Shown in pieces: positions 1 to 64,000 of a DNA stretch of 64,000 nt; position 1 is the first letter of the stretch, and the number at the start of each line of letters is the position of its first letter. Both the position numbers and the translations under genes were made by a program. The notes below the pieces were generated by a model that did no database searches, was not told the origin of the DNA, and worked only from the letters and a program-made list of their open reading frames with translations. This DNA comes from Candidatus Binatia bacterium (lineage in GTDB: Bacteria > Vulcanimicrobiota > Vulcanimicrobiia > Vulcanimicrobiales > Vulcanimicrobiaceae), in assembly GCA_035541935.1 (NCBI GenBank), contig DATKMJ010000067.1, forward strand, positions 62,001 to 126,000, in the 5' to 3' direction.

Positions 1-2
1 CG

Positions 3-356
3 GAAGCCGAACGCCGCCGCGACGAGGTCAAAGGCGCGCTCGAGACGCTGCGGCGCGAGATCGAAGGGGCGCACCACGACGCAAAGCTGATCGAGGCGCG
101 CGCGGAAGAACGGGGCGATCACGAACGGCAGGCGCTGATCGACGAGGCGACGGCCGCGGGCGAGCGCGCGCTGCAAGACGCCGGGCGCGAGCTGGAACGG
201 GGGCGCGCCGCAGCGCGAACGCTCCTGCGCGACGAATTGTTCGAGCGCGCGCTGGCACTCGCCCGCGCCGACGCCGCGCGCACCGTCGACCGCGCGCTCG
301 ACGCGCGGCTCGTCGAGCGCTGCGTCGGTTCCCTCGAGCGGGCCGCGCATGGTTAA
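3..356 (+). CDS. atpF: F-type ATP synthase subunit b, C-terminal part (cut by window start)
   Basis: This is an open frame from the window edge to a TAA at 354-356. It encodes about 117 residues rich in Glu, Arg and Ala with heptad-like spacing, as expected for the long dimeric helix of the peripheral stalk. The end of the frame overlaps the atpH start by 8 nt (ATGGTTAA), the usual b-delta arrangement. The N-terminal membrane anchor lies outside the window. Assignment rests on position directly before delta and on composition; there is no catalytic motif to check. A fused b-delta gene is excluded by the stop codon. Confidence 0.8.
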   Translation, partial: EAERRRDEVKGALETLRREIEGAHHDAKLIEARAEERGDHERQALIDEATAAGERALQDAGRELERGRAAARTLLRDELFERALALARADAARTVDRALDARLVERCVGSLERAAHG

Positions 357-891
357 CCAGACGCTCGCGCGACGCTATGCGATCGCGATCGCCGCGGTAG
401 CGCGAGAGCGCAACGCCGTCGAGCGCGTGAGCGCCGACCTGCGAGCCGTCGCGGCCGCCATCGGAGCCCCCGGCATCGTACGCGACTTCTTCGAATCGCC
501 GGTGATCGATCGCCCCTCGAAAGAACGTCTGCTCGCAAAGGTCTTCGCGGGAAAGCTTCACGAGGTCGCGCTGCACTCCGTATTGCTGCTCGTTCGCAAA
601 CGGCGCGAGAACCTGCTGGCGGCGATCGTGGCCGAGTATCTGGCGCTCGAACGAGCGGCGCGCGGCGTCGAGTTGCTGACCGTCGAATCGGCGCGTCCGC
701 TCGAACGCTCCGAGGTGACGAGCCTCGTCGCGCGGCTCGAAAGCGTCTACGGAAAGAAGTACGAGGTGACGGAGGTCGTCGATCCCGAGTTGATCGGCGG
801 TCTGCGCATCATGATGGGCGACCGCCGCATCGACGCTTCGATCGAAGGGCGCCTCGAAGCGCTCTCGCGCGAGCTCGCGCAAACATCGTAA
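349..891 (+). CDS. atpH: ATP synthase subunit delta
   Basis: This 180-residue protein has the length and layout of F1 delta (OSCP), which joins the peripheral stalk to the top of the alpha3-beta3 head. The N-terminal helical domain begins with the family-like stretch TLARRYAIAIAAVA. The C-terminal part contains the typical GGLRIMMGDRRIDASIEGRL signature seen at the end of delta subunits. The start overlaps atpF and the gene is followed 26 nt later by atpA, so it sits inside the atp operon. No anomaly is seen. Confidence 0.93.
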   Translation: MVNQTLARRYAIAIAAVARERNAVERVSADLRAVAAAIGAPGIVRDFFESPVIDRPSKERLLAKVFAGKLHEVALHSVLLLVRKRRENLLAAIVAEYLALERAARGVELLTVESARPLERSEVTSLVARLESVYGKKYEVTEVVDPELIGGLRIMMGDRRIDASIEGRLEALSRELAQTS

Positions 892-917
892 AGAACGCAC
901 GTAAAGAAAGTTGACGA

Positions 918-2417
<1,500 letters not shown>

Positions 2418-2480
2418 TGAGCGAACGTTACGGTCGTTTGGAACGTCGTTGTGAGTGGCTGGAAGGCGCACGGATGCGCC

Positions 2481-2519
2481 GTGTCATTCTGAGCGAAGGC
2501 GGGAGGCCGTAGTCGAAGA
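2481..2519 (+). repeat. Degenerate dispersed-repeat copy forming the atpG leader
   Basis: The stretch reads GTGTCATTCTGAGCGAAGGC, then GGGAGGCC, then GTAGTCGAAGA, which is a diverged copy of the family seen at 17.9, 56.0 and 63.7 kb. It ends directly against the atpG ATG at 2520. The only GGAGG-like sequence available for atpG initiation (about 2502-2506) lies inside it, 13 or more nt from the start. Confidence 0.7.
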
Positions 2520-3434
2520 ATGGCGACCGTCAAGGATCTGCGCGACCGCATCCGGTCGCTCAAGAATACCCAACAGATCACGAAGGCGATGAAGCAAGTC
2601 GCCGCGGCGAAGATTCGTCGCGCGGAAGCGGCGCGGAAGCGCGCGCGTCCGTACGCCGACGCGCTGGCCGAGATGCTCGCCGATCTCATGGCGGCGGTCT
2701 CGTCGGTCGACCATCCCTTCATGAAACCCGGCAAGGGAGGCGCGCCTCCGGGCGTGATTCTCATCAGCGCCGACAAAGGGCTCGCCGGCGCCTTCAACTC
2801 GAACGTCATCGCCGCGGGCGAAGCGTTCGCGCGCAGCCGCGGAGGCGCGCGCTTCTACACGATCGGCTCGAAGGCGCGCAACGCCGTGCGGCGGCTCGGC
2901 GTCGCCGACGCGCCGTCGTGGCTCCTCGCCTCGGATTCGAAGGTCGAAACGGCGCGCGAAGTCGCACGGCGAGCGGAAGCCGATTTTAACGCCGGGACGA
3001 TCTCCGAGATCGTGCTCGTCTCGCAGCGCCTGCTCTCGATGATGTCGCAACGCCCCGCGACGACCAAACTGGTTCCCATTCAAACGACCGTATCGGCAAG
3101 CGAGCGTAGCGAGCCCAGTCCTGAGCGCAGTCCTGAGCGCAGCGCAGCGGAGCCGAAGGGGGGGTCGAAGGGAGCCATCGAGTTTGCGCCGTCGCCGGAG
3201 TTCGTGCTCTCGCGGCTGCTCCCGAAGTACCTCGAGTTCACGATCTACTCGGCGATGCTCGAGACCGACGCCGCGTTCTTCGCCGCGCAGCTCGTCGCGA
3301 TGACCAACGCGACCGACAACGCGTCGAAGCTGATCGACGAGCTGACGATCGCGATGAACAACGCCCGTCAGGCGGCGATCACGAAGGAACTGCTCGAGAT
3401 CGTCGCCGGCGCCGAAGCCTTGGGCGTCGAGTAG
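2520..3434 (+). CDS. atpG: ATP synthase subunit gamma with repeat-derived insertion
   Basis: This is the central rotor stalk of F1. The N-terminal helix (MATVKDLRDRIRSLKNTQQI then TKAMKQVAAAKIRRAE) and the C-terminal helix (MTNATDNASKLIDELTIAMN, then NARQAAITKELLEIVAGAEA) are both intact, so the protein is probably functional. At 304 residues it is slightly long. The excess is a low-complexity segment at about residues 193-218, rich in Ser, Glu, Pro and Arg (SERSEPSPERSPERSAAEPK). It is encoded by a copy of the dispersed repeat in frame. It falls in the variable loop before the conserved LSRLLPKYLEFTIYSAMLE region, where insertions are tolerated. Confidence 0.95.
   Translation: MATVKDLRDRIRSLKNTQQITKAMKQVAAAKIRRAEAARKRARPYADALAEMLADLMAAVSSVDHPFMKPGKGGAPPGVILISADKGLAGAFNSNVIAAGEAFARSRGGARFYTIGSKARNAVRRLGVADAPSWLLASDSKVETAREVARRAEADFNAGTISEIVLVSQRLLSMMSQRPATTKLVPIQTTVSASERSEPSPERSPERSAAEPKGGSKGAIEFAPSPEFVLSRLLPKYLEFTIYSAMLETDAAFFAAQLVAMTNATDNASKLIDELTIAMNNARQAAITKELLEIVAGAEALGVE
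3096..3171 (+). repeat. Dispersed repeat inside the atpG coding sequence
   Basis: Two tandem CAGTCCTGAGCG units, followed by a CAGCGGAGCCGAAGG and a GGTCGAAGGG motif, match the dispersed repeat family of this window. The frame stays open across it. It encodes about 25 residues that have no counterpart in standard gamma subunits. Confidence 0.75.
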
Positions 3435-3463
3435 ACGCACCGCAACGAACCACACGCATCTGA

Positions 3464-5321
<1,858 letters not shown>

Positions 5322-5355
5322 GCGCGGCGCCCGGCTGCGCGAACCGGAGAGAAGA

Positions 5356-6708
5356 ATGCTCGATCGCCTTGAAACCACGCTCCGAATTCGGGGCGGCGCG
5401 CGCTTGGAGGGCTCGGTCTCGACGCACGGCGCGAAGAACGCCGCGTTGCCGATCATGGCCGCCTCGCTGCTGGCGAAAGGGACGGTAACGCTGCACAGGG
5501 TGCCGCGCATCACCGACGTCTCGGTGATGTGGTCGCTCCTCGAGGCGTTAGGCGCTCGACTGCGCTACGAAGGCGACAACACGATTACGATCGACGCGAG
5601 CAACGTCGCGTCGTACCGCGCGCCCTACGCGCTCGTGCGCAAGCTGGCGGCATCGTTCGACGTCGTCGGCGCGCTGCTCGGACGCTTCGGACGCGCCGAG
5701 GTGCCGCTGCCGGGCGGCTGCGTGCTGGGCACGCGCGCGACCGACATGCACGAAGAGGCGTTCGTCGCGCTCGGTTGCGACGTGCACAACGCGCACGGCT
5801 ATTTGATCGCGCGATCGCGCAACGCGCGACTGCGCGGCGCCGACGTCGAATTTCGAATGTCGAGCGTCGGTGCGACGAAGAACGCGATGCTCGCCGCGGT
5901 GCTCGCCGAGGGAACGACGAAGCTCAACAACGTCGCGATGGAACCGGAGGTCGTCGACTTGGCGAACTTCCTCGCGGCGATGGGCGCGAAGATCTCCGGT
6001 GCCGGCACCGACACGATCGTCGTCGAGGGCGTGGACGAACTCCACGGCGTCGAGTACGAGATCATCGCCGACCGCATCGTCGCCGGCACGCTCCTGCTCG
6101 CCGGCGCGGTGACGCGCGGCGACGTGACCGTTACGAAGTGCCGCCCCGACCACTTAACCGCGCTCACCGAGAAGCTCGTCGAATGCGGCGCGGTTACGAT
6201 GGCCGGCGACGATTGGATCCGCGTGAAGGCCGACGGCATCACCGGCGGAACCGACATTCTCACCGCGCCCTATCCGGGATTCCCGACCGATCTCCAGCCG
6301 CAGGTCGTCGGATTTCTCTGCACCTGCCCGGGCACGAGCGTCGTCGAGGAGTCGATCTTCAACGCCCGCTTCTCGTACGTCAACGAGCTCGCGCGCATGG
6401 GTGCCGACGTCAAGGTGACGATGGAGAGCAATGCCGCGGTCATCAGAGGGCCGAAACAGCTCTCGGGCGCGCCCGTCGAGGCGCCCGACATCCGCGCCGG
6501 CGCGGGCCTCGTCGTGGCCGGGCTGGCGGCGGCGGGCGAGACGGAGATCATCGGTCTCGAGTATATCGACCGCGGATACGAGCGGCTCGAGGAACTGCTC
6601 TCCGAGCTCGGCGGCCAGGTTCAGCGCAGCAGCGGCGTGACGCCGTTGGTCGAACCGACGGGATTCTTCGAGACGAGCGAGTATCCGCGCGTTTCGGCGA
6701 CTGGATAG
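5356..6708 (+). CDS. murA: UDP-N-acetylglucosamine 1-carboxyvinyltransferase
   Basis: This enzyme catalyses the first committed step of peptidoglycan synthesis, moving enolpyruvate from PEP to UDP-GlcNAc. The 450-residue protein has the inverted alpha/beta domain motifs of the family: GAKNAALP at 25-32, and the active-site loop LPGGCVLGTRATDMH with the catalytic Cys at residue 122, so it is of the fosfomycin-sensitive Cys type. GFPTDLQPQ and ESIFNARFSYVNELARMGAD are further MurA hallmarks. The ATG is preceded by a GGAGAGAAG ribosome-binding site. Its position after atpC is common in several phyla. Confidence 0.96.
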   Translation: MLDRLETTLRIRGGARLEGSVSTHGAKNAALPIMAASLLAKGTVTLHRVPRITDVSVMWSLLEALGARLRYEGDNTITIDASNVASYRAPYALVRKLAASFDVVGALLGRFGRAEVPLPGGCVLGTRATDMHEEAFVALGCDVHNAHGYLIARSRNARLRGADVEFRMSSVGATKNAMLAAVLAEGTTKLNNVAMEPEVVDLANFLAAMGAKISGAGTDTIVVEGVDELHGVEYEIIADRIVAGTLLLAGAVTRGDVTVTKCRPDHLTALTEKLVECGAVTMAGDDWIRVKADGITGGTDILTAPYPGFPTDLQPQVVGFLCTCPGTSVVEESIFNARFSYVNELARMGADVKVTMESNAAVIRGPKQLSGAPVEAPDIRAGAGLVVAGLAAAGETEIIGLEYIDRGYERLEELLSELGGQVQRSSGVTPLVEPTGFFETSEYPRVSATG

Positions 6709-7725
<1,017 letters not shown>

Positions 7726-7746
7726 CCGCGGCGAGGAACGTAACGG

Positions 7747-8442
7747 ATGCCGCTCGGCGAGCGGTTTGAGAGAATCCTCGATGCGCGAAGCGCGGCAAGC
7801 TACGACGTCGGCGAAGAGGTAGCGCGCGTCGTCTTCTCGGGCGGCACGGTAATCCTCCCGAACGACACGAGTTATCTCCTCGGCTGCGATCCCTACGACT
7901 ACGAAGCGATCGACCGCGTCTACGCGGCGATCGGCCGCCCCGACAATCGGCCGCTCACGATGCACGTCGCGACCGCGGCGGAGTTTCTCGAGTACGCGCT
8001 CGACAATCCGCTCGCGATCCTTGCCGCCAAACGGCTGCTTCCCGCTCCCGCGATCGTTTTGATTCGCAAGCCTGCGTTCGTCAGCGACGAGTTGGCGGCG
8101 GGGCTGCAGACGCTCGCGTTTCGCGTTCCGGACGACCCGTACGCGCGCGAGTTACTCGAGCGCTGCGGACCGATCGCCGGAACGACGGCGAATCCTCGCG
8201 GCGGCCCGCGATACGGCGGCGGAGAGGATCGCTCGATGCTTCCACCCGCGGATCTCTTGGTCGAGCATGGACCGACGCGCTACGACGTCGAATCTACCAT
8301 CGTCGATCTCTCGGGCACGCACGCTCGTTTGCTGCGAGAAGGCGCGGTTTCGGAGCAGCGCCTGACCGAGCTGCTCGGACCGATCGAACGCCCGACGATA
8401 AAGGTGCGCACGCAATCCGGTCTCGCTCAGGAAAAACTCTGA
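7747..8442 (+). CDS. Sua5/YciO/YrdC family protein, probable threonylcarbamoyl-AMP synthase
   Basis: The 231-residue protein matches the YrdC fold: GGTVILPNDTSYLLGCDP near the N-terminus, PLTMHVATAAEF, and a C-terminal VEHGPTRYDVESTIVDLSG ending in RLLREGAV. Family members make the threonylcarbamoyl adenylate used for the t6A modification of ANN-decoding tRNAs. The usual K-x-R nucleotide-binding motif reads R-P-D-N-R here, and SANPSG reads TANPRG. Assignment to the essential TsaC activity rather than to the related YciO group is therefore uncertain. The ATG has a GAGGAA ribosome-binding site. Confidence 0.82.
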   Translation: MPLGERFERILDARSAASYDVGEEVARVVFSGGTVILPNDTSYLLGCDPYDYEAIDRVYAAIGRPDNRPLTMHVATAAEFLEYALDNPLAILAAKRLLPAPAIVLIRKPAFVSDELAAGLQTLAFRVPDDPYARELLERCGPIAGTTANPRGGPRYGGGEDRSMLPPADLLVEHGPTRYDVESTIVDLSGTHARLLREGAVSEQRLTELLGPIERPTIKVRTQSGLAQEKL

Positions 8443-8443
8443 A

Positions 8444-9187
8444 ATGATCCGTCCGTTCTTCGCGCTCGCAGGCGCGCTCTCGCTCGTGACGACGCTGGTC
8501 GCGGCCGCTCCGCCGCGCCCCTCGCCGTCTGCTTCGGCGCGTCCGGCGGCGCGCCAGTCGGCGCGTCCGTCGCCGAGCGCCTCCCCGGCTTCCTTCGATC
8601 TCGGGGTGTGGACGGTTCACGCGAACTCCCTCGACGCAAACTTCAAGAGCGGCGATTTCAGCACGCCCGCCAAGGTCGTCATGACTCGCGTGGGAGGCGA
8701 CGTCACGGCCGATCGCGCGAACGGCAACTATAAGAAGAAGCTGCTCTACCTCAACGGCCACGTCGTCGTGCACGACTCGCAAGGGAGCGCCCAGAGTTTG
8801 GAGGGCGGCGGTCCGCCCAACGCACCGAGCCCGTCGACGCTGACGGCGGATAAAGCCCAGATCGACGGCGCCGCGAAGGTGTACAAGGCGATCGGCAACG
8901 TTCACTACGTGCAAGCGGATACGGTCGTCGACGCCGACAACGGCACGCTCGACGATGCGGCGCACACGCTGCTTCTCGAGGGAGCGGTGCACGTCGTCGA
9001 GGGCACGCGCAGCATGAACGCTCGCAAGGTGCTCTACAACACGCTCACCGGGACGGCGCATGCCGAGGGCGACGTCACGATTCAGTTCCCGGGAGAGTTG
9101 CATCGTCATCTCGCGACGCCCAAACCGCTTCACGTTCCGAAGAACGGCCTGACGGAGCCCGTGGGAAACCCAACGACGTTGCCGTGA
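8444..9187 (+). CDS. LptA/OstA-like periplasmic protein
   Basis: This 247-residue protein starts one base after the previous stop. It has an N-terminal signal peptide (residues 1-22, FFALAGALSLVTTLVAAAPP), a Pro/Ser/Ala-rich linker (to about 48), and an OstA-like beta-jellyroll region. The pattern in that region is VTADRANGNYKKKLLYLNGHVVVHD, then LTADKAQIDG, then GNVHYVQADTVVDADNGTLD. LptA-like proteins bridge lipopolysaccharide between the inner and outer membranes. That it belongs to an Lpt system here is inferred from the fold alone, since no lptB, C or F gene is in the window. Confidence 0.75.
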   Translation: MIRPFFALAGALSLVTTLVAAAPPRPSPSASARPAARQSARPSPSASPASFDLGVWTVHANSLDANFKSGDFSTPAKVVMTRVGGDVTADRANGNYKKKLLYLNGHVVVHDSQGSAQSLEGGGPPNAPSPSTLTADKAQIDGAAKVYKAIGNVHYVQADTVVDADNGTLDDAAHTLLLEGAVHVVEGTRSMNARKVLYNTLTGTAHAEGDVTIQFPGELHRHLATPKPLHVPKNGLTEPVGNPTTLP

Positions 9188-9191
9188 GCCG

Positions 9192-10445
9192 GTGTTTCTA
9201 GCTTTCGCCGGCGACGAGCCGCTCGCGGCGCGAATGCGTCCGCGAACGCTCGACGAGTTCGTCGGACAAGAGGCGCTGCTCGGGCCGGGGCGCGCGCTGC
9301 GAGCCGCGATCGAGCGCGACGCCGCGCCGTCCATGATCCTCTGGGGGCCGCCGGGAAGCGGAAAGACGACGCTCGCGCAGATCGTGGCGCGATCGACGGG
9401 AGCGTACTTCGAGGGGCTTTCGGCGGTCGGCGCCGGCGTCGCCGATCTGCGCCGCGTCGTGCGCGAGTCGCAGGCCCGGCGCCGCGCCGGGACGCGCAGC
9501 GTGCTCTTCATTGACGAGATCCATCGGTTCAACAAGGCGCAACAGGATGCGATCTTGCCGTACGTCGAGGACGGAACGGTCACGATGATCGGTGCGACGA
9601 CGGAGAATCCGTCCTTCGAAGTGAACTCGGCGCTCCTCTCGCGCGCTCGCGTCTTCGTGCTCGCGCCGCTCTCCGACGACGACGTCGGCATGATCGTGGA
9701 TCGCGCGCTTACCGATCGGGAGCGAGGACTCGGCGCGAAGGGCGTGCGCCTCGACGCCGACGCTCGCAAGCTGTTGATCTCGCTCGCCAACGGCGACGCG
9801 CGCGCGGCGCTGAACTCGCTCGAATTTGCGGCCGCTTCGGCGGCGGCGCGCGACGGCGATCCGACGATCGACGCGGCGCTCGTGCGCGATGCCGCGCAAC
9901 GCCGCAGCTCGCAGTACGACAAGTCGGGCGAGATGCACTACGACATCGTCAGCGCCTTTATCAAGTCGGTGCGCGCGAGCGATCCGAACGCCGCGATCTA
10001 CTGGCTCGCGCGAATGATCGACGGCGGCGAGGACCCGCTCTTCATCGCGCGGCGATTGGTGATCCTCGCATCGGAAGACGTCGGCCTGGCGGATTCGACG
10101 GGATTGCAGGTTGCCGTCGCGGCGCAGCAGGCCGTCCATTTCGTCGGCATGCCAGAGGGGTTCTACCCGCTCGCGCACGCGACGCTGTACCTCGCGAACG
10201 CTCCGAAGAGCAATGCGGTCGGCCGCGCGTTCGGCGCCGCAATGGACGACGTGCTGGAGACGCGCAACGATCCGGTGCCGATGCACCTGCGCAACGCCCC
10301 GACGGGCCTCATGCGGGGGCTGGGCTACGGGAAGGGCTATCACTACGCGCACGACGATTACGACGTCGTCCAAGTGAATCTGCCGCCGGCGTTGAGCGAG
10401 CGCCGCTACTACCAACCGGACGAAAAAAAGAGGCGGTTCGAGTGA
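9192..10445 (+). CDS. rarA: Replication-associated recombination protein A (AAA+ ATPase)
   Basis: RarA/MgsA acts at stalled replication forks and belongs to the clamp-loader AAA+ clade. The 417-residue protein has PLAARMRPRTLDEFVGQEAL at the N-terminus, Walker A GPPGSGKTT, Walker B VLFIDEIHRFNKAQQD, sensor 1 IGATTENPSFEVNSALLSR, and the C-terminal tetramerisation domain (YDIVSAFIKSVRASDPNAAI and AYLANAPKSNAVG-like). The start is a GTG at 9192, 4 nt after the previous stop. A hairpin overlaps the stop codon. Confidence 0.94.
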   Translation: MFLAFAGDEPLAARMRPRTLDEFVGQEALLGPGRALRAAIERDAAPSMILWGPPGSGKTTLAQIVARSTGAYFEGLSAVGAGVADLRRVVRESQARRRAGTRSVLFIDEIHRFNKAQQDAILPYVEDGTVTMIGATTENPSFEVNSALLSRARVFVLAPLSDDDVGMIVDRALTDRERGLGAKGVRLDADARKLLISLANGDARAALNSLEFAAASAAARDGDPTIDAALVRDAAQRRSSQYDKSGEMHYDIVSAFIKSVRASDPNAAIYWLARMIDGGEDPLFIARRLVILASEDVGLADSTGLQVAVAAQQAVHFVGMPEGFYPLAHATLYLANAPKSNAVGRAFGAAMDDVLETRNDPVPMHLRNAPTGLMRGLGYGKGYHYAHDDYDVVQVNLPPALSERRYYQPDEKKRRFE

Positions 10446-10464
10446 TTCCCGAACCGCCATTTTC
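10432..10464. terminator. Rho-independent terminator after rarA, possibly bidirectional
   Basis: A perfect 9-bp inverted repeat, GGCGGTTCG (10432-10440) and CGAACCGCC (10450-10458), flanks a 9-nt loop that holds the rarA stop. It is followed by ATTTTC. A run of seven A precedes it (GAAAAAAAG), so it could also act on the opposite strand. Confidence 0.75.
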
Positions 10465-10538
10465 CCGTTGCTACTTCTCGGAGTGTGCGTTGGAGCTTCG
10501 CACAACCCGATAATAGGGCGGCATACTGTGAGCGACCT

Positions 10539-11687
10539 GTGAACGCGAAACGAATTTATCTCGACAATGCCGCGACGACTCCGGTGCGCGCCGAGGTCGA
10601 GCAAGCCATGCGCGAGGCGGCGGACGGCGGCAATTATAACCCAAGTTCGCTCCACGCCGAAGGCCGCCGGGCGCGAGCCGTTCTCGACGACGCCCGCGCT
10701 CGCATCGCCGCGATCCTCGGCGCGGCTCCCAAAGAGATTACGTTCACTGCGAGCGGCACCGAAGGAAATAATCTATCTTTAATGGGAGTCGCGCGCGCGC
10801 TCGACGGCAGACGTCACATCGTCGCCTCGACGATCGAGCACCACTCCGTTCTCGAACCGTTGGAACGCTTGCGCGAGGACGGCTTTAGAGTAACGCTGCT
10901 GCCGGTCGCTCGAGACGGCCGCGTCGACCCGCAACGCTTCGCCGAGGCGCTCGAGCCGGAGACCGGGCTCGCCGCGATCATGTACGCGAATAACGAGGTG
11001 GGGACGGTCCAGCCGATCGCCGAGCTGGCGGCGATCGCGCGCGAGCGCGGCGTGCTCGTTCACACCGACGCCGTGCAAGCGCCTAGCTGGTTGCCGGTCG
11101 ACGTCCGCGAGCTCGGAATCGACATGCTCTCGCTCTCGGCCCATAAATTCGGCGGCGGCGAGGGCGTCGGGCTGCTCTACGCGCGAGGGGGCGTTCCGCT
11201 CGCCCCGATCCTGAGCGGCGGGGGCCAAGAGTTCGGGCGGCGCTCCGGGACGGAGAACGTCGTCGGCATCGCCGGCATGGCGCGCGGGCTCGAGTTGGCG
11301 GCGACCGAGCGAGCAGTCCAGGCGCCCCGGATCGCCGCGCTGCGGGACCGTCTCGAGGCCGGCATCTCGTCGGCCTTGCCGGAGGTACACGTCAATGGCG
11401 GCGGAGCGCCTAGGCTCGCCAACATCCTCAACGTCAGTTTCGCGGGGGTGGACTCCGCGACGCTCCTGATCGGCATGGACCTGGCAGGGCTTGCGGTATC
11501 GGCCGGGAGCGCCTGCACGTCGGGGACGCTCGAGCCGAGCCACGTCCTGCAGGCGATGGGGCTGGAAGAGCGCCTGCGCGGGAGCGCCCTGCGCTTCTCC
11601 TTGGGCGCCGCGACCTCGGCGGAAGAGATCGAGCGCGTCCTGGAGATCGTGCCGCGGATGGTAACAGAGCTGCGGGGGGATGGGTAG
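10539..11687 (+). CDS. Cysteine desulfurase (IscS/NifS family, class V aminotransferase fold)
   Basis: This PLP enzyme removes sulfur from L-cysteine as an enzyme persulfide for Fe-S cluster and tRNA thiolation pathways. Its N-terminus IYLDNAATTPVRAEVEQAM is typical. The PLP lysine is in LSLSAHKFGGGEGVGLLY, and the catalytic cysteine loop is SAGSACTSGTLEPSHVL. I chose the GTG at 10539, giving 382 residues, because an upstream extension to 10485 adds residues foreign to the family and overlaps a likely promoter area (TACTGT at 10524-10529). No iscU or mnmA is adjacent. Confidence 0.93.
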   Translation: MNAKRIYLDNAATTPVRAEVEQAMREAADGGNYNPSSLHAEGRRARAVLDDARARIAAILGAAPKEITFTASGTEGNNLSLMGVARALDGRRHIVASTIEHHSVLEPLERLREDGFRVTLLPVARDGRVDPQRFAEALEPETGLAAIMYANNEVGTVQPIAELAAIARERGVLVHTDAVQAPSWLPVDVRELGIDMLSLSAHKFGGGEGVGLLYARGGVPLAPILSGGGQEFGRRSGTENVVGIAGMARGLELAATERAVQAPRIAALRDRLEAGISSALPEVHVNGGGAPRLANILNVSFAGVDSATLLIGMDLAGLAVSAGSACTSGTLEPSHVLQAMGLEERLRGSALRFSLGAATSAEEIERVLEIVPRMVTELRGDG

Positions 11688-11725
11688 AGTCAGAAAACGA
11701 ACCGCGCGCGGCTGGAGGCAGAAGC

Positions 11726-12088
11726 TTGAGCAGTACGGACGGCAGCCTGGTCCTCGACGTGCTCGTAGGCGTCGGGGCGCTGCTGGTAGGCATTGGGGTC
11801 TTCGTGGGAATGTTGGCGCTGGCAAAGACGCTGGGGCGCCTGCGTATAACGTTAGATGCAGTCGATCGGCAACTCGAGAATATCGGGCCGCCGGTCACGA
11901 ACACGCTGGCGCACGTGGACGAGGTCACGAGGTCGCTCGAGGATACCGCCGACACGCTCTCGCGAACGGCGGACCTCACGCGGAGCGCGGTCGTGCCGGC
12001 AATCGTGAACATCGGCGCGACGCTCGGAGGAGTGACCGCCGGTTTACGGCGTTTGGTAACGGGAAAAGAACGAACAACCAGGGAGTAA
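11726..12088 (+). CDS. DUF948-type membrane-anchored protein
   Basis: The 120-residue protein has one N-terminal transmembrane helix (about residues 8-33, LVLDVLVGVGALLVGIGVFV) followed by an amphipathic helical region with repeated small residues (ITLDAVDRQLENIGPPVTNT). This is the layout of DUF948 proteins, often found next to YtxH genes as here. The start is a TTG with a GGAGGCAG ribosome-binding site. Function is unknown in the family. It is the first gene of a run leading into the anti-sigma/sigma genes. Confidence 0.75.
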   Translation: MSSTDGSLVLDVLVGVGALLVGIGVFVGMLALAKTLGRLRITLDAVDRQLENIGPPVTNTLAHVDEVTRSLEDTADTLSRTADLTRSAVVPAIVNIGATLGGVTAGLRRLVTGKERTTRE

Positions 12089-12095
12089 CACAACC

Positions 12096-12434
12096 ATGGG
12101 CAAGGGCAATGGCGGGGGCGGGTTCCTCGTCGGATTATTGATCGGCGCGGCCATAGGCGGCGCCGCAGCGGTGGTTCTCGCGCAGGAAGAGATGCGCGAT
12201 CGGCTGACGGAGAAGGCGCGCGAGGCGGGTAATCTCGCCATGGACGCAACCGGAGATCTCCGCGGTAAGATGGGCGACGTAACGGCGCAGTGGCAATCGA
12301 GCGTCTCGGAGCTCTACGAACGCGGGCGTCAGGTCGTCGAGAGTGCGCGCGCGAACATCGATGCGGCGGTCGCCGAAGGCAAGGCCGCGGCCGACCAAGC
12401 GCACGACGACCTACAACGGAAAGCCGAAGGGTAA
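12096..12434 (+). CDS. YtxH-domain protein
   Basis: This 112-residue protein has a glycine-rich N-terminal transmembrane segment (MGKGNGGGGFLVGLLIGAAI then GGAAAVVLA) followed by a charged helical tail with coiled-coil character (EEMRDRLTEKAREAGNLAMD). This is the YtxH architecture, linked to general stress regulons in Bacillus. It sits 7 nt after the DUF948 gene and 4 nt before a STAS-domain gene, so a stress-response operon is plausible. Biochemical role is unknown. Confidence 0.8.
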   Translation: MGKGNGGGGFLVGLLIGAAIGGAAAVVLAQEEMRDRLTEKAREAGNLAMDATGDLRGKMGDVTAQWQSSVSELYERGRQVVESARANIDAAVAEGKAAADQAHDDLQRKAEG

Positions 12435-12438
12435 GCCC

Positions 12439-12783
12439 TTGGACATCAAGGTAAACGTCCGCGAGGCGCCCGGCGACTGCTACGTCGTGGACCTGAGCGG
12501 CGAGATCGACGTCTACACGTCGCCAAAGGTCAAGGATGCCGTCGGCGCGCTAATCGACCGCGGCGTCTACCATCTGGTGATTAACCTGGAGAAGGTCCGG
12601 TACATCGACTCTACCGGACTCGGCGTGTTGATCGGCGGTCTCAAGCGCGTTCGCGAGCACGGCGGGTCGGTCAATCTCGTCTGCACGAACCCGCAGATAC
12701 GGAAGATCTTCGATATCACCGGCCTCGTGAAGATCTTCGGAATCTTCGACAGCGAGGATTCCGCCATGAAGGCTCTCGTTTGA
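12439..12783 (+). CDS. Anti-sigma factor antagonist (STAS domain, RsbV/SpoIIAA-like)
   Basis: This 114-residue single STAS domain contains VVDLSGEIDVYTSPKVKDAV and YIDSTGLGVLIGGLKRVREH. The Ser in DSTGLG is the residue phosphorylated by RsbW-type kinases in this family. The unphosphorylated form binds the anti-sigma factor and frees sigma. The TTG at 12439 gives a family-like N-terminus; a longer frame from 12343 only reads through the YtxH gene. It overlaps the next gene by 4 nt. Confidence 0.9.
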   Translation: MDIKVNVREAPGDCYVVDLSGEIDVYTSPKVKDAVGALIDRGVYHLVINLEKVRYIDSTGLGVLIGGLKRVREHGGSVNLVCTNPQIRKIFDITGLVKIFGIFDSEDSAMKALV

Positions 12784-13217
12784 ATCAAGCCGTCGAGCGC
12801 GCCGTCCCCGAGCTCGTCGAACTGCGCGTTCCGGCTACCGCGGAATGGGTCGCGCTCGCGCGGCTCGCCGCCGCCACCGTTGCGATCCGCCTGCGCTTCT
12901 CGATCGAGGAGATCGAGGACGTGAAGCTCGCGGTCGCGGAGGCGTGCACCGCCGTCATTCAGCACGAAGGCCACGGCGAATTCATCGATCTCACCTGCGA
13001 GGCGCAGAACGACGCGCTGCGCGTGCGCGTGCGCGACGCCGGACGGTACGGCCTCCACGCCGTCGAGGAGAAACGCATGAATCTCGACGAGGCGCGCATC
13101 GCGGGCCTCGGAGTCTTTTTGATCCGCACCCTGATGGACGAAGTCACCTACGACGTCCACCCGCAGTTGGGTACGGAGTTGCTCATGCTCAAGAGGTTGG
13201 CCACCCGGCCTGCATAG
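12780..13217 (+). CDS. Anti-sigma factor, RsbW-like GHKL ATPase/kinase domain
   Basis: The 145-residue protein resembles RsbW/SpoIIAB anti-sigma kinases: DVKLAVAEACTAVIQHEGHG (N-box region), VRVRDAGRYG (G1-like) and ARIAGLGVFLIRTLMDEVTY (G2). The Mg-binding Asn normally found in EACTNA is replaced (EACTAV), as in some actinobacterial RsbW proteins, so kinase strength is uncertain. It lies between the STAS antagonist and the sigma gene, the standard partner-switch arrangement. Its stop overlaps the likely start of the sigma gene. Confidence 0.85.
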   Translation: MNQAVERAVPELVELRVPATAEWVALARLAAATVAIRLRFSIEEIEDVKLAVAEACTAVIQHEGHGEFIDLTCEAQNDALRVRVRDAGRYGLHAVEEKRMNLDEARIAGLGVFLIRTLMDEVTYDVHPQLGTELLMLKRLATRPA

Positions 13218-13998
13218 CGCCACGGACCGCGAACGAACTCGCGACCTCTTCGCGCGCTTCGTCCGAGCGCGCAGCCGCGGTGCGAACCACAAGAGTGCGA
13301 GCGCCGAGATCGAGCGCCTTCGCGAGCAGCTGATCGTCGCGCATCTCAGTCTCGTCCGCTTTCTCGCCGTGCGATTCGCCAATCGCGGCGAGCCGCTCGA
13401 CGATCTCATCCAGGTCGGCATCGTCGGCTTGCTCAAAGCGATCGATCGCTTCGAACCCGAACGCGGCGTCGAGTTTACGACCTACGCGACGCCGACGGTC
13501 GTCGGCGAGATCAAGCGGTACTTTCGCGACAAGGGCTGGGCCGTTAAGGTTCCGCGCCGGCTCCAGGAGCTCAATCTCGCCGTCACCCGCGCGGGCGACG
13601 CGCTCGCGGTCGCGCTCGGCCGCAGTCCGACGATCGCCGAACTCGCCGAGCATCTGGAGGCGCGCGAAGACGAGATCCTCGAGGCGCAGGAGCTCGGGCA
13701 GGCGTACAATCTGATCTCGCTCGACGCCGAGCTGCCGGGAGAGAGCGAGAAGAGCGCGCAGCGTCTCGCCGACACCGTCGGCGTCGCCGACGAAGGTCTG
13801 GCGCTTCTCGAGGATCGCGCCAACTTGGAGCGCGCCTTTCACGCGCTTACCGGCCGCGAGCGCGTGATCATCTATCTGCGCTTCTACGAATCGGTCTCGC
13901 AGACGGAGATCGCCAAGCGCCTGCGCGTCTCGCAGATGCACGTCTCCCGCCTGCAGGCGAAGGCGCTCGAAAAGCTCCGCTCCGCGCTCGTCGAGTGA
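13210..13998 (+). CDS. SigB/SigF-family alternative sigma factor (likely CTG start)
   Basis: Regions 2-4 of sigma-70 are clear: HLSLVRFLAVRFANRGEPLD, QVGIVGLLKAIDRFEPERGV, TYATPTVVGEIKRYFRDKGW (the SigB/F signature), and a C-terminal helix-turn-helix (YESVSQTEIAKRLRVSQMHV). The first conserved segment lies upstream of the only in-frame canonical start, GTG 13369. The frame has no ATG, GTG or TTG between the upstream stop (about 13136) and 13369. A CTG at 13210, overlapping the rsbW stop with AGAGG upstream, is the best candidate. If GTG 13369 were used, part of region 2 would be lost. It is probably controlled by the two preceding genes. Confidence 0.85.
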   Translation: MHSATDRERTRDLFARFVRARSRGANHKSASAEIERLREQLIVAHLSLVRFLAVRFANRGEPLDDLIQVGIVGLLKAIDRFEPERGVEFTTYATPTVVGEIKRYFRDKGWAVKVPRRLQELNLAVTRAGDALAVALGRSPTIAELAEHLEAREDEILEAQELGQAYNLISLDAELPGESEKSAQRLADTVGVADEGLALLEDRANLERAFHALTGRERVIIYLRFYESVSQTEIAKRLRVSQMHVSRLQAKALEKLRSALVE

Positions 13999-14031
13999 GC
14001 GGCGGCCGAAAGGTCGCGGCGCGCTCGTGGT

Positions 14032-14037
14032 TATAGT
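14032..14037 (+). promoter_or_regulatory. Putative -10 element for leaderless alaS mRNA
   Basis: TATAGT ends 5 nt before the alaS GTG at 14043 (8 nt before a second GTG). Transcription would start at or next to the start codon. No Shine-Dalgarno sequence is visible for this gene. Confidence 0.45.
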
Positions 14038-14042
14038 CTAGG

Positions 14043-16658
14043 GTGGTGAAGAGCCAGGAGTTACGCCAGGCGTGGATCGACTTCTTCGTCGGCAAGCAGC
14101 ACAAGCTGCTTCCGCCGGCGACGCTCGTTCCGCACGAGATGTCCACGACGCTCTTCACGATCGCCGGCATGGAGCAGTTCGTACCGGTCTTTCTCGGCGA
14201 GCAGCCGCCGCCCGCACCGCGCGCCGTCACGGTGCAGCGCTGCCTGCGCGTCGCCGGCGCGAAGAGCGACATCGAGTCGGTCGGCCGCACCGGCCGTCAC
14301 GGCACGTTCCTCGAGATGCTCGGCAACTTCAGCTTCGGCGATTACTACAAACGCGAGGCAATCGAGTGGGCGTGGGAGTTCGTGACGAAGGTCCTGCGGC
14401 TCGATCCCGATCGCCTCTACGTCACGGTGCACGTCGGCGACGAAGAGGCGGAGCGGCTCTGGATCGACGGCATCGGGCTCGACCGTTCGCGCGTCACTCG
14501 GTTCGAGGAAGATAACTTCTGGACGATGGGCGCGACGGGTCCGTGCGGTCCGTGCACGGAGATCTTCTACGATACCGGTGCGGAGCACGCGAGCGGACCG
14601 GACGACACGGGGCCGAATCGCGGAAACCGCTACGTCGAGATCTGGAACGTCGTCTTTCAACAGTTTAACCGTTCCGCCGACGGCAAGCTCTCGGAACTGC
14701 CGCGAAAAGCGATCGACACCGGCGCGGGTCTCGAGCGGATGCTCGCGGTCTGCAACGGCGTCGCCTCTATGTATCAGACCGACCTTTTCACCGACCTCGT
14801 CGCCGCGCAGCCGCCGATCGGACGGACGTCGCTCTCGAAGCAAGAGCAGTCCGCGCGCCAGAACATCGTCGCCGATCACATGCGCGCCGCAACGTTCTTG
14901 ATCAACGACGGCGTCTATCCGTCGAATACCGATCGCGGCTTCGTTCTGCGCTTCTTGATTCGCCGCGCGATCCGCAACGGGAAACTCCTGGGCTATCCCG
15001 ACGGGTTTCTCGCGGAACTCGTACCGGCCGTCGTGCGCTCGCTCGAGCCCGGCTATCCGGAGTTGCGCGAGAGCGAGGCGCGCATCGTCTCGGCGTTGCG
15101 CCGAGAGGAGCGGGGGTTCGAACGGACGCTGGAGCGCGGCATGGCGATGCTCGACCGGCTGATCGACGAGGCGGTCGCGCACCACGGACACACGATCTCG
15201 GGCGAAGACGCGTTTACGCTGCACGACACGTACGGCTTTCCGGTCGAGTTGACGCGCGAGATCGCCGCGGAGCGCGGCGCGCTGGTAGATTCGCTCGGAT
15301 TCGACCGGCTGATGGACGAGCAGCGCGAGCGCGCGCGCCGCGACGCGGCATCGAAACGCGACGTCGTCGCCGTCACCGACCTGCCGGCGATGCGCAGCGA
15401 GTTCACCGGCTACGACGAAGGCCTCGAGACCGAGGGACGAGTCGTCGCGATTCTCAAAAACGGCAACGCGGTGGAGTCGCTGGGCCCCGAGGAAGAGGGC
15501 ACGCTCGTGCTCGACCGCACCTCGTTCTACGCCGAACGCGGCGGACAGATCGGCGACCGCGGCACGATCGCCGCCGCCGGAGGAACGTTCGACGTGCGCG
15601 ACGCGCAGTACATGGGCGACGCGATCGCCCATCACGGCGTGCTGCACGGCGATCGGATCGCCGTGGGAGAGACGGTCCGTACGAGCGTTGCGCCGCAGTG
15701 GCGCCGCGAGATCAGGCGCCACCACACGTCGGCGCATCTCTTGCAGCGGGCGCTCAAAGACGTCCTCGGCGACGAGGTCAATCAAGCCGGATCGTGGGTC
15801 GGCATCGATCGCATGCGCTTCGACTTCCGCTGGCCGGGCGGCGCGCTGACGCCCGAGCAGAAGCGAGCCGTCGCGCATCGCGTCAACGAGATGATTCGCG
15901 ACGACGCGCATCTCGTCACGCGCGTCTTGCCGCTCGAAGAGGCGAAGAAGACCGGCGCGATCTGGATGGCGGGCGAGAATTACGGGGAGAAGATCCGCGT
16001 CGTACAGGCCGGCCCGTCGATCGAGTTCTGCGGGGGAACGCACTCGCACTCGACCGGCGAGCTCGGCATGTTCGTGATCCTCTCGGAGTTTTCGATCGGC
16101 AGCGGCATCCGGCGCATCGAATCGTGCGTCTCGGACGCGGCCGAAGAGCACGTCGGGCGGCAGAGCGATCTCATCGCGACCCTTTCGTCGTCGCTCGCGA
16201 CCTCGCCCGACGAGTTGCGCGAACGCGTCGAGCGGATGCAGCGCGACGTAAAGGATCTGCAGACGTCGATCGGGCAACTGCGCGCGCGGCTCGCCGCTAC
16301 CGAGGCGCAATCGTACGTCGAGCGGGTCGAACGCAACGGCGATCGCGCGTTCGTCGGGGCGGTCGTGCACGAAGCGAACGGCGAGGCGCTGCGCCATCTC
16401 GGCAACGCGATTCGCAGCCGCTTGCAGAGCGGCGTCGTCGCGCTCGCCGGCATCGATAACGGCTCCGTCAGCCTCTTGGTGAGCGCGAGCGACGATCTCG
16501 TGAAGGCCGGCGTGCACGCCGGAAATCTGGTGAAGCTTGCCGCGCCGCTCGTCGGCGGCAAGGGCGGCGGTCAGGCCGCGCAGGCGCAGGGCGGCGGCAG
16601 CGATGCCGGCGGCGCGGAGGCCGCGGTGCGCGCGATTCGCGACGCGGTGCTGGCGTGA
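14043..16658 (+). CDS. alaS: Alanyl-tRNA synthetase
   Basis: This charges tRNA-Ala and edits mischarged Ser/Gly. The 871-residue protein has the class II core (FFVGKQHKLLPPATLVP, RVAGAKSDIESVGRTGRHGT, FWTMGATGPCGPCTEIFYD), the editing domain (HHTSAHLLQRAL and CGGTHSHSTGELGMF, giving the Zn ligands), and a C-terminal C-Ala domain ending with the Gly-rich LVGGKGGGQAAQAQGGGSDA. The length and domain order are normal. The start is GTG with a -10 like element immediately upstream. Confidence 0.97.
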   Translation: MVKSQELRQAWIDFFVGKQHKLLPPATLVPHEMSTTLFTIAGMEQFVPVFLGEQPPPAPRAVTVQRCLRVAGAKSDIESVGRTGRHGTFLEMLGNFSFGDYYKREAIEWAWEFVTKVLRLDPDRLYVTVHVGDEEAERLWIDGIGLDRSRVTRFEEDNFWTMGATGPCGPCTEIFYDTGAEHASGPDDTGPNRGNRYVEIWNVVFQQFNRSADGKLSELPRKAIDTGAGLERMLAVCNGVASMYQTDLFTDLVAAQPPIGRTSLSKQEQSARQNIVADHMRAATFLINDGVYPSNTDRGFVLRFLIRRAIRNGKLLGYPDGFLAELVPAVVRSLEPGYPELRESEARIVSALRREERGFERTLERGMAMLDRLIDEAVAHHGHTISGEDAFTLHDTYGFPVELTREIAAERGALVDSLGFDRLMDEQRERARRDAASKRDVVAVTDLPAMRSEFTGYDEGLETEGRVVAILKNGNAVESLGPEEEGTLVLDRTSFYAERGGQIGDRGTIAAAGGTFDVRDAQYMGDAIAHHGVLHGDRIAVGETVRTSVAPQWRREIRRHHTSAHLLQRALKDVLGDEVNQAGSWVGIDRMRFDFRWPGGALTPEQKRAVAHRVNEMIRDDAHLVTRVLPLEEAKKTGAIWMAGENYGEKIRVVQAGPSIEFCGGTHSHSTGELGMFVILSEFSIGSGIRRIESCVSDAAEEHVGRQSDLIATLSSSLATSPDELRERVERMQRDVKDLQTSIGQLRARLAATEAQSYVERVERNGDRAFVGAVVHEANGEALRHLGNAIRSRLQSGVVALAGIDNGSVSLLVSASDDLVKAGVHAGNLVKLAAPLVGGKGGGQAAQAQGGGSDAGGAEAAVRAIRDAVLA

Positions 16659-17344
16659 TTCGGCGCGCGGCGGCCGTGGCGCTCGGGATCTCGCTGCTCG
16701 GCGCGACGCGTGGACAGATGGATTCGCAGTACGTGCTGCAGCGTTACACGCTCGCGGTGGCGGCGGTCCCGATTCCGAAGGTCGTGGTCTACTCGTATAC
16801 GGTCTCGCAGGTCGGGGCGAGCAACATCGAACAGCGCCACACGATCTATCGCAGCGGCTCGGCGGTTCGCGACGAAACGCTCTCCGTGGACGGGATCTCG
16901 CTCGTCCGCAAGATCGTGCGCTTCTCGCACCACGAGGAGCGCTACACGGTCGCCCGCTTCGCTCCGCGCAGCGACGCCTACGAGCTCCTCTACCTGGGAA
17001 CGGCGAGAGAGGACGGACGCCTCGACTACGTCTACGAGGCGACGCCGCTCTCGCATAACGCAGGCGCGTACGTCGATCGCGTGACGATCGACGGAACGAC
17101 CTTTCTGCCGCGCGTCGTGCACTTTCGAACGGCCGGCGGCGACGCCGCCGGGAGCGGCGAGATCGCGTTCGCCCCGTTTGGGAAGTATTGGATGCCGGTG
17201 ACGGCGAGCGCGCAGGCTCGCGTGCGCGGCAAGCCGGCGCACGAGCGGATCGCGTGGAGCGATTACCGGTTCCCGGAGAGCCTTCCGCCCTCGACGTTCC
17301 AGGCGCCGGCGCCGCTGCCGCAGGCGACGCCCTCTTCGAATTGA
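16655..17344 (+). CDS. Hypothetical exported protein
   Basis: The 229-residue protein starts at a GTG overlapping the alaS stop (GTGA). Residues 1-20 form a signal-peptide-like segment (AAAVALGISLLGATRG). The rest is predicted mainly beta, with alternating hydrophobics (VLQRYTLAVAAVPIPKVVVY, then YSYTVSQVGASNIEQRHTIY), somewhat like LolA/RseB-type periplasmic folds that bind lipid. I do not recognise a defined family. The C-terminus is Pro-rich. It is coupled by TTGA overlap to a polytopic membrane protein. Confidence 0.6.
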   Translation: MIRRAAAVALGISLLGATRGQMDSQYVLQRYTLAVAAVPIPKVVVYSYTVSQVGASNIEQRHTIYRSGSAVRDETLSVDGISLVRKIVRFSHHEERYTVARFAPRSDAYELLYLGTAREDGRLDYVYEATPLSHNAGAYVDRVTIDGTTFLPRVVHFRTAGGDAAGSGEIAFAPFGKYWMPVTASAQARVRGKPAHERIAWSDYRFPESLPPSTFQAPAPLPQATPSSN

Positions 17345-18525
17345 CGAGGCTGCGGCCGGCGTACGTTGCCGGAGCGGTCGCGCTCGTCGTCACGGCGCTC
17401 GTCTCGCATCTCCGCGCCTCGCCGTATAACAACTACGTTCTGCTCGCGCAGGCGTTCTTGCACGGCCGCGCGTGGATAGACTGGCCGGGCGCGTATATAG
17501 ACGCGCTGCAGCACGGCGGCCGCTACTACGTTATCGAGGCGCCGGTGCCGGCGCTCTTGCTCCTTCCATTCGTCGCGATCTTCGGAGCCGCGACGAATCA
17601 GACGATGCTGGCGATCGTCCTTGCGGGCATCGCCGTCGGCGCCGCGTGGGAGCTCGGCGAGCGCTTCGGCGTACGCCCCTCCGCCAACGCGTGGATCTGC
17701 GCCTTCCTTCTCGCCGGAACCGACCTCTTGTGGTGTGCGATGCTCGGCGACGTGTGGTTCCTGGCCCACGTGAGCGCGGTCGCGTTTACGCTGCTCGCGC
17801 TCGTCGAGTTGGCGGGGCAGCGGCGCGGCTGGCTCGTCGCGCTCTACGCCGCGTGCGCGGCGGAGTCGCGCTTCACGATGATCGCCGCGATCCCCGTCTA
17901 CTGCGTCATGCTGAGCGGAGTCCGCGGTGTCACCCGCAGCGGAGTCCGCGGTGTCATCCTGAGCGGAGTCGAAGGACGGCGCATCGCGTCGTTCGCGGCC
18001 GTGCTCGGTGCGGTCGCCGTTCTTTGGGTGCTCTACAATCGCGCGCGTTGGGGAACGTGGAACGACATCGGTTACGCGACCTGGTACCATCAGGATCAAG
18101 TCGGGATGCCGACGGGATCGCCGTTCCGCTTCTCCTATCTGCCCTATCAGCTCTGGTCGTTCTTCGTGCAGGCGCCGACGCAGCTTCCGTCGTTTCCCGG
18201 GCTGCGGCCGGAGTACTCCGGGGTCGCGCTCACGTGGACGTCGCCGGCGCTCGTCCTTGCGTTTCTCGCGCGCTCGCCGCTTCGTTGGGTCGCGGCGCTC
18301 TGGGCGGCCGCTCTGCTGACCGCCGTGCCGAACTTTCTCTACTACGTCAACGGCTTCGCGCAGTTCGGCATGCGCCATGCGCTCGACTTCGAGCCGTTTC
18401 TCGTTGCGCTGATGTTCCTCGGCGTGCGAGATCGTTTTCCGGCGTGGGGCTACGCGCTCGTGGCGTACTCGATCGCGGCTGGATTCTGGGGCTGCTGGTA
18501 CTGGCTCTCGTTCGTGCGCGTCTAA
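17341..18525 (+). CDS. Polytopic membrane protein, GT-C-like, with repeat insertion
   Basis: The TTG at 17341 overlaps the previous stop and gives 394 residues with about nine hydrophobic helices. The first periplasmic-type loop (WIDWPGAYIDALQHGGRYYV) and the following helix resemble the start of GT-C glycosyltransferases such as PMT/ArnT relatives, but I cannot place the family. Residues about 189-212 (MLSGVRGVTRSGVRGVILSG) are encoded by three units of the dispersed repeat, between two transmembrane helices, in frame. The stop overlaps the convergent neighbour by 4 nt. Confidence 0.65.
   Translation: MTRLRPAYVAGAVALVVTALVSHLRASPYNNYVLLAQAFLHGRAWIDWPGAYIDALQHGGRYYVIEAPVPALLLLPFVAIFGAATNQTMLAIVLAGIAVGAAWELGERFGVRPSANAWICAFLLAGTDLLWCAMLGDVWFLAHVSAVAFTLLALVELAGQRRGWLVALYAACAAESRFTMIAAIPVYCVMLSGVRGVTRSGVRGVILSGVEGRRIASFAAVLGAVAVLWVLYNRARWGTWNDIGYATWYHQDQVGMPTGSPFRFSYLPYQLWSFFVQAPTQLPSFPGLRPEYSGVALTWTSPALVLAFLARSPLRWVAALWAAALLTAVPNFLYYVNGFAQFGMRHALDFEPFLVALMFLGVRDRFPAWGYALVAYSIAAGFWGCWYWLSFVRV
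17906..17976 (+). repeat. Dispersed repeat inside a membrane-protein gene
   Basis: Three consecutive units share GCGGAGTCCGCGGTGTCA or CTGAGCGGAGTCGAAGGA. The last unit, GTCATCCTGAGCGGAGTCGA, is the family consensus. The host reading frame passes through without a stop and encodes the LSGVxG-type peptide repeat. Confidence 0.8.
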
Positions 18526-20282
18526 CGTTGCGCCGCGCCGAGCGCCGGCAGATCTTCGTAGGCCGCGCGCAGCTCGCCGGCGCTCGAGACCGGCGGTCCG
18601 CACGTGCCGGTGATGCAGAGGTACGCCGCCTCTTGCGCCGGCATCCCGAGTTGCGCCGCCGCGTCCGAGTCGAGCGTGCGGATCGCGACGAACGGCGATG
18701 GAAGCCGCGCCGCAGCTTCGCGAAACGCGTCGGTCGATGCGGGATCGCCGACGATGCGTAGGCTAAGCTCCGGCGCGAGCGCGCGGCTAAGCGCCCGAGC
18801 GTACGTCGCCGCGAACGATCCGGCCGCGAGCGCAGCCGATCCGTAGAAGCGCAGGACGCTCTCGGCGCGAACGCGGTAACCGCTGTCGCCGGTAAGCGCC
18901 GCGAGGCGCAGCAAGACGTCCGCGAACGCTCCGTTCTCGACGATCGGCGTATCGGTCACGGCGAGGCGTCCGAACGCGTCCTCCGGGAGCCGGTCGTAGA
19001 ACGCGCCCGAGGGCGCTGCGAAGGCGCCGATTGCGGCATCGGCTATCGCACGGGCGCGCAAGAGAAAGCGACGTTCGCCGCCGATCTCGTGTGCGTCGAG
19101 CAACGCGCGCGCGTACGCGACGTGATCCGCGAAGAGGCCGCGCACGTCGCGCGTGCCGTCCGGGAAGTAGACGTGGTAGAGCAGACCGTCCTCGCCGATC
19201 AAGAGACGATCGATGCCGTCGAGCGTCTGCGTCGCCGCCGCGAGGAGCGCGTCGTCGTCGAGCGCGCGCGCGGCCCAGCACTGCGCGCCGGCGAGCGCGG
19301 CCGTCCAGTTCGTGTACGAGGTCCGATCGACGTACGGCGCGGCGAGCTTGCGCCGCTCCTCGAGCGGCAGCGCGTAATACTCCTCGTCGGCGTCTTGGCT
19401 GCCGGCAAAGAATCCGGTCTGCGGATCGCGCAGAACGCGCGTCACGTACCCGAGCGTGGAGGTCAGCGTGGCGTGGAACTCTTGCGTCGGGGCGAAGAGC
19501 GCCAGGCCGGCGAGCACGCGCACGAGGCCGGCGTGATCCTCGGCCATCTTCTCGAAGTGCGGGACGCTCCAGTCGCGCGTCGTCGAGTAGCGGAAGAAAC
19601 CACCCTCGACGCGATCGTACATGCCTCCGCGAGCCATTGCGTTCATCGTGCGTGCGACGATCTCATAGAGGCGTGGTTTGCCGGTCAGCCGCCACTGCGT
19701 CAGCAAGAACTCGTGCACCTCGGGCTGCGGAAACTTCGGCGCGCCGCCGAAGCCGCCGAACTCGACGTCGTAATTTCGTTCGAGCTCCTCGAGCAGCCCC
19801 TCGATCGGCGCCGCGCTCAGGGCTGCGTCCGGGGACGGCCGGTGCGCCGCGGCGCTCGCGCGCAATTCGGCCGCACGCTCGGCGATCTCTCCCTTGCGCT
19901 CCGCGTAGAAGTCGGCGATCTCGTCCAGCGCGCGCCGCAGCTGTTGGGGTGGAAGGTACGTCGCGCCGGTCAGCGTCGTTCCGTCCGGCGCGAGGAAGGC
20001 GGTCGTCGGCCAGCCGCCCATGTTGTAACGCGCGTTGACGTCGGGACGGCGATCGTTGTCGACGCGGACCGGCACGTAACGCCGGTTGATCGTCTCGATA
20101 ACTTCGGAATCCGAGTACGTCGTCTCGTCCATCACGTGACACCAGTGACACCAGACGGCCGAGATCGAGAGGAGGATCGGCTTCTCCTCGGCGGCGGCGC
20201 GCGCGAATGCGTCGGGGCCCCACGCCAACCATGCGATCTCGGCGGCGCGATTCGGACGCGGCGAAAAGCGGAACTCACTCAT
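18522..20282 (-). CDS. Thioredoxin-fold protein of the YyaL / spermatogenesis-associated protein 20 family
   Basis: This family joins an N-terminal thioredoxin-like domain to a long alpha/alpha-barrel glycosidase-like domain. The N-terminal part has PILLSISAVWCHWCHVMDET with a CxxC motif in a conserved WCHWCHVM context. The barrel contains MNAMARGGMYDRVEGGFFRY, and HFEKMAEDHAGLVRVLAGLA. The ATG at 20282 gives 586 residues. An upstream start at 20297 is possible but would lengthen the overlap with the preceding small gene. The biochemical function of the family is not known. It is cotranscribed with the small membrane protein upstream. Confidence 0.88.
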   Translation of the reverse strand: MSEFRFSPRPNRAAEIAWLAWGPDAFARAAAEEKPILLSISAVWCHWCHVMDETTYSDSEVIETINRRYVPVRVDNDRRPDVNARYNMGGWPTTAFLAPDGTTLTGATYLPPQQLRRALDEIADFYAERKGEIAERAAELRASAAAHRPSPDAALSAAPIEGLLEELERNYDVEFGGFGGAPKFPQPEVHEFLLTQWRLTGKPRLYEIVARTMNAMARGGMYDRVEGGFFRYSTTRDWSVPHFEKMAEDHAGLVRVLAGLALFAPTQEFHATLTSTLGYVTRVLRDPQTGFFAGSQDADEEYYALPLEERRKLAAPYVDRTSYTNWTAALAGAQCWAARALDDDALLAAATQTLDGIDRLLIGEDGLLYHVYFPDGTRDVRGLFADHVAYARALLDAHEIGGERRFLLRARAIADAAIGAFAAPSGAFYDRLPEDAFGRLAVTDTPIVENGAFADVLLRLAALTGDSGYRVRAESVLRFYGSAALAAGSFAATYARALSRALAPELSLRIVGDPASTDAFREAAARLPSPFVAIRTLDSDAAAQLGMPAQEAAYLCITGTCGPPVSSAGELRAAYEDLPALGAAQR

Positions 20283-20559
20283 CTCGATCGGTTGCACCCC
20301 GTAGGAACGACGCGCCGTAGAATACGGCGATCACCGCATACAGCGCGAGCCCGGCGATGCCTGCACCCTCGAAGCGCAGCGCCGATGCGATAGCGAAGAA
20401 CGCCGCGAAGAGCAGGCTGATCGCGGCGTAGCGCCGGTGCGCCGGGCCGTCCAAACCGTAGTTCTCGCGATCGTAGAAGCCGCCGGGGGAACGGCCGCGC
20501 AGCCAGGCGAGCGCGGCGACGCCGAGCGAGAGCGTCAGGCCGGCGAGACTCCAGATCAT
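20275..20559 (-). CDS. Small membrane protein
   Basis: This 94-residue protein starts at ATG 20559. It has three hydrophobic segments: IWSLAGLTLSLGVAALAWL (2-20), YAAISLLFAAFFAIASAL (44-61), and GIAGLALYAVIAVFYGASFL (68-87). Its stop overlaps the start of the thioredoxin-fold gene by 8 nt, so the two form a translationally coupled pair. A longer in-frame reading on the same strand only covers ligD on the other strand. The family is unknown. Confidence 0.65.
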   Translation of the reverse strand: MIWSLAGLTLSLGVAALAWLRGRSPGGFYDRENYGLDGPAHRRYAAISLLFAAFFAIASALRFEGAGIAGLALYAVIAVFYGASFLRGATDRDE

Positions 20560-20601
20560 GCGCTCTAAGAGTAGCGCGATGGGCCGTCGAAGCCAACGAT
20601 A

Positions 20602-22215
20602 ATGGCGGCTCGAACGAGTTCGACGCGGCCGGGCTCGCTCTCGACGTACCGCAAGAAGCGCGACTTCGACCAAACGCCGGAGCCGAGCGGCCGCAAGGCA
20701 AAAGCGCCCGCTTCGCGGCGGCGTCTGCGCTTCGTCGTGCAGATGCACCGCGCGACGCGTTTGCATTACGATTTCCGGCTCGAGGCGGACGGCGTCTTGG
20801 CGTCGTGGGCCGTTCCGAAAGGGCCGACGCTCGTTCCGGGCGACCGGCGTCTCGCGATGCACGTCGAGGACCACCCGCTCGACTACCGCGACTTCGAGGG
20901 AAACATCCCCGAGCACCAGTACGGCGCCGGCAGCGTGATCGTCTGGGATCGCGGAACGTACTCGCTCGCCGAGGGCGACGATCCCGCCGACGAGATCGCG
21001 CACGGAAAGATCAAGTTCGTGCTCCACGGCAAGAAGCTGCGCGGCGAGTTCACGCTCGTGAAGATCAAGCCGCGCGAAGACGAGCACGGCGATCCGTGGC
21101 TGCTGATCAAAGACCACGACGAGTACGCCGATCCGCGCTACGATCCGGCGAAGCATCCGGAGTCGGTGAAGAGCGGAAAGACGCTCGGGGAGATCGCAGC
21201 CGATCCGCGTGCGAAGACGTGGCAATCGAAACCCGCGTCGCGCCACGCCGGCGCGGCGCGTCATCGCGCGAAAGCGCGGCGCGACCCGCTGCCGCATCCG
21301 AAGTCGCTCATGCTTGCGACGCTCGTCGAGGAGCCGTTCGACGATCCGAACTGGCTCTTCGAGATCAAATGGGACGGCTATCGCGCGCTCTGCACCGTCG
21401 AGCGCGACCGGCTGACGCTCGTCTCGCGCAACGGTCTCGACATGCTGCGCCGCTTTCCCGATCTCGAGGCGCTCGCCGGTGCGTTCGCGAGCCTGCCGGT
21501 CGTCGTGGACGGCGAGATCGTCAGCCTCGATTCGAAGGGACGCTCGGATTTTCAGCGCCTCCAGGACGCACAGAAGCGGCCCGCCGGCCTAACCTACGCT
21601 GCGTTCGACGTGCTCTACGCCGACGGCGAGGATCTTCGCTCGACGCCGCTCGAGCAGAGAAAGGCGCTGCTCGAGCGCCTAATACGCGACGATACCCTCG
21701 TGCTCTACTCAAAGCACGTCGTCGGGCGCGGCAAGGCGCTCTTCGAACGCGCGAAGGAGCAGCATCTCGAGGGGATCATCGGTAAGCGCCGCGACTCGAC
21801 GTATCAAGAACGGCGCAGCCGCGATTGGCTGAAGATCAAGACCGGCTACGAGCAAGAGTTCGTCGTCGGCGGTTGGACCGAGCCGAAAGGGAGCCGGAAA
21901 GGCTTCGGCGCGTTGCTGCTCGGCGTCTACGAAAAAGGCAAGTTGCGCTACGTCGGCGCGGTCGGCACGGGGTTCGACGCGAAACTGCTGCGCGATCTGC
22001 ACGAGCGGCTGCGCAAGATCGAGCGAAAGACGCAGCCCTTCGTCAACGAGGTGGTCGCGAACGCGCCCGTCCACTGGGCCAAGCCGGAGCTCGTCGTCGA
22101 AGTGCGCTTCGCGCAGTGGACGAACGACGGCTATTTGCGTCAGCCGGCGTATCTCGGTTTGCGTCCCGACAAGCCCGCGGCGGCCGTCGTGGCGGAGCGG
22201 CCGGTGAAGAAGTGA
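20602..22215 (+). CDS. ligD: ATP-dependent DNA ligase with 3'-phosphoesterase domain (LigD PE-Lig part)
   Basis: This 537-residue protein has two of the three LigD domains. Residues about 15-190 form the phosphoesterase domain (RFVVQMHRATRLHYDFRLEA, AVPKGP, HVEDHPLDYRDFEGNIPEHQ) that trims 3' ends. The rest is the ligase: catalytic Lys in FEIKWDGYRALCTVE, plus DGEIVSLD and an oligonucleotide-binding fold at the C-terminus. The polymerase domain is missing here but is encoded by the next gene, which overlaps by GTGA. With Ku 1.0 kb downstream this forms a complete bacterial NHEJ set. Confidence 0.94.
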   Translation: MAARTSSTRPGSLSTYRKKRDFDQTPEPSGRKAKAPASRRRLRFVVQMHRATRLHYDFRLEADGVLASWAVPKGPTLVPGDRRLAMHVEDHPLDYRDFEGNIPEHQYGAGSVIVWDRGTYSLAEGDDPADEIAHGKIKFVLHGKKLRGEFTLVKIKPREDEHGDPWLLIKDHDEYADPRYDPAKHPESVKSGKTLGEIAADPRAKTWQSKPASRHAGAARHRAKARRDPLPHPKSLMLATLVEEPFDDPNWLFEIKWDGYRALCTVERDRLTLVSRNGLDMLRRFPDLEALAGAFASLPVVVDGEIVSLDSKGRSDFQRLQDAQKRPAGLTYAAFDVLYADGEDLRSTPLEQRKALLERLIRDDTLVLYSKHVVGRGKALFERAKEQHLEGIIGKRRDSTYQERRSRDWLKIKTGYEQEFVVGGWTEPKGSRKGFGALLLGVYEKGKLRYVGAVGTGFDAKLLRDLHERLRKIERKTQPFVNEVVANAPVHWAKPELVVEVRFAQWTNDGYLRQPAYLGLRPDKPAAAVVAERPVKK

Positions 22216-23183
22216 CGGCCGCGCAGCGCGTCTCCGCGCGCGTCGGCTCGCGCACGCTCTCGCTCTCGAATCTCGAAAAGGTTCTCTGGCCGCGCGACGG
22301 CTACACGAAGGGCGATCTCATCGAGTACTACGAGGGCGTTGCGCCGGCCGCGCTCGCGCACCTCAGGGGCCGGCCGCTGACGCTGCAGCGCTATCCCAAC
22401 GGGATCGACGGCGAAGCCTTCTTCGAAAAGCAGATGCCGCGCGGCATGCCCGATTGGATCGACCGCGTCACCGTGCCAACGCCGGGCGGATCGCGCAGCC
22501 ACGTTACGTTCGTCCTCTGCAACGACGCGCCGAGCCTCGTCTATCTCGCGAACCTCGCCGCGATCGTCTTGCACGTCTGGACCTCGCGCGTCCCCGCGCT
22601 CGACGAACCCGATCTCATCGTCTTCGACCTCGATCCGGGAGAGCGGTGCACCCTCCAGACCCTGGCGCGCGTCGCGCTGACGATCCGCGAGATGCTCGAG
22701 GAGATCGGGCTCAAACCATTGGTGAAGACGACCGGCGGCTACGGCGTGCACGTCGTCGTGCCGCTCGTCTCCGGCTACTCGTACGACACGGCGAAGATCT
22801 TCGCGGAGATCGTCGCGCGCCGGGCGGCTGCCGATCTCGGGAAGCTCGCGACGCTGCAGCGGACCGTCGCAAAGCGGCCGCAGGACGCGGTTTATATTGA
22901 TTACGTGCAGGTCGGTCAGGGCAAGACGATCGTGACGCCGTACTCGGTCCGCGCGAGAGACGGCGCGCCGGTTTCGACGCCGCTGCATTGGAGCGAGGTA
23001 GAGGCGTTTGCGCGCAAGCGCGCGGCCACGCCGCCCGCCGACGAGTTCGCAAAGTACGCGATAACGACGACGCCCAAGCGCCTCGCGAGCGAGGGCGATC
23101 TCTGGGCAGGCGCGCGCTGGAAGCGGCAGCGGCTCGAACGAGCCATCGCAAAGGCGCAGCGGTTGTGGTCGGACTCGTCCTGA
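22212..23183 (+). CDS. LigD polymerase (primase-like) domain protein
   Basis: The GTG at 22212 overlaps the ligase stop and gives 323 residues. The sequence matches stand-alone LigD PolDom proteins of the archaeo-eukaryotic primase superfamily: LSLSNLEKVLWPRDGYTKGD, FFEKQMPRGMPDWI, the metal-binding DLIVFDLDPG, and GGYGVHVVVPL. The role is fill-in and ribonucleotide addition at double-strand break ends. Splitting of PolDom from PE-Lig is known in some lineages. The reading frame extends upstream as an artefact over ligD. Confidence 0.92.
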   Translation: MTAAQRVSARVGSRTLSLSNLEKVLWPRDGYTKGDLIEYYEGVAPAALAHLRGRPLTLQRYPNGIDGEAFFEKQMPRGMPDWIDRVTVPTPGGSRSHVTFVLCNDAPSLVYLANLAAIVLHVWTSRVPALDEPDLIVFDLDPGERCTLQTLARVALTIREMLEEIGLKPLVKTTGGYGVHVVVPLVSGYSYDTAKIFAEIVARRAAADLGKLATLQRTVAKRPQDAVYIDYVQVGQGKTIVTPYSVRARDGAPVSTPLHWSEVEAFARKRAATPPADEFAKYAITTTPKRLASEGDLWAGARWKRQRLERAIAKAQRLWSDSS

Positions 23184-23202
23184 ACCCCTATCCCTAGGGG
23201 GT
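23184..23202. repeat. Inverted repeat between ligD-pol and ku
   Basis: CCCCTA and TAGGGG arms separated by TCCC form a short hairpin just after the stop of the polymerase gene, in a 57-bp gap. It could be a weak terminator or an operator for ku. No T-run follows. Confidence 0.4.
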
Positions 23203-23225
23203 GGCGACCCGCCCGGGGCCTTGGG

Positions 23226-23231
23226 TAGAAT
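23226..23231 (+). promoter_or_regulatory. Putative -10 element for leaderless ku transcript
   Basis: TAGAAT lies 9 nt before the ku ATG, which is the spacing expected when transcription begins at the start codon. No ribosome-binding site is visible and no good -35 was found. Confidence 0.4.
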
Positions 23232-23240
23232 AGTCGGGCT

Positions 23241-24080
23241 ATGGCGCACGCAATATGGTCCGGTTCGATCAACTTCGGTCTCGTCACGATCCCGGTGAAG
23301 TTATTCACGGCGGTGAAGACCGACGAGCTCTCCTTCAACCTGCTTCACGCTAAAGACGAAGGACGCATCAAGTACGAGCGCGTCTGCTCCGTCGACGGCA
23401 AGACCGTGCCCTGGGATGAGATCGTCAAGGGCTACGAGTTCGAGAAGGGCGAGTACGTCGTGCTGACCGACGACGACTTCGCGAAAGTGAATCCCGAAGC
23501 GACGCAGTCGGTGGATATCCTCGAGTTCGTCGAGCTCGACAAGATCAATCCGATGTTCTTCGACAAGCCGTACTATTTGGAGCCGACGAAGCAGGGGCGT
23601 CACGCCTACTCGCTGCTGCGCGAAGCGCTGACCGAGACCAACCGCGTTGCGATCGCGCGCGTCGTCATCCGCACGAAGGAGTACATCGCGGCGGTTAAGC
23701 CGATCGACGGCGCGCTCGTGCTCGAGCTGATGCACTGGGCGAGCGAGATCGTTCCCTCGGCCACGCTCGAGATTCCGGAGAGCGAGAAGCTTCCCGATAA
23801 AGAGATGAAGATGGCGCGCATGCTGATCGATACGATGAGCGTCGAAGAGTTCGAGCCCGAGAAGTTTGCGAACAAGTATCACGACCAGTTGATGACGATG
23901 ATCGAGGCGCGCGCCGAGGGCAAGGAACTGCCGAAGGTCAAGAAGGCGCCGGCTCGAGCGAAGGTCGTCAACCTGATGGACGTGTTGGCGCAGAGCCTCG
24001 AAGAGAGCAAGAAGCGGCGCGCCTCGAGCAACGGCAAGACGGCGGCCGCGCCGAAGCGCCGCAAGAAAACCGCCGCGTAG
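23241..24080 (+). CDS. ku: Non-homologous end-joining protein Ku
   Basis: This is the 279-residue bacterial Ku that encircles DNA ends and recruits LigD. The N-terminus MAHAIWSGSINFGLVTIPVK followed by LFTAVKT is diagnostic. The core includes KGYEFEKGEYVVLTDDDFAK and the ring-forming beta-barrel region. The C-terminal tail is Lys/Arg/Ala rich (SKKRRASSNGKTAAAPKRRK), as in extended bacterial Ku tails that bind DNA. The start is an ATG. It lies downstream of both ligD parts, but with its own likely promoter. Confidence 0.96.
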   Translation: MAHAIWSGSINFGLVTIPVKLFTAVKTDELSFNLLHAKDEGRIKYERVCSVDGKTVPWDEIVKGYEFEKGEYVVLTDDDFAKVNPEATQSVDILEFVELDKINPMFFDKPYYLEPTKQGRHAYSLLREALTETNRVAIARVVIRTKEYIAAVKPIDGALVLELMHWASEIVPSATLEIPESEKLPDKEMKMARMLIDTMSVEEFEPEKFANKYHDQLMTMIEARAEGKELPKVKKAPARAKVVNLMDVLAQSLEESKKRRASSNGKTAAAPKRRKKTAA

Positions 24081-24089
24081 CCTCTCGCC

Positions 24090-24638
24090 GTGGCGCGTCC
24101 GCCGACGATCGAAACGCCGCGGCTGGTCCTGCGCGAATGGCGAGACTCCGACGTCGAGGCGTGGGTGCGGATGAACGCCGATCCGCGCGTCACCGAGTTC
24201 CTCGGCCGCACGTACTCGCGCGAACGCTCGGAGGCGACGGCGCGCGACATACGCGCCGCGCTCGACCGTTACGGCTACGGCTGGTGGGCGGTGGAAATTC
24301 GGGGCGGCGCTTCGTTCGCGGGCGTCATCGCATTGCAGCCGGTTCCGTTCGAGGCCGCGTTCACGCCCGCCAACGAGATCGGCTGGCGCTTTTCGGCCGA
24401 GCACTGGGGTTGCGGCTATGCAACCGAAGGCGCGCGCGCGGCGCTCGAGTTCGGCTTCGACGAACTGGGCTGGAACGAGATCGTCGCATTCACCGCCGCT
24501 TCCAACGTTCGCTCGCAACGCGTGATGGAGCGTCTCGGCATGACGCGCGATCCGGCCGACGATTTCGATCACCCGAGAATCGAAGCGGCGCATCCGCTGC
24601 GCCGCCACGTGCTCTATCGCGTCGGGAAGCCGGGTTAG
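24090..24638 (+). CDS. GNAT-family acetyltransferase (RimJ/RimL-like)
   Basis: The 182-residue protein follows ku by 9 nt and starts at GTG. It has the RimJ/RimL-type N-terminus (IETPRLVLREWRDSDVEAWV) and acetyl-CoA site (EIGWRFSAEHWGCGYATEGA then RAALEFGFDELG), and the family ending NVRSQRVMERLGM. Substrates in this group include protein N-termini and antibiotics; none can be assigned here. Its closeness to ku may be only positional. Confidence 0.88.
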   Translation: MARPPTIETPRLVLREWRDSDVEAWVRMNADPRVTEFLGRTYSRERSEATARDIRAALDRYGYGWWAVEIRGGASFAGVIALQPVPFEAAFTPANEIGWRFSAEHWGCGYATEGARAALEFGFDELGWNEIVAFTAASNVRSQRVMERLGMTRDPADDFDHPRIEAAHPLRRHVLYRVGKPG

Positions 24639-24641
24639 TCC

Positions 24642-25841
24642 CTACCCGTCGGCGGCGTTGGCCGGTTCGGCGCGGCGCGCGCTGACCAGCCCCATCCCCA
24701 ACGCGATCGCGGAGAGCGTCAGCGACTCGATTCCGGCGTAGCCCGGTCCGAACGCGCCGAGCAGTCCGGTGGACACCGGTGGCGCGAGAATTCCCGAGAG
24801 CGAATCGAGCGAGGAGCTCGTACCGAGCACGATGCCCTGCTCGCGATCCGAGGCCGCGTTGCTGATCAGCGCGACGATGCCCGTGTTCGTCAACGCGATC
24901 CCGAACGAGAAGAGCAGCATCATCGCGGCGAGGAGCGTTATGTCGTGCACGAACGGAATGAGCGCGTAGCCGGCGACGAGCGAGGCGAGACCGATGTTCG
25001 ACATCGTCCGGTCGCCGAGCCGCGCCGACGCGCGGCCGACGACGACGACGTTCATGAAGACGTTGACGACGGCGAATGCCGAGAAGAAGTAATCGGTCTG
25101 CGTAAGCGTAAAGCCGAGCTGCCGCTGGAAATAGAGTGCGACGACCGAGAACCAACCGTAGAGGGCGAGCGCGATCGCGAGTTTCTGCCAGAGGATGCGG
25201 GCGACGCGCGGCCGGTGAAACGCGATCAGCAGCGCGCCGATGCCCGTGGGCTCCTCTTCCTCTCCTTTCGCGCGCGACTCGGGCAGCATGACGATCGTCA
25301 GCAGCAGCGTGACGAGTTGAAGGCCCGCCGCGACGAGGAACGGCATCGCGAAGCCGAAGCGCGCGTAGAGAACGCCGCCGCCGAACGGACCGAAGACCAT
25401 GCCGGCGGCGAACATCGCGCTGATCAGCCCGAACGCGCGCGCCCGTTCCTTCGGCGCTACGAGATCGGCGACGTAGGCCTGCGTGATGCTGATGTTGCCG
25501 CCCGAGATTCCCTCGAGCACGCGGGCAACGAAGACGACCGCGATCGGCGCGATCGTCAGCGCCGCCGCGATATTCGGCGCCAGGCCGAGCATCGCCCAGC
25601 CGATCGTGGCGCCGATCTGGCTGACGATCAACACGCGCTTGCGCCCGATTCTATCGGAAATGTGGCCCCACAGCGGCGCCGATACGAACTGGCAGAACGA
25701 GAACGTTGCGGCCAGCAGGCCGACGACGACGGCCGAGGCGCCGAAGTGCGTCACGAAATACGGCAGCATCGGAATGAGCATGCTGAAGCCGACGATATCG
25801 ATAAACGTGACGCCGAGAATCGGCAGGAGCTTACGGATCAT
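24642..25841 (-). CDS. Major facilitator superfamily transporter (TetA-like drug:H+ antiporter group)
   Basis: The 399-residue protein has about twelve transmembrane helices. The MFS motif between helices 2 and 3 reads GHISDRIGRKRVLI, and FVARVLEGISGGNISITQAY with YVADLVAPKERARAFG is typical of the TetA/TCR subgroup. A cytoplasmic linker with RAKGEEEEPTG separates the halves. The substrate cannot be predicted. It lies 22 bp downstream of the htrA-like gene on the same strand and converges with the GNAT gene. Confidence 0.9.
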   Translation of the reverse strand: MIRKLLPILGVTFIDIVGFSMLIPMLPYFVTHFGASAVVVGLLAATFSFCQFVSAPLWGHISDRIGRKRVLIVSQIGATIGWAMLGLAPNIAAALTIAPIAVVFVARVLEGISGGNISITQAYVADLVAPKERARAFGLISAMFAAGMVFGPFGGGVLYARFGFAMPFLVAAGLQLVTLLLTIVMLPESRAKGEEEEPTGIGALLIAFHRPRVARILWQKLAIALALYGWFSVVALYFQRQLGFTLTQTDYFFSAFAVVNVFMNVVVVGRASARLGDRTMSNIGLASLVAGYALIPFVHDITLLAAMMLLFSFGIALTNTGIVALISNAASDREQGIVLGTSSSLDSLSGILAPPVSTGLLGAFGPGYAGIESLTLSAIALGMGLVSARRAEPANAADG

Positions 25842-25863
25842 CTTCGGCGCCTATTCGACGTTC

Positions 25864-26808
25864 TTATTGCGGCGACTCTACCGGCAGCACGATCCGCGAG
25901 AGCCGCTCGCTCTTGCGAACGAAATCGACCATGTAGGAACGGGTGAGATCGATGCTGGTCATCACGTTGTGGAGCGCGTCAACCCCGTCGAGGCGGTTGC
26001 CTTCGAACGCGAGCAGAACGTCGCCGGCGCGAAGGCCGGCGGTATCGGCCGGACTGCCCGGCTCGACGGAGTCTATCAGCACCGCGCGCCGGTCGTCGAG
26101 CCCGAGCCGGCGGGCAGCCGATGCCGGGAGCGTAACGTCTTGCGCGGCGACGCCTAAGTAACCGCGGCGCACTCGTCCGTCGCGCAGGAGGAGGCCCGCG
26201 ATATGCTTCGCGGTGTTGATCCCGATCGCGAAGCAGAGCCCCTGTCCGGGAAGCACCGCGGTGTTGACGCCGACGACGTCGCCCTCGGCCGTGACGAGCG
26301 GCCCGCCGGAGTTGCCCGGATTGAGCGCCGCATCCGTTTGAATGATGTTGTCCATCAACCGCCCCGACTGCGATCGCAGCGAACGCCCGAGCGCGCTGAC
26401 GACGCCCGCCGTCACCGTGTACGCCAAGCCGTACGGATTGCCGACCGCGACGACGAGTTGACCGGGGCGCAGCGCCGACGAGTCGCCGAGCGTCGCGTGC
26501 GCGAGCTCGGGCGCGTCGACGCGCACGACGGCGAGATCGGAGTGCGGGTCTTCGCCGACGAGCGTCGCGGGCAGTTCGCGTCCGTCGAGCAACGAGACGC
26601 CGATACGCGTCGCGCCGTGCACGACGTGGCTGTTGGTGACGACGAAACCGTCGGGTGCGATGACGAAGCCGCTGCCGTTGCCGCCGCCGCGGCCGGTGCG
26701 CGCTTCGATGCAGACGACTGCGGGGCTGACGCGCTCGGCCGCCGCGGTAACGGCTTGCGAGTAGGGATCGAGCGCCGGGGGAGCCTCGGTCGTGAGGGAA
26801 AGGACCAT
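25864..26808 (-). CDS. HtrA/DegP-like serine protease with PDZ domain
   Basis: The ATG at 26808, with GGAG upstream, gives 314 residues. The trypsin-like catalytic triad is His61 ([10 protein letters not shown]), Asp91 (HSDLAVV) and Ser167 (NPGNSGGPL). A C-terminal PDZ domain contains [20 protein letters not shown]. HtrA proteins degrade or refold damaged envelope proteins. No signal peptide or membrane anchor is visible at the N-terminus ([20 protein letters not shown]), so either the protein is cytoplasmic or the true start lies upstream. No better start is evident upstream, where a hairpin and a separate gene lie. Confidence 0.92.
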
Positions 26809-26820
26809 ACCGGTCGCTCC

Positions 26821-26846
26821 AAACCCGCGCCTTCCGCGGCGGGTTT
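26821..26846 (-). terminator. Hairpin between small exported-protein gene and htrA-like gene
   Basis: AAACCCGC (26821-26828) and GCGGGTTT (26839-26846) form an 8-bp stem with a GC-rich loop. On the minus strand it follows the stop of the 115-residue gene and ends in TTT, so it is a likely weak intrinsic terminator. Confidence 0.5.
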
Positions 26847-26852
26847 CGCTGG

Positions 26853-27200
26853 TTACTGTCCGGCTACTTTGAGATCTGCAGCGAGCGCCTTCGCAGTCGG
26901 CTCCGGAGTTCCGAGCGCGACGAGAGCGGAGGCGGTGAACTTTCCGTCGATGATTTTGACGATCGTCCACCCGCTCTTGGCCTTCTTCGTCAGCGCTTGG
27001 CCGGCGGAATAGTTCTTGCCGGCGCTCCAATACGCGACGATGTACGGTTTCTCGGCAACCATCTGAACGCTGATGTCGGTTGCCCGAAGCCGGTCCTGGA
27101 CGATGCCGGAGACCGCGATCGCGTCGTCGGGGTTGGGTATCTCCGCGGCGGCAGGCGCGGCGCAGGCCAAGGCAAGGGCGATTAATACAGCTATTCGCAT
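26853..27200 (-). CDS. Small exported protein of unknown function
   Basis: The 115-residue protein has a clear signal peptide ([20 protein letters not shown], cleavage after AAA). The mature part is a small alpha/beta domain with [40 protein letters not shown] and a closing helix [16 protein letters not shown] do not recognise the family. It is the first gene of a minus-strand group with htrA and MFS, but a hairpin separates it from them. Confidence 0.65.
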
Positions 27201-27290
27201 GGTCGGGCGCTTCAGCGCACGCTGACCGCGCCCTCCCGCGTCATCACCAGAGGAGCGCGGTGTCGCCGGCCACGAAGCGATGTCAGCCGC

Positions 27291-27374
27291 GCCCAGATGG
27301 CGGAATTGGTAGACGCGCTGGTTTCAGGTACCAGTGGTGGCAACACCGTGGGGGTTCGAGTCCCTTTCTGGGCA
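27291..27374 (+). tRNA. tRNA-Leu (anticodon CAG)
   Basis: This 84-nt class II tRNA has acceptor stem arms GCCCAGA and TCTGGGC with discriminator A, and D-arm sequence GCGGAATTGGTAGACGC. The anticodon stem CTGGT/ACCAG encloses loop TTCAGGT with anticodon CAG, followed by a long variable arm. The T-loop is GTTCGAGTC. It reads CUG codons. The CCA end is not encoded. It is located just upstream of a cyclophilin gene. Confidence 0.96.
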
Positions 27375-27406
27375 GAGCGGCTCGCATTGCTTGGCGGGAG
27401 AGACAC

Positions 27407-28012
27407 GTGAAGAATTTTCCAATCGTCGCAATTTTTGCTTTAGCGTTCGCCGGCTGCGGCGGCGCGAAGCAATCGTCATCGCAAGGATCCTCGAGCGAGA
27501 CCTACCGCGTCTTGCTCGAGACGACGCAAGGTCCGGTCGTCATCGACGTGGATAGCCATCTCGCGCCGAACGGCGCGAAGCGCTTCCACGAACTCGTCGA
27601 GGCGAAGTACTTCGACGGCGCGCGCTTCTATCGAGTGGTGCCGGGATTCGTCGTGCAGTGGGGCGCGGCGGCCGATCCGGCCGTCACGAAGAAATGGGAC
27701 GTCACGATTCCCGACGACCCCGTCGTCGGGTCGAACGAGCGCGGCACCGTCACCTTTGCCGCGACCGGCGCGCCGAACAGCCGCTCGACGCATCTCTTCA
27801 TCAACCTCGGCAACAACGCTCGGCTCGATGGAATGGGCTTCGCTCCGATCGGTAAGGTAACCAGCGGCATGGACGCGGTCGATCGCATCTATCCCGGCTA
27901 CGGCGAGCAGCCGGATCAAGGGCAGATCGGCGCGCGCGGAAACGCATATCTCGAGAGCTCGTTTCCCAAGTTGGATTACATCAAGAGCGCGCGGATCGTC
28001 GGGTCGCAGTAG
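27407..28012 (+). CDS. Cyclophilin-type peptidyl-prolyl isomerase, probable lipoprotein
   Basis: The GTG at 27407, preceded by GGCGGGAG, gives 201 residues. Residues 1-16 are a lipoprotein-like signal (IVAIFALAFAGCGG) with Cys as possible lipid anchor, followed by a Ser/Gln linker. The cyclophilin domain has LETTQGPVVIDVDSHLAPNG, FYRVVPGFVVQWG, FAATGAPNSRSTHLFINLGN and FAPIGKVTSGMDAVDRI. It would help fold proteins at the outer face of the membrane. An upstream extension of the frame crosses the tRNA and is not used. Confidence 0.9.
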   Translation: MKNFPIVAIFALAFAGCGGAKQSSSQGSSSETYRVLLETTQGPVVIDVDSHLAPNGAKRFHELVEAKYFDGARFYRVVPGFVVQWGAAADPAVTKKWDVTIPDDPVVGSNERGTVTFAATGAPNSRSTHLFINLGNNARLDGMGFAPIGKVTSGMDAVDRIYPGYGEQPDQGQIGARGNAYLESSFPKLDYIKSARIVGSQ

Positions 28013-28015
28013 TTC

Positions 28016-28126
28016 GTGACCGCAAGAGCCGCGCTGCTATGCGGCGCGCTCGCACTCGCGGCTCCGCTCCCGCGGAGTTACTTCCTCCGCGAGCCGCCGT
28101 CTACGAAAGATCCGGACGACGACTGA
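28016..28126 (+). CDS. Possible 36-residue exported peptide
   Basis: A GTG-started frame 3 nt after the cyclophilin stop encodes a hydrophobic N-terminus (ALLCGALALAAPLPRSYFL) and an acidic end (STKDPDDD). It looks like a truncated secreted peptide or signal-anchor microprotein. Evidence is only its position and composition. Confidence 0.3.
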   Translation: MTARAALLCGALALAAPLPRSYFLREPPSTKDPDDD

Positions 28127-28139
28127 GCGCGCGCGCCGT

Positions 28140-28370
28140 CTGACCATCGCTCTCGTCGCCGCGGCCGCCTCGGCGATTCTCTTCTTCGTCTTCTACTCGG
28201 TCTACGAGAGCCTCAGCGTCTCGGCGAAGGCGGTCGGCTACGTCGATCCGGCGACGCAGGGCGGGATCTACTTCGGATATGCGGTGATGCTCGGCGGCGC
28301 CGCGGCGCTCGCGGTCGTCGCGGTCTGGTCGGCGATCGGGTATCTGCGTCTGCTTCGCCGAGAGCGGTAA
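28140..28370 (+). CDS. Possible small membrane protein (two helices), non-canonical start
   Basis: An open frame ending with TAA at 28368-28370 encodes about 76 residues with two clear hydrophobic helices (IALVAAAASAILFFVFYSVY and YAVMLGGAAALAVVAVWSAI) and a positive tail (RLLRRER). There is no in-frame ATG, GTG or TTG near its 5' end; CTG at 28140 is the most economical start. It ends 2 nt before the lipid kinase gene, which suggests cotranscription. Confidence 0.4.
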   Translation: MTIALVAAAASAILFFVFYSVYESLSVSAKAVGYVDPATQGGIYFGYAVMLGGAAALAVVAVWSAIGYLRLLRRER

Positions 28371-28372
28371 CC

Positions 28373-29197
28373 GTGCGCGCGCTCCTCGTGATCAACCCGC
28401 ACTCGCGTCGCGGGCACGAACTGGGCGGCGAGGTCCGATACGAGTTGCGGCGCGCCGGAGTGGAGATCGTCGAGGGACGCGCCGCGGGACGCGACGTCGA
28501 GGGGATCGTCGCGGTCGGCGGCGACGGCACGTTCGCCTCGCAGATACCGCGAGCGCTCGCTCTCGGCGTGCCGCTCGGGCTCGTGCCGGCCGGCACGTTC
28601 AACGATCTCGCGCGCACGCTATCGATTCCGGGCGACGTCGCGGGCGCGTGCGCGACGATCGCCGCGGGACGGACGCGCGCCGTCGACCTGGCGTGCGTCA
28701 ACGGCGTCTACTACGTGACCGAGGCGAGCATCGGCATCTCGAGCCGGCTCGCGCGCGAGCAGCGGCCCGCCGACAAGAAGCGCTTCGGTCTGCTCGCGAT
28801 TATCGCGAGCGCGTTTCGAGCGCTCGGGCACGCCCGCCCGTTTCACGTCGAGGTTGGCTACGATGGACGGCGCGAGCGGCTGCGCACGATTCAACTCACG
28901 GTTGCCAACGGCGAGCGCTTCGGCGGAATCGTGACCGTAGACGAGGCCTCGATCGACGACGGCTGGCTCGATCTCTACTCGGTGGAGATCGACAACGTCT
29001 TCGAGGCGCTCTCGGTGGCCGGAGCGGTCGTGGCCGGCAAGCGTCGCGACGTTCGGGGTCTGCGAACCTTTCGCTCGATCGCATTCGAGGTTCGGACGCG
29101 CCGGCGGTATCACATCACGGCCGATGGCGAACCGGCCGGGACGACGCCCGCCCGCTTCGAGCTCGCCCCGAAGGCCCTGCGCATCTTCGCCCCTTGA
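28373..29197 (+). CDS. Diacylglycerol kinase-family lipid kinase (YegS/BmrU type)
   Basis: This 274-residue protein has the DAGK catalytic fold: ALLVINPHSRRGHELGGEVR, the nucleotide-binding VAVGGDGTFASQ, and GVPLGLVPAGTFNDLARTLS. The second domain contains YYVTEASIGISSRL and FEVRTRRRYHITADGEPAG. Enzymes of this group phosphorylate diacylglycerol or related lipids at the membrane. The substrate is not predictable. The start is GTG directly after the small membrane ORF. Confidence 0.9.
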   Translation: MRALLVINPHSRRGHELGGEVRYELRRAGVEIVEGRAAGRDVEGIVAVGGDGTFASQIPRALALGVPLGLVPAGTFNDLARTLSIPGDVAGACATIAAGRTRAVDLACVNGVYYVTEASIGISSRLAREQRPADKKRFGLLAIIASAFRALGHARPFHVEVGYDGRRERLRTIQLTVANGERFGGIVTVDEASIDDGWLDLYSVEIDNVFEALSVAGAVVAGKRRDVRGLRTFRSIAFEVRTRRRYHITADGEPAGTTPARFELAPKALRIFAP

Positions 29198-29269
29198 ACG
29201 AAAACATTCGCGCCGCATCGGCGTATATAGGGCCAGAACCCCTTGGAAGCTCGCACAGGAGCGCCCGGT

Positions 29270-30685
29270 ATGAGCCTCTACGAATTCGGCCCCTTCCAAC
29301 TCGATGCGGAGCGTCTGCTGTTGCTCGAACGCGGCGCGCCGATTCCGATTGGGCCGAAGGTAGTCGAGACGCTGCTCGCCCTCATCGAGCATCCCGGCGA
29401 GGTCTTTCCGAAGAGCGAGCTGCTCGCGCGGATCTGGCCGGAAGGGTACGTTGACGAGGCCAACCTCGCGCAGAACATCTACGTGCTCCGCAAGACCCTG
29501 CGCGGCCGCTGGGAAGCCGATGCGATCGAGACGATTCCCCGTCGCGGCTACCGCTTCACGGCGCCGGTGCTCCGCCGCGAGCAGGGCCGGCCCGAGCCGC
29601 TGCCGGCCGCGCGGCCGCCGTCGCGCCTCTTCCGCCAGGCCGCCGTCCTCGCAGCGGCGCTCGCCCTCGCCCTCATCGGCGGCTCCGCGCTCACGATCGG
29701 CGCGGCCCCGGGTCCCGGCGCCGTCCACGGCGTCGAGGCGACGCGGCTCTACGCGATCGGGCGCTACTATTGGAATCTGCGCACGCGCGAAGGCCTGGCG
29801 AAGAGCATCGGCTACTTCACGCGCGTCGTCGAGGCCGATCCTCGCGATGCCAGAGGGTATGCGGGGCTCGCCTCCGCCTACGTCATCTCCGCCGACTACG
29901 AGTACGGGATGCGTCCGGTCGGCGCGTCCGTCGCGCTCGCGAGCCGGTACGCGCACGAGGCGCTCGCGCTCGACCCGCACAGCGGCGAGGCCTATGCCGT
30001 TCTCGGGCTCATCTCCTCGGGGGCTCTGAAGGGCACGAAGGCGCAGAGCGAACGCTCTCTCTCCGATCTACGCCGCGCGATCGCGCTCGATCCCGCCAGC
30101 GGGTCGGCGCACGAGTGGTACGGCATGGCGCTGCTGCAGCAGGGTCGCGTGGACGAGGCGTACGCCGAGTTGAGCACGGCCGCGGAACTCGAGCCGCTCT
30201 CGGTCGCAACGACCGCCTGGCTCGGCACCGCCGCATACCTCAAGGGACGCTATAGCGACGCGGTCGCGTACGCCCGCGAGACGCTCGACCTTTCGCCGGA
30301 GCGCGACGAGGCCTACGAGACGCTCGGGCTTGCGTACGAAGCGCTTGGCGACGATCGGCGGGCCGCCGAGAGCTTCGAGCACCTCGCGCGCGCCTGCCCC
30401 GCCTGCCGCTCCCAGGCTGCCGCCCTTCTCGCCGCGCTCTACGCTCGCACGAATCGTATGGATCGAGCGCGTTCCGAGCTGGCGATCGCCAGAGCCCATT
30501 CGAAGGACGTCGCGCCGCAGGATCTCGCCGTCGCCTACGAGGCGGTCGGCCAACGCGAGGCGGCATTGACGTGGCTGCGCCGCTGGACGAGCGACAGCCA
30601 TTACGCCGCGACGGAGATCGCGAACGACCCTCGATTTGCGGCCCTGCGCCGCTCGGCCGGCTGGAAAGGCCAGAAACCGGCCTAA
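29270..30685 (+). CDS. Winged-helix transcription factor with transmembrane segment and TPR repeats (CadC-like)
   Basis: The ATG at 29270, with AGGAG 9 nt upstream, gives 471 residues. Residues 1-98 form an OmpR/PhoB-type DNA-binding domain (FGPFQLDAERLLLLERGAPI and ANLAQNIYVLRKTLRGRWEA, then IPRRGYRF). A transmembrane helix follows at about 124-148 (AAVLAAALALALIGGSALTI). The periplasmic part has six or so TPR units (for example AHEALALDPHSGEAYAVLGL). This is the membrane-bound one-component regulator architecture, but no receiver domain is present. The target genes are unknown; the downstream YtrA operon has its own promoter. Confidence 0.88.
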   Translation: MSLYEFGPFQLDAERLLLLERGAPIPIGPKVVETLLALIEHPGEVFPKSELLARIWPEGYVDEANLAQNIYVLRKTLRGRWEADAIETIPRRGYRFTAPVLRREQGRPEPLPAARPPSRLFRQAAVLAAALALALIGGSALTIGAAPGPGAVHGVEATRLYAIGRYYWNLRTREGLAKSIGYFTRVVEADPRDARGYAGLASAYVISADYEYGMRPVGASVALASRYAHEALALDPHSGEAYAVLGLISSGALKGTKAQSERSLSDLRRAIALDPASGSAHEWYGMALLQQGRVDEAYAELSTAAELEPLSVATTAWLGTAAYLKGRYSDAVAYARETLDLSPERDEAYETLGLAYEALGDDRRAAESFEHLARACPACRSQAAALLAALYARTNRMDRARSELAIARAHSKDVAPQDLAVAYEAVGQREAALTWLRRWTSDSHYAATEIANDPRFAALRRSAGWKGQKPA

Positions 30686-30702
30686 ATTCCCTCCTCAGGG
30701 CC

Positions 30703-30731
30703 TTGACAGGGCCGTACCAATGAACTATTGT
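30703..30731 (+). promoter_or_regulatory. Sigma-70-type promoter of the GntR/ABC operon
   Basis: TTGACA (30703-30708), a 17-nt spacer and TATTGT (30726-30731) form the clearest housekeeping promoter in the window. The -10 abuts a palindromic operator, so binding there would block transcription. Confidence 0.8.
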
Positions 30732-30765
30732 ACTAGTGTACTAGTACGATAGATGATGGTACTAG
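30730..30765 (+). promoter_or_regulatory. Likely operator for the GntR/YtrA-type regulator
   Basis: GTACTAGTGTACTAGTAC (30730-30747) contains two overlapping half-palindromes, including the perfect 10-bp palindrome GTACTAGTAC. A further GGTACTAG occurs at about 30758. It overlaps the promoter -10 end and precedes the GntR gene, the pattern of autoregulated YtrA-subfamily operons. Confidence 0.65.
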
Positions 30766-30783
30766 GCTCTGAAAGGACCCACA

Positions 30784-30900
30784 ATGATTCACACCACGTT
30801 TGTCGCCGACTCAGACCTCGCCCGCGAGGCGCGCACGCCGGTCCGTCTCCCCGACCGCCGGCCTGCAGGGCTCTTCCCCGGCTGGGGACCGAAGGTCTAA
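30784..30900 (+). CDS. 38-residue leader peptide of the GntR/ABC operon
   Basis: An ATG with AAAGGA 7 nt upstream opens a frame that starts MIHTTFVADSDLAREARTPV and ends in an aromatic/Gly/Pro-rich tail (LFPGWGPKV). It is the first open frame after the promoter and ends 18 nt before the GntR gene. Composition is normal for the genome but no family is recognised. It could be a translated leader or a small cargo of the transporter; it is too short to judge from sequence. Confidence 0.45.
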   Translation: MIHTTFVADSDLAREARTPVRLPDRRPAGLFPGWGPKV

Positions 30901-30918
30901 GGAGCACCGGTCGCTCAG

Positions 30919-31323
30919 ATGCCGGCCGTACTGACGGTCGATCCGCGCAGCGGCGTTCCGATCTACCTGCAAATCGTCGAGCAGATCAAGAGATCGATCG
31001 CGCTCGGCGTGCTGCAGGGTGGCGAGCAACTTCCGACCGTGAAGCAGCTGGCCGTCGACCTAACCGTCAATCCGAACACCGTCGCCCGCGCCTATCGCGA
31101 TCTGGAACGCGAAGCGGTGATCGAGACCGCGCCCGGACGAGGATCGTTCGTCCGCGCCGACAGCGTCGCCGACTCGCCGCGGGTTGCGGCCGAGATCGGA
31201 CGAGACGCGCTCGACGTTGCGCTGCGCGAAGCCAAATCCGTCGGGCTAACGCGGACCGCGGTCCGCGAGCTCTTCGAGACGGTCCTCGAGCGCTGGTTCG
31301 CCGACGATAAGAGAGTTGAGTAA
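30919..31323 (+). CDS. GntR-family transcriptional regulator, YtrA subfamily
   Basis: The 134-residue protein has an N-terminal winged helix (DPRSGVPIYLQIVEQIKRSI, QLPTVKQLAVDLTVNPNTVA then RAYRDLEREAVIETAPGRGS) and only a short helical C-terminal tail. That is the YtrA type, which usually lacks a large effector domain and controls an adjacent ABC transporter. It is followed by the ATPase gene after 2 nt. It probably represses the operon through the palindrome at 30730-30765. Confidence 0.92.
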   Translation: MPAVLTVDPRSGVPIYLQIVEQIKRSIALGVLQGGEQLPTVKQLAVDLTVNPNTVARAYRDLEREAVIETAPGRGSFVRADSVADSPRVAAEIGRDALDVALREAKSVGLTRTAVRELFETVLERWFADDKRVE

Positions 31324-31325
31324 GG

Positions 31326-32237
31326 ATGAGCATCAAGATTTCGAACTTACGCAAGAGCTACGGCAAGATCGTCGCCGTCGACGACTTCTCGCTCGAGATT
31401 CCCGGCGCGAGCGTCTTCGGTCTGCTCGGCCCCAATGGCGCGGGCAAAACGACGACGTTCAAGTGCATGCTCGACCTGGCGCGCTCGACGAGCGGCGAGA
31501 TCCTCTACGATGGGAAGCGGCTCGAGCCGGCAACGTTCGAGCGCGTCGCCTACGTGCCGGAGCGCAGCGTGCTCTACGACTGGATGACGGTCGAGGAGCA
31601 CGTCGAGATGAGCCGCCGCGCCTACGCGAAGTTCGATCCGGCCCGCGCGTTCGAGCTGCTCGCCGCCTTCAACATTGACAGAAAGCGCCGCGCCCGCGCG
31701 CTCTCGAAAGGCATGCGCACGGCCGTCATGGTCGCGATCGCCTTCGCTCGCAACGCGGAGATCCTCATCCTCGACGAGCCGACGAGCGGTCTCGACCCCG
31801 TCAATCAACGCCACGTGCTGAGCCTGATGATCAACGAGGCCGCGAAAGGCAACTCGGTGATCTTCTCGTCGCATCAAATCGGTCAGGTCGAACGCGCGGC
31901 GGAGCACATCGCGGTGATGGACCGCGGGCGACTCGTTCTGCAAGGAACCGTCGACGAGCTCAAGGCCGACCGGAAGATCGTCGAGGGCATCTTCCCCGAC
32001 GTAAGCTTCACCCTCGACGGCATCGCGCGCGACCTTCGCGTCGCGCGTACCGATCGCACCGAGCGCATCGTCCGGGTGCTGGTGACCGGCGGCGCCGAGG
32101 AGATCGCGTCGGACCTTACTGGTGCCGGCGCAATGGCCGTGCGCGTGCTCGATCTTAATCTCGAAGACATCTTCTTGTATGCGGTGTCGCCGGCGACGGC
32201 CACGACCGACATCGTCGCAAAGGAAAGCTCCTCATGA
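31326..32237 (+). CDS. ABC transporter ATP-binding protein
   Basis: The 303-residue ATPase has Walker A GPNGAGKTTTFK, the signature ALSKGMRTAVMVA (degenerate LSGGQ, as in YtrB-type ATPases), Walker B ILILDEPTSGLDP and an H-loop SSHQ. The C-terminal extension is typical of ATPases that pair with ABC-2-like permeases. It lies in the GntR operon and overlaps the permease gene by 4 nt (ATGA). The substrate is unknown; related YtrA-regulated systems respond to cell-wall-active compounds. Confidence 0.93.
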   Translation: MSIKISNLRKSYGKIVAVDDFSLEIPGASVFGLLGPNGAGKTTTFKCMLDLARSTSGEILYDGKRLEPATFERVAYVPERSVLYDWMTVEEHVEMSRRAYAKFDPARAFELLAAFNIDRKRRARALSKGMRTAVMVAIAFARNAEILILDEPTSGLDPVNQRHVLSLMINEAAKGNSVIFSSHQIGQVERAAEHIAVMDRGRLVLQGTVDELKADRKIVEGIFPDVSFTLDGIARDLRVARTDRTERIVRVLVTGGAEEIASDLTGAGAMAVRVLDLNLEDIFLYAVSPATATTDIVAKESSS

Positions 32238-33250
32238 ATTACGTTGAATGGCTGCGCGTTCGTAACTTACTGCGCGTCGTCGCCATCATTCTGACGATCC
32301 TGGTGGTGCTCGCGGTGGTCCTCCGCGTCTCGGTCTCGCGCTATATGTCGCCCGAGGCCTGGGTCGCGCACCTGGCGCTCGATCCCGGCACGAAGGTCAC
32401 GCGCACGACGCTGCCCGACGGAACCAAGCGGATCGTCTTCGACGACCCGGACGACAGCACGCACGTCGTGGTCGACGATCACGGCTACGCGGGGAAGCAC
32501 ATCGTCGTCACGGAGCCGACGAGCCGGGCGCAGAAGGAGCACTCCGACGTCAGCGTCGGCAGCGTCCGCGTCTTCGAGTCGCGCAACGGCGCGACGACGA
32601 CGACGGTGATAGATACGAACGGCGCCGTCCCGATGATCTACTATATGGCGCTCGCCGACATCGTGGCGCTCATCGTGGCGACGATCCTCGCCGCGCCGCT
32701 CGCCCGCGAGGTCGATGGCCACCTCGAGATCGCGCTGACGAAGCCGTGCTCGCGCGTGCGTTACGCGCTCGGCGTCATCCTCGCCGACGCCGCCGGCATC
32801 ATCGCCGCGTCGGTCATCACCGTCATCGCCTTCTACTTCTGTCAGCTGCTCTTCGAGTCGGCCCGGCTCGACTTCAGCGGGATCAACGCCAACGCAATCG
32901 CGATGGGCCTCATCCTGCCGCTGGCGTGGTACGCGCTGCTCTGCGCCGCCACGACCCTGCTCAGCCGCTCCTACGGCGCCGTGCTCGGCTTCGCGTGGCC
33001 GGTCGCGATCCTCACCGGCGCTCTCACCCTCATCCACGCCGACAACGTCGTCGCGCTCTTCGTGCACGACGTCGCGTGGGTGATCTCACGTTTCGATCCG
33101 CTCTCGTACGTCGAGTTCGCATCTCCGAACGCCACCGGCACGTACAACTACACCGAGGCAAACTTCGGGTTGCGTCTTTCGATTGAAGTGCTATTCTTCG
33201 TAGTCTACGGTGCCATCGCGATCTGGCGGTGGCAGCGTGTGGAGGCGTAA
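32234..33250 (+). CDS. ABC-2-type membrane permease with large extracytoplasmic loop
   Basis: The 338-residue protein begins with a helix (VVAIILTILVVLAVVLRVSV) followed by about 90 residues of soluble loop (TTLPDGTKRIVFDDPDDSTH). Five further helices then include VRYALGVILADAAGIIAASV and LVDFSGI-like segments. The motif of ABC-2 permeases, AREVDGHLEIALTKPCSRVR, occurs before helix 3 and supports pairing with the ATPase. The polar loop next to helix 1 could bind ligand or a partner. It overlaps the ATPase gene. Confidence 0.85.
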   Translation: MNYVEWLRVRNLLRVVAIILTILVVLAVVLRVSVSRYMSPEAWVAHLALDPGTKVTRTTLPDGTKRIVFDDPDDSTHVVVDDHGYAGKHIVVTEPTSRAQKEHSDVSVGSVRVFESRNGATTTTVIDTNGAVPMIYYMALADIVALIVATILAAPLAREVDGHLEIALTKPCSRVRYALGVILADAAGIIAASVITVIAFYFCQLLFESARLDFSGINANAIAMGLILPLAWYALLCAATTLLSRSYGAVLGFAWPVAILTGALTLIHADNVVALFVHDVAWVISRFDPLSYVEFASPNATGTYNYTEANFGLRLSIEVLFFVVYGAIAIWRWQRVEA

Positions 33251-33252
33251 TC

Positions 33253-33405
33253 GTGGAAATCATTGGAACGAACTTTACGCTCTCGCTCGGCGCCTGGCGG
33301 CTCCGGTTCGTCCTCGCGCTCGAAGAGACCGACGAGCCTCCCAAACAGAAAGTCAAACCGCCGCACCGTCTGCGCGTCGTCCCCGAAGACGAATTCGTTC
33401 GTTAG
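33253..33405 (+). CDS. Small protein at the end of the GntR/ABC operon
   Basis: GTG at 33253, 2 nt after the permease stop, opens a frame of 50 residues. It begins MEIIGTNFTLSLGAWRLRFV and ends in a basic, proline-rich tail. The close spacing and normal codon use suggest it is real. No family is recognised. Confidence 0.45.
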   Translation: MEIIGTNFTLSLGAWRLRFVLALEETDEPPKQKVKPPHRLRVVPEDEFVR

Positions 33406-33461
33406 GCTACGGCCGTAGCGGCTGTGACGCTTCTCGCCCGGCACGTGCTTGCCGCAACGGC

Positions 33462-34649
33462 TTAGCCTAAGACGAAGCCGGTTCGAATTGCGGGGCGCGC
33501 GAACTTGAAGCCGTCGGTTCCGACCGTGTAGAGGTAGATGTTCGGGATCAGCGGATCGCCGGCGATGTTGAAGGCGAACTGTCCGACGAGCGTCGTGAAC
33601 GTGCCGCCCGATTGGAGCGATGTGAGGATCGCCGAACGGGTCGTGGCGTTCGTACGCTGCTGGGCAGAGAAGAAAAGCTGCGCGGCGGCGTAGCCGTACG
33701 CGGAGAAGGCCGTCACCTGACTAACCTCGCGCTCGAAATCCGTGACGAGCTGCAGGACGCTGGGAATTCGATCGAGCGGCGGCAGCGACGACGCGACGAG
33801 CGCGCCCGAGAGCGTCTTGCCGTACGTCGCGATCGTGTCGGTATTGTAAAAGCCGTCGCTCGCTCCGAACTCGCCGGTGTATCCCGCGAGCCGCATCGCC
33901 TCGGCGATCGGTCCGAGGACCATCGTCTTCCCGGAGAGGAAGACGTACGCTGGGGAGCGATCGAGCACGGTGCGCGCCGCCTGGACGGGATCGGTCTTAT
34001 CGGCCGGAAAGAGCAGCAACTCCGCCGGATGCCGATCGGTGCGCGCCGCCGAGACGAAGCCGTTGGCGACCTCGTAGCCGTAGTCGCCATCGTAGGCGAC
34101 CGCGACGACCGGAACGCCGCGCTTGCCTTCGAGCGCCGCGTTCGCGAAGAGTTTTCCGGACGAGCTGTCTTTCGCAGGGAGACGGTAGACGTTGTGAAAG
34201 CCGCGCTGCGTGACGGCGTCCGCCGTGACGGTCGGGACGACGACGGCGAAACCCGTGTTCGCATAACGCGAGAGCGCCGCAAGCGTCATCGCGGAGGTTA
34301 GGTTTCCGACGACGCCGATGACGGTGAAATCCGCGGCGGCGACGTTCGCGTTCGACGCGGCGAGCCCGGGGTCGTCGCGATCGTCGAGCGCGCGAGTTCC
34401 CCACACGTGCGAGACCGGCGCGGTGAAACGATTGATCTCGTCGACGGCGGCCTGCACGCCTTTGACGACCTCTTGCCCGTACTTCTGCAACGGGCCCGAG
34501 AGCGTGACGTTCACTGCGATCGTCAGTTGCTGCAGATAGTGTTGCGGCCCCGTGATCGGCTGGATCGGCACGATCTGCGAGCGCGCCGGGAGCGCGGCAC
34601 CTCCCGCTGCGGCTGCTGCGGCGGCGGCGATGAACCGGCCGCGATTCAT
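33462..34649 (-). CDS. Type-1 periplasmic binding protein (LivJ/amino-acid ABC substrate-binding family)
   Basis: The 395-residue protein has an N-terminal signal (FIAAAAAAAAGGAALPARSQ). The mature chain has the two-lobed type-1 fold: VNVTLSGPLQKYGQEVVKGV, VIGVVGNLTSAMTLAALSRY and GFHNVYRLPAKDSSSGKLFA. No permease or ATPase gene is adjacent, so it may serve a remote transporter or act as a receptor. Its start overlaps the ubiA stop by 4 nt, so it is the last gene of the long minus-strand cluster. Confidence 0.85.
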   Translation of the reverse strand: MNRGRFIAAAAAAAAGGAALPARSQIVPIQPITGPQHYLQQLTIAVNVTLSGPLQKYGQEVVKGVQAAVDEINRFTAPVSHVWGTRALDDRDDPGLAASNANVAAADFTVIGVVGNLTSAMTLAALSRYANTGFAVVVPTVTADAVTQRGFHNVYRLPAKDSSSGKLFANAALEGKRGVPVVAVAYDGDYGYEVANGFVSAARTDRHPAELLLFPADKTDPVQAARTVLDRSPAYVFLSGKTMVLGPIAEAMRLAGYTGEFGASDGFYNTDTIATYGKTLSGALVASSLPPLDRIPSVLQLVTDFEREVSQVTAFSAYGYAAAQLFFSAQQRTNATTRSAILTSLQSGGTFTTLVGQFAFNIAGDPLIPNIYLYTVGTDGFKFARPAIRTGFVLG

Positions 34650-35494
34650 ACGTATCCGCCGACGGTCGTCAGCAAGAAGAAGACCGAAAACGTCATGTTG
34701 GAGATGAAGATGCGTTCGTTGATGACGAAGAGATTGGCGCCGCTGCGGAAGAGATACTCTTCGTAAACGATTAGAACTGCGACCGCCGCGACGCCGAGAT
34801 AGTAGGTGCGGCCCGCGCCGGCGAGCATCCCCGCGCCCGCTAGCAGCAGCAGCATGACGCCGTGCAGCAGAATCGGCAGCACGCGCCCGCTCCCTTCACC
34901 GAAGCGCACCGGCAAGGAACGGATTCCTTGCGCGCGATCGACGCCGAGATCCATGAGCGCGTAGATGATGTCGAAGCCGGCGACCCAGATCGTTACCGCC
35001 GCGAAGAGCAGGATCGCCGGCAGCGTCACTCGTCCCGCGATGCCGACGTAGGCACCGAGCGGCGCGAGCCCGTCGACCGCGCCGAGAACGAAGTGGGTTC
35101 CCCACGTGAACCGCTTGCAGAGCGGGTAGGTGAGCACGAGCAGGATGGCGATCGGCAGCAGTTTCACGCAGAGCGGATTGAGCATCCACGCGGCGACGAA
35201 GAGCAGTCCGAGGCCGGCGAGGCCGGACCAGACCATGACGCCCGGCTTGAGTGCGCCGCTGGCGAGCGCGCGGCGCGCGGTGCGCGGATTGCGCGCGTCG
35301 ATCTCGCGATCGAAGAAGCGATTGGCCGACATCGCGGCCGTGCGCGCGCCGAGAACGGCGAGCGTGATCCAGCCGAGCGCGGCGAGCGAGGGAATCCCGC
35401 GAGCGGCCAGGATCGCGCCGACGTAGGCGAACGGCAGCGCGAAGAGCGTGTGCTCGATCCGAATCTCGCGGAGGAAGAGCGCGACGCTCTTCAA
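34646..35494 (-). CDS. UbiA-family prenyltransferase (MqnP/UbiA-like)
   Basis: The TTG at 35494 overlaps the ubiD stop (TTGA) and gives 282 residues with eight or nine helices. Both Asp-rich motifs are present: NRFFDREIDARNPRTARRAL and YALMDLGVDRAQGIRSLPVR. UbiA enzymes attach a polyprenyl chain to an aromatic acid. Pairing with UbiD points to menaquinone by the futalosine route or to ubiquinone synthesis; the window cannot decide between them. A longer frame upstream only shadows ubiD. Confidence 0.9.
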   Translation of the reverse strand: MKSVALFLREIRIEHTLFALPFAYVGAILAARGIPSLAALGWITLAVLGARTAAMSANRFFDREIDARNPRTARRALASGALKPGVMVWSGLAGLGLLFVAAWMLNPLCVKLLPIAILLVLTYPLCKRFTWGTHFVLGAVDGLAPLGAYVGIAGRVTLPAILLFAAVTIWVAGFDIIYALMDLGVDRAQGIRSLPVRFGEGSGRVLPILLHGVMLLLLAGAGMLAGAGRTYYLGVAAVAVLIVYEEYLFRSGANLFVINERIFISNMTFSVFFLLTTVGGYV

Positions 35495-37020
35495 TGGCCT
35501 CGCTCCGGCGCGCGCAGCAGCGAGGCATACGCCGCCGGGCCCTGTCCGGACCAATCGTCGGGCTGCAGCGCGCGTTCGATCGCGTCGAGCCCGTACTCGC
35601 GCCACCGCTCGGTGACGCGCGTGCGCGTCGCGTCGTCCATGATCGTCTCCGCCGGCCACGACCGCGCGTATCCCTCCGACGCGTCCTTGCGCGTCGCATC
35701 GATGCCGATCTTCGTGCCGTACGCCACGCTGTACGAGCCGTGATCGAGATCGTCGACGGGCCCCGGCATCATCACGACGTCGCGCTCCGGTGCGAGATTG
35801 TTGAGGACGAACCAGGCGACCGCGCGCGGGTTGCTGACATCGACGTCCGCATCGACGATGACGAGGACGCGCGTCAACATCATCATGTGTCCGAGCCCCC
35901 AGAGGGCGTTCATCACCTTCTTCGCCTGCCCGGGGTAGGATTTACGAATCGAGACGATCGCGAGATTGTGAAAGCCGCCCTCGACGGGGAGATTCATGTC
36001 CGCGACTTCCGGCAGCATCGCTTGCAAGAGCGGCAGGAAGATGCGCTCCGTCGCCTTGCCGAGCCATGCATCTTCCATCGGCGGCTTTCCGACGAGCGTC
36101 GCGGCGTAGATCGGTTTGCGGCGGTGCGTCACGCACGTGACGTGAAACGTCGGATAGCGGTCGACCGGCGTGTAGACGCCGGTGTGATCGCCGAACGGTC
36201 CCTCGTCGCGCAGATCGCGGTTGTCCACGTAGCCTTCGAGCACGAACTCGGCTTCGGCCGGCACCGGCAAGTCGACGGTGCGCGCGCGCACGAGATCGAC
36301 GGGCTTCCCGCGCAGCAATCCGGCGAAGGCGAACTCGTCGACGATCGGCGGGAGCGGCGCGGTCGCCGCGTAGGTCAGCACCGGCTCGGTTCCGATTGCG
36401 ACCGCGACCGGAACCTTCTCGCCCCACGCGTCGGCGTGCGCGCGACCGTGTTTGTGCCGTTGCCAATGCATCGCCGTCTCGCGCGGGCCGAAGCGCTGCA
36501 TGCGATAGATGCCGACGTTGAGGCGCTGCGTGCGCGGATCTTTCGTGATGACGAGCGGCAGCGTGATGAACGGTCCGGCATCGCCCGGCCACGTCGTCAG
36601 CACCGGCAGGGCGTTGAGGTCGGGTTCGGTGACGACCGTCTCTTGAACCCCGCCGTTGCGCACGACGTTCGGCACCGCGTTGGCGAACGGCGCGAGGCGC
36701 ATCGCGCCGCGCAGCTTTCCGACCAGCGATCCCGAGGGAGGCGTGAAGTCGATCAGGCTGCGGATGCGTTCGCCGGCCTCGTCGAGCGTCGCAACGTCGA
36801 GCGCGGTCGCCATGCGCCGGCGCGTCCCGAACTGATTCGTGAGCACCGGAAAATTCGAGCCCTTGACGTTGGTGAAGAGGAGCGCGGGGCCGCCGCCCTT
36901 CACGACGCGGTCGGTGATCTCGGCGATCTCGAGGTGTGGATCGACGCTCGCCTCGACGACGTGCAGCTCGCCGTTCCGGCGCAAGGCTTCTACGAACTCT
37001 CCGAGCGTCGCAAAGGGCAT
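35491..37020 (-). CDS. UbiD-family prenylated-FMN-dependent decarboxylase
   Basis: The 509-residue protein matches UbiD: ATLGEFVEALRRNGELHVVE, GGGPALLFTNVKGSNFPVLT, the prFMN region KDPRTQRLNVGIYRMQRFGP and EGPFGDHTGVYTPVDRYPTF (with the catalytic Glu/Arg region). It would remove the aromatic carboxylate after prenylation during quinone synthesis and needs prenylated FMN from a UbiX protein not in this window. The gene lies 28 bp after the sensor kinase gene and overlaps ubiA by TTGA. Confidence 0.94.
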   Translation of the reverse strand: MPFATLGEFVEALRRNGELHVVEASVDPHLEIAEITDRVVKGGGPALLFTNVKGSNFPVLTNQFGTRRRMATALDVATLDEAGERIRSLIDFTPPSGSLVGKLRGAMRLAPFANAVPNVVRNGGVQETVVTEPDLNALPVLTTWPGDAGPFITLPLVITKDPRTQRLNVGIYRMQRFGPRETAMHWQRHKHGRAHADAWGEKVPVAVAIGTEPVLTYAATAPLPPIVDEFAFAGLLRGKPVDLVRARTVDLPVPAEAEFVLEGYVDNRDLRDEGPFGDHTGVYTPVDRYPTFHVTCVTHRRKPIYAATLVGKPPMEDAWLGKATERIFLPLLQAMLPEVADMNLPVEGGFHNLAIVSIRKSYPGQAKKVMNALWGLGHMMMLTRVLVIVDADVDVSNPRAVAWFVLNNLAPERDVVMMPGPVDDLDHGSYSVAYGTKIGIDATRKDASEGYARSWPAETIMDDATRTRVTERWREYGLDAIERALQPDDWSGQGPAAYASLLRAPERGH

Positions 37021-37048
37021 CGCGCCCTCTCTTACGCGCCCGGGCAGG

Positions 37049-37969
37049 TCACTCCCGGCGAGCGGGAATTCCGGCGACGAAGCGCGCTCCTCCCGACGCC
37101 GCCTCGTCGACGGTGACGATGCCGTCGTGGGCGCGAGCGATCCAGCGCACGATCGCGAGCCCGAGGCCCGTGCCCGAGCCGTCGTTCGCGCGGCGGTAGA
37201 AGCGCTCGAAGATGCGCTCGCGCTCGCCGGGCGGCACGCCCTCGCCGTCGTCTTCGACGACGATCTCGCAGAGGCGGCCGTTGCGGCGCGACGCGATGGA
37301 GACGCGGCTGCGCGCGTGGCGCACGGCGTTGTCGAGCAGGTTGCGCGCGAGCTCGCGCAGCCGGCGCTCGTCGCCCTCGACGATCGCCGTTGCCGGGGCG
37401 GCGTCGACGCGTATGCCGCGCTCGTTCGCCACCGGCTCGCTCTCGCGCGAGCAGAACGCGACGATCGCGGCGAGATCGACCGGCTCGCATTGCAGCGCGC
37501 GCCGGCCGGGATCGCGAGCGAGCGTCAGCAGACCGGTGACGACCGCAGAGGCTTCGAGCGCGCAGCCGGCGATCGCTTCGAACGCGTCGCGCGATTCGTC
37601 GCTCGCGCGCGACCGCGCCGCCTGCGCGATCGCTGCGATCGCGGCCAGCGGCGACCGCAGTTCGTGCGCCGCGTCCGAGGCGAAGAGACGCTCCCGCTCG
37701 CGTGCGGCATCGAGCGGCGCGATCGTAGCGCGGGCCAGTGCGTACGATGCGAGCGCGACGACCGCGACGAGCGGTGCATCGATCGCCGCGAGCGTGAGCG
37801 CGACGTGCCGCATCGCGGCGGCGAGCGCGTGCGCTCCTTCGGCCGTTTCCATCGCGGGCCCGAGCAGCGAAGCGTACTCGCGCGCCATGAACGCGTAAGC
37901 GCCCGCATTGAGCGCCAAGAGAACGCAGACGAAGATGAAGAGATAGAGCGCCGCCGCGCGAGCGATCAC
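37049..37969 (-). CDS. Sensor histidine kinase
   Basis: The 306-residue kinase has two transmembrane helices (about residues 7-27 and 55-80) around a short periplasmic segment. The H-box is FASDAAHELRSPLAAIAAIA (phospho-His in HELRSP), followed by N-box NLLDNAVRHARS and G-boxes DDGEGVPPGERERIF and GTGLGLAIVRWIARAHDG. The tiny sensor region suggests that it senses the membrane or a small ligand. It follows its response regulator by 19 nt. The pair sits between the Cyc2-like gene and ubiD, so it may control that cluster. Confidence 0.93.
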   Translation of the reverse strand: MIARAAALYLFIFVCVLLALNAGAYAFMAREYASLLGPAMETAEGAHALAAAMRHVALTLAAIDAPLVAVVALASYALARATIAPLDAARERERLFASDAAHELRSPLAAIAAIAQAARSRASDESRDAFEAIAGCALEASAVVTGLLTLARDPGRRALQCEPVDLAAIVAFCSRESEPVANERGIRVDAAPATAIVEGDERRLRELARNLLDNAVRHARSRVSIASRRNGRLCEIVVEDDGEGVPPGERERIFERFYRRANDGSGTGLGLAIVRWIARAHDGIVTVDEAASGGARFVAGIPARRE

Positions 37970-37988
37970 GCTCGGGGACCTGCGCCGA

Positions 37989-38660
37989 TCAGGCGTTCCT
38001 CAGACGGTATCCGACGCCCCATACGGTCTCGATGACGCCGCTCGCGCCCAGCGCCTTGAGCTTGCGGCGGAGTTGGCTCACGTAGACGTCGACGATGTTG
38101 CTCGATCCCTCGAAGTCGTAATCCCAGATGCGCTCGACGATCTGCGTCCGCGTCAGCGCGATGCCGGCGTTGCGGGCGAGAAACTCCAAGAGACGAAATT
38201 CGGTGGCGCCCAAGGCGATGGGTTTGCCGTCGTACGCGACCGATCTGCCGGCGAGGTCGATCCGAAGCGCCCCGGCGGAGACGACGCCGACCATCGGCCG
38301 GTCGGCGCGGCGCAGGATCGCGGATATGCGCGCGATCAGCTCCTCTTCGACGAACGGCTTGACGAGATAATCGTCCGCGCCGCAATTCAGTCCCGCGACG
38401 CGATCTTCGACCGCATCGCGCGCGGTGAGCATGAGGATCGGCGTCTGCACGCCCTCGGCGCGCGCGCTGCGCGCGAGCGTGAAGCCGTCCATGCCGGGCA
38501 ATCCGACGTCGACGACCGCGGCGTCGTAGCACCGGCGCAGCAGGTGATCGAGTCCGGCCGCGCCGTCGGTGACGACGTTGGCGGCGAACTTCCGCGCCTC
38601 GAGCATGGTGCGGATCGACTCCGCAACCGGCACGTTGTCCTCGACGACGAGAACTCGCAT
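37989..38660 (-). CDS. OmpR/PhoB-family response regulator
   Basis: The 223-residue protein has a receiver domain with phospho-Asp in DAAVVDVGLPGMDGF, the acid pocket VLVVEDN, and Lys in DDYLVKPFVEEELIARI. It has a C-terminal winged helix (RLLEFLARNAGIALTRTQIV, NIVDVYVSQLRRKL, GVIETVWGVGYRL). It starts 2 nt after the Cyc2-like gene stop, which implies cotranscription and perhaps control of the redox cluster. Confidence 0.95.
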   Translation of the reverse strand: MRVLVVEDNVPVAESIRTMLEARKFAANVVTDGAAGLDHLLRRCYDAAVVDVGLPGMDGFTLARSARAEGVQTPILMLTARDAVEDRVAGLNCGADDYLVKPFVEEELIARISAILRRADRPMVGVVSAGALRIDLAGRSVAYDGKPIALGATEFRLLEFLARNAGIALTRTQIVERIWDYDFEGSSNIVDVYVSQLRRKLKALGASGVIETVWGVGYRLRNA

Positions 38661-38662
38661 GG

Positions 38663-39793
38663 CTAGTATTTCAACGGGCCGGGGAAAGCTACTGTCAGCG
38701 CGCCGCTAAGGTACGGGTGGGAGCCGGGCGGCTGCACCTCTTGCATGAGGATCCGGAACGGTGCGATCTGCACGGCGCCGTAGTATACGAAGTCGCGGTT
38801 GATGAACGGGTTGGCGTAGGCATCGTACCGCACGCCGAGATAGGCGTGGGGAATCGGATAGTACTTCAGGCGCACGTAACCGCCGCTGGAGTGTTGGTTG
38901 GTCAAGAAGCCGTCGGCGTCGTGGTCGTCCCCATACCATTGCTCGGCCTGCAGGTCGAGATCGCCGTAGCGCGCGTGACCGACCAGACCGTAACGCTCGT
39001 AGAGATCGGCGAACGGAAGACGCCCGGTCGGCATGATGCCGAGCGTTCCGCCGAGCGCGGTCGCGCCGACGTCGGCCTCACTCTTGGCCGTCTGCGCGAG
39101 CGTCTCGCGCAGCCAGATGCTCATCTCGGGGCTCTTGAGCCACGTGGACTCACCGGTCGGAACCGGCTTGCCGCCGTACGCAGAACCGGAGTAGAAGCCG
39201 AAGTCGACGGCGCCGTCCACGCGCAGGTTGCCGAAGGTTCGCTCGGCCATCACGCCCCAGCGGGGCGACGAGAGCGGCAGATTGTTCAACCCGACGTGCG
39301 CGCCGTAGTAGCCATATTGCTCGAGGTCGTCGAGCCGTTGGCCCGGCGACTGCGCGAGCGGAAGCTCGAAGAGGCCGCCGCGGTAGAGCGTCTGCGTGTG
39401 CGCGTTGTACGCGGCCGCGAAGACCAGATACGTCGCCGCCGGACCGCCGCCGGCGCCGAAGTTGTAGTGGAGGTACGCGGTGATCTGACCGATGTTGCCG
39501 CTTCCGAGCAGGATGCCGCCGGGCGTGAACTCCCGGGTATCGGGCGCCGGATGCTCGTCGTACTCCAGTTGGTAACGTATCGCGAAGATCGTCGTGCCGT
39601 GCTCGGGGAGCGGCAATCTGTAGCCGTGAGAGCGGAAGTAATTCCCGAACGCATTGAGTTCGGGCAAGACGCTGTGGCACTGCCCGCAACGCAGGTGGTA
39701 TCGCTGAGCGAAGATCGGTATCGCGCGCGCCGGCGCTTGGGTTAGGGCGATGAAGAAGAGCGCGAGGACCGCAACGGCAACGCTATTGCGCAA
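38663..39793 (-). CDS. Cyc2-like fused monohaem cytochrome c-porin of the outer membrane
   Basis: The TTG at 39793 gives 376 residues. Residues 1-24 form a signal peptide ending APARA. A single haem-binding motif CGQCH is at 36-40, in the context IPIFAQRYHLRCGQCHSVLP and ELNAFGNYFRSHGYRLP. This matches the Cyc2 pattern (A-x-P-x-F-A ... CxxCH ... P-x-L-N-x-F-G-x-x-F-x-x-x-G-Y). The remaining 310 residues look like an outer-membrane barrel: alternating aromatic/small strands ending in a hydrophobic C-terminal strand. Cyc2 proteins take electrons from Fe(II) outside the cell. Iron oxidation here is only a hypothesis, since the wider family is not fully characterised. It is clustered with three cupredoxin-domain genes. 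Confidence 0.78.
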   Translation of the reverse strand: MRNSVAVAVLALFFIALTQAPARAIPIFAQRYHLRCGQCHSVLPELNAFGNYFRSHGYRLPLPEHGTTIFAIRYQLEYDEHPAPDTREFTPGGILLGSGNIGQITAYLHYNFGAGGGPAATYLVFAAAYNAHTQTLYRGGLFELPLAQSPGQRLDDLEQYGYYGAHVGLNNLPLSSPRWGVMAERTFGNLRVDGAVDFGFYSGSAYGGKPVPTGESTWLKSPEMSIWLRETLAQTAKSEADVGATALGGTLGIMPTGRLPFADLYERYGLVGHARYGDLDLQAEQWYGDDHDADGFLTNQHSSGGYVRLKYYPIPHAYLGVRYDAYANPFINRDFVYYGAVQIAPFRILMQEVQPPGSHPYLSGALTVAFPGPLKY

Positions 39794-40232
39794 CGATCGC
39801 CGCCCGCATCGGCGCGCCGTAGTGGAAGAAACAGCCGAAAAGATACGTGCCGGGGCGATCGACGGCAATCGTCTGCGACGACGCGTTCGGCTGCAAGGCG
39901 CCGCTGCTGAAGCCGCCCGAGAGCGAGTTCCCGTGCTGCTGGAGCGCCGAGTCGCCGAACGGCGAGCCGCTCGGGAACTTCGTCGCGTTCGGAATGAGCG
40001 TTGCCGTGTGCGCGAAGCTGTCCGTGTTGACGAAATGGATTTGCGAACCGACGGGAACGGTCGTCACGGGCGGCGAGTAGCCCCCGCTCGTTCCGTAGGG
40101 CGTCGGCGTCGGTGCGTAGAGCGTCAGGCTGATGTCGATCGTCGTGCCGCCGCTTCCGCCCGATGAGGTCGGAATGCCGCCCGCCGTGCAGGCGGCGAGC
40201 GAGAGCGCGAAGCAGGCCGCGAACCGGCGCAT
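39783..40232 (-). CDS. Cupredoxin (plastocyanin-like) lipoprotein
   Basis: The 149-residue protein has a lipoprotein signal (ALSLAAC, Cys15) and a Ser/Gly linker, then a cupredoxin beta-sandwich. Type 1 copper ligands are visible: His75 (SFAHTATL) and Cys134, His137, Met142 in GCFFHYGAPM, the C-x2-H-x4-M spacing of plastocyanin. It would carry electrons near the membrane. Its start overlaps the SCO gene stop (TGATG) and its stop overlaps the Cyc2-like start by 11 nt. Confidence 0.85.
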   Translation of the reverse strand: MRRFAACFALSLAACTAGGIPTSSGGSGGTTIDISLTLYAPTPTPYGTSGGYSPPVTTVPVGSQIHFVNTDSFAHTATLIPNATKFPSGSPFGDSALQQHGNSLSGGFSSGALQPNASSQTIAVDRPGTYLFGCFFHYGAPMRAAIVAQ

Positions 40233-41323
40233 CAGCGCTGCGCCATCCGCTCGTCTTTGAGCGCGTCGACGATCGCGTCGCTCAGCGCGCTCGACGCGAG
40301 CATCGTCTGCGAGAGCCTGCCCCGCGCGTCGAGAACGTAGACGAAGGTCGTGTGCTCGTCGCGGTAACCGTCGCGCCCTTGGACCGCGATGACGCCGAAC
40401 TCTTTCATGATCGCGTGAACGTCGCGCACCGGCCCGCCGGCGAGGATCCAGTATCGCGGGTCGGCGCCGAATCGGCGCGCGATCTCGCGCATCGCAGCGG
40501 GGGAGTCGTGCTCCGGATCGAGCGTGATCGTCAACAGGCGTCCGTTGATGTGGCCGTGCGCGATTTTGCTCGCGGCGTCGGAGAACTGTGCGTTGATGAG
40601 CGGGCACGCGTCGGTGCAGTGCGCCCCGACGAACGTCACGGCGACCGGCTTGCCAACGAGCGAGCCGAGCGTAAAGGCGCGGCCGCGCTGATCGACGAGC
40701 TGCGGTCGCCGCTCCTGCGCCGCAGCCGCGCGCGACTTCCTGACGATTGCGTAGCCGCCCGGTCCGGGCGACGCGGTCGGCCCCGGCGTCGCTCCCGCGA
40801 CGACTTGGATGACGTCGCGCATGTTGAACTCGACGTAGTGATACGCGCAGCCGATCAGATAGATGCCCGGATCCTTGAGGGTGACGGTGACGGAGTCGCC
40901 CGGATTGAGCGAGCCGCTGGCATAGCCGGCGCCGAGTATGCCGTTCCCGCTGGGATAGAACGAGAGGCTCGGGTTCTGCGGCCATTTCACGGGCGGAGAA
41001 CTCACCGTTGCGATGACGTTGAGCGTGTGCGGATCTTTATTCGATAGATTTTCGATCGTGATCTGCGCGCCGGGTGGAAAGGCGAGCACCTGCGAGTTCT
41101 TCGTCTGCGTATATCCGCCGACGGTTCCCCACACCGGATCGTTCTCGACGCCGATCTTTTGATTGGGCACGCCGAGACCGATCGCCGACGATTGCGGAAA
41201 TGGTGAGGGCGACCCTCCGCCGCCCCCACCGCCGACGCTGCTGAGGCCGCCGCCGTTCGTGCACGCAGCTGCGACCGCGCACAGGGCGACGGAGAGCCAC
41301 GCTGCCCGGCCGCCGGATCTCAT
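40232..41323 (-). CDS. Cupredoxin-SCO1/SenC fusion lipoprotein
   Basis: The 363-residue protein has a lipobox at Cys21 and a Gly-rich linker. A cupredoxin domain follows (about 50-178) with His99 (DPHTLNV) and Cys159, His162, Met168 (GCAYHYVEFNM). The second domain (about 205-360) is an SCO1/SenC thioredoxin fold with the copper motif C-x3-C (HCTDACPL, Cys236 and Cys240) and His324 (RDEHTTFVYVLD). SCO proteins deliver copper to cytochrome oxidase CuA. Fusion to a cupredoxin could link copper storage or redox with delivery. It overlaps both neighbours, so it is part of the operon. Confidence 0.88.
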   Translation of the reverse strand: MRSGGRAAWLSVALCAVAAACTNGGGLSSVGGGGGGGSPSPFPQSSAIGLGVPNQKIGVENDPVWGTVGGYTQTKNSQVLAFPPGAQITIENLSNKDPHTLNVIATVSSPPVKWPQNPSLSFYPSGNGILGAGYASGSLNPGDSVTVTLKDPGIYLIGCAYHYVEFNMRDVIQVVAGATPGPTASPGPGGYAIVRKSRAAAAQERRPQLVDQRGRAFTLGSLVGKPVAVTFVGAHCTDACPLINAQFSDAASKIAHGHINGRLLTITLDPEHDSPAAMREIARRFGADPRYWILAGGPVRDVHAIMKEFGVIAVQGRDGYRDEHTTFVYVLDARGRLSQTMLASSALSDAIVDALKDERMAQR

Positions 41324-41913
41324 CGCGCCGGCGCTGTCGCCTGCGGTCCCGGCGTCGCGCCATTTGCGACGACGAGCACGGTCCGCATTCCGGAGCCGTA
41401 GTGGTAGAAGCAGCCGATCAGGTAGATGCCCTTCTTGCCGAGCGTGACCGTCACGCTCGAGCCCGGATTGATAGAGCCGCTCGCGTAGCCTTTCTGGAGT
41501 TTACCGCCCGATGGCGTCAACGTGAGTTTTGGACTCTGCGGAAAATTCGCCGGCGGTCCCTTGATTTTCTTGACGACGTTGAGCGTGTGGTGAAGATTCT
41601 TCGAGATGTTTTTGATCGTGATCTTCGTGCCGGGTGGGAAGCCGAGCGCTTGCGAGAAGTTCTGCTGCGTGAACCCGCCGAGCACGGCGCTCCAGTTCGG
41701 GTCGTCGATCGTTCCGAGTCCTTCCGAGGGGAGCTCTTCGCTGATCGTGCCGGTTCCCGCGTCGCCCTTCGGCAACGTCGCGGTCATCGTAAGATCCGGC
41801 ATGCCGGGGAGCGCGTACGTCGCTCCGGCGGCGCCGTTGCCGTAGCGTCCGCCGCACGCCGCGAGCGCGATTGCGGCGACTGCGACGAAGAGTGCTGCTA
41901 GTTTCCTAGACAT
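41320..41913 (-). CDS. Cupredoxin lipoprotein, first gene of the redox operon
   Basis: The ATG at 41913, with GGAGG just upstream, gives 197 residues. The lipobox is ALAAC (Cys20). The cupredoxin domain shows His108/His109 (NLHHTLNVV) and Cys168, His171, Met176 (GCFYHYGSGM). Much of it is paralogous to the cupredoxin half of the downstream fusion (shared FPPGxxITIxN and GYASGSxNPGxSVTVTL), so the operon carries duplicated modules. A 73-bp AT-richer gap precedes it and probably contains the promoter. Confidence 0.85.
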   Translation of the reverse strand: MSRKLAALFVAVAAIALAACGGRYGNGAAGATYALPGMPDLTMTATLPKGDAGTGTISEELPSEGLGTIDDPNWSAVLGGFTQQNFSQALGFPPGTKITIKNISKNLHHTLNVVKKIKGPPANFPQSPKLTLTPSGGKLQKGYASGSINPGSSVTVTLGKKGIYLIGCFYHYGSGMRTVLVVANGATPGPQATAPAR

Positions 41914-41986
41914 GTGGCCTCCAAGAGAGTAGTGGTGGTGTGATGCTATCCGTTGCAGATGAAAAAAGTATAAAGCGGGGTTGAGG

Positions 41987-42799
41987 CTAGGGATTCTTGA
42001 TCGAATCGCGCATTGCGGCGGCGATATTCTGCAGCGCGGGATCGCCGGCGGCGTCGAGCGTGGCTCGTGCGAAGGCGTTGCGCGCCGCTGCGTTCTCCCC
42101 CTGCCGAAGCAAGACGACGCCGAGCGCGAATCTCGCTCGAGCGTAGGTGGGAGCCAGACCAAGCGCGCTCTCGAGCTCGCGCTGGGCGGCGTCGTAGCGT
42201 CCGAGACGCTCTTCGGCGAGGGCGAGATCGTAATGGGCGAGCGCGTACGACGGGTTCGCGTGGAGGAGTTTTCCAAAATCCTCGCGCGCCGTTGCGGCGT
42301 CTCCGCCCTGCAACGCGACGATGCCTCGCGAGTAGAGCGCGCGCGCCGATTCCGGTGCGAGCGCTACGTAACGATCGGCAATCTTCCGCGCTTCGGCGAG
42401 GTCGCCGAGCGCGAGATCCACCGAGACGAGGTTTGCCATCGCGGCGAGGAACGCGGAGTCGAGCGCGATCGCGGCGCGCAGTTCGCGAGCGGCATCGGCG
42501 TTGCGCTGCAAGTTCGCGTACGCGAGCGCGAGATCGTATCGAGCGGTCGAGCCTTGCGGCTCCGCGGGCTCGAGCGCGACGATGCGCTCGAACTCGGCGG
42601 CGGCCGCGCTCCAATCGCCGCGCGCTTCGGCTTGGAGCCCGATGGTGAAGCGTTCTTCGATCTCACGCTTGACCGCGACGGCGCGCAACGCCGGCGCCGA
42701 CGTCGTGCGCGGCACCGGGGCCGGAGAGGCGTACGTTTGTGCGGCGACCGGGGCCGCCGCGAGTTGGAAGAGGAGGGCGGCGAGTAGGGGAACCCGCAT
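41987..42799 (-). CDS. Exported tetratricopeptide-repeat protein
   Basis: The 270-residue protein has a signal peptide (LLAALLFQLAAAPVAAQ) followed by about six TPR units (for example AEFERIVALEPAEPQGSTAR, ALYSRGIVALQGGDAATARE, AQRELESALGLAPTYARARF). TPR proteins act as scaffolds; the partner is unknown. It lies 73 bp upstream of the redox operon on the same strand and 3 nt after a small secreted protein gene. Confidence 0.85.
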   Translation of the reverse strand: MRVPLLAALLFQLAAAPVAAQTYASPAPVPRTTSAPALRAVAVKREIEERFTIGLQAEARGDWSAAAAEFERIVALEPAEPQGSTARYDLALAYANLQRNADAARELRAAIALDSAFLAAMANLVSVDLALGDLAEARKIADRYVALAPESARALYSRGIVALQGGDAATAREDFGKLLHANPSYALAHYDLALAEERLGRYDAAQRELESALGLAPTYARARFALGVVLLRQGENAAARNAFARATLDAAGDPALQNIAAAMRDSIKNP

Positions 42800-42802
42800 C
42801 GC

Positions 42803-43069
42803 TCACTGCGTGCCCGGATCGGGAGGTAAATCGGCTTCGCGCGACCTCGCAGAAGAGGCGGCGCGCTCGGGCTTGCACTCCCAGCCCACCCGGCCGGCCG
42901 AGGTGATGGGGCCGAGGAGCGCGGGCGCGGCCGAAGGCGTCAATCCGCCGGCGAGCAGCTCTTCAATGGAAGCGGCTCCAGCGACCGCGAGGCGGCCGCA
43001 GAGAAGGACCCCGGTCAGAAGAGCGACCGCGAGCAAGCGGAGTTGGGTTCTTGACACTCCTTCCATCAT
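42803..43069 (-). CDS. Small exported protein of unknown function
   Basis: The 88-residue protein has a hydrophobic signal (LLAVALLTGVLLCGRLAVAG) and a polar mature region of about 58 residues with a single Cys. The start at 43069 or the neighbouring ATG is uncertain. It is divergent from the receptor gene at 43091, with only 21 bp between them, and is likely cotranscribed with the TPR gene. Confidence 0.5.
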   Translation of the reverse strand: MMEGVSRTQLRLLAVALLTGVLLCGRLAVAGAASIEELLAGGLTPSAAPALLGPITSAGRVGWECKPERAASSARSREADLPPDPGTQ

Positions 43070-43090
43070 AGTCGAAAGTCTAAAGAATCC

Positions 43091-44941
43091 GTGAAGCGTA
43101 CGTTCCTAGGCGCCGCGACCGTGCTCTCTCTCGTGCTCGCGGCGGCTTCGGCGCGCGCGCAGGCTCCATTGCTGGTCGGCTCCGTACGAGACCAGCACGG
43201 GCGGCCGATTCCCGGCGCCCGCGTCGCCGGCACTGCGAGCGGCGGCGCCGGTCCGTCCACCACGACCGACGCGTCCGGCACGTTCGCGCTTCACGCCGCC
43301 GCGATCGTCTCGGTTACCGTCAGTTGCCGCTACTGTCAGACCGCGGTCTTCGCCGTGACGCCGGAGCAGCCGGTCGTCGCGATCGTGCGCCGGTACGACG
43401 CGTTGCTCGACGACTCGCCCTCGCAGAGCGATCTCGACAGCCTTCCCTACGCGCACGTCGAGTCGTCGATCGCGCTGCGTCCGTTCACGCTGCTCGCGCA
43501 AACGACGACCGCCTATCCGGGCTCTCGCCTGAGCGATCGCGGTCTCTCCGCGAGCGGCTCGCTGCTGATTGACGATAACGTGCCCGCGTACGACAGCGTC
43601 TCCGGGGAGTCGCCGTACTCGTTGGTGCCGGCACGGTACGAGCAGAGCGCCGCCGTGCGCGACGCTTCGAACGCGTACGCATACGGCGATGAGGCCGGCG
43701 GCGGCATCGTCGATCTCACGCCCTTCGCCGCCGGCTCGAATCCGGAGATCGCGCTCGTCGGCAACGACGCGATCGCGCGCGCGCAGGTCGGATCGGACGC
43801 GGCGGGCGCCGCGATCGCTTCCTTCAGCAACGACGAAGAGTCGCGTCAACGCGGGGACGTATTCGCGACGTGGCCGCTCGGCGGCGGCGAGTCGCTGGGG
43901 TTCTCCGGCGGCAGCGAGCAGGGGCGTCAGTACGAATCGCCGGGCTCGCAGTTTGCCGGCAGCTTCTCGTTTGCGAACGCAAGCTTCTCCGACGCGCGGC
44001 TCGAGAACGTAACCGTCTCGGCGGAGACCGATCGGGGCAACTACGCGCTGCAGGCCGGCGAGTATCCGATCTCGTCGGGATGGTCGGACTCGAGCTTTGC
44101 GGCCGGCGTGCGATCGAACGGCACGTTCTTCGGATTCGCCGACGTCGGGCTCCGCACGACGAGCGGATTCTACGACGCGCAGGCGCTGCTTTACGGGCCG
44201 CCGCGTCTCGGCGTAACCTTGACGCAGACTCGGGCCGATGCCGGGTTCTCCGCGAACGGCGCGGATTACGCGATCACCGGCGGCGTCGGCGCGTTTTGGT
44301 TCGACTACGCCGGCGGGACGTACGGGTATTCGTGGCCGGTGAAGACGGCGCTCGCGGTGCCGTCGCTCGACGCGCGGCTCTTTCCGAACGGAAAGTGGAG
44401 CCTCGACCTGCAAGGCAGCGGCTCGTTCACGCTGCCGACGTTCACCGAGCAGTATCTCTATTCGAACGCGGTGACGGTTCCGGTGCAGTATCAGCGCAAC
44501 TCGCTCTACGCGGGCTCGCTGACCTACACGGATACCTCGCGGCTGCGCTTCTCGTTCGAGCAGGCGTCGGAGGAAGTGACCGGCGCCGCGTCCGGTCAGG
44601 TGACGTCGAGCGGCGTATCGGCGATCTGGCAGATCGCGCCGGTGCTCTCGCTGCGCGCCTGGACGATGCACGTCACCGACACGGTGCCCGTCTACGGCAC
44701 GGTTCCGGCCTACGGCGGCGAGGCGCCCACGGCAAACGCGTTCTGGATGACGTACGACGTCGCGGGCGGCGTGCGCGCCGACGCGATCTATCGGCGCGAT
44801 CTACTCGATTCGACGCCGTTCTATCACGTAGACGGCGCGATCTCGGGACCGGTTGCCAACGGCTTGCGGTGGTATGCGGGCGTCGAAGATCGCATGCGCC
44901 GAACCTTCATCGATATCGGGATGCGCTTCGACGCCCGTTAA
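43091..44941 (+). CDS. TonB-dependent-receptor-like outer-membrane protein with N-terminal carboxypeptidase-regulatory-like domain
   Basis: The 616-residue protein has a signal peptide (VLSLVLAAASARAQA). A Cna-B/carboxypeptidase-regulatory-like domain follows (about 28-105, VGSVRDQHGRPIPGARVAGT). A plug-like region (SASGSLLIDDNVPAYDSVSG) leads into a long beta-barrel with alternating strands (GDVFATWPLGGGESLGFSGG). The length is short for a full receptor. The substrate is unknown and no tonB gene is beside it. Confidence 0.7.
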   Translation: MKRTFLGAATVLSLVLAAASARAQAPLLVGSVRDQHGRPIPGARVAGTASGGAGPSTTTDASGTFALHAAAIVSVTVSCRYCQTAVFAVTPEQPVVAIVRRYDALLDDSPSQSDLDSLPYAHVESSIALRPFTLLAQTTTAYPGSRLSDRGLSASGSLLIDDNVPAYDSVSGESPYSLVPARYEQSAAVRDASNAYAYGDEAGGGIVDLTPFAAGSNPEIALVGNDAIARAQVGSDAAGAAIASFSNDEESRQRGDVFATWPLGGGESLGFSGGSEQGRQYESPGSQFAGSFSFANASFSDARLENVTVSAETDRGNYALQAGEYPISSGWSDSSFAAGVRSNGTFFGFADVGLRTTSGFYDAQALLYGPPRLGVTLTQTRADAGFSANGADYAITGGVGAFWFDYAGGTYGYSWPVKTALAVPSLDARLFPNGKWSLDLQGSGSFTLPTFTEQYLYSNAVTVPVQYQRNSLYAGSLTYTDTSRLRFSFEQASEEVTGAASGQVTSSGVSAIWQIAPVLSLRAWTMHVTDTVPVYGTVPAYGGEAPTANAFWMTYDVAGGVRADAIYRRDLLDSTPFYHVDGAISGPVANGLRWYAGVEDRMRRTFIDIGMRFDAR

Positions 44942-47209
44942 CTAGTCGTCGTCGTGGCGGCCGTGCGGACGCCGCCGGCGCCGCGTCGGGGGTGCGCCCG
45001 GTCCGTCGACCGGCGGGCTGGACGATTCGCGAGGCTCGCGCGATTCGCGAGGCGCGCGCGGACCGCGCGGAACGAATTCGCCGTTGCCCGAGGCGCCCGC
45101 CAAGAGCGCCTTGCGCGAGAGATTGATGCGGCCTTGGCCGTCGATCTCGACGACCTTGACCTCCACCTCGTCGCCGACCTTGACGACGTCTTCGACCTTC
45201 TCGACGCGCGTCGGCGCGAGCTGGCTGATGTGCACCAGTCCTTCCTTGCCGGGGAGAATCTGCACGAACGCGCCGATGTTGATGATGCGCGTGACCGTGC
45301 CGCGATACGTCTCGCCGACGCGGATCTCTTTCGTGAGGTTCTCGACGATCTGCTTCGCGGCATCGCCGGATGCGCCGTCGAGTGAGGTGATGAAGACGCT
45401 GCCGTCGTCCTCGATGTCGATCTTCTCGACGCCGGTGTCGGCGATGATCTTGTTGATCACCTTGCCGCCGGGTCCGATGACGTCCTTGATCTTCGCCGGA
45501 TCGATCTTGATGACGATCATGCGCGGGGCGTACTGCGAGAGTTCCTCGCGCGGCTTTGCGATCGTCTCTGCGAGCTTGTCGATGATCGCGTGACGCGACT
45601 TGCGCGCCTGCTTCATCGCCTCTCGCATGATCTCGAGCGTGATGCCCGCGACTTTGATGTCCATCTGGATCGCGGTGATGCCCTTCTTGGTTCCCGCGAC
45701 TTTGAAGTCCATCTCGCCGAGCGCGTCTTCGAGACCCTGGATGTCGGTGAGGATCGAGTACTTGCTGCCCTTGAGGATCAGGCCCATCGCGACGCCGGCG
45801 ACGTGATCGCGAATCGGAACGCCCGCGTCCATGAGTGCGAGCGTCGAGCCGCAGACCGAGGCCATGGACGAAGAACCGTTCGATTCGAGGACTTCGCTCA
45901 TCAGGCGCAGCGTGTACGGAAACTCGTCTTTCGGCGGGAGCACCGGAACGAGGGCGCGCTCCGCGAGATGGCCGTGGCCGATCTCGCGCCGGCCGGGACC
46001 GCGCATCGGTCGCGTCTCGCCGACCGAGTAGGGCGGAAAGTTGTAGAAGTGCATGTAGCGCTTGTCTTCCAACTCGACGATGCCGTCGAGCCGCTGCGCG
46101 TCGCTCGTCGAACCGAGCGTCGCCGCGGTGAAGACCTGCGTCTGTCCGCGCGTGAAGATGCCGGAGCCGTGGACGCGCGGCACGTAATGCACCTTGCACC
46201 AGATGGGACGCACCTCGTCGGGCTTTCTTCCGTCGGGGCGGACCTTCTCGTCCACGACCATGGTGCGAAGCTCGTCCTCCTCCATGGCCTTGATGACCTT
46301 ATAGAACTCCTTCGCGGTCGCCGGCGACTCGAGCAGCGCCTGAATGTCGTCGTCTTTCTTGGAGCAACGCGAGAGCGCTTCTTCGACCGAGATCGCGGCG
46401 AACGCCGTTTCGCGTTTCTGCTTCTCGACCGTGCGCATCGCCTTGGCGACGTCCTTGGCGAAGGTTTTGCGGACCCACTTCTCGAGCGCGGCGTCGATCT
46501 TTAGGAGCGGGAACTCCCGCTTATCTTTGCCGGCCTTTTTCGCGAGCTGCTCGATCGCCTTGATGATCTTGCGGATCTCGCCGTGTGCGAACTCGACCGC
46601 GCCGAGGAAATCCTCCTCGTCGATCTCGTTGCCGCTGCCTTCGACCATCATGACCGCCTCGGCGGTGCCGGCGATCACGATGTCCATGCCGCCGGTCGCG
46701 TATTGCGGCAGCGTCGGATTGCAAACGTACTCGCCGTTCTCGTCGCGTCCGACGCGAACCGCGGCGACCGTCTTCTCGAACGGAATGTCGCTGAGCGCGA
46801 GCGCGGCGCCGGCGGCGCAGACGCCGAGCACGTCGGCGTCGAGTTGCGGATCGATCGAGAGCACCGTCGCGACGATCTGAACGTCGTTACGAAATCCGTC
46901 GGGAAAGAGCGGGCGAATCGGCCTGTCGATCTGCCGCGAACTGATCACCGCGTGTTCGGGCGGACGGCCTTCGCGCTTGATATAACCGCCGGGAATTTTT
47001 CCGGCGGCGTACATCTTCTCTTCGAAGTCGCAGGTGAGAGGGAAGAAATCGATGCCTTCACGAGGTTTCTCGGAGGCAGTTACGGCGCAGAGCACGACGT
47101 TTTGATCGCCGTAACGAACCAGCGCGGAGCCGTTTGCTTGCTTCGCCAGTTCGCCGGTTTCGATGGTCATCGTGCGCCCGCCGACCGTTAAAGTTACGGA
47201 ATCGGGCAC
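44942..47209 (-). CDS. pnp: Polyribonucleotide nucleotidyltransferase (PNPase)
   Basis: The 755-residue phosphorolytic 3'-5' exoribonuclease has two RNase PH domains (GEIRKIIKAIEQL between them), with the catalytic EDALGEMDFKVAGTKKGITA and GRREIGHGHLAERAL. KH (PAKIKDVIGPGGKVINKIIA) and S1 (IRVGETYRGTVTRIINIGAF) domains complete the usual order. The C-terminal tail is Arg/Pro-rich. Start is GTG with AGGAG upstream. It is normally next to rpsO, but here a transketolase pair on the other strand lies between. Confidence 0.97.
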   Translation of the reverse strand: MPDSVTLTVGGRTMTIETGELAKQANGSALVRYGDQNVVLCAVTASEKPREGIDFFPLTCDFEEKMYAAGKIPGGYIKREGRPPEHAVISSRQIDRPIRPLFPDGFRNDVQIVATVLSIDPQLDADVLGVCAAGAALALSDIPFEKTVAAVRVGRDENGEYVCNPTLPQYATGGMDIVIAGTAEAVMMVEGSGNEIDEEDFLGAVEFAHGEIRKIIKAIEQLAKKAGKDKREFPLLKIDAALEKWVRKTFAKDVAKAMRTVEKQKRETAFAAISVEEALSRCSKKDDDIQALLESPATAKEFYKVIKAMEEDELRTMVVDEKVRPDGRKPDEVRPIWCKVHYVPRVHGSGIFTRGQTQVFTAATLGSTSDAQRLDGIVELEDKRYMHFYNFPPYSVGETRPMRGPGRREIGHGHLAERALVPVLPPKDEFPYTLRLMSEVLESNGSSSMASVCGSTLALMDAGVPIRDHVAGVAMGLILKGSKYSILTDIQGLEDALGEMDFKVAGTKKGITAIQMDIKVAGITLEIMREAMKQARKSRHAIIDKLAETIAKPREELSQYAPRMIVIKIDPAKIKDVIGPGGKVINKIIADTGVEKIDIEDDGSVFITSLDGASGDAAKQIVENLTKEIRVGETYRGTVTRIINIGAFVQILPGKEGLVHISQLAPTRVEKVEDVVKVGDEVEVKVVEIDGQGRINLSRKALLAGASGNGEFVPRGPRAPRESREPRESSSPPVDGPGAPPTRRRRRPHGRHDDD

Positions 47210-47301
47210 AGTATCTCCTAAATTCTAACTACTTTTCTCTTAATAGATTGCTCGCGGGGTGTTCGGCAGGGCCGCGCCGCGACCTGCCCAAAACGGCTCC
47301 C

Positions 47302-48159
47302 ATGCAAAGCCCCAGCCCCGCCGCCTTGACGGAGCTTAAGCTCAAGGCGAACGACATTCGTCAGGGCATCATCCGGTCGTTGCTCGCCGCCGGGTCCGGA
47401 CACTCGGCCGGCCCGCTCGACATGTCCGACGTTTTCACCGCGCTCTACGGCTGCCTGATGCGTCACGATCCGAAGAATCCGGAGTGGCCGGAACGCGATC
47501 GTCTCTTGCTCTCGTGCGGGCACATCGCGCCCGTTCGCTACTCGGCGATGGCGAACTTCGGCTACTTTCCCGTCGAAGAATTGCTGACGCTGCGCAAGTT
47601 CGGAACGCGGCTGCAGGGCCATCCCGAACGCGTGCGCCTTCCCGCGGTCGAGACAACCTCCGGCCCGCTCGGCGAGGGGCTCGCGCAGGGCGTCGGCATG
47701 GCGCTCGGCGCGAAGATGGACGGCAAGGATTTTCACGTCTGGGTCGTGACGTCGGACGCCGAGCATCAGTGCGGTCTGCATTGGGAGGCCGTGATGACCG
47801 GCGCGAAGTTCAAACTCGACAACCTCACCGCCGTCGTCGATCGCAACTTCATTCAAATAGACGGAAGCACCGAGGACGTGATGCCGCTCGAGCCGCTCGC
47901 CGATAAGTATCGCTCGTTCAATTGGGAGGTCTTCGAGTGCGACGGCAACGACATCGCCGAGTTCATCGAGACGGCGCAGCGCGCCGCGCGCTTCAAAGGC
48001 AAGCCGCACGTGATTATCGCGAACACCGTGCCGGGCAAGGGCGTCTCCTACATGGAGGGCGACTACACGTGGCACGGCAAACCGCCGAACGCCGCGCAGG
48101 CCGACGAAGCGCTGCGCGAGCTGGCGGCCGAGCGTGAGAGGATCCTGGCAAATGGCTAA
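47302..48159 (+). CDS. Transketolase, N-terminal subunit
   Basis: The ATG at 47302 gives 285 residues. It holds the thiamine-diphosphate domain of transketolase: LAAGSGHSAGPLDMSDVFTA, SCGHIAPVRYSAMANFGYFP, TTSGPLGEGLAQGVGMALGA, and the Mg/ThDP motif VTSDAEHQCGLHWEA...DRNFIQIDG. Split transketolases of this type act in the non-oxidative pentose phosphate pathway. The 3' end overlaps the C-terminal subunit gene by 8 nt. Confidence 0.93.
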   Translation: MQSPSPAALTELKLKANDIRQGIIRSLLAAGSGHSAGPLDMSDVFTALYGCLMRHDPKNPEWPERDRLLLSCGHIAPVRYSAMANFGYFPVEELLTLRKFGTRLQGHPERVRLPAVETTSGPLGEGLAQGVGMALGAKMDGKDFHVWVVTSDAEHQCGLHWEAVMTGAKFKLDNLTAVVDRNFIQIDGSTEDVMPLEPLADKYRSFNWEVFECDGNDIAEFIETAQRAARFKGKPHVIIANTVPGKGVSYMEGDYTWHGKPPNAAQADEALRELAAERERILANG

Positions 48160-49150
48160 CGCGCAGACGGCCGAGGCGATGCGCCTCGTGGACTACCGCA
48201 ACGGCGAGATCGAGCAAGTGCCGACGCGCAACGGCTTCGGCGAGGGACTCATCGAGGCGGGCACGCGCGACGAGAACGTGCTCGGCATCTGTGCCGACCT
48301 CTCGGAGTCGACGCGCTTCGAGGGCTTCAAGAAGGCGCATCCCGCGCAGTATATCGAGATCGGCGTCTCCGAGCAGATGCTCGTCGCGATGGCCGGCGGA
48401 CTCGCCTCGGTCGGGAAGATTCCGTGGATCGCGTCGTACGCGATGTTCAATCCGGGGCGCTCCTGGGAGCAAGTGCGCACGATCATGGCGCTCAACGAAA
48501 CGAACGTGAAGATCGCGGGCGCGCACGCCGGCGTCTCGGTCGGGCCCGACGGCGCGACCCATCAGGCGATCGAGGACATCGCGATCATGCGCGTGATTCC
48601 GCACATGACCGTCGTCGTGCCGTGCGACTCCGTGCAGACGAAGAAGGCGACCCTCGCACTCTCGGCGGCGTGGGGTCCCGCGTACTTACGCTTCGGCCGC
48701 GAGAAGTCGGCCGTGATCACGACCGACGAGACGCCGTTTCAGATCGGCGTCGCGCAGATCTTCCGCGAGGGAAGCGACGTCGCGATCGTCGCGTGCGGCA
48801 TCCTCGTCTACAACGCGCTGCTCGCCGCCGATCGGCTCGCGCGCGAGGACGGCATCGAGTGCCGCGTCGTCAACAATCACACCGTGAAGCCGATGGACGA
48901 AGCCGCGATCGTCGACGCCGCGCAGAGCTGCGGCACGGTCGTGACCGTCGAGGAGCATCAGAAGCATGCCGGCATGGGCTCGCGCGTCGCGGAGATTCTC
49001 GCGCAGCGCCATCCCGCGCCGATCGAGATGGTCGGCGTCGAGGACACGTTCGGGCAATCGGGCGATCCGGTCGAACTGATCGAGTTCTACGGGATGGGCG
49101 TGGACGCGATCGTTGCCGCCGCGCGCCGCGCCCACAAACGCAAGGGCTAG
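48152..49150 (+). CDS. Transketolase, C-terminal subunit
   Basis: The ATG at 48152 gives 332 residues, the pyrimidine-binding and C-terminal domains of transketolase. Markers are [57 protein letters not shown] and [20 protein letters not shown]. It pairs with the preceding subunit to form an active enzyme. The stop overlaps the rpsO stop on the other strand by 4 nt. Confidence 0.93.
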
Positions 49151-49416
49151 CGGCGCAGGCCCAGTTCTTGGATGAGGCTGCGGTAGCGCTCGAGATTCTT
49201 CGCGTGCAGATAGTTCAACAGACGGCGGCGCTGGCCGACTTGTAAGAGCAGGCCGCGGCGGCTGTGATGGTCTTTCTTGTGAATCTTGAGGTGCTCGGTG
49301 AGCTGATTGATCGATGCGGTGAGCATCGCGATCTGCACTTCGGCCGAACCGGTGTCGTTCGACCCGCGGCCGTACTTGCCGGCGATCTCGGCTTTGGCTT
49401 CCTTGGTGAGCGGCAC
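49147..49416 (-). CDS. rpsO: 30S ribosomal protein S15
   Basis: The 89-residue protein is the normal length for S15. It contains [40 protein letters not shown] and [20 protein letters not shown], followed by [10 protein letters not shown]. It binds 16S rRNA (helices 20-22) early in 30S assembly. It is upstream of pnp on the same strand, but the two are separated by the divergent transketolase pair. A promoter candidate lies at 49482-49510. Confidence 0.97.
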
Positions 49417-49481
49417 GAAAATACTCCTTAGTCAGGATAGTCTCGCTCGGGTACAGTCTCGACCGTCCCGGCGACCGGCCT

Positions 49482-49510
49482 AGGATAGCAAAAGCCGCCG
49501 CCGCTCGCAA
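49482..49510 (-). promoter_or_regulatory. Probable rpsO promoter
   Basis: On the minus strand TTGCGA (49510-49505), a 17-nt spacer and TATCCT (49487-49482) precede rpsO by about 65 nt. Both hexamers are moderate matches to sigma-70 consensus. Confidence 0.5.
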
Positions 49511-49544
49511 GGTGCGGCCGGGTTCCCGAAAAAGTCGCCCTCTC

Positions 49545-50315
49545 ATGGATCTCGGCATACGCGGACGCACGGCGCTGGTAACCGGAGCGAGCGGCGGCAT
49601 CGGAGAGGCGGTAGCCCTCGCTCTTGCAGCCGAGGGCGCAAAGCTGGCGCTGGCAGCGCGCGACCTCGAGCGCCTCGACGGCGTCGCGCGGAGAGCCGCG
49701 GAGGCCGGCGCGCAGGAGGCGCGCGCCTTCGCCCTCGATCTCGAAGAGCCGGAGTCGATCGCGGCGATGCTCGGCGCCGTGCGCGCCGCATTCGGCGACG
49801 CGGAGATCGTCGTCCTCAACGGGGGCGGTCCGCGCGCCGGCCGTTTCGGCGAGGTCTCGATCGCCGACTGGGATCGCGCCTACCAATTATTGTTGCGCTC
49901 GATGCTCGTGCTGCTCGACGCGCTCGTTCCGGCGATGCGCGCGAATCGCTGGGGACGAATCGTCGCGCTGACCTCGACCTCGGTGAAGCAGCCGATCGAA
50001 ACGCTCGTACTCTCGAACGCGTTTCGCACGGCGCTCGTCGCGTCGCTGCGCACGCTCGCCGGCGAGGTCGCGCGCGACGGCGTCACGATCAACTGCATCG
50101 CGACGGGCCGAATAGATACGACCCGGCTGCGTTCGCTCTACGGAAACGATGAGAACGCGCTGCGCGCGGCCGGCGCGGAGGTGCCGATCGGACGGATCGC
50201 TACGCCGGCCGAGTTCGCTCCGCTCGTTGCGTTTCTCTGCGGAGAACCGGCGAGTTACGTAACGGGACAGACGATCTCGATCGACGGCGGGCTCGTTCGC
50301 GGGCTCTTCGGATAA
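49545..50315 (+). CDS. Short-chain dehydrogenase/reductase lacking the usual YxxxK motif
   Basis: The ATG at 49545 gives 256 residues. The cofactor motif TGASGGIGEAVALALAAEGA and NGGGPRAGRF-type (NNAG variant) are present, and the C-terminus FLCGEPASYVTGQTISIDGG is FabG-like. At the catalytic position the sequence is TSTSVKQPIETLVLSNAFRT, so the Tyr and Lys of YxxxK are absent. A described BKR-like SDR subgroup also lacks the Tyr. Enzymatic activity is therefore uncertain. It is coupled to the next gene by 5 nt. Confidence 0.85.
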   Translation: MDLGIRGRTALVTGASGGIGEAVALALAAEGAKLALAARDLERLDGVARRAAEAGAQEARAFALDLEEPESIAAMLGAVRAAFGDAEIVVLNGGGPRAGRFGEVSIADWDRAYQLLLRSMLVLLDALVPAMRANRWGRIVALTSTSVKQPIETLVLSNAFRTALVASLRTLAGEVARDGVTINCIATGRIDTTRLRSLYGNDENALRAAGAEVPIGRIATPAEFAPLVAFLCGEPASYVTGQTISIDGGLVRGLFG

Positions 50316-50320
50316 CGCCG

Positions 50321-50974
50321 GTGGGCAGAGTTCGCGCGCCCGCCTTCGGCCTCTCGATCGACGGATTCGGCGCGGGGCCCGGTCAGGATCTCGAGCATCC
50401 GCTCGGGATCGGCGCAGAGGCGATCTTCGAATGGTTCTTCGCGACGCGCACGTTCGCCGAGATGCAGGACCGCGACGGCGGCGAGATGGGAATCGACGAT
50501 GCGTTCGCGCGGCGCGGTTTCGACGACGTCGGCGCGTGGATCGTGGGACGCAACATGTTCGGCCCGGTGCGCGGGCCGTGGCCCGACGAAACGTGGCGCG
50601 GGTGGTGGGGTGACGACCCGCCGTTCCACACGCCGGTCTTCGTGCTGACGCATCATCCGCGCGAGACGATCGTCATGCAGGGCGGCACGACGTTTCACTT
50701 CGTGACGGAAGGGATCGAGGCCGCGCTCGCATTGGCGAGGGAAGCGGCGGGCCGGCAGGACGTTCGCATCGGCGGCGGCGTCGCCACGATTCGCGCGTAC
50801 CTGCGCGCGCGGCTGATCGACGAGATGCATCTCGCGGTCGCTCCCGCGCTTCTCGGCTCGGGCGAGGCGCTCTTCGACGGCCTCGACCTTCCCCGCCTCG
50901 GCTATGCGGTGACGGAGACGGTCCCCGGCGAGCGCGCGACGCACGTGCTCGTCGAGCGGGGCAAGGTGCGCTAG
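50321..50974 (+). CDS. Dihydrofolate reductase-family protein (RibD C-terminal-like)
   Basis: The 217-residue protein has the DHFR/RibD-C fold elements: APAFGLSIDGFGAGPGQDLE, AWIVGRNMFGPVRGPWPDET, FVLTHHPRETIVMQGGTTFH and GGGVATIRAYLRARLIDEMH, with LAVAPALLGSGEALFDG. Such proteins are NADPH-dependent reductases with unknown substrates, common beside resistance or tailoring genes. Start is GTG, 5 nt after the SDR stop. Confidence 0.88.
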   Translation: MGRVRAPAFGLSIDGFGAGPGQDLEHPLGIGAEAIFEWFFATRTFAEMQDRDGGEMGIDDAFARRGFDDVGAWIVGRNMFGPVRGPWPDETWRGWWGDDPPFHTPVFVLTHHPRETIVMQGGTTFHFVTEGIEAALALAREAAGRQDVRIGGGVATIRAYLRARLIDEMHLAVAPALLGSGEALFDGLDLPRLGYAVTETVPGERATHVLVERGKVR

Positions 50975-51000
50975 CGGGCGGCGCGAATCACCGGGCCGAT

Positions 51001-51567
51001 ATGCAAGGAGTAGAAGGAAAGCGCGTCGCCGCTCTGATCGGCGACGGATTCGAGGAGTTAGAGCTCGCCGAGCCGCGGCGAGCACTGGAAGAGGCCGGCG
51101 CCATCGTCACCGTCGTGGGGATCGACGAGAAGGCGCGCCAGCGGATTCGCGGCAAGCGGGGCCTCGACGATGGGCAGGTCTTACGAGCCGAAGAGCTCGT
51201 CGCCGATTGCACGGCCGAAGATTTCGACGCGATCCTGATACCGGGCGGCACCTCGCCTGACCGGATTCGCACCGACCAAGACGTCCATCGCTTCGTCCGC
51301 GAGTTCGACGCAATCAAGAAGCCGATGTTCTCGATCGGCCACGGCGCACAGGTGCTGATCTCCGCGCAGATCGTCCGCGGCCGGCAGGTTACCGGCGTGC
51401 ACTCGATCGCCGACGACATTCGCAACGCCGGCGGACTCTATCGCGATCAGCCGACCGTGACCGATTCGAACTGGGTCTCGACGCGCGGCGGCGACGATAT
51501 CCCGCAATTCAATCGCGCGATGCTCGAGAAGCTCGCGACCGCCGTTCCCGCTCAGATCGGATCGTAG
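51001..51567 (+). CDS. DJ-1/PfpI-family protein with missing catalytic cysteine
   Basis: The 188-residue protein shows the PfpI fold: RVAALIGDGFEELELAEPRR, DFDAILIPGGTSPDRIRTDQ and QIVRGRQVTGVHSIADDIRN. The nucleophile elbow, normally (A/S)ICHG, reads FSIGHGAQVLI, with Gly at residue 113 in place of Cys. Typical protease or deglycase chemistry is therefore not expected. It could be a binding or stress protein. Its 3' end overlaps the convergent membrane gene. Confidence 0.85.
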   Translation: MQGVEGKRVAALIGDGFEELELAEPRRALEEAGAIVTVVGIDEKARQRIRGKRGLDDGQVLRAEELVADCTAEDFDAILIPGGTSPDRIRTDQDVHRFVREFDAIKKPMFSIGHGAQVLISAQIVRGRQVTGVHSIADDIRNAGGLYRDQPTVTDSNWVSTRGGDDIPQFNRAMLEKLATAVPAQIGS

Positions 51568-52124
51568 CGGGCGAGCGTCTCGCCGTACTGACGCACGGCG
51601 AAGAACGCGACGATAACGCAGAACGCCAGCTCGCCGAGCAGGCTGTGACCGACGACGCCGATCGCGTAGGCGCCCGCGCTCGCCGCGACGGCGAGGAGCA
51701 CGTAGAGCGCGCGCGACGCGCCGCCGCGCATCGTCGCCGAGATCGCGACGAGCGTCGCGGTGACGACGGCCGGCAGCGCGACGAGCAGCGCGTACGTATC
51801 GAAGGCGCCGCGCGAGAGTTGCGCCACGGCGTAGATCGAGGTCGCAAGCGTGACTGCGACGCAAGGAACGAGCGCCTTCGCGCGCGCGAGCTCGCGGCCG
51901 AAGAGCGGCGCGCTCTGCTCGCAGCGATCGAGGTGCGGATGGAGCCCGGGGCTCTGCGCGAGCGCGAATCCGATTCCGAGCAGCGTGCAGAAGAGAACGA
52001 TGCCGGGCGGCCCCGGCGGGGCGAGCAGGCCCGCGGCGATCGCGGCGGCGCACGCCGCGATGAGCATGCGCCGCTGCGCGTGCAGCCTCGCGCGCAGGAC
52101 CGCGCAAGCGACGCGTGCCGTCAT
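51552..52124 (-). CDS. Polytopic membrane protein paired with a degenerate ABC ATPase
   Basis: The 190-residue protein has about five hydrophobic helices (MLIAACAAAIAAGLLAPPGP, IVLFCTLLGIGFALAQSPGL, AVTLATSIYAVAQL, LLVALPAVVTATLVAISATM, ALYVLLAVAASAGAYAIGVV). It starts 4 nt inside the end of the ATPase-like gene, so the two are coupled. The length is too short for a standard ABC-2 permease. The family is not recognised. Confidence 0.65.
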   Translation of the reverse strand: MTARVACAVLRARLHAQRRMLIAACAAAIAAGLLAPPGPPGIVLFCTLLGIGFALAQSPGLHPHLDRCEQSAPLFGRELARAKALVPCVAVTLATSIYAVAQLSRGAFDTYALLVALPAVVTATLVAISATMRGGASRALYVLLAVAASAGAYAIGVVGHSLLGELAFCVIVAFFAVRQYGETLARYDPI

Positions 52125-52660
52125 GCGAAGGCCGACGCCGCGGCGGCGTCGGCGTGCGTCGAGAAGAGAGCGCGCCCGGCCGTAACGGCGAGAATCTGCG
52201 CCGCGTAGACGGGCTGCGGGCGATCGAGCACGACGAGCCTCGGATCGCCGACGAGCGCGCCGATCAGAGGATAGGCGAGCGCCTCGTGCATGCCGGAGAG
52301 CCGCGTGCGCAGGACCGCGGCGCGCTCGAGCGCGGCGCGCGGGTCAACGTTCCAGAGCGCCGCGCGGTATGCGAGGTAGCGTTCGAACTCGGCCTCGTCG
52401 AGCGGAAACGGTTCGTGCGGAACGAGCGCGGCGATGCGCTTGCAGTGGACCGATTGCACGCGCGGATCGTACTCGTCGATCAAGACGCTGCCGCTCGTCG
52501 CCTTCGCGATGCCCGCGGCGAGCAGCGCCGCGATGGCCGCTTCGCTCGTCGACGCGCACGTCAGCGCGCGGCGCTCTCCGGCGGCAAGGCTGAGCGTCAG
52601 CGGCCCGACCGAGCCGCCGCCGGCGTCGAACGTCGCTTCTCGCATCCGCAAGAGAGGCAT
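52121..52660 (-). CDS. Degenerate ABC-transporter ATPase-like protein
   Basis: The 179-residue protein follows the layout of a short ABC ATPase: a beta-sheet lead (SVGPLTLSLAAGERRALTCA), the post-Walker stretch ATSGSVLIDEYDPRVQSVHC, a helical region and LVGDPRLVVLDRPQPVYAAQ. Walker A is not recognisable (CASTSEAAIA replaces GxxxxGKST), and the Walker B Glu is Arg (VLDRP). It therefore should not hydrolyse ATP in the usual way. It is coupled with a small membrane protein, so the pair may have kept a non-catalytic role. Confidence 0.7.
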   Translation of the reverse strand: MPLLRMREATFDAGGGSVGPLTLSLAAGERRALTCASTSEAAIAALLAAGIAKATSGSVLIDEYDPRVQSVHCKRIAALVPHEPFPLDEAEFERYLAYRAALWNVDPRAALERAAVLRTRLSGMHEALAYPLIGALVGDPRLVVLDRPQPVYAAQILAVTAGRALFSTHADAAAASAFA

Positions 52661-52706
52661 CGGAGCAGTATCATTCGGCGTTTTCGGCCAACTCCACTAT
52701 CCCATC

Positions 52707-54434
52707 GTGCTCGATAACAGCGAAGTCGCCCGCAAGCTCTTGGAGATCCGCACGCTCATGGAGATGGCGGGCGAGTCGTTCTACAAGTACATGGCCTACG
52801 AAAAGGCGGCCGCATCGGTCGAGAACGCACCGCCGCTCGCCGACCTCGTCGCGTCGGGCGAGCATCTCAAGTTGCCCTCCATCGGCAAGACGATCGGCGC
52901 CGCGATCGAGGAGCTCGTGAAGACGGGAACGGCGGAGCCGCTCGAGGAGCTCTACAAGCGCTTCCCGCCGTCGATCGTCGAGGTGCTCGGCGTGAGCGGC
53001 ATCGGAACGAAGACGGCCGCGATGCTTTTCACGGATTACGGAATCGCCTCGCTCGCCGACCTGGAGTCCGCGATCGCAGCCGGCGCGCTCGCCGGCGTTC
53101 CGCGGCTCGGCAGCAAGACGATCGAGAACTGGCGCCGCGGAATTCTCGCGTACAAGGGGCGCCAACGGCGCACGCCGCTGCCGCAGGCGCTCGCGATCGC
53201 GCACGAAGCGATCGACTACCTGCGCGATGGACCTCCGCTCGAACGTCTCGAGTATGCGGGCAGCCTGCGGCGCTGCGAGGTGACGGTCGGCGATATCGAT
53301 ATCGTCTGCACGTCGCCGCAGGCGGCCGAGGTGATCGCGCACTTTACCGCGTGGCCCCGCGCGCGAGCCGTGCTCGCCGAAGGCCCGACGAAGGCGAGCA
53401 TCTGGCTCGAGGGAGGACTGCAGATCGACCTGCGCGTGCTGCCCGACCACCTCTACGGCAACCTGCTGCAGCACTTCACCGGATCGCGCGAGCACAACAT
53501 CAAGCTGCGCGAACACGCGGTGCGATCCGGCCTGCGCGTCAGCGAGAACGGCATCCTGAATCTCGAGAGCGGCGACGTGATCACGTGCTCCGACGAAGCC
53601 GGCGTCTATGCGGCGCTCGGCATGCAATTCGTTCCGCCGGAGCTGCGCAGCGGACTCGACGAGATCGATCTCGCGCGAGCCGGCGCGATTCCGAGGCTCG
53701 TCGAGCGTCGCGACCTTCTCGGCGATTTCCACATGCACACGACGTCGAGCGACGGCGACGACACGCTCGAGGCGATGATCGCGGCCGCGGCGGCGCTCGG
53801 CTATGCGTACCACGCGATCAGCGATCACTCGAAGGGACGCGTTCGCCGGTACGGCGTGAGCCCGCAGGACCTCATCGAGCAGCGAGCGCTCGCGCAGAAG
53901 CTCGGCGAACGATACAAGATTCGCACGCTCTGTTCGAGCGAGGTGGACGTTCTGCCCGACGGCTCGCTCGACTTCCCCGACGACGTGCTTGCGAGCCTCG
54001 ACATCGTTATCGCATCCGTGCACACGGCGACGCGGCAGTCGCGCGAGGAGATGACGGCGCGTCTGATCCGCGCGTGCGAGAATCCTTACGTGACGATCGT
54101 CGGCCATCCCACCGGACGCCGCTTCGACGCGTCGTCGGGATACGAATTCGATTACGACGCGGTCTTCGCGGCGGCGGCGCGTACGGGAACCGCGCTCGAG
54201 ATCGACGGACAGGCGGCGCGCCTCGATCTTCCCGCGCCGCTCGCGCGCAAGGCTGCCGCTTTCGGCGTTACGCTCTCGCTCGATAGCGACGCGCACCGCA
54301 CCGGAGATCTCCACGCGATCGAGTACGCGGTCGGGCAGGCGCGCCGCGCGGGACTCCGCAAAGAGGACGTTCTCAACGCGCAGCCGCTCGAGTTCGTGCA
54401 GGCCTTCGTCGCCCGCAAGCGGGCCGCGGCGTGA
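52707..54434 (+). CDS. polX: DNA polymerase X with C-terminal PHP domain
   Basis: The GTG at 52707 gives 575 residues with the usual N-terminus (LDNSEVARKLLEIRTLMEMA). The pol X part has helix-hairpin-helix motifs (LPSIGKTIGAAIEELV and LGVSGIGTKTAAMLF) and a catalytic region AGSLRRCEVTVGDIDIVCTS. The PHP domain (from about 340) has GDFHMHTTSSDGDDTLEAMI, SDHSKG, and GHPTGRR for metal binding and 3'-5' exonuclease activity. It is a gap-filling repair polymerase. The catalytic Asp pair (DIDIV) is intact. Confidence 0.93.
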   Translation: MLDNSEVARKLLEIRTLMEMAGESFYKYMAYEKAAASVENAPPLADLVASGEHLKLPSIGKTIGAAIEELVKTGTAEPLEELYKRFPPSIVEVLGVSGIGTKTAAMLFTDYGIASLADLESAIAAGALAGVPRLGSKTIENWRRGILAYKGRQRRTPLPQALAIAHEAIDYLRDGPPLERLEYAGSLRRCEVTVGDIDIVCTSPQAAEVIAHFTAWPRARAVLAEGPTKASIWLEGGLQIDLRVLPDHLYGNLLQHFTGSREHNIKLREHAVRSGLRVSENGILNLESGDVITCSDEAGVYAALGMQFVPPELRSGLDEIDLARAGAIPRLVERRDLLGDFHMHTTSSDGDDTLEAMIAAAAALGYAYHAISDHSKGRVRRYGVSPQDLIEQRALAQKLGERYKIRTLCSSEVDVLPDGSLDFPDDVLASLDIVIASVHTATRQSREEMTARLIRACENPYVTIVGHPTGRRFDASSGYEFDYDAVFAAAARTGTALEIDGQAARLDLPAPLARKAAAFGVTLSLDSDAHRTGDLHAIEYAVGQARRAGLRKEDVLNAQPLEFVQAFVARKRAAA

Positions 54435-55189
54435 TTGCGGGCGCGCGCGTCGCGGGCTCGCGCGCCGCGCGCGGACGGACGCTGCTCTTCGTGCACGGCG
54501 TCGGCTCGACCGCGGCGATCTGGGACGCGCAGCTCGAGGCCTTCGCGGGCGAGCACCTCTGCGCGGCGGTCGAGTTGCGCGGCAACGGTGCGCGCAAGCC
54601 CGATCCCGATCCCGTCACGATCTCTCGCGAGGGTTTCGCGCAGGACGCGCTCGCCGTCGCCGGCGCGCTCGGAGCCGAACGATTCACGCTGGTCGGGTGC
54701 AGCCTCGGCGGCGTCGTCGCATTCGAGTTGTGGCGTACCGCGCCGGAGCGGATCGAGGCGATGCTCTTGCTCGGAACGTTCGCCCGCTATCCCGACGGCG
54801 AAAAGTACGCGCGGCAGATCGTCGAGCAGGCGCGCGAAATCGGCAACATGCGGGCGTTCGGAGAGCAACGCGCCGCGCGGCTCGGGCTGCCGCCGGACCG
54901 GCTGCACGAAACCGTCGAGCAGTTCGCCTGCAAATCGGTCGAATGTTTCGCCGCGGCGACCCAGGCGACGTGGACCGGCGATTACGCCGACGTGCTGCCT
55001 TCGATCGGCGTTCCGGCGCTCGTTGCCCACGGCGAGCACGACGCGGTTGCGCCGCGCGCCCTCTCCGAAGCGATCGCGGCGGGGATTCCGGGCGCGAGGC
55101 TCGCAGAGATCGAGGGAGCCGGTCACGTTGCGAACGCGGACAATCCGCGCGCCTTCAACGCGCTGCTGCGGGAGTTTTTGCGCTCTTAG
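54431..55189 (+). CDS. Alpha/beta-hydrolase
   Basis: This 252-residue hydrolase overlaps the polX stop by GTGA. Motifs: oxyanion HG in LLFVHGVGSTAAIWDAQLEA, nucleophile elbow VGCSLGGVVAFELW (Ser), acid in HGEHDAVAP, and His in GAGHVANADNPRAFN. The substrate is unknown. The stop overlaps the convergent fdhD stop by 4 nt. Confidence 0.9.
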   Translation: MIAGARVAGSRAARGRTLLFVHGVGSTAAIWDAQLEAFAGEHLCAAVELRGNGARKPDPDPVTISREGFAQDALAVAGALGAERFTLVGCSLGGVVAFELWRTAPERIEAMLLLGTFARYPDGEKYARQIVEQAREIGNMRAFGEQRAARLGLPPDRLHETVEQFACKSVECFAAATQATWTGDYADVLPSIGVPALVAHGEHDAVAPRALSEAIAAGIPGARLAEIEGAGHVANADNPRAFNALLREFLRS

Positions 55190-56043
55190 GAGGCCGCGCC
55201 GATGCGCTCGGGCATCGAATACAGGTTCGCGCGGTCGCCGCGCAAGAAGCCCGCGAGCGTCACGTGAAATTCCCGCGCCAGGTCCACCGCGAGACTGCTC
55301 GGCGCCGATACCGACGCGACGATCGGCACGCGTGCGACGACGGCTTTCTGTAATATCTCGTAGCTCGCGCGGCCGCTGACGACGAGCGCGCGGCGCGCGA
55401 ACGGCAGCCGCCCTTCGAGCAATCCCCAGCCGACGACCTTGTCGACGGCGTTGTGGCGGCCGACGTCCTCGCGCACCGCGACCGCCTCGCCGCGCTCGTC
55501 GAAGACCGCGGCGGCGTGAAGGCCGCCGGTGGCCGAGAAGACGCGTTGCGCCGAGCGCATCTTCTCGGGAAGCGCGTAGAGCGTTCTCGCCGCGATCCGC
55601 ACGTCGTCGGCGATCGGCTCGAGGCCGCGCTCGCGCAGCGAGTCGAGTTGGGCGCGCCCGCAGACCCCGCACGAGCTGTTCACCGTGAAGTGGCGTTCGA
55701 ATCGCTCGAGATCGAGCGATTTCGCCGATCGCACCTCGATGCTGACGACGTTATACCGTTGCTCGGGGTCCACCGAGGCGTCGAGACAGTACGTGACCTC
55801 GGCGATCTCGTCGAGCGATGCGACGATGCCCTCGCCGTAGACGAAGCCGCAGGCCAGCTCGAAGTCGTTGCCGGGCGTCCGCATCGTCACGGCGAGCCGC
55901 TGCGTTTTGCCGCCCGCCGTCAGCCGGATCTCGAGCGGCTCTTCGGCCGCGAGATCGTCGTGCTTGCGGCTGCGCTCGTCGCCGGCGAGCGCGACGACCT
56001 CGGTCTCGACGCTGCGTCCGACGCGTCCTTCGACTCCGCTCAG
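55186..56043 (-). CDS. fdhD: Formate dehydrogenase accessory sulfurtransferase FdhD; 5' end merges with repeat array
   Basis: FdhD sulfurates the Mo/W-bisMGD cofactor of formate dehydrogenases. The core is clear: TMRTPGNDFELACGFVYGEG, NSSCGVCGRAQLDSL with the CxxC sulfur-transfer cysteines, FSATGGLHAAAVFDERGEAV, REDVGRHNAVDKVVGW and VSGRASYEILQKAVVARVPI. Family-conserved residues (DDLAAEEPLEIRLTAGG) lie upstream of the first canonical start, GTG 55890. The frame stays open into the repeat array but contains no ATG, GTG or TTG; a CTG at 56043 in the repeat is the nearest candidate. The 5' end is therefore approximate. It is the last gene of the formate dehydrogenase operon. Confidence 0.88.
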   Translation of the reverse strand: MSGVEGRVGRSVETEVVALAGDERSRKHDDLAAEEPLEIRLTAGGKTQRLAVTMRTPGNDFELACGFVYGEGIVASLDEIAEVTYCLDASVDPEQRYNVVSIEVRSAKSLDLERFERHFTVNSSCGVCGRAQLDSLRERGLEPIADDVRIAARTLYALPEKMRSAQRVFSATGGLHAAAVFDERGEAVAVREDVGRHNAVDKVVGWGLLEGRLPFARRALVVSGRASYEILQKAVVARVPIVASVSAPSSLAVDLAREFHVTLAGFLRGDRANLYSMPERIGAAS

Positions 56044-56255
56044 GATGACACCAGAGGGAAGCTCAGCATGACACCAGAGGGGAGCTCAGGATGACACCAG
56101 AGGGAAGCTCAGCATGACACCAGAGGGAAACTCAGCATGACACCAGAGGGAAGCTCAGGATGACACCAGAGGGAAGCTCAGGATGACACCCGAGGGAAGC
56201 TCAGCATGACAGAGGGGAGCTCAGCATGACACCAGCGGGCTCAGGATGACACCGG
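56039..56255. repeat. 23-bp tandem array, about 10 units
   Basis: Ten imperfect units begin with CTCAGGATGACACC or CTCAGCATGACACC and end AGAGGGAAG. Seven are 23 bp and the last three are shorter or diverged. The unit is a derivative of the dispersed repeat (the flanking TTCGACTCCGCTCAGGATGA at its left edge is the consensus). The array lies between the fdhA-N stop and fdhD, and provides the fdhA-N TGA at 56241-56243. Confidence 0.92.
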
Positions 56256-57089
56256 GTCATCGGGGCGGTTTTGCACGTACGCGTAGCCGAAGCGCCCCTT
56301 GACGCAGAGGTGTCCGCTCGTAACCTCGTTCTCGATCGGCGACGTCACCTTGACGATCTCGTTCTCCTGCACGTGGAGCGTCAGCGTGCAGCCGACGCCG
56401 CAATACGAGCAGATCGTGTCGGTCACGGTCTGTTCGTCTTCCTTCCACTCGCCGCGCTCGCGCAGCTCGTGCTCCGACGAGAACATCAGCGCTCCGGTCG
56501 GGCAGACGCCGATGCAGTTGCCGCAGTAGACGCAGGCCGAGTCGGGGAGAGGAACGTCGTACTCGGTCGAGATGTGCGCGTCGAATCCGCGGCCCGCGAC
56601 GGCGATGGCGAACGTGTTCTGCGCGTCCACGCCGCAGGCTTCGACGCACTTGTAGCAGAGGATGCACTTCGCGTAGTCGCGGACGTAGAGCGCGTTGTCG
56701 ATCTTGATCGGACGAGCGACGGTCGCGGCGCCCTCGCCGTACCGCGAAGGATCGGCGCCGTACCGTTCGCCGTAGCGCTGCGCGTCGGGCGCCGTCGAGA
56801 GATCCACCGTCGATCCGAGAAACTCCAATACCATCTTTCGACTGTGGCGCACGCGCGGCGAATCGGTCTGAATCTTCATGCCGGGCTCGGCGCGCCGCGC
56901 GCACGCCGGCACGAGGACGCGTGAGCCTTCGAGCTCGACGACGCAGACGCGACAAGCGTTGACCGGCGTGAGCGATTCGAGGAAACAGAGCGTCGGCGTC
57001 TCGACGCCGGCGGCCTTGCAGGCGTCGAGGATCGTCGCGCCCTCGGGAACGCTCGCCGTCGCGCCGTCGATCGTCAGCTCGACGCTCAC
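56241..57089 (-). CDS. Formate dehydrogenase, ferredoxin and Mo-bisMGD [4Fe-4S] domain subunit (N-terminal part of alpha)
   Basis: The GTG at 57089 overlaps the NuoF stop (GTGA) and gives 282 residues. Residues 1-75 are a [2Fe-2S] ferredoxin domain (CFLESLTPVNACRVCVVELE). Two [4Fe-4S] motifs follow: CILCYKCVEACGVDAQNTF, and CVYCGNCIGVCPTGALM. Last is the [4Fe-4S] domain that opens Mo/W-bisMGD oxidoreductases: CSYCGVGCTLTLHVQENEIV ... HLCVKGRFGY, with the electron-relay Lys. The NuoG-type HxxxCxxC cluster is missing. It ends in DPVSS encoded by the repeat, where a normal alpha subunit would continue. Confidence 0.9.
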   Translation of the reverse strand: MSVELTIDGATASVPEGATILDACKAAGVETPTLCFLESLTPVNACRVCVVELEGSRVLVPACARRAEPGMKIQTDSPRVRHSRKMVLEFLGSTVDLSTAPDAQRYGERYGADPSRYGEGAATVARPIKIDNALYVRDYAKCILCYKCVEACGVDAQNTFAIAVAGRGFDAHISTEYDVPLPDSACVYCGNCIGVCPTGALMFSSEHELRERGEWKEDEQTVTDTICSYCGVGCTLTLHVQENEIVKVTSPIENEVTSGHLCVKGRFGYAYVQNRPDDPVSS

Positions 57090-58789
57090 GGCGCGCCGGC
57101 CGTTTCGAAGAGGCGCAGGTTCGTGCGCGCCGACTCGACGGCGTTCGCCGCGGTCTGTCCGAGTCCGCAGATCGATGCGTCGCGCATCGCGGCGCCGATC
57201 TCGCCGAGCAGCGATATCTCTCGCGCCCGATCGCTGCCGGCGCGCGCGAGCCTCTCCAACGCCTCGGCTTGGCGCACGGTGCCGACGCGGCACGGCACGC
57301 ACTGCCCGCACGATTCGTCGGCGAAGAAGTGCGCGATCCGTCGGACGATCGCGCTCATATCGGTCGCGTCGTCGAAGAGCATGACGACGCCCGAGCCGAG
57401 CGTTGCGCCGGCCGCACGCGCGTCCTCGAACGTCAGCGGCATCGTCAGCGCCTCCGCCGTCACGAACGAGCCGGCCGCACCGCCGAGCAGGATCGCTCGA
57501 AGCGTCCCGCTTCCCGCGACGCCTCCGGCGCTCTCGATCAGCGCGCCGAGCGTCGTGCCGTGCGGCACTTCGTAGAGCCCGGGAAGCGCGACCGCGCCGG
57601 AGAGGCAGAAGAGACGGGTGCCGGTCGAATCGGCCGTTCCGATGCGCGCGTACTCCTCGCCGCCGTCGAGCAGAATTCCCGGGATATTTGCGAGCGTCTC
57701 GACGTTGTTGATCTGCGTCGGCTTGCCGAAGAGCCCGGCCTGCACGGGAAACGGAGGCTTGCTGCGCGGCTCGCCGCGTTTGCCTTCGATCGAGTTGAAG
57801 AGCGCCGTCTCCTCGCCGCAGATGTAGGCGCCGGCGCCGCGCCGCACGTCAATCTCGAGATCGCCGAGCAACCCGGCCTCGCTCGCGCGTTCGATTGCGT
57901 TCGCGATGCGCGCCGCCGCGAGCGGGTACTCGGCGCGAATATAGATGAACGCGCGTTGGCAGCCGATCGCGTATGCCGCGATCGCCATCGCCTCGACGAT
58001 CGCGAACGGATCGCGCTCCATCAGGACGCGATCCTTAAACGTTCCCGGCTCCGATTCGTCGGCGTTGCAGACGAGGTAGTGCGGACGGGCGCCGGCTTTG
58101 GCGACGACCTCCATCTTCCGTCCGGTCGGAAACGCCGCGCCGCCGCGTCCGAGTAGGTTCGAGGCGACGATCTCCGCGACGACGCGTTCCGGGCCGATCT
58201 CGCGCGCCTTCTCGAGCGCGCGAAAGCCGTCGTTCGCGCGATACTCGTCGAGGCTCTCCGGATCGATCTTGCCGACGCGCCGCAGCAATCGCAGCGGCGA
58301 GCCGCCGGTGCGCGTCTCGACCGGCTCGTCCGAGAGCGACGCCGTTGCCGGTGCGATCGCGCGCGCGAACGGCGGATCGCCCGCGTTGGCGATCAGCACC
58401 GCGGGCGCCCGATCGCAGAGGCCGAGGCAGGGACTGGGGAGCACCGTCGTCCCCGTCGCCTCGAGCGCGTCGTGCAGTTCGGTCGATCCCGCGCGCATGC
58501 ACGCGATGTCGTCGCAGACGTGGAGCACGCGCGGCGGGCGCGGCGTCGTCGAGAAGAACGCGTAGAACGTCGCGACGCCGTAGACCTCGGCGGGCGCGAC
58601 GCCGAGCCGCTCGGCGGCGTAGTTAACCGCGCCGTCGCTGATCCATCCGACGCGGCCGGCGATCGCGTGCAGAGCGGGCAGAAGCATGTCGCGCCCGACC
58701 CGCCGTCCGTCGCGCGCGCGCAACGCCGCATCCACGGCGTCGCGTTCCGCCGGCGTCGCGACGGCCGAGGTGAAGTGCACGTCGCTCAC
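57086..58789 (-). CDS. NAD-dependent formate dehydrogenase, NuoE-NuoF fused subunit
   Basis: The GTG at 58789 overlaps the stop of the catalytic subunit and gives 567 residues. The first 150 are a NuoE-type thioredoxin-like [2Fe-2S] domain (VCDDIACMRAG and PSPCLGLCDRAP). The rest is NuoF: GRGGAAFPTGRKMEVVAKAG (FMN/NADH), NADESEPGTFKDRVLMERDP, RGAGAYICGEETALFNSIEG and DESCGQCVPCRVGTVRQAEA (N3 [4Fe-4S]). It passes electrons from the formate-oxidising subunit to NAD. A longer frame upstream is only a shadow of the catalytic gene. Confidence 0.94.
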   Translation of the reverse strand: MSDVHFTSAVATPAERDAVDAALRARDGRRVGRDMLLPALHAIAGRVGWISDGAVNYAAERLGVAPAEVYGVATFYAFFSTTPRPPRVLHVCDDIACMRAGSTELHDALEATGTTVLPSPCLGLCDRAPAVLIANAGDPPFARAIAPATASLSDEPVETRTGGSPLRLLRRVGKIDPESLDEYRANDGFRALEKAREIGPERVVAEIVASNLLGRGGAAFPTGRKMEVVAKAGARPHYLVCNADESEPGTFKDRVLMERDPFAIVEAMAIAAYAIGCQRAFIYIRAEYPLAAARIANAIERASEAGLLGDLEIDVRRGAGAYICGEETALFNSIEGKRGEPRSKPPFPVQAGLFGKPTQINNVETLANIPGILLDGGEEYARIGTADSTGTRLFCLSGAVALPGLYEVPHGTTLGALIESAGGVAGSGTLRAILLGGAAGSFVTAEALTMPLTFEDARAAGATLGSGVVMLFDDATDMSAIVRRIAHFFADESCGQCVPCRVGTVRQAEALERLARAGSDRAREISLLGEIGAAMRDASICGLGQTAANAVESARTNLRLFETAGAP

Positions 58790-60696
58790 GCGGGCGCCGC
58801 CGCCGTTTCGAGCCTCTCGATGCAGACCGCGCAGGCCTTGAACTCGGCCGTTCCGGATTGCGGATCGGTCGCGTCGATCGTCAGAAGATTGGTCGCCACG
58901 TCGTCGTTGTAATGGAACGTCGTGAAGACGAGCCCCTCGCGCAGCCCGCGATCCACGTGGACCGGAATGACGACGCTCCCCCGCCGCGACCTGACGCGGA
59001 CGCGCTCTCCCTCCGCGACGCCGTACCGCCGGGCGTCCTCGGGCGAGATGTCGAGGCGCTCGCCGCGCCGCAGCGGCGACGAGTAGCCGCCGCTCTGCAC
59101 GCCGGTGTTGAACGAATCCAAGCGCCGGCCGGTCGTCAAACGCACCGGATACTCGTCGTCGAGCGCTTCGACCGGCGGGTCGTGCTCGACCGCGGCGAAG
59201 GGCGCGCGCTCGCCGCGCAGCGGCTCCTCCCAGAGCCGCGCGTGGAGGAACTGCTCGCCGGGATGGTTCTCGTCGTAGCAGGGCCAGGGTATGCCGCTGA
59301 GGCTCTCGAGTCGTGCGTAGCTCATCCCCGCATGCCAGGGCGAGAGGGATCGGCACTCGTCCCACGCGCCCTGCGGGGTGTACTCCGGCCAGTCGTGCCC
59401 GAGCCGCCGCGCCAGGTCGCCGAGGATCGCGATGTCGTCGCGCGCCTCGCCGGGCGGTTCGAGCGCCTTGCGGCAGCGCTGCACGCGCCGCTCGCTGCTC
59501 GTAACGGTCCCTTCGGATTCGCACCACGCAGCGGTCGCCGGGAGGACGACCTCGGCGAGCTCGCCGGTCTTCGTGAGGAAGATGTCCTGGACGATGAGGT
59601 GGCGCAAGCCGCGCAAAAGCCCGATTGCGTGCTCCTGATCGGCCTCCGACTGCGCGGGATTCTCGCCGATGATGTAGAGCGTGTCGAGCTCGCCGCGTTC
59701 GGCGGCGCGAAAGATGTCGGTGAGATTCCAGCCGCGCTTGCTCGGCAACGCGACGTTCCAGGCGCGTTCGAACTTCGCGCGGCTCGCGTCGTCCTCGACG
59801 TCCTGTCCGCCGGGGAACTTGTTCGGAATCGCGCCCATGTCGCCGCCGCCCTGCACGTTGTTCTGGCCGCGCAGCGGATTGAGGCCGCTGCCGTATCGCC
59901 CGACGTGGCCGCACAGAAGCGCGAGGTTGATGAGCGCGCGCACGTTATCCACCGCGTTGTGGTGCTCGGTGATGCCGAGCGTCCAGCAGAGCTGGGCGTG
60001 CGGCGCTCGAGCGTAGGCGTGTGCCAGCTCGCGCACGAGCGCAGCCGGCACGCCGGTCACGCGCTCCGCGTAGTCGAGCGTGTAGGGCTGCACCGTCGCG
60101 CGGTACTCCTCGAAGCCCGAGGTCGCGCGTTCGATGAACGGACGGTTCTCGAGCCCCGCGGCGAGGATCTCTCGGCCGACCGCGTTGGCGAGCGCGATGT
60201 CGGAGCCGACGTCGAGCCCCAGCCAGCCGTCGGCCCACTGCGCGCTCGTCGTGCGGCGCGGATCTACGACGTAAAGCTTCGCGCCGTTGCGGATCGCGCG
60301 GAGCACGTGGTGGAAGAAGATCGGATGCGTCTCGCGCGCATTCGACCCCCACAAGACGACGGTGTCGGCCCGTTCGATCTCCTCGTAGGAGCTCGTGCCG
60401 CCGCCCGCCCCGAAGACCGCCGTCAGACCGACGACGCTAGGGGCGTGTCAAGTTCGGTTGCAACTGTCGATGTTGTTGCTGCCCATAACCGAGCGAGCGA
60501 ACTTTTGCGCGATGTAGTTCATCTCGTTGGTGGCCTTCGAGCAGCTGAACATTCCGAACGTGCGCGTCGGACCGCGGTCGCGCGCGTCGCGCAGGCCGGC
60601 CGCGGCTCGATCGAGCGCCTCGTCCCACGACGCGCGGCGGAGCTCCCCGCCGTCGCGCACGAGCGGATGCGTCAACCGAAGATAACCTTTGCTCAT
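58786..60696 (-). CDS. fdhA: Formate dehydrogenase catalytic subunit, selenocysteine-containing (in-frame TGA at 60448-60450)
   Basis: The frame is continuous except for a TGA that falls at residue 83 in SNNIDSCNRT-U-HAPSVVGLTAV. This is exactly the Sec position of E. coli FdhF (ARV-U-HGPSV) and other formate dehydrogenases. A SECIS-like hairpin follows. The rest of the protein is intact on both sides: RLTHPLVRDGGELRRASWDE before, and GGGTSSYEEIERADTVVLWG, ITEHHNAVDNVRALINLALL, NNVQGGGDMGAIPNKFPGG and EFKACAVCIERL after. The total is 636 residues from ATG 60696 (TTG 60744 is an alternative). It lacks the N-terminal [4Fe-4S] domain, which is encoded downstream. It needs SelABC and tRNA-Sec from elsewhere. 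Confidence 0.93.
60418..60450 (-). promoter_or_regulatory. Bacterial SECIS element in fdhA
   Basis: Reading the minus strand from the UGA (60450-60448): 11 nt, then stem CGTCGTC (60436-60430), loop GGTCT (60429-60425), stem GACGGCG (60424-60418). The 7-bp stem has one G-U pair. The loop GGUCU and its distance from the UGA (18 nt) equal those I recall for E. coli fdhF, the known SelB-binding hairpin. It lies inside the coding sequence. Confidence 0.9.
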
Positions 60697-60779
60697 TTTG
60701 GGGTAATTCGAGTGCCGCCCGAACGCTCCCCACCGCGGCCTCAACCAAGGCCGGAGGCCGCCCGGCCGGCCGGAGGAGC

Positions 60780-61751
60780 TTGGCGACGGCGAAGGAAGTG
60801 TCGGCCGTGGATCTTTCGTCGACGACCGTTTACGCGGATGGTCGCTTCCTCAACTACGAGGACGCAAAAGTCGGCTTGCTCACGCACGGTTTGCAATACG
60901 GCACCGGCTGTTTCGAGGGCATTCGCGGCTACTGGGTGCCCGAAGAGCGCGATCTCTTTCTCGTGCTGTTGCCCGACCACTACGAGCGCCTCGAGACTTC
61001 CGCGAAGATTCTCACGATGGAGCTTCCCAATAGCGTCGACGAGCTCGTCGACATCACGATCGAGCTCTGCGTGCGCAACCGGTTCGAGTGCGACGTCTAC
61101 ATCCGGCCGTTCGCGTACAAGGCCGCCGAAGACGTCGGCGTGCGGTTGCACAACGTGCCCGACGCATTCGCGATCGTTCCGATTCCGTTCAAGCCGTATA
61201 TCGATGCGGTCCGCGGTCTCGACGTATGCGTCAGCTCCTGGCGTCGCGCCGACGACACGATGGCGCCGCCCCGCGCGAAGATCACCGGTCTCTACGTCAA
61301 CTCCGCGCTGGCGAAGAGCGAGGCGGTGCTCAACGGCTACGACGAGGCGATCCTGCTCTCGCACGACGGCCACGTCTCCGAAGGCTCCGCCGAGAACATC
61401 TTTTTAGTGCGGCGCGGCGTTCTCTACACGCCCGATCCGTCGCAGAACGTGCTCGAAGGCGTCACGCGCCGCGCGATCATGGATATCGCGCGCGAAGAGC
61501 TCGGCGTCGAGGTCGTCGAGCGTTCGATCGACCGCGGCGAGCTCTACTCGGCCGACGAAGTCTTCTTCACGGGCACGGCGGTCGGCATCTGCGCGGTCGC
61601 GTCGATCGATCGGCGCACGGTCGGCAACGGTACCGCCGGCGTGCTGACGAAGCGTCTCGCCGCGATGTACGATCGCATCGTTACCGGGCGCGACCCGCGC
61701 TACGCGTCGTGGCTGACCAGGACTTACGCCTCCGCGAGAATCAGCGCGTAG
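60780..61751 (+). CDS. ilvE: Branched-chain amino acid aminotransferase (class IV PLP)
   Basis: The 323-residue protein starts at TTG 60780 after GGAGGAG. It has the class IV fold: VYADGRFLNYEDAKVGLLTH and GLQYGTGCFEGIRGYW, and a PLP Lys in KITGLYVNSALAKSEAVLNG. The substrate-side motif LLSHDGHVSEGSAENIFLVR is also present. It transaminates Leu, Ile and Val with 2-oxoglutarate. The gene is divergent from fdhA. IlvE and D-amino acid transaminase share this fold; the motifs favour IlvE. Confidence 0.92.
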   Translation: MATAKEVSAVDLSSTTVYADGRFLNYEDAKVGLLTHGLQYGTGCFEGIRGYWVPEERDLFLVLLPDHYERLETSAKILTMELPNSVDELVDITIELCVRNRFECDVYIRPFAYKAAEDVGVRLHNVPDAFAIVPIPFKPYIDAVRGLDVCVSSWRRADDTMAPPRAKITGLYVNSALAKSEAVLNGYDEAILLSHDGHVSEGSAENIFLVRRGVLYTPDPSQNVLEGVTRRAIMDIAREELGVEVVERSIDRGELYSADEVFFTGTAVGICAVASIDRRTVGNGTAGVLTKRLAAMYDRIVTGRDPRYASWLTRTYASARISA

Positions 61752-62706
61752 GCGGCGCGTCCGCGTCGCCGCCCGGAGAGCCCTCGTTCCAATAGTCGGC
61801 GTCGGGCGACGCCGCGAAGCCGGTCGCGGAGCGCCAGCGCGCCATCCGCAATTCTTGGTCGTACGTTAGGCGCGAGACCGCGTGGATGAAGGAGCGTCCG
61901 AGGTTCTGCGACGGCAGCGCGGTCGTCATCACGGCGATCGCGTACGGCGCGTCGGCGGCGAAGACGATGCCCGCGTCGTTGAGCGTGTCGTAGAGCGATC
62001 CCGTCTTGTGCGCGATCGCGACGTCGTCGGGAAGCGGCTCGGGCAGCAGCGTGTTGTACTGGTCGGCCTCGAGAATCCCGATCATCTCGTTCGACGACCA
62101 TTGATCCACCAGCTCGCGCCGCGCCATCAGCGTGAGAAGGCGCACGAGATCGGCCGGTGACGTCCGCAGCGTCTCGCGAATCGCCCAACCCTCGGTGCGC
62201 ACGTCTCCCGCGAGGTGCGTGTGCGCCAGGCCGAGCGAGTACATCTGACGGTTGATGTTGCGCCGCCCGACGAGCCGAATGAGCATGTTCGTCGCGGTAT
62301 TGTCGCTGACGTCAATCATCTTCTCGAGCAGCAGCGAGACCGGATACGACGTTCCGGCGGGCGCGTCGCAGAGGTCCCCCGAGCCGTAATCCTTATCCGA
62401 CGCGAGCAGCGTCACGCGGCGGCGCAGGTCGAAGCGCCCGGCTTCGAGCTGGGTGAAGACCTCGACCATCACGGGAAGCTTGATCGTCGATGCCGCCGGC
62501 ATGCTTTTGCTCGCGTTGAAGCCCGCGTGATAGCCGGTGCTGAGATCGACGACGTCGAGCGCGCTTGCGGCCGGCAGCCGGTGCGCCATCACGCGAACGT
62601 CGGAATCGAGCCGGGCGAGGGGCGGCGGGAGATACGCACGCGCCGGCAGGGCCGGGAAGAGCGCAACCGAGAGGATGAATGCAGCAAAGGCCGCGCGCCG
62701 CAGCAT
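61741..62706 (-). CDS. Class A beta-lactamase-like serine hydrolase, exported
   Basis: The ATG at 62706 gives 321 residues with a signal peptide (AAFAAFILSVALFPALPARA). All three class A signatures are present: S-x-x-K (STIK, Ser73/Lys76), SDN (134-136) and KTG (234-236, HKTGSLYDT). The omega-loop Glu166 counterpart cannot be assigned with confidence. It may be a true beta-lactamase or a related serine hydrolase. Its 3' end overlaps ilvE by 11 nt. Confidence 0.88.
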   Translation of the reverse strand: MLRRAAFAAFILSVALFPALPARAYLPPPLARLDSDVRVMAHRLPAASALDVVDLSTGYHAGFNASKSMPAASTIKLPVMVEVFTQLEAGRFDLRRRVTLLASDKDYGSGDLCDAPAGTSYPVSLLLEKMIDVSDNTATNMLIRLVGRRNINRQMYSLGLAHTHLAGDVRTEGWAIRETLRTSPADLVRLLTLMARRELVDQWSSNEMIGILEADQYNTLLPEPLPDDVAIAHKTGSLYDTLNDAGIVFAADAPYAIAVMTTALPSQNLGRSFIHAVSRLTYDQELRMARWRSATGFAASPDADYWNEGSPGGDADAPPTR

Positions 62707-62768
62707 TTGCCTTGCTACTCCCGGGGGCGCGGCAAGACCTGCGGGCGGCCGAAACGAAGGCTGCGCGC

Positions 62769-63656
62769 GTGAGCACGACGTTTTCACCGGTGCGGCGCGT
62801 CGACATCGTCGGCGTTCCGATGGATCTGGGCGCGAGCCGTCGCGGCGTGGACATGGGCCCGTCGGCGGTGCGCTACGCGAAACTGAACGACGCGGTACGG
62901 CGGCTCGGCATCGTCACGATCATCGACCGCGGAAACCTCTACGTCCCGATCCGCGAGTCGGCCGAGGCAACCGACTCCTCGGCGAAATTCCTCGACGTCA
63001 TCACCGAGATCTGCGACGACCTCGCGAAGATCGTCGAAGATGCCATACGCTCCGGGGGCCTGCCGATCGTCCTCGGCGGCGATCACTCGATCGCAATGGG
63101 AACGCTCGCGGGTCTCACCGCTGCGTACGGAGCGCCGCCGGGACTCGTCTGGATCGACGCGCACGCCGACATCAATAACCCCGAGAGCTCCAGCAGCGGC
63201 AACGTCCACGGCATGCCGCTCTACTTTGCGCTACGCAACGGCTTCGCCGTGCCCTCGAGAACGGTGCAGATCGGCCTGCGCGACGTAGATCCGAACGAGA
63301 AGCGGCTGTTGCACGAGTTCGGCGTCAAGGCGTTTACGATGACCGACGTGGACAAGCTCGGAATGATGCGCGTGATGGAAGAGGCTCGAGATATCGCCGG
63401 TGCGGATAAGCGCCCGATCCACGTCTCGTTCGATATGGACGCGATAGACCCGAGCGAGGCGCCCGGCACGGGCACGCCCGTGAAGGGCGGCCTGAGTTAC
63501 CGCGAAGCGCACCTCGTGATGGAGATGCTCCACGACAGCGGACAGCTCGGCTCGATCGAAATGGTCGAGATCAATCCGATCCTCGATAACCGCAATCAGA
63601 CCGCGACGCTCGCGGTCGGCTTGATCTGCTCCGGCCTCGGAAAATCTATCCTCTAG
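62769..63656 (+). CDS. Arginase
   Basis: The GTG at 62769 gives 295 residues. The ureohydrolase metal-binding motifs are intact: GGDHSIAMG, IDAHADINNPESSSSGNVHG and SFDMDAIDPSEAPGTGTPVK. GNVHGMPLYF favours arginase over agmatinase. It converts arginine to ornithine and urea using two Mn ions. The dispersed-repeat cluster begins right after the stop. Confidence 0.94.
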   Translation: MSTTFSPVRRVDIVGVPMDLGASRRGVDMGPSAVRYAKLNDAVRRLGIVTIIDRGNLYVPIRESAEATDSSAKFLDVITEICDDLAKIVEDAIRSGGLPIVLGGDHSIAMGTLAGLTAAYGAPPGLVWIDAHADINNPESSSSGNVHGMPLYFALRNGFAVPSRTVQIGLRDVDPNEKRLLHEFGVKAFTMTDVDKLGMMRVMEEARDIAGADKRPIHVSFDMDAIDPSEAPGTGTPVKGGLSYREAHLVMEMLHDSGQLGSIEMVEINPILDNRNQTATLAVGLICSGLGKSIL

Positions 63657-63660
63657 CCCC

Positions 63661-63836
63661 CGTGTCACCGTTGTCACCCTGAGCGTCGTCGTGTCACCCT
63701 GAGCGCAGTCGAAGGGCTGAGCGTGTGTCACCCTGAGCGTAGTCGAAGGGCGAAGGGCGAAGGGCCCGTGTCACCGTGTCACCGTTGTCATCCTGAGCGG
63801 AGTCGAAGGGCGAAGGGCGAAGGGCGAAGGGCGAAA
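63661..63836. repeat. Dispersed-repeat cluster with heptamer runs
   Basis: At least four copies of GTGTCACCCTGAGCGYAGTC or GTCATCCTGAGCGGAGTCGA are separated by runs of the heptamer CGAAGGG (up to four tandem). It fills the space between arginase and the partial minus-strand gene and continues into that gene's 3' end. Confidence 0.9.
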
Positions 63837-64000
63837 GCTTGATCGTCGCTACGCCCTGACACGCAACGCCGCCGCCGCAAACCGCGGGGTCCCAACTTGC
63901 GTCGGCGAGCAGCGACCGAATGCGGCTCTCGGTCTGCGCATCGATCGGCGGGTCGAACGTGATGCTCTGCGTGCGTCCGTCGTCGCCGACGGTGACGACG
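63694..64000 (-). CDS. Partial gene with repeat-encoded C-terminus, possibly TonB-like
   Basis: A minus-strand frame enters from the window end and runs to a TGA at 63694-63696. About 55 residues look like genuine protein (VTVGDDGRTQSITFDPPIDA then QTESRIRSLLADASWDPAVC, then GGGVACQGVATIKL), loosely like the end of an energy-transducing TonB or secreted domain. The next 45 or so residues (SPFALRPSPFDSAQDD) are translation of the repeat cluster. The true end of the ancestral protein probably lies near 63835. Confidence 0.5.
   Translation of the reverse strand, partial: VVTVGDDGRTQSITFDPPIDAQTESRIRSLLADASWDPAVCGGGVACQGVATIKLSPFALRPSPFDSAQDDNGDTVTRALRPSPFDYAQGDTRSALRLRSG

Follow-up and report, generated by a model that had tools for sequence, protein, structure and literature searches.

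We asked what kind of protein is encoded at positions 38663–39793 of the window (the whole 64,000-nucleotide stretch that was analyzed), and what function it could have together with the copper proteins encoded beside it. A sequence-only reading had described the product as a Cyc2-like cytochrome-porin with cupredoxin neighbors and had proposed an unrecognized route of extracellular electron uptake. The window belongs to an assembly of 2.41 Mb (99% complete), and this genome was examined in stretches. The named relatives carrying the same gene were all metagenome-assembled genomes of Candidatus Eremiobacterota, one of them labelled Eremiobacteria.

Structure and conservation of the cytochrome-porin gene

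The interval proved to be right, and the gene was located on the minus strand (39793→38663; Table 1); the plus strand of the same interval contained an unrelated frame with a stop. The TTG start overlapped the 3′ end of the preceding gene, CUP3. The minus-strand product had the layout first read from the letters: a signal peptide ending in ARA, a single CGQCH haem motif, PEL four residues further on, FG..F..GY, and a long barrel-like remainder. Its N-terminal sequence was MRNSVAVAVLALFFIALTQAPARA (signal peptide) followed by IPIFAQRYHLRCGQCHSVLPELNAFGNYFRSHGYRLP (mature chain). The signal peptide was called by inspection, and the AxA cleavage pattern was present in nearly all aligned sequences. 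A bare CxxCH was uninformative in the window, being hardly commoner than in shuffled sequences (four seen, 2.65 per shuffle); the full motif A.P.FA(4-8)C..CH(2-4)P.L..[FY]G occurred once in the window and in none of 100 shuffles.

Conservation of the haem motif had been named as a check on the assignment, and CxxCH was invariant in 35/35 aligned orthologues, with identities down to 31%. Further invariant residues in this alignment were A24, P26, F28, A29, R31, Y32, P44, L46, N47, F49, G50, F53, R54, and G57, and the haem domain was the most conserved part of the porin. In a protein search, 54 of 60 genomes contained relatives, and several copies in one genome were common; a stricter profile search found the window-type porin in 68 of 149 genomes of the phylum, all 68 from the same class.

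Two paralogue types of the cytochrome-porin exist besides the window type. In the divergent type, ...VPALNTYGRYVQRTGY, a CuA-type protein was encoded directly before the porin at three loci (L053, L110, and L113), not at every locus examined. L053 belongs to the genome of the window (L053:1-1166; contig C37, about 19.7–21.2 kb), and there the paralogous porin follows a free-standing CuA-type protein, CAVVCGAGHANM. The other type, ...FAHQYGVTCEKCH...PHLNEFG, had no copper protein nearby. A copy was present on the same contig (L054:10661-11776; about 50.7–51.8 kb), and this type was widespread in relatives.

Table 1. Positions of the cytochrome-porin gene, its sequence elements, and the neighboring genes in the window
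Feature	Position	Strand	Remarks
UbiA-like polyprenyltransferase (menaquinone type likely)	34646..35500	-	TIGR01475 above cut-off
Menaquinone-biosynthesis UbiD-family decarboxylase	35491..37020	-	TIGR03701 596.6 bits, above cut-off
Sensor histidine kinase, short periplasmic loop	37049..37969	-	
OmpR-type response regulator	37989..38660	-	
Fused monohaem cytochrome-porin (Cyc2-like)	38663..39793	-	376 aa, TTG
GDDHDADG loop of the porin, residues 288-295	38909..38932	-	Consensus GxDx[DN]xDG; both outer Asp in 35/35 orthologues
CGQCH haem attachment motif, residues 36-40	39674..39688	-	CxxCH kept in 35/35 orthologues
A|IPIFA: signal-peptidase Ala (-1), then proposed cytochrome-f-like mature N-terminus	39707..39724	-	Putative role
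Porin signal peptide	39793-39722	-	Mature chain from Ile25 (39721)
CUP3 cupredoxin lipoprotein	39783..40232	-	Lipobox LAACT, CFFHYGAPM; overlaps porin start; conserved partner
Cupredoxin domain fused to SCO1/SenC (CTDACP), predicted lipoprotein (AAACT)	40232..41323	-	PF02630 E=1.6e-18
CUP1 cupredoxin lipoprotein	41320..41913	-	LAACG, CFYHYGSGM

Relationship to Cyc2

Cyc2 was defined by Keffer et al. as a 16-strand porin with one haem, whose CxxCH is preceded by AxPxFAR[Q/K][T/Y] and followed by PxL, and was divided into clusters 1–3, which include the proteins of Acidithiobacillus ferrooxidans and Mariprofundus ferrooxydans (PMC8406198). Like Cyc2, the window porin had a signal peptide and a single CxxCH near its N-terminus, within an AxPxFA...CxxCH...PxL haem domain. 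The upstream motif was AIPIFAQRY, in which the A, P, F, A, and Y of the definition were found and the R and Q/K were not, the window porin having Q-R where Cyc2 has R-[Q/K]. The PxL element was present four residues past CxxCH (SVL-PEL, with P44 and L46 invariant), and the 376 residues exceeded the FeGenie length floor for Cyc2 of 365 aa.

For comparison, Cyc2 references were taken from plasmids of Methylocystis, Caballeronia, Paraburkholderia, Ideonella, Acidithiobacillus ferrooxidans, and Polymorphobacter; their Cyc2 type is assigned from motif and context rather than from biochemical tests, and most of them adjoin a c-type cytochrome gene. Alignment of the orthologue profile with these references by hhalign gave 98% over 79 columns, which span the signal peptide as well and whose identities are carried by the haem domain, compared with 23% over 13 columns in a control with the ordinary cytochromes c of this genome. 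In BLASTP, the porin matched the plasmid-borne Methylocystis Cyc2 with E=3e-9; the gene of the latter adjoins a di-haem cytochrome (best PDB match, 1h1o). These alignments indicate that the haem domain of the window porin is homologous to that of Cyc2. The haem domain alone could be aligned, the barrel being unalignable to Cyc2 by sequence. Pfam and NCBIfam gave nothing useful for the porin or for the Methylocystis reference, so these databases cannot decide the porin family, and none of the PDB sequence searches, whether run with the protein, with its profile, or with its haem domain, gave a significant match. Because of the unalignable barrel and the two differing motif letters, we classify the protein by its sequence as a divergent, Cyc2-like cytochrome-porin and do not count it as a canonical Cyc2; the original assignment thus stands for the haem domain and fails for the strict motif and the barrel sequence. 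On the plasmid of a soil Caballeronia (L076:4930-7947), a HiPIP, a Cyc2-type porin, and a di-haem cytochrome c are encoded together, and the annotated start of that porin misses the haem motif.

Predicted barrel structure

A barrel of 16 strands had been anticipated, and two AlphaFold2 models, built with and without the signal peptide, each had exactly 16 beta strands after the haem domain. Both were of low confidence (pLDDT 54; pTM 0.55–0.58) because they were built on alignments shallower than the full orthologue set. Foldseek matched the models to solved general porins of 16 strands, with OmpU among the first (E=3e-8) and OprP and OprO, the templates used for Cyc2 modelling, also in the list. 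OprP/OprO, OmpU, and OmpC have the 16-strand barrel predicted for the window porin, at weak Foldseek similarity, and differ from it in having no haem. The models therefore support a porin-like barrel but not its details. If the usual porin topology holds, the long conserved segment 143–177 would be loop 3 and residues 288–295 would be loop 6; the GxDx[DN]xDG motif of the latter, predicted between strands 11 and 12, would then lie in an extracellular loop. This motif, which belongs to the window type and not to Cyc2, resembles the DxDxDG loops known to bind calcium, and its sequence suggests that the loop may bind a metal.

The conserved charged columns of the barrel also differed from those of Cyc2. 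The orthologues had 8 Arg to 6 acidic columns, whereas the Asp-rich Cyc2 references had 2 Arg to 8 acidic; the contrast gave a Fisher p of 0.10 with all rows and 0.04 with six diverse rows (8:4 vs 2:8). These Arg-leaning charges are only suggestive, and would argue against assuming free Fe2+ as the donor.

Operon organization and copper partners

The neighbors had been taken for blue-copper proteins, and this was confirmed: three cupredoxins, one of them fused to SCO1, are encoded upstream of the porin in the same operon, whose genes overlap or are spaced by 2 nt. CUP1, the SCO1 fusion, and CUP3 all keep the His and C-x2-H-x4/5-M copper ligands; their cupredoxin Pfam scores were below the curated cut-off. 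Where the flanks of an orthologue locus were intact, the gene directly before the porin almost always encoded a CUP3-type cupredoxin, and this held in all three sampled families of the class. The copper ligands of this cupredoxin were intact in most of these loci, a few frames being off the simple pattern. In the genus, the operon also contained CUP1, the cupredoxin-SCO1 fusion, the regulator, and the kinase, with the UbiD decarboxylase and the UbiA-like prenyltransferase downstream. By synteny, the UbiD-family decarboxylase was kept downstream in the genus and in several related genera. In more distant families, the SCO1 part had moved away or been lost, and the cupredoxin stayed beside the porin. 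The periplasmic loop of the kinase had no convincing metal-binding motif across the orthologues.

Two further genes accompany the operon. A signal-peptide-bearing TPR protein (41987-42799, minus strand), conserved at the operon head and found near the porin in several distant genera, is a possible assembly factor. An outer-membrane receptor-like protein with a carboxypeptidase-regulatory N-terminal domain (43091-44941, plus strand) was encoded beside the operon in most relatives.

A Cyc2-type porin is likewise co-encoded with cupredoxins in the rus operon of Acidithiobacillus (cyc2-cyc1-cup-cox-rus; PMC10654088). The window operon differs from it in containing neither cyc1 nor cox genes, in that its cupredoxins are lipoproteins, one of them SCO1-fused, and in the two-component system attached to it.

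Proposed sixth ligand of the haem

Among the 41 sequences of the orthologues and Cyc2 references, there was neither an invariant Met nor an invariant His beyond CxxCH. Instead, all 41 had an Ala followed by xPxF, with Ala next in 40/41, and the first Ala was nearly always part of an AxA signal-peptidase pattern. Cytochrome f in the PDB starts with YPIFAQ, and its sixth haem ligand is the alpha-amino group of Tyr1. As in the window porin, the mature N-terminus of cytochrome f is xPxFA and lies shortly before CxxCH. Homology between the two was considered and rejected, since the PDB searches described above were not significant; cytochrome f has a different fold and location, and only a mechanistic analogy is kept. 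From this cytochrome-f-like N-terminus and the lack of a conserved Met or second His, we propose that the N-terminal amine of the mature chain would be the sixth ligand of the porin haem. If so, the defining motif of Cyc2 would have a simple explanation: the conserved Ala would be the signal-peptidase site and the xPxFA end the haem ligand. In the literature searched, of which coverage was partial, this idea was not found for Cyc2 in connection with cytochrome f or an axial ligand.

A wider combination of proposals is rather unlikely to hold as a whole. In it, the mature N-terminal alpha-amino group would be the sixth ligand throughout the Cyc2-like superfamily, as in cytochrome f; in Eremiobacterota, the superfamily would be split into three porin types with a type-1 copper partner, a CuA partner, or no copper partner; and the donor, in these non-autotrophic soil bacteria, would be other than free Fe(II).

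Proposed function and alternative explanations

We favor, at a probability of roughly 0.6, the reading that the porin is an outer-membrane electron conduit passing external electrons to CUP3 and onward to a caa3-type oxidase. An N-terminal segment of ~40 residues in the predicted 16-strand porin would be a plug with a single haem, homologous to the Cyc2 plug. The reduced donor, which may be Fe(II) or a chelated or anionic compound, would enter or dock at the barrel mouth, and the haem, lying on the periplasmic side, would take one electron from it. The next carrier would be CUP3, the type-1 copper lipoprotein encoded beside the porin, for which an anchor in the inner leaflet of the outer membrane is probable; CUP3 would hand the electron on to periplasmic cytochromes and the oxidase. 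The SCO1 fusion probably aids copper loading of the cupredoxins, and the two-component system would set expression of the operon. Electrons taken up in this way would be an energy supplement in a heterotroph without RuBisCO. The location of the porin, the direction of electron flow, and the role of CUP3 as acceptor are what we infer from the locus.

The sequence-only reading had recommended a search for oxidase and c-type maturation genes, and both were present in the same genome. A caa3-type oxidase was found; the genome encodes two haem-copper oxidases, and a CoxII-cytochrome c fusion adjoins one of these. Also encoded are a cytochrome b-c fusion (bc-type protein), ResB, proteins for cytochrome c assembly, and Omp85. 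The genome thus provides for attaching haem, for assembling the barrel, and for an electron sink linked to oxygen. Counted against a conduit are the lack of sequence similarity of the barrel to Cyc2, the low confidence of the models, the two differing motif letters, and the lack of RuBisCO in the genus.

That the protein is a true Cyc2 orthologue with dissolved Fe(II) as its physiological donor, and these Eremiobacterota iron oxidizers, is possible but doubtful. The haem domain and layout shared with Cyc2 and the length above the FeGenie floor would fit such a role, as would the single earlier report, from acid mine drainage, of a Cyc2-like gene in a genome of Eremiobacterota (PMC8357290). The strict motif was lacking, however, the barrel charges leaned to Arg, and the conserved partner was a cupredoxin, whereas that of Cyc2 is a Cyc1-type cytochrome c. 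RuBisCO was not found in the host genus; of the 60 relatives searched, 14 had a RuBisCO-family match, and these all belong to other genera. The host is therefore not a classic iron autotroph; its probable mode of life is aerobic heterotrophy in peat and soil.

We consider it unlikely that the operon serves copper handling, in which copper would enter through the porin, have its redox state set by the haem, and reach the oxidase by way of the cupredoxins and the SCO1 domain. Such a role would explain why one operon combines a SCO1 domain with three copper proteins, and would suit a regulator pair resembling heavy-metal response systems, though far below the cut-off. However, distant orthologues keep only a single cupredoxin with the porin and not the SCO1 fusion, copper uptake needs no haem, and contig C38 of this genome carries a separate copper set of PCuAC, CopC/CopD, and several SCO1 proteins. 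At L095:4278-11829 on that contig, two long SCO1 proteins, a short SCO protein, PCuAC, and a CopC-CopD protein are encoded; the last shares an open frame with a signal-peptidase domain, a fusion that may be an open-frame artefact.

Outward flow, in which the porin would be an outlet for surplus electrons or a reductase acting on humic substances, Fe(III), or other acceptors outside the cell, would suit the aerobic, heterotrophic life in peat and soil that is probable for this host, and sequence does not reveal which way the electrons move, but it is very improbable, since type-1 copper centers and Cyc2-type haems normally have high potentials (+208 mV for the Cyc2 of Mariprofundus) and are poor donors to Fe(III) oxides, and a single haem does not span the membrane.

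Significance

Because of the earlier report from acid mine drainage, the bare finding of a Cyc2-like gene in this phylum is not new, and the word "unrecognized" in the initial proposal is correct only in part. The searched literature contained no link of Eremiobacterota to cupredoxins, and in it we found neither the conserved pairing with cupredoxins, nor the split into paralogue types, nor the proposal of an N-terminal ligand. The new features are the pairing with type-1 copper proteins (CuA for one paralogue group), the GxDx[DN]xDG loop, the mostly Arg conserved charges of the barrel, and the cytochrome-f-like N-terminus. Iron oxidation should not be concluded from a Cyc2-like match in a genome alone. 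The pairing of porin and cupredoxin suggests a wire that brings outside electrons into a cell that does not fix carbon. If the conduit reading is true, electron uptake through one-haem porins would belong to the core traits of an uncultured phylum common in soil, and it would run via copper proteins instead of cytochromes, untied from carbon fixation.

Follow-up and report, generated by a model that had tools for sequence, protein, structure and literature searches.

The window, by which we mean the whole 64,000-nucleotide stretch of DNA analysed here, carries an operon that is best explained as a whole as encoding a NAD+-linked formate dehydrogenase (FDH) with a Mo- or W-bisMGD cofactor and a selenocysteine (Sec) ligand, whose catalytic subunit was split once, so that its active site would lie across two chains. 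Judging from sequence, we assign this reading a probability of about 0.9. The activity, metal and electron acceptor of the putative enzyme are those that we infer by homology. The original prediction for this DNA had recognised a Sec-containing FDH catalytic gene; that the catalytic subunit is split, and that this form extends over many phyla, was absent from it and constitutes the less ordinary part of the finding.

Table 1. Features of the split FDH operon, with positions in the window.
Feature	Position	Strand	Description
FDH catalytic gene (cat)	58786..60696	minus	bis-MGD binding domains alone: PF00384, matched from position 1 of the domain, and PF01568
UGA codon, Sec83 (= Sec140 of E. coli FDH-H)	60448..60450	minus	TGA in 110/110 covering loci; alignment with fdhF
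bSECIS hairpin	60418..60436	minus	7-bp stem, GGUCU loop, 18 nt after the UGA; inner six pairs conserved
Fused NuoE-NuoF diaphorase subunit (NuoEF)	57086..58789	minus	2Fe-2S thioredoxin-like, FMN/NADH 51K, SLBB and 4Fe-4S domains
FdhN, 282 aa	56241..57089	minus	NuoG/HoxU-like N-terminal Fe-S protein (2Fe-2S, 4Fe-4S clusters) with a Molybdop_Fe4S4 domain at its end
Molybdop_Fe4S4 domain (PF04879) of FdhN	56268..56429	minus	ligands of the Mo-proximal [4Fe-4S] cluster, and Lys264
fdhD, FDH accessory sulfurtransferase	55186..56034	minus	frame without ATG, GTG or TTG before residue about 50

The operon has the order cat(Sec)-nuoEF-fdhN, followed by fdhD (Table 1). The GTG start of nuoEF overlaps the stop codon of cat, and that of fdhN overlaps the stop codon of nuoEF, in both cases within the sequence GTGA, which suggests translational coupling at the two junctions. 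The gene upstream of cat is ilvE-like and divergent, and no Fe4S4 sequence was found upstream of the cat start. Taken together, the operon provides, on separate chains, the components of a NAD-linked metal-dependent FDH: a bis-MGD domain with a Sec-His-Arg triad, a proximal 4Fe-4S domain, a NuoE/NuoF diaphorase, and FdhD.

In the mechanism that we propose, SelB and tRNA-Sec would decode the UGA of cat, and the resulting chain would bind two MGDs as well as the metal (Mo or W), the latter via Sec83. FdhN would dock its Fe4S4 domain on cat and give the proximal [4Fe-4S] cluster together with the lysine located between cluster and cofactor, so that the active site would be completed across two polypeptides. 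Electrons would then travel from formate to the metal, through the FdhN clusters to the flavin of NuoEF and on to NAD+, with FdhD presumably sulfurating the cofactor. Related HylCBA-FdhA complexes have been reported to bifurcate (PMC5736913), and the best PDB match by sequence is the FdhF of HDCR; it is nonetheless unlikely that the enzyme is mainly a CO2 reductase, or ferredoxin-bifurcating, instead of a simple formate:NAD+ oxidoreductase, since the three operon genes include a single flavin subunit, which is NuoEF-like as in NAD-FDH.

The junction between fdhN and fdhD shows some features of its own. At positions 56038-56253, a 23-bp unit (GTGTCATCCTGAGC...) is repeated in tandem about 10 times, and the stop codon of fdhN falls inside the first copy. 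The fdhD frame opens within a repeat unit, and its start-less stretch of about 50 residues (55890-56034) resembles the FdhD of relatives; translation may begin at CTG or ATC, or the start may be damaged. Units related to the repeat were also detected at 2481, 17903-17964 and 63671-63798 (17 matches vs 0.24 expected), and the motif is present at the fdhN/fdhD junction of two related genomes (loci L095 and L126).

Analysis of the domain content of the proteins revealed that cat, which had been predicted to be the FDH catalytic gene, does encode the catalytic chain but only its C-terminal part, the rest being located in fdhN. In cat, the match to the Pfam domain PF00384 begins at residue 7 with position 1 of the domain. 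The Molybdop_Fe4S4 domain was not detected in cat by Pfam and is found only in FdhN, near the C-terminus. In the same way, positions 53-672 of TIGR01591 match cat and positions 1-51 match FdhN; as a single-chain Fdh-alpha (TIGR01591), cat scores 637.6 against a cut-off of 666 bits, the Fe4S4 domain being on the other chain. When mapped on FdsA of Rhodobacter capsulatus, FdhN covers residues 25-305 and cat residues 308-931, so that the pieces abut without overlap, and on account of this coverage the cut is placed in the linker that immediately follows the Fe4S4 domain. The stop codon of FdhN was located 14-52 residues past the cysteine of the CxKGRFG motif in all 58 loci checked.

The lysine of the CVKG motif of FdhN (Lys264, codon 56300-56298) is the equivalent of Lys44 of E. 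coli FDH-H in the alignment of FdhN to that protein; an apparent match of Lys44 to residue 3 of cat was discarded as an N-terminal artefact of the aligner. Lys44 is required in FDH-H for activity and cluster retention (PMC12176258). An AlphaFold model of cat alone has the fold of FDHs (TMq 0.86 against FDH-H); its confidence is low in the vicinity of residues 80-85 and 277-286 and in other loops (shallow alignment), which would be compatible with a missing partner and is not proof of it. FdhN also resembles the N-termini of HoxU, NuoG and HydA, as might be expected if the split were only apparent, with cat either devoid of a proximal [4Fe-4S] domain or served by another Fe-S partner, and FdhN belonging to a different complex. 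We consider this quite improbable, given that the Molybdop_Fe4S4 domain is present in FdhN only, that the two pieces abut on FdsA (305/308), that cat and FdhN are kept in one operon across phyla, and that Lys44 is necessary in FDH-H for both functions mentioned above.

Regarding the Sec codon, translation of cat with TGA as Sec resulted in a single 636-residue frame (60696-58786, minus strand) with U83 in the motif NRT-U-HAPSV. The gene that looks broken at this TGA is one frame, as had been proposed, and gene callers would indeed cut it at this point. Alignment with E. coli fdhF, taken from its genome record, matched Sec140, His141 and Arg333 to U83, H84 and R276, placing the TGA at the Sec site of FdhF/FdhA, also as predicted; no other in-frame TGA is present in cat. 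The homologous loci covering the site, 110 in number, correspond to 86 distinct sequences from about nine phyla, some genomes being in both collections. All of them carry TGA at the Sec site, with no Cys codon, TAA or TAG among the 110, and the same holds for every site-covering match of at least 62% identity within the phylum. The protein is strongly conserved past the TGA and the partner genes are intact. The gene shows the mark of a bacterial selenoprotein, namely an in-frame UGA at a redox or metal-ligand site conserved in homologues. Close relatives with a Cys version, which together with a lack of sel genes had been named as evidence against the prediction, were not found, and selA, selB and selD are present. 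Each of the checks suggested with the prediction and carried out here spoke for it, including tRNA-Sec in congeners, Sec at the aligned site and a covarying SECIS.

From the draft state of the genome (71 contigs) and from a frame that gene callers would split, one could suppose that the TGA results from an error of sequencing, or from a nonsense mutation as the gene decays, but this is refuted by the comparative data, with an identical TGA at the identical residue in 110 loci of independent assemblies from about nine phyla, strong conservation of the protein after it, and intact partner genes. A genome-wide reassignment of UGA to Trp, Gly or Cys would equally explain read-through in cat and is just as implausible, since TGA is the terminator of cat, NuoEF and FdhN, all in one operon, and the sole in-frame TGA lies at the Sec site, with a SECIS element and with sel genes in the genome. 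Comparative sequence evidence thus indicates that the UGA of cat is read as selenocysteine, an assignment that is right and in itself ordinary.

The hairpin proposed downstream of the UGA was found with the stem, loop and distance that had been predicted (Table 1) and a folding energy of -9.2 kcal/mol. Its likeness to the E. coli fdhF element holds for the GGUCU, which begins 18 nt past the UGA in both, and fails for the stem sequence and the loop closure, which differ; the 51-nt E. coli fdhF query had matches in 5388 of 5426 E. coli genomes. The values of the hairpin (loop 5, stem 7, GG, 18 nt, -9.2 kcal/mol) are within the published bSECIS limits (loop of 3-9 nt, stem of 4-16 bp, G in the first two loop positions, UGA distance of 16-37 nt, MFE ≤ -7.5; PMC13188914). 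A generic hairpin at the cat UGA means little by itself, because 179 of the 1147 TGA triplets of the GC-rich window (15.6%) pass the same limits; GGTCT at +18 was found for only one of the 1147, the cat Sec codon. Folding of 33-81 nt around the UGA gave z-scores near zero (z ~0 in the 33-nt context), and single-sequence folding was set aside as SECIS evidence because these scores are not significant. A lower helix (GCCCC/GGGGC) in the MFE structure of the window was also set aside, as its columns vary.

The real evidence for a SECIS element is comparative and consists of the TGA in 110 loci, covariation and codon freezing. The inner six stem pairs are never broken among the 86 distinct homologous sequences. 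In an alignment of 29 rows, fused relatives and E. coli among them, three stem pairs showed two-sided changes (14 such cells vs a shuffled mean of 4.1), and every slid register scored below the true one. The linkage between the two sides of the stem runs via amino-acid changes: Val/Thr (U-A), Val/Ala (U-G) or Ala/Ala (C-G) flank Gly-Leu, and Ala/Thr (C-A) was never seen among the 86 distinct sequences. The codons of V88, G90 and L91, all in the hairpin, are the three fourfold-degenerate positions of lowest entropy in cat. At G90, GGT reaches 98%, vs 11% of Gly codons overall, and among 35 conserved Gly columns it is the top codon at G90 only (0 of the other 34). Two Rokuibacteriota loci (L117 and L131) carry GGGCU in place of GGUCU in the loop, their split Sec-FDH being otherwise intact.

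The source genome, from a soil bacterium, comprises 2.41 Mb in 71 contigs and is 98.95% complete. As had been suggested for verification, it was searched for the selenocysteine machinery, and all three protein genes were found above their curated cut-offs, selA and selB on contig C43 and selD on contig C70. The tRNA-Sec gene (selC) was not found in the draft, with none at the selA, selB and selD loci or in the window flanks by Rfam and ARAGORN; matches to RF01852 in this genome turned out to be tRNA-Ser, Leu, Arg and others. ARAGORN did identify tRNA-Sec(TCA) in two congeners with few contigs. Alignment of the congener region to the draft located the gene about 2.9 kb beyond base 1 of contig C57, with the end of C43 just past the C57 match. 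Because of this position, the gene most likely lies in the gap off the C57 end and is for that reason missing from the draft.

In the wider group, 66 of 103 genomes have tRNA-Sec at the level of the order, and 100 of 149 at that of the phylum (Ca. Eremiobacterota). Many of these genomes with tRNA-Sec have no Sec-FDH match (e.g. G005, G010, G026 and G031), and therefore other selenoproteins probably exist in the phylum; a SelW-like Rdx protein (PF10262) was not found as another selenoprotein of the order. In six Chloroflexota loci (L121, L123, L124, L134, L137 and L166), the split FDH operon has upstream of it, at a distance of a few kb and on the other strand, tRNA-Sec and, as far as the contig reaches, selA and selB, an arrangement suggesting that enzyme and decoding machinery were transferred together. 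Proximity of selC, selA and selB to the FDH operon has also been reported for other Sec-FDHs (PMC5029168).

The distribution of the split enzyme was studied by scanning genome contigs with peptide patterns chosen to avoid the Sec site. The best 80 of at least 596 matches, with about 68% identity or more, all have a stop codon at the Sec site. These best 80 belong to Eremiobacterota, Chloroflexota, Acidobacteriota, Planctomycetota, Actinomycetota, Myxococcota and Rokuibacteriota, along with single MAGs that bear the labels Spirochaetota and Bacillota; such labels may be incorrect, locus L148 being identical to an Eremiobacterota genome. The order cat-NuoEF-FdhN is the same at every one of the 80 loci whose contig reaches far enough. 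Split members at greater distance, and a rare Cys member if any exists, may fall outside the best 80 of at least 596. A search of plasmids returned no member of the split family and only FDHs of about 41% identity.

The more distant FDHs of the phylum that were examined (33-47% identity) are single chains with the Fe4S4 domain, some with Sec and some with Cys, and fused relatives have N-FeS, Fe4S4 and cat within one frame. In a maximum-likelihood tree, in which some outgroup branches are long, the split set formed one clade with 100/100 support, adjoining the fused Sec forms. Split point and gene order are conserved in the split clade, and Sec is present in every member of it seen, whereas the related fused FDHs have Sec or Cys. 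The split would have arisen once, when a fused FdsA-like subunit was cut immediately behind the Fe4S4 domain and cat came to stand first in the operon; the split operon would then have spread across phyla.

Sec-FDH is the most widespread bacterial selenoprotein (PMC13188914), and for this reason cat alone mainly adds a phylum to the Sec-FDH list and corrects an annotation truncated by gene callers. Its named relatives are titled Candidatus Eremiobacterota, and the expectation that a little-studied lineage encodes selenoproteins was confirmed; no paper joining Eremiobacterota and selenocysteine was found among open-licence papers, which is weak evidence of novelty, nor any there on a split FDH catalytic subunit. 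Judged from its predicted parts, the split Sec-FDH would work like a NAD-linked Sec-FDH, with cat below the single-chain Fdh-alpha cut-off. On balance, we favour the view that these loci represent an undescribed FDH clade, in which one ancestral fission parts the metal chain from the proximal [4Fe-4S] cluster and the essential lysine, the active site is shared by two proteins, and Sec is obligatory in every lineage though fused relatives have Sec or Cys. A natural two-piece FDH of this kind would make it possible for chemists to load or exchange either chain, that of the metal or that of the cluster, independently, and would show whether a proximal cluster and a Lys44 equivalent function when supplied in trans. 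The presence of Sec without exception in the split clade, vs the mixture of Sec and Cys in fused FDHs, opens the question of why Sec is retained to direct testing. In soil and subsurface surveys based on standard gene calls, the split FDH is probably missed or truncated in many phyla.

In comparison with known systems, cat shares with E. coli FDH-H (FdhF) the Sec/His/Arg triad, the distance of 18 nt from UGA to GGUCU, the fold (TMq 0.86) and 245 identical residues; FDH-H, in contrast, has no diaphorase and carries both Lys44 and the [4Fe-4S] domain within its catalytic chain, and the fdhF SECIS has another stem sequence and loop closure. The fused Sec-FDHs of the same phylum (L181, L182, L184 and L185) have a catalytic part 40-47% identical to cat, Sec and the same SECIS loop, but are single N-FeS/Fe4S4/cat chains outside the split clade. 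The available text of a 2016 paper (PMC4807772) describes a horizontally transferred Sec fdhA-nuoEF operon in planctomycete P1 and Plesiocystis pacifica, which very probably belongs to the same family, judging by this description; that text makes no mention of any division of the catalytic subunit and lists only two genomes with the operon. The NAD+-dependent FDH of R. capsulatus (FdsA, 6tg9) is similar in NuoE, NuoF, the NuoG-like Fe-S N-terminus, the Fe4S4 domain, the bis-MGD domain and the presumed electron path. FdsA is one 958-aa chain with Cys, whereas the window enzyme has Sec and is divided at about 305/308 of FdsA between two genes that flank a NuoE-NuoF fusion.
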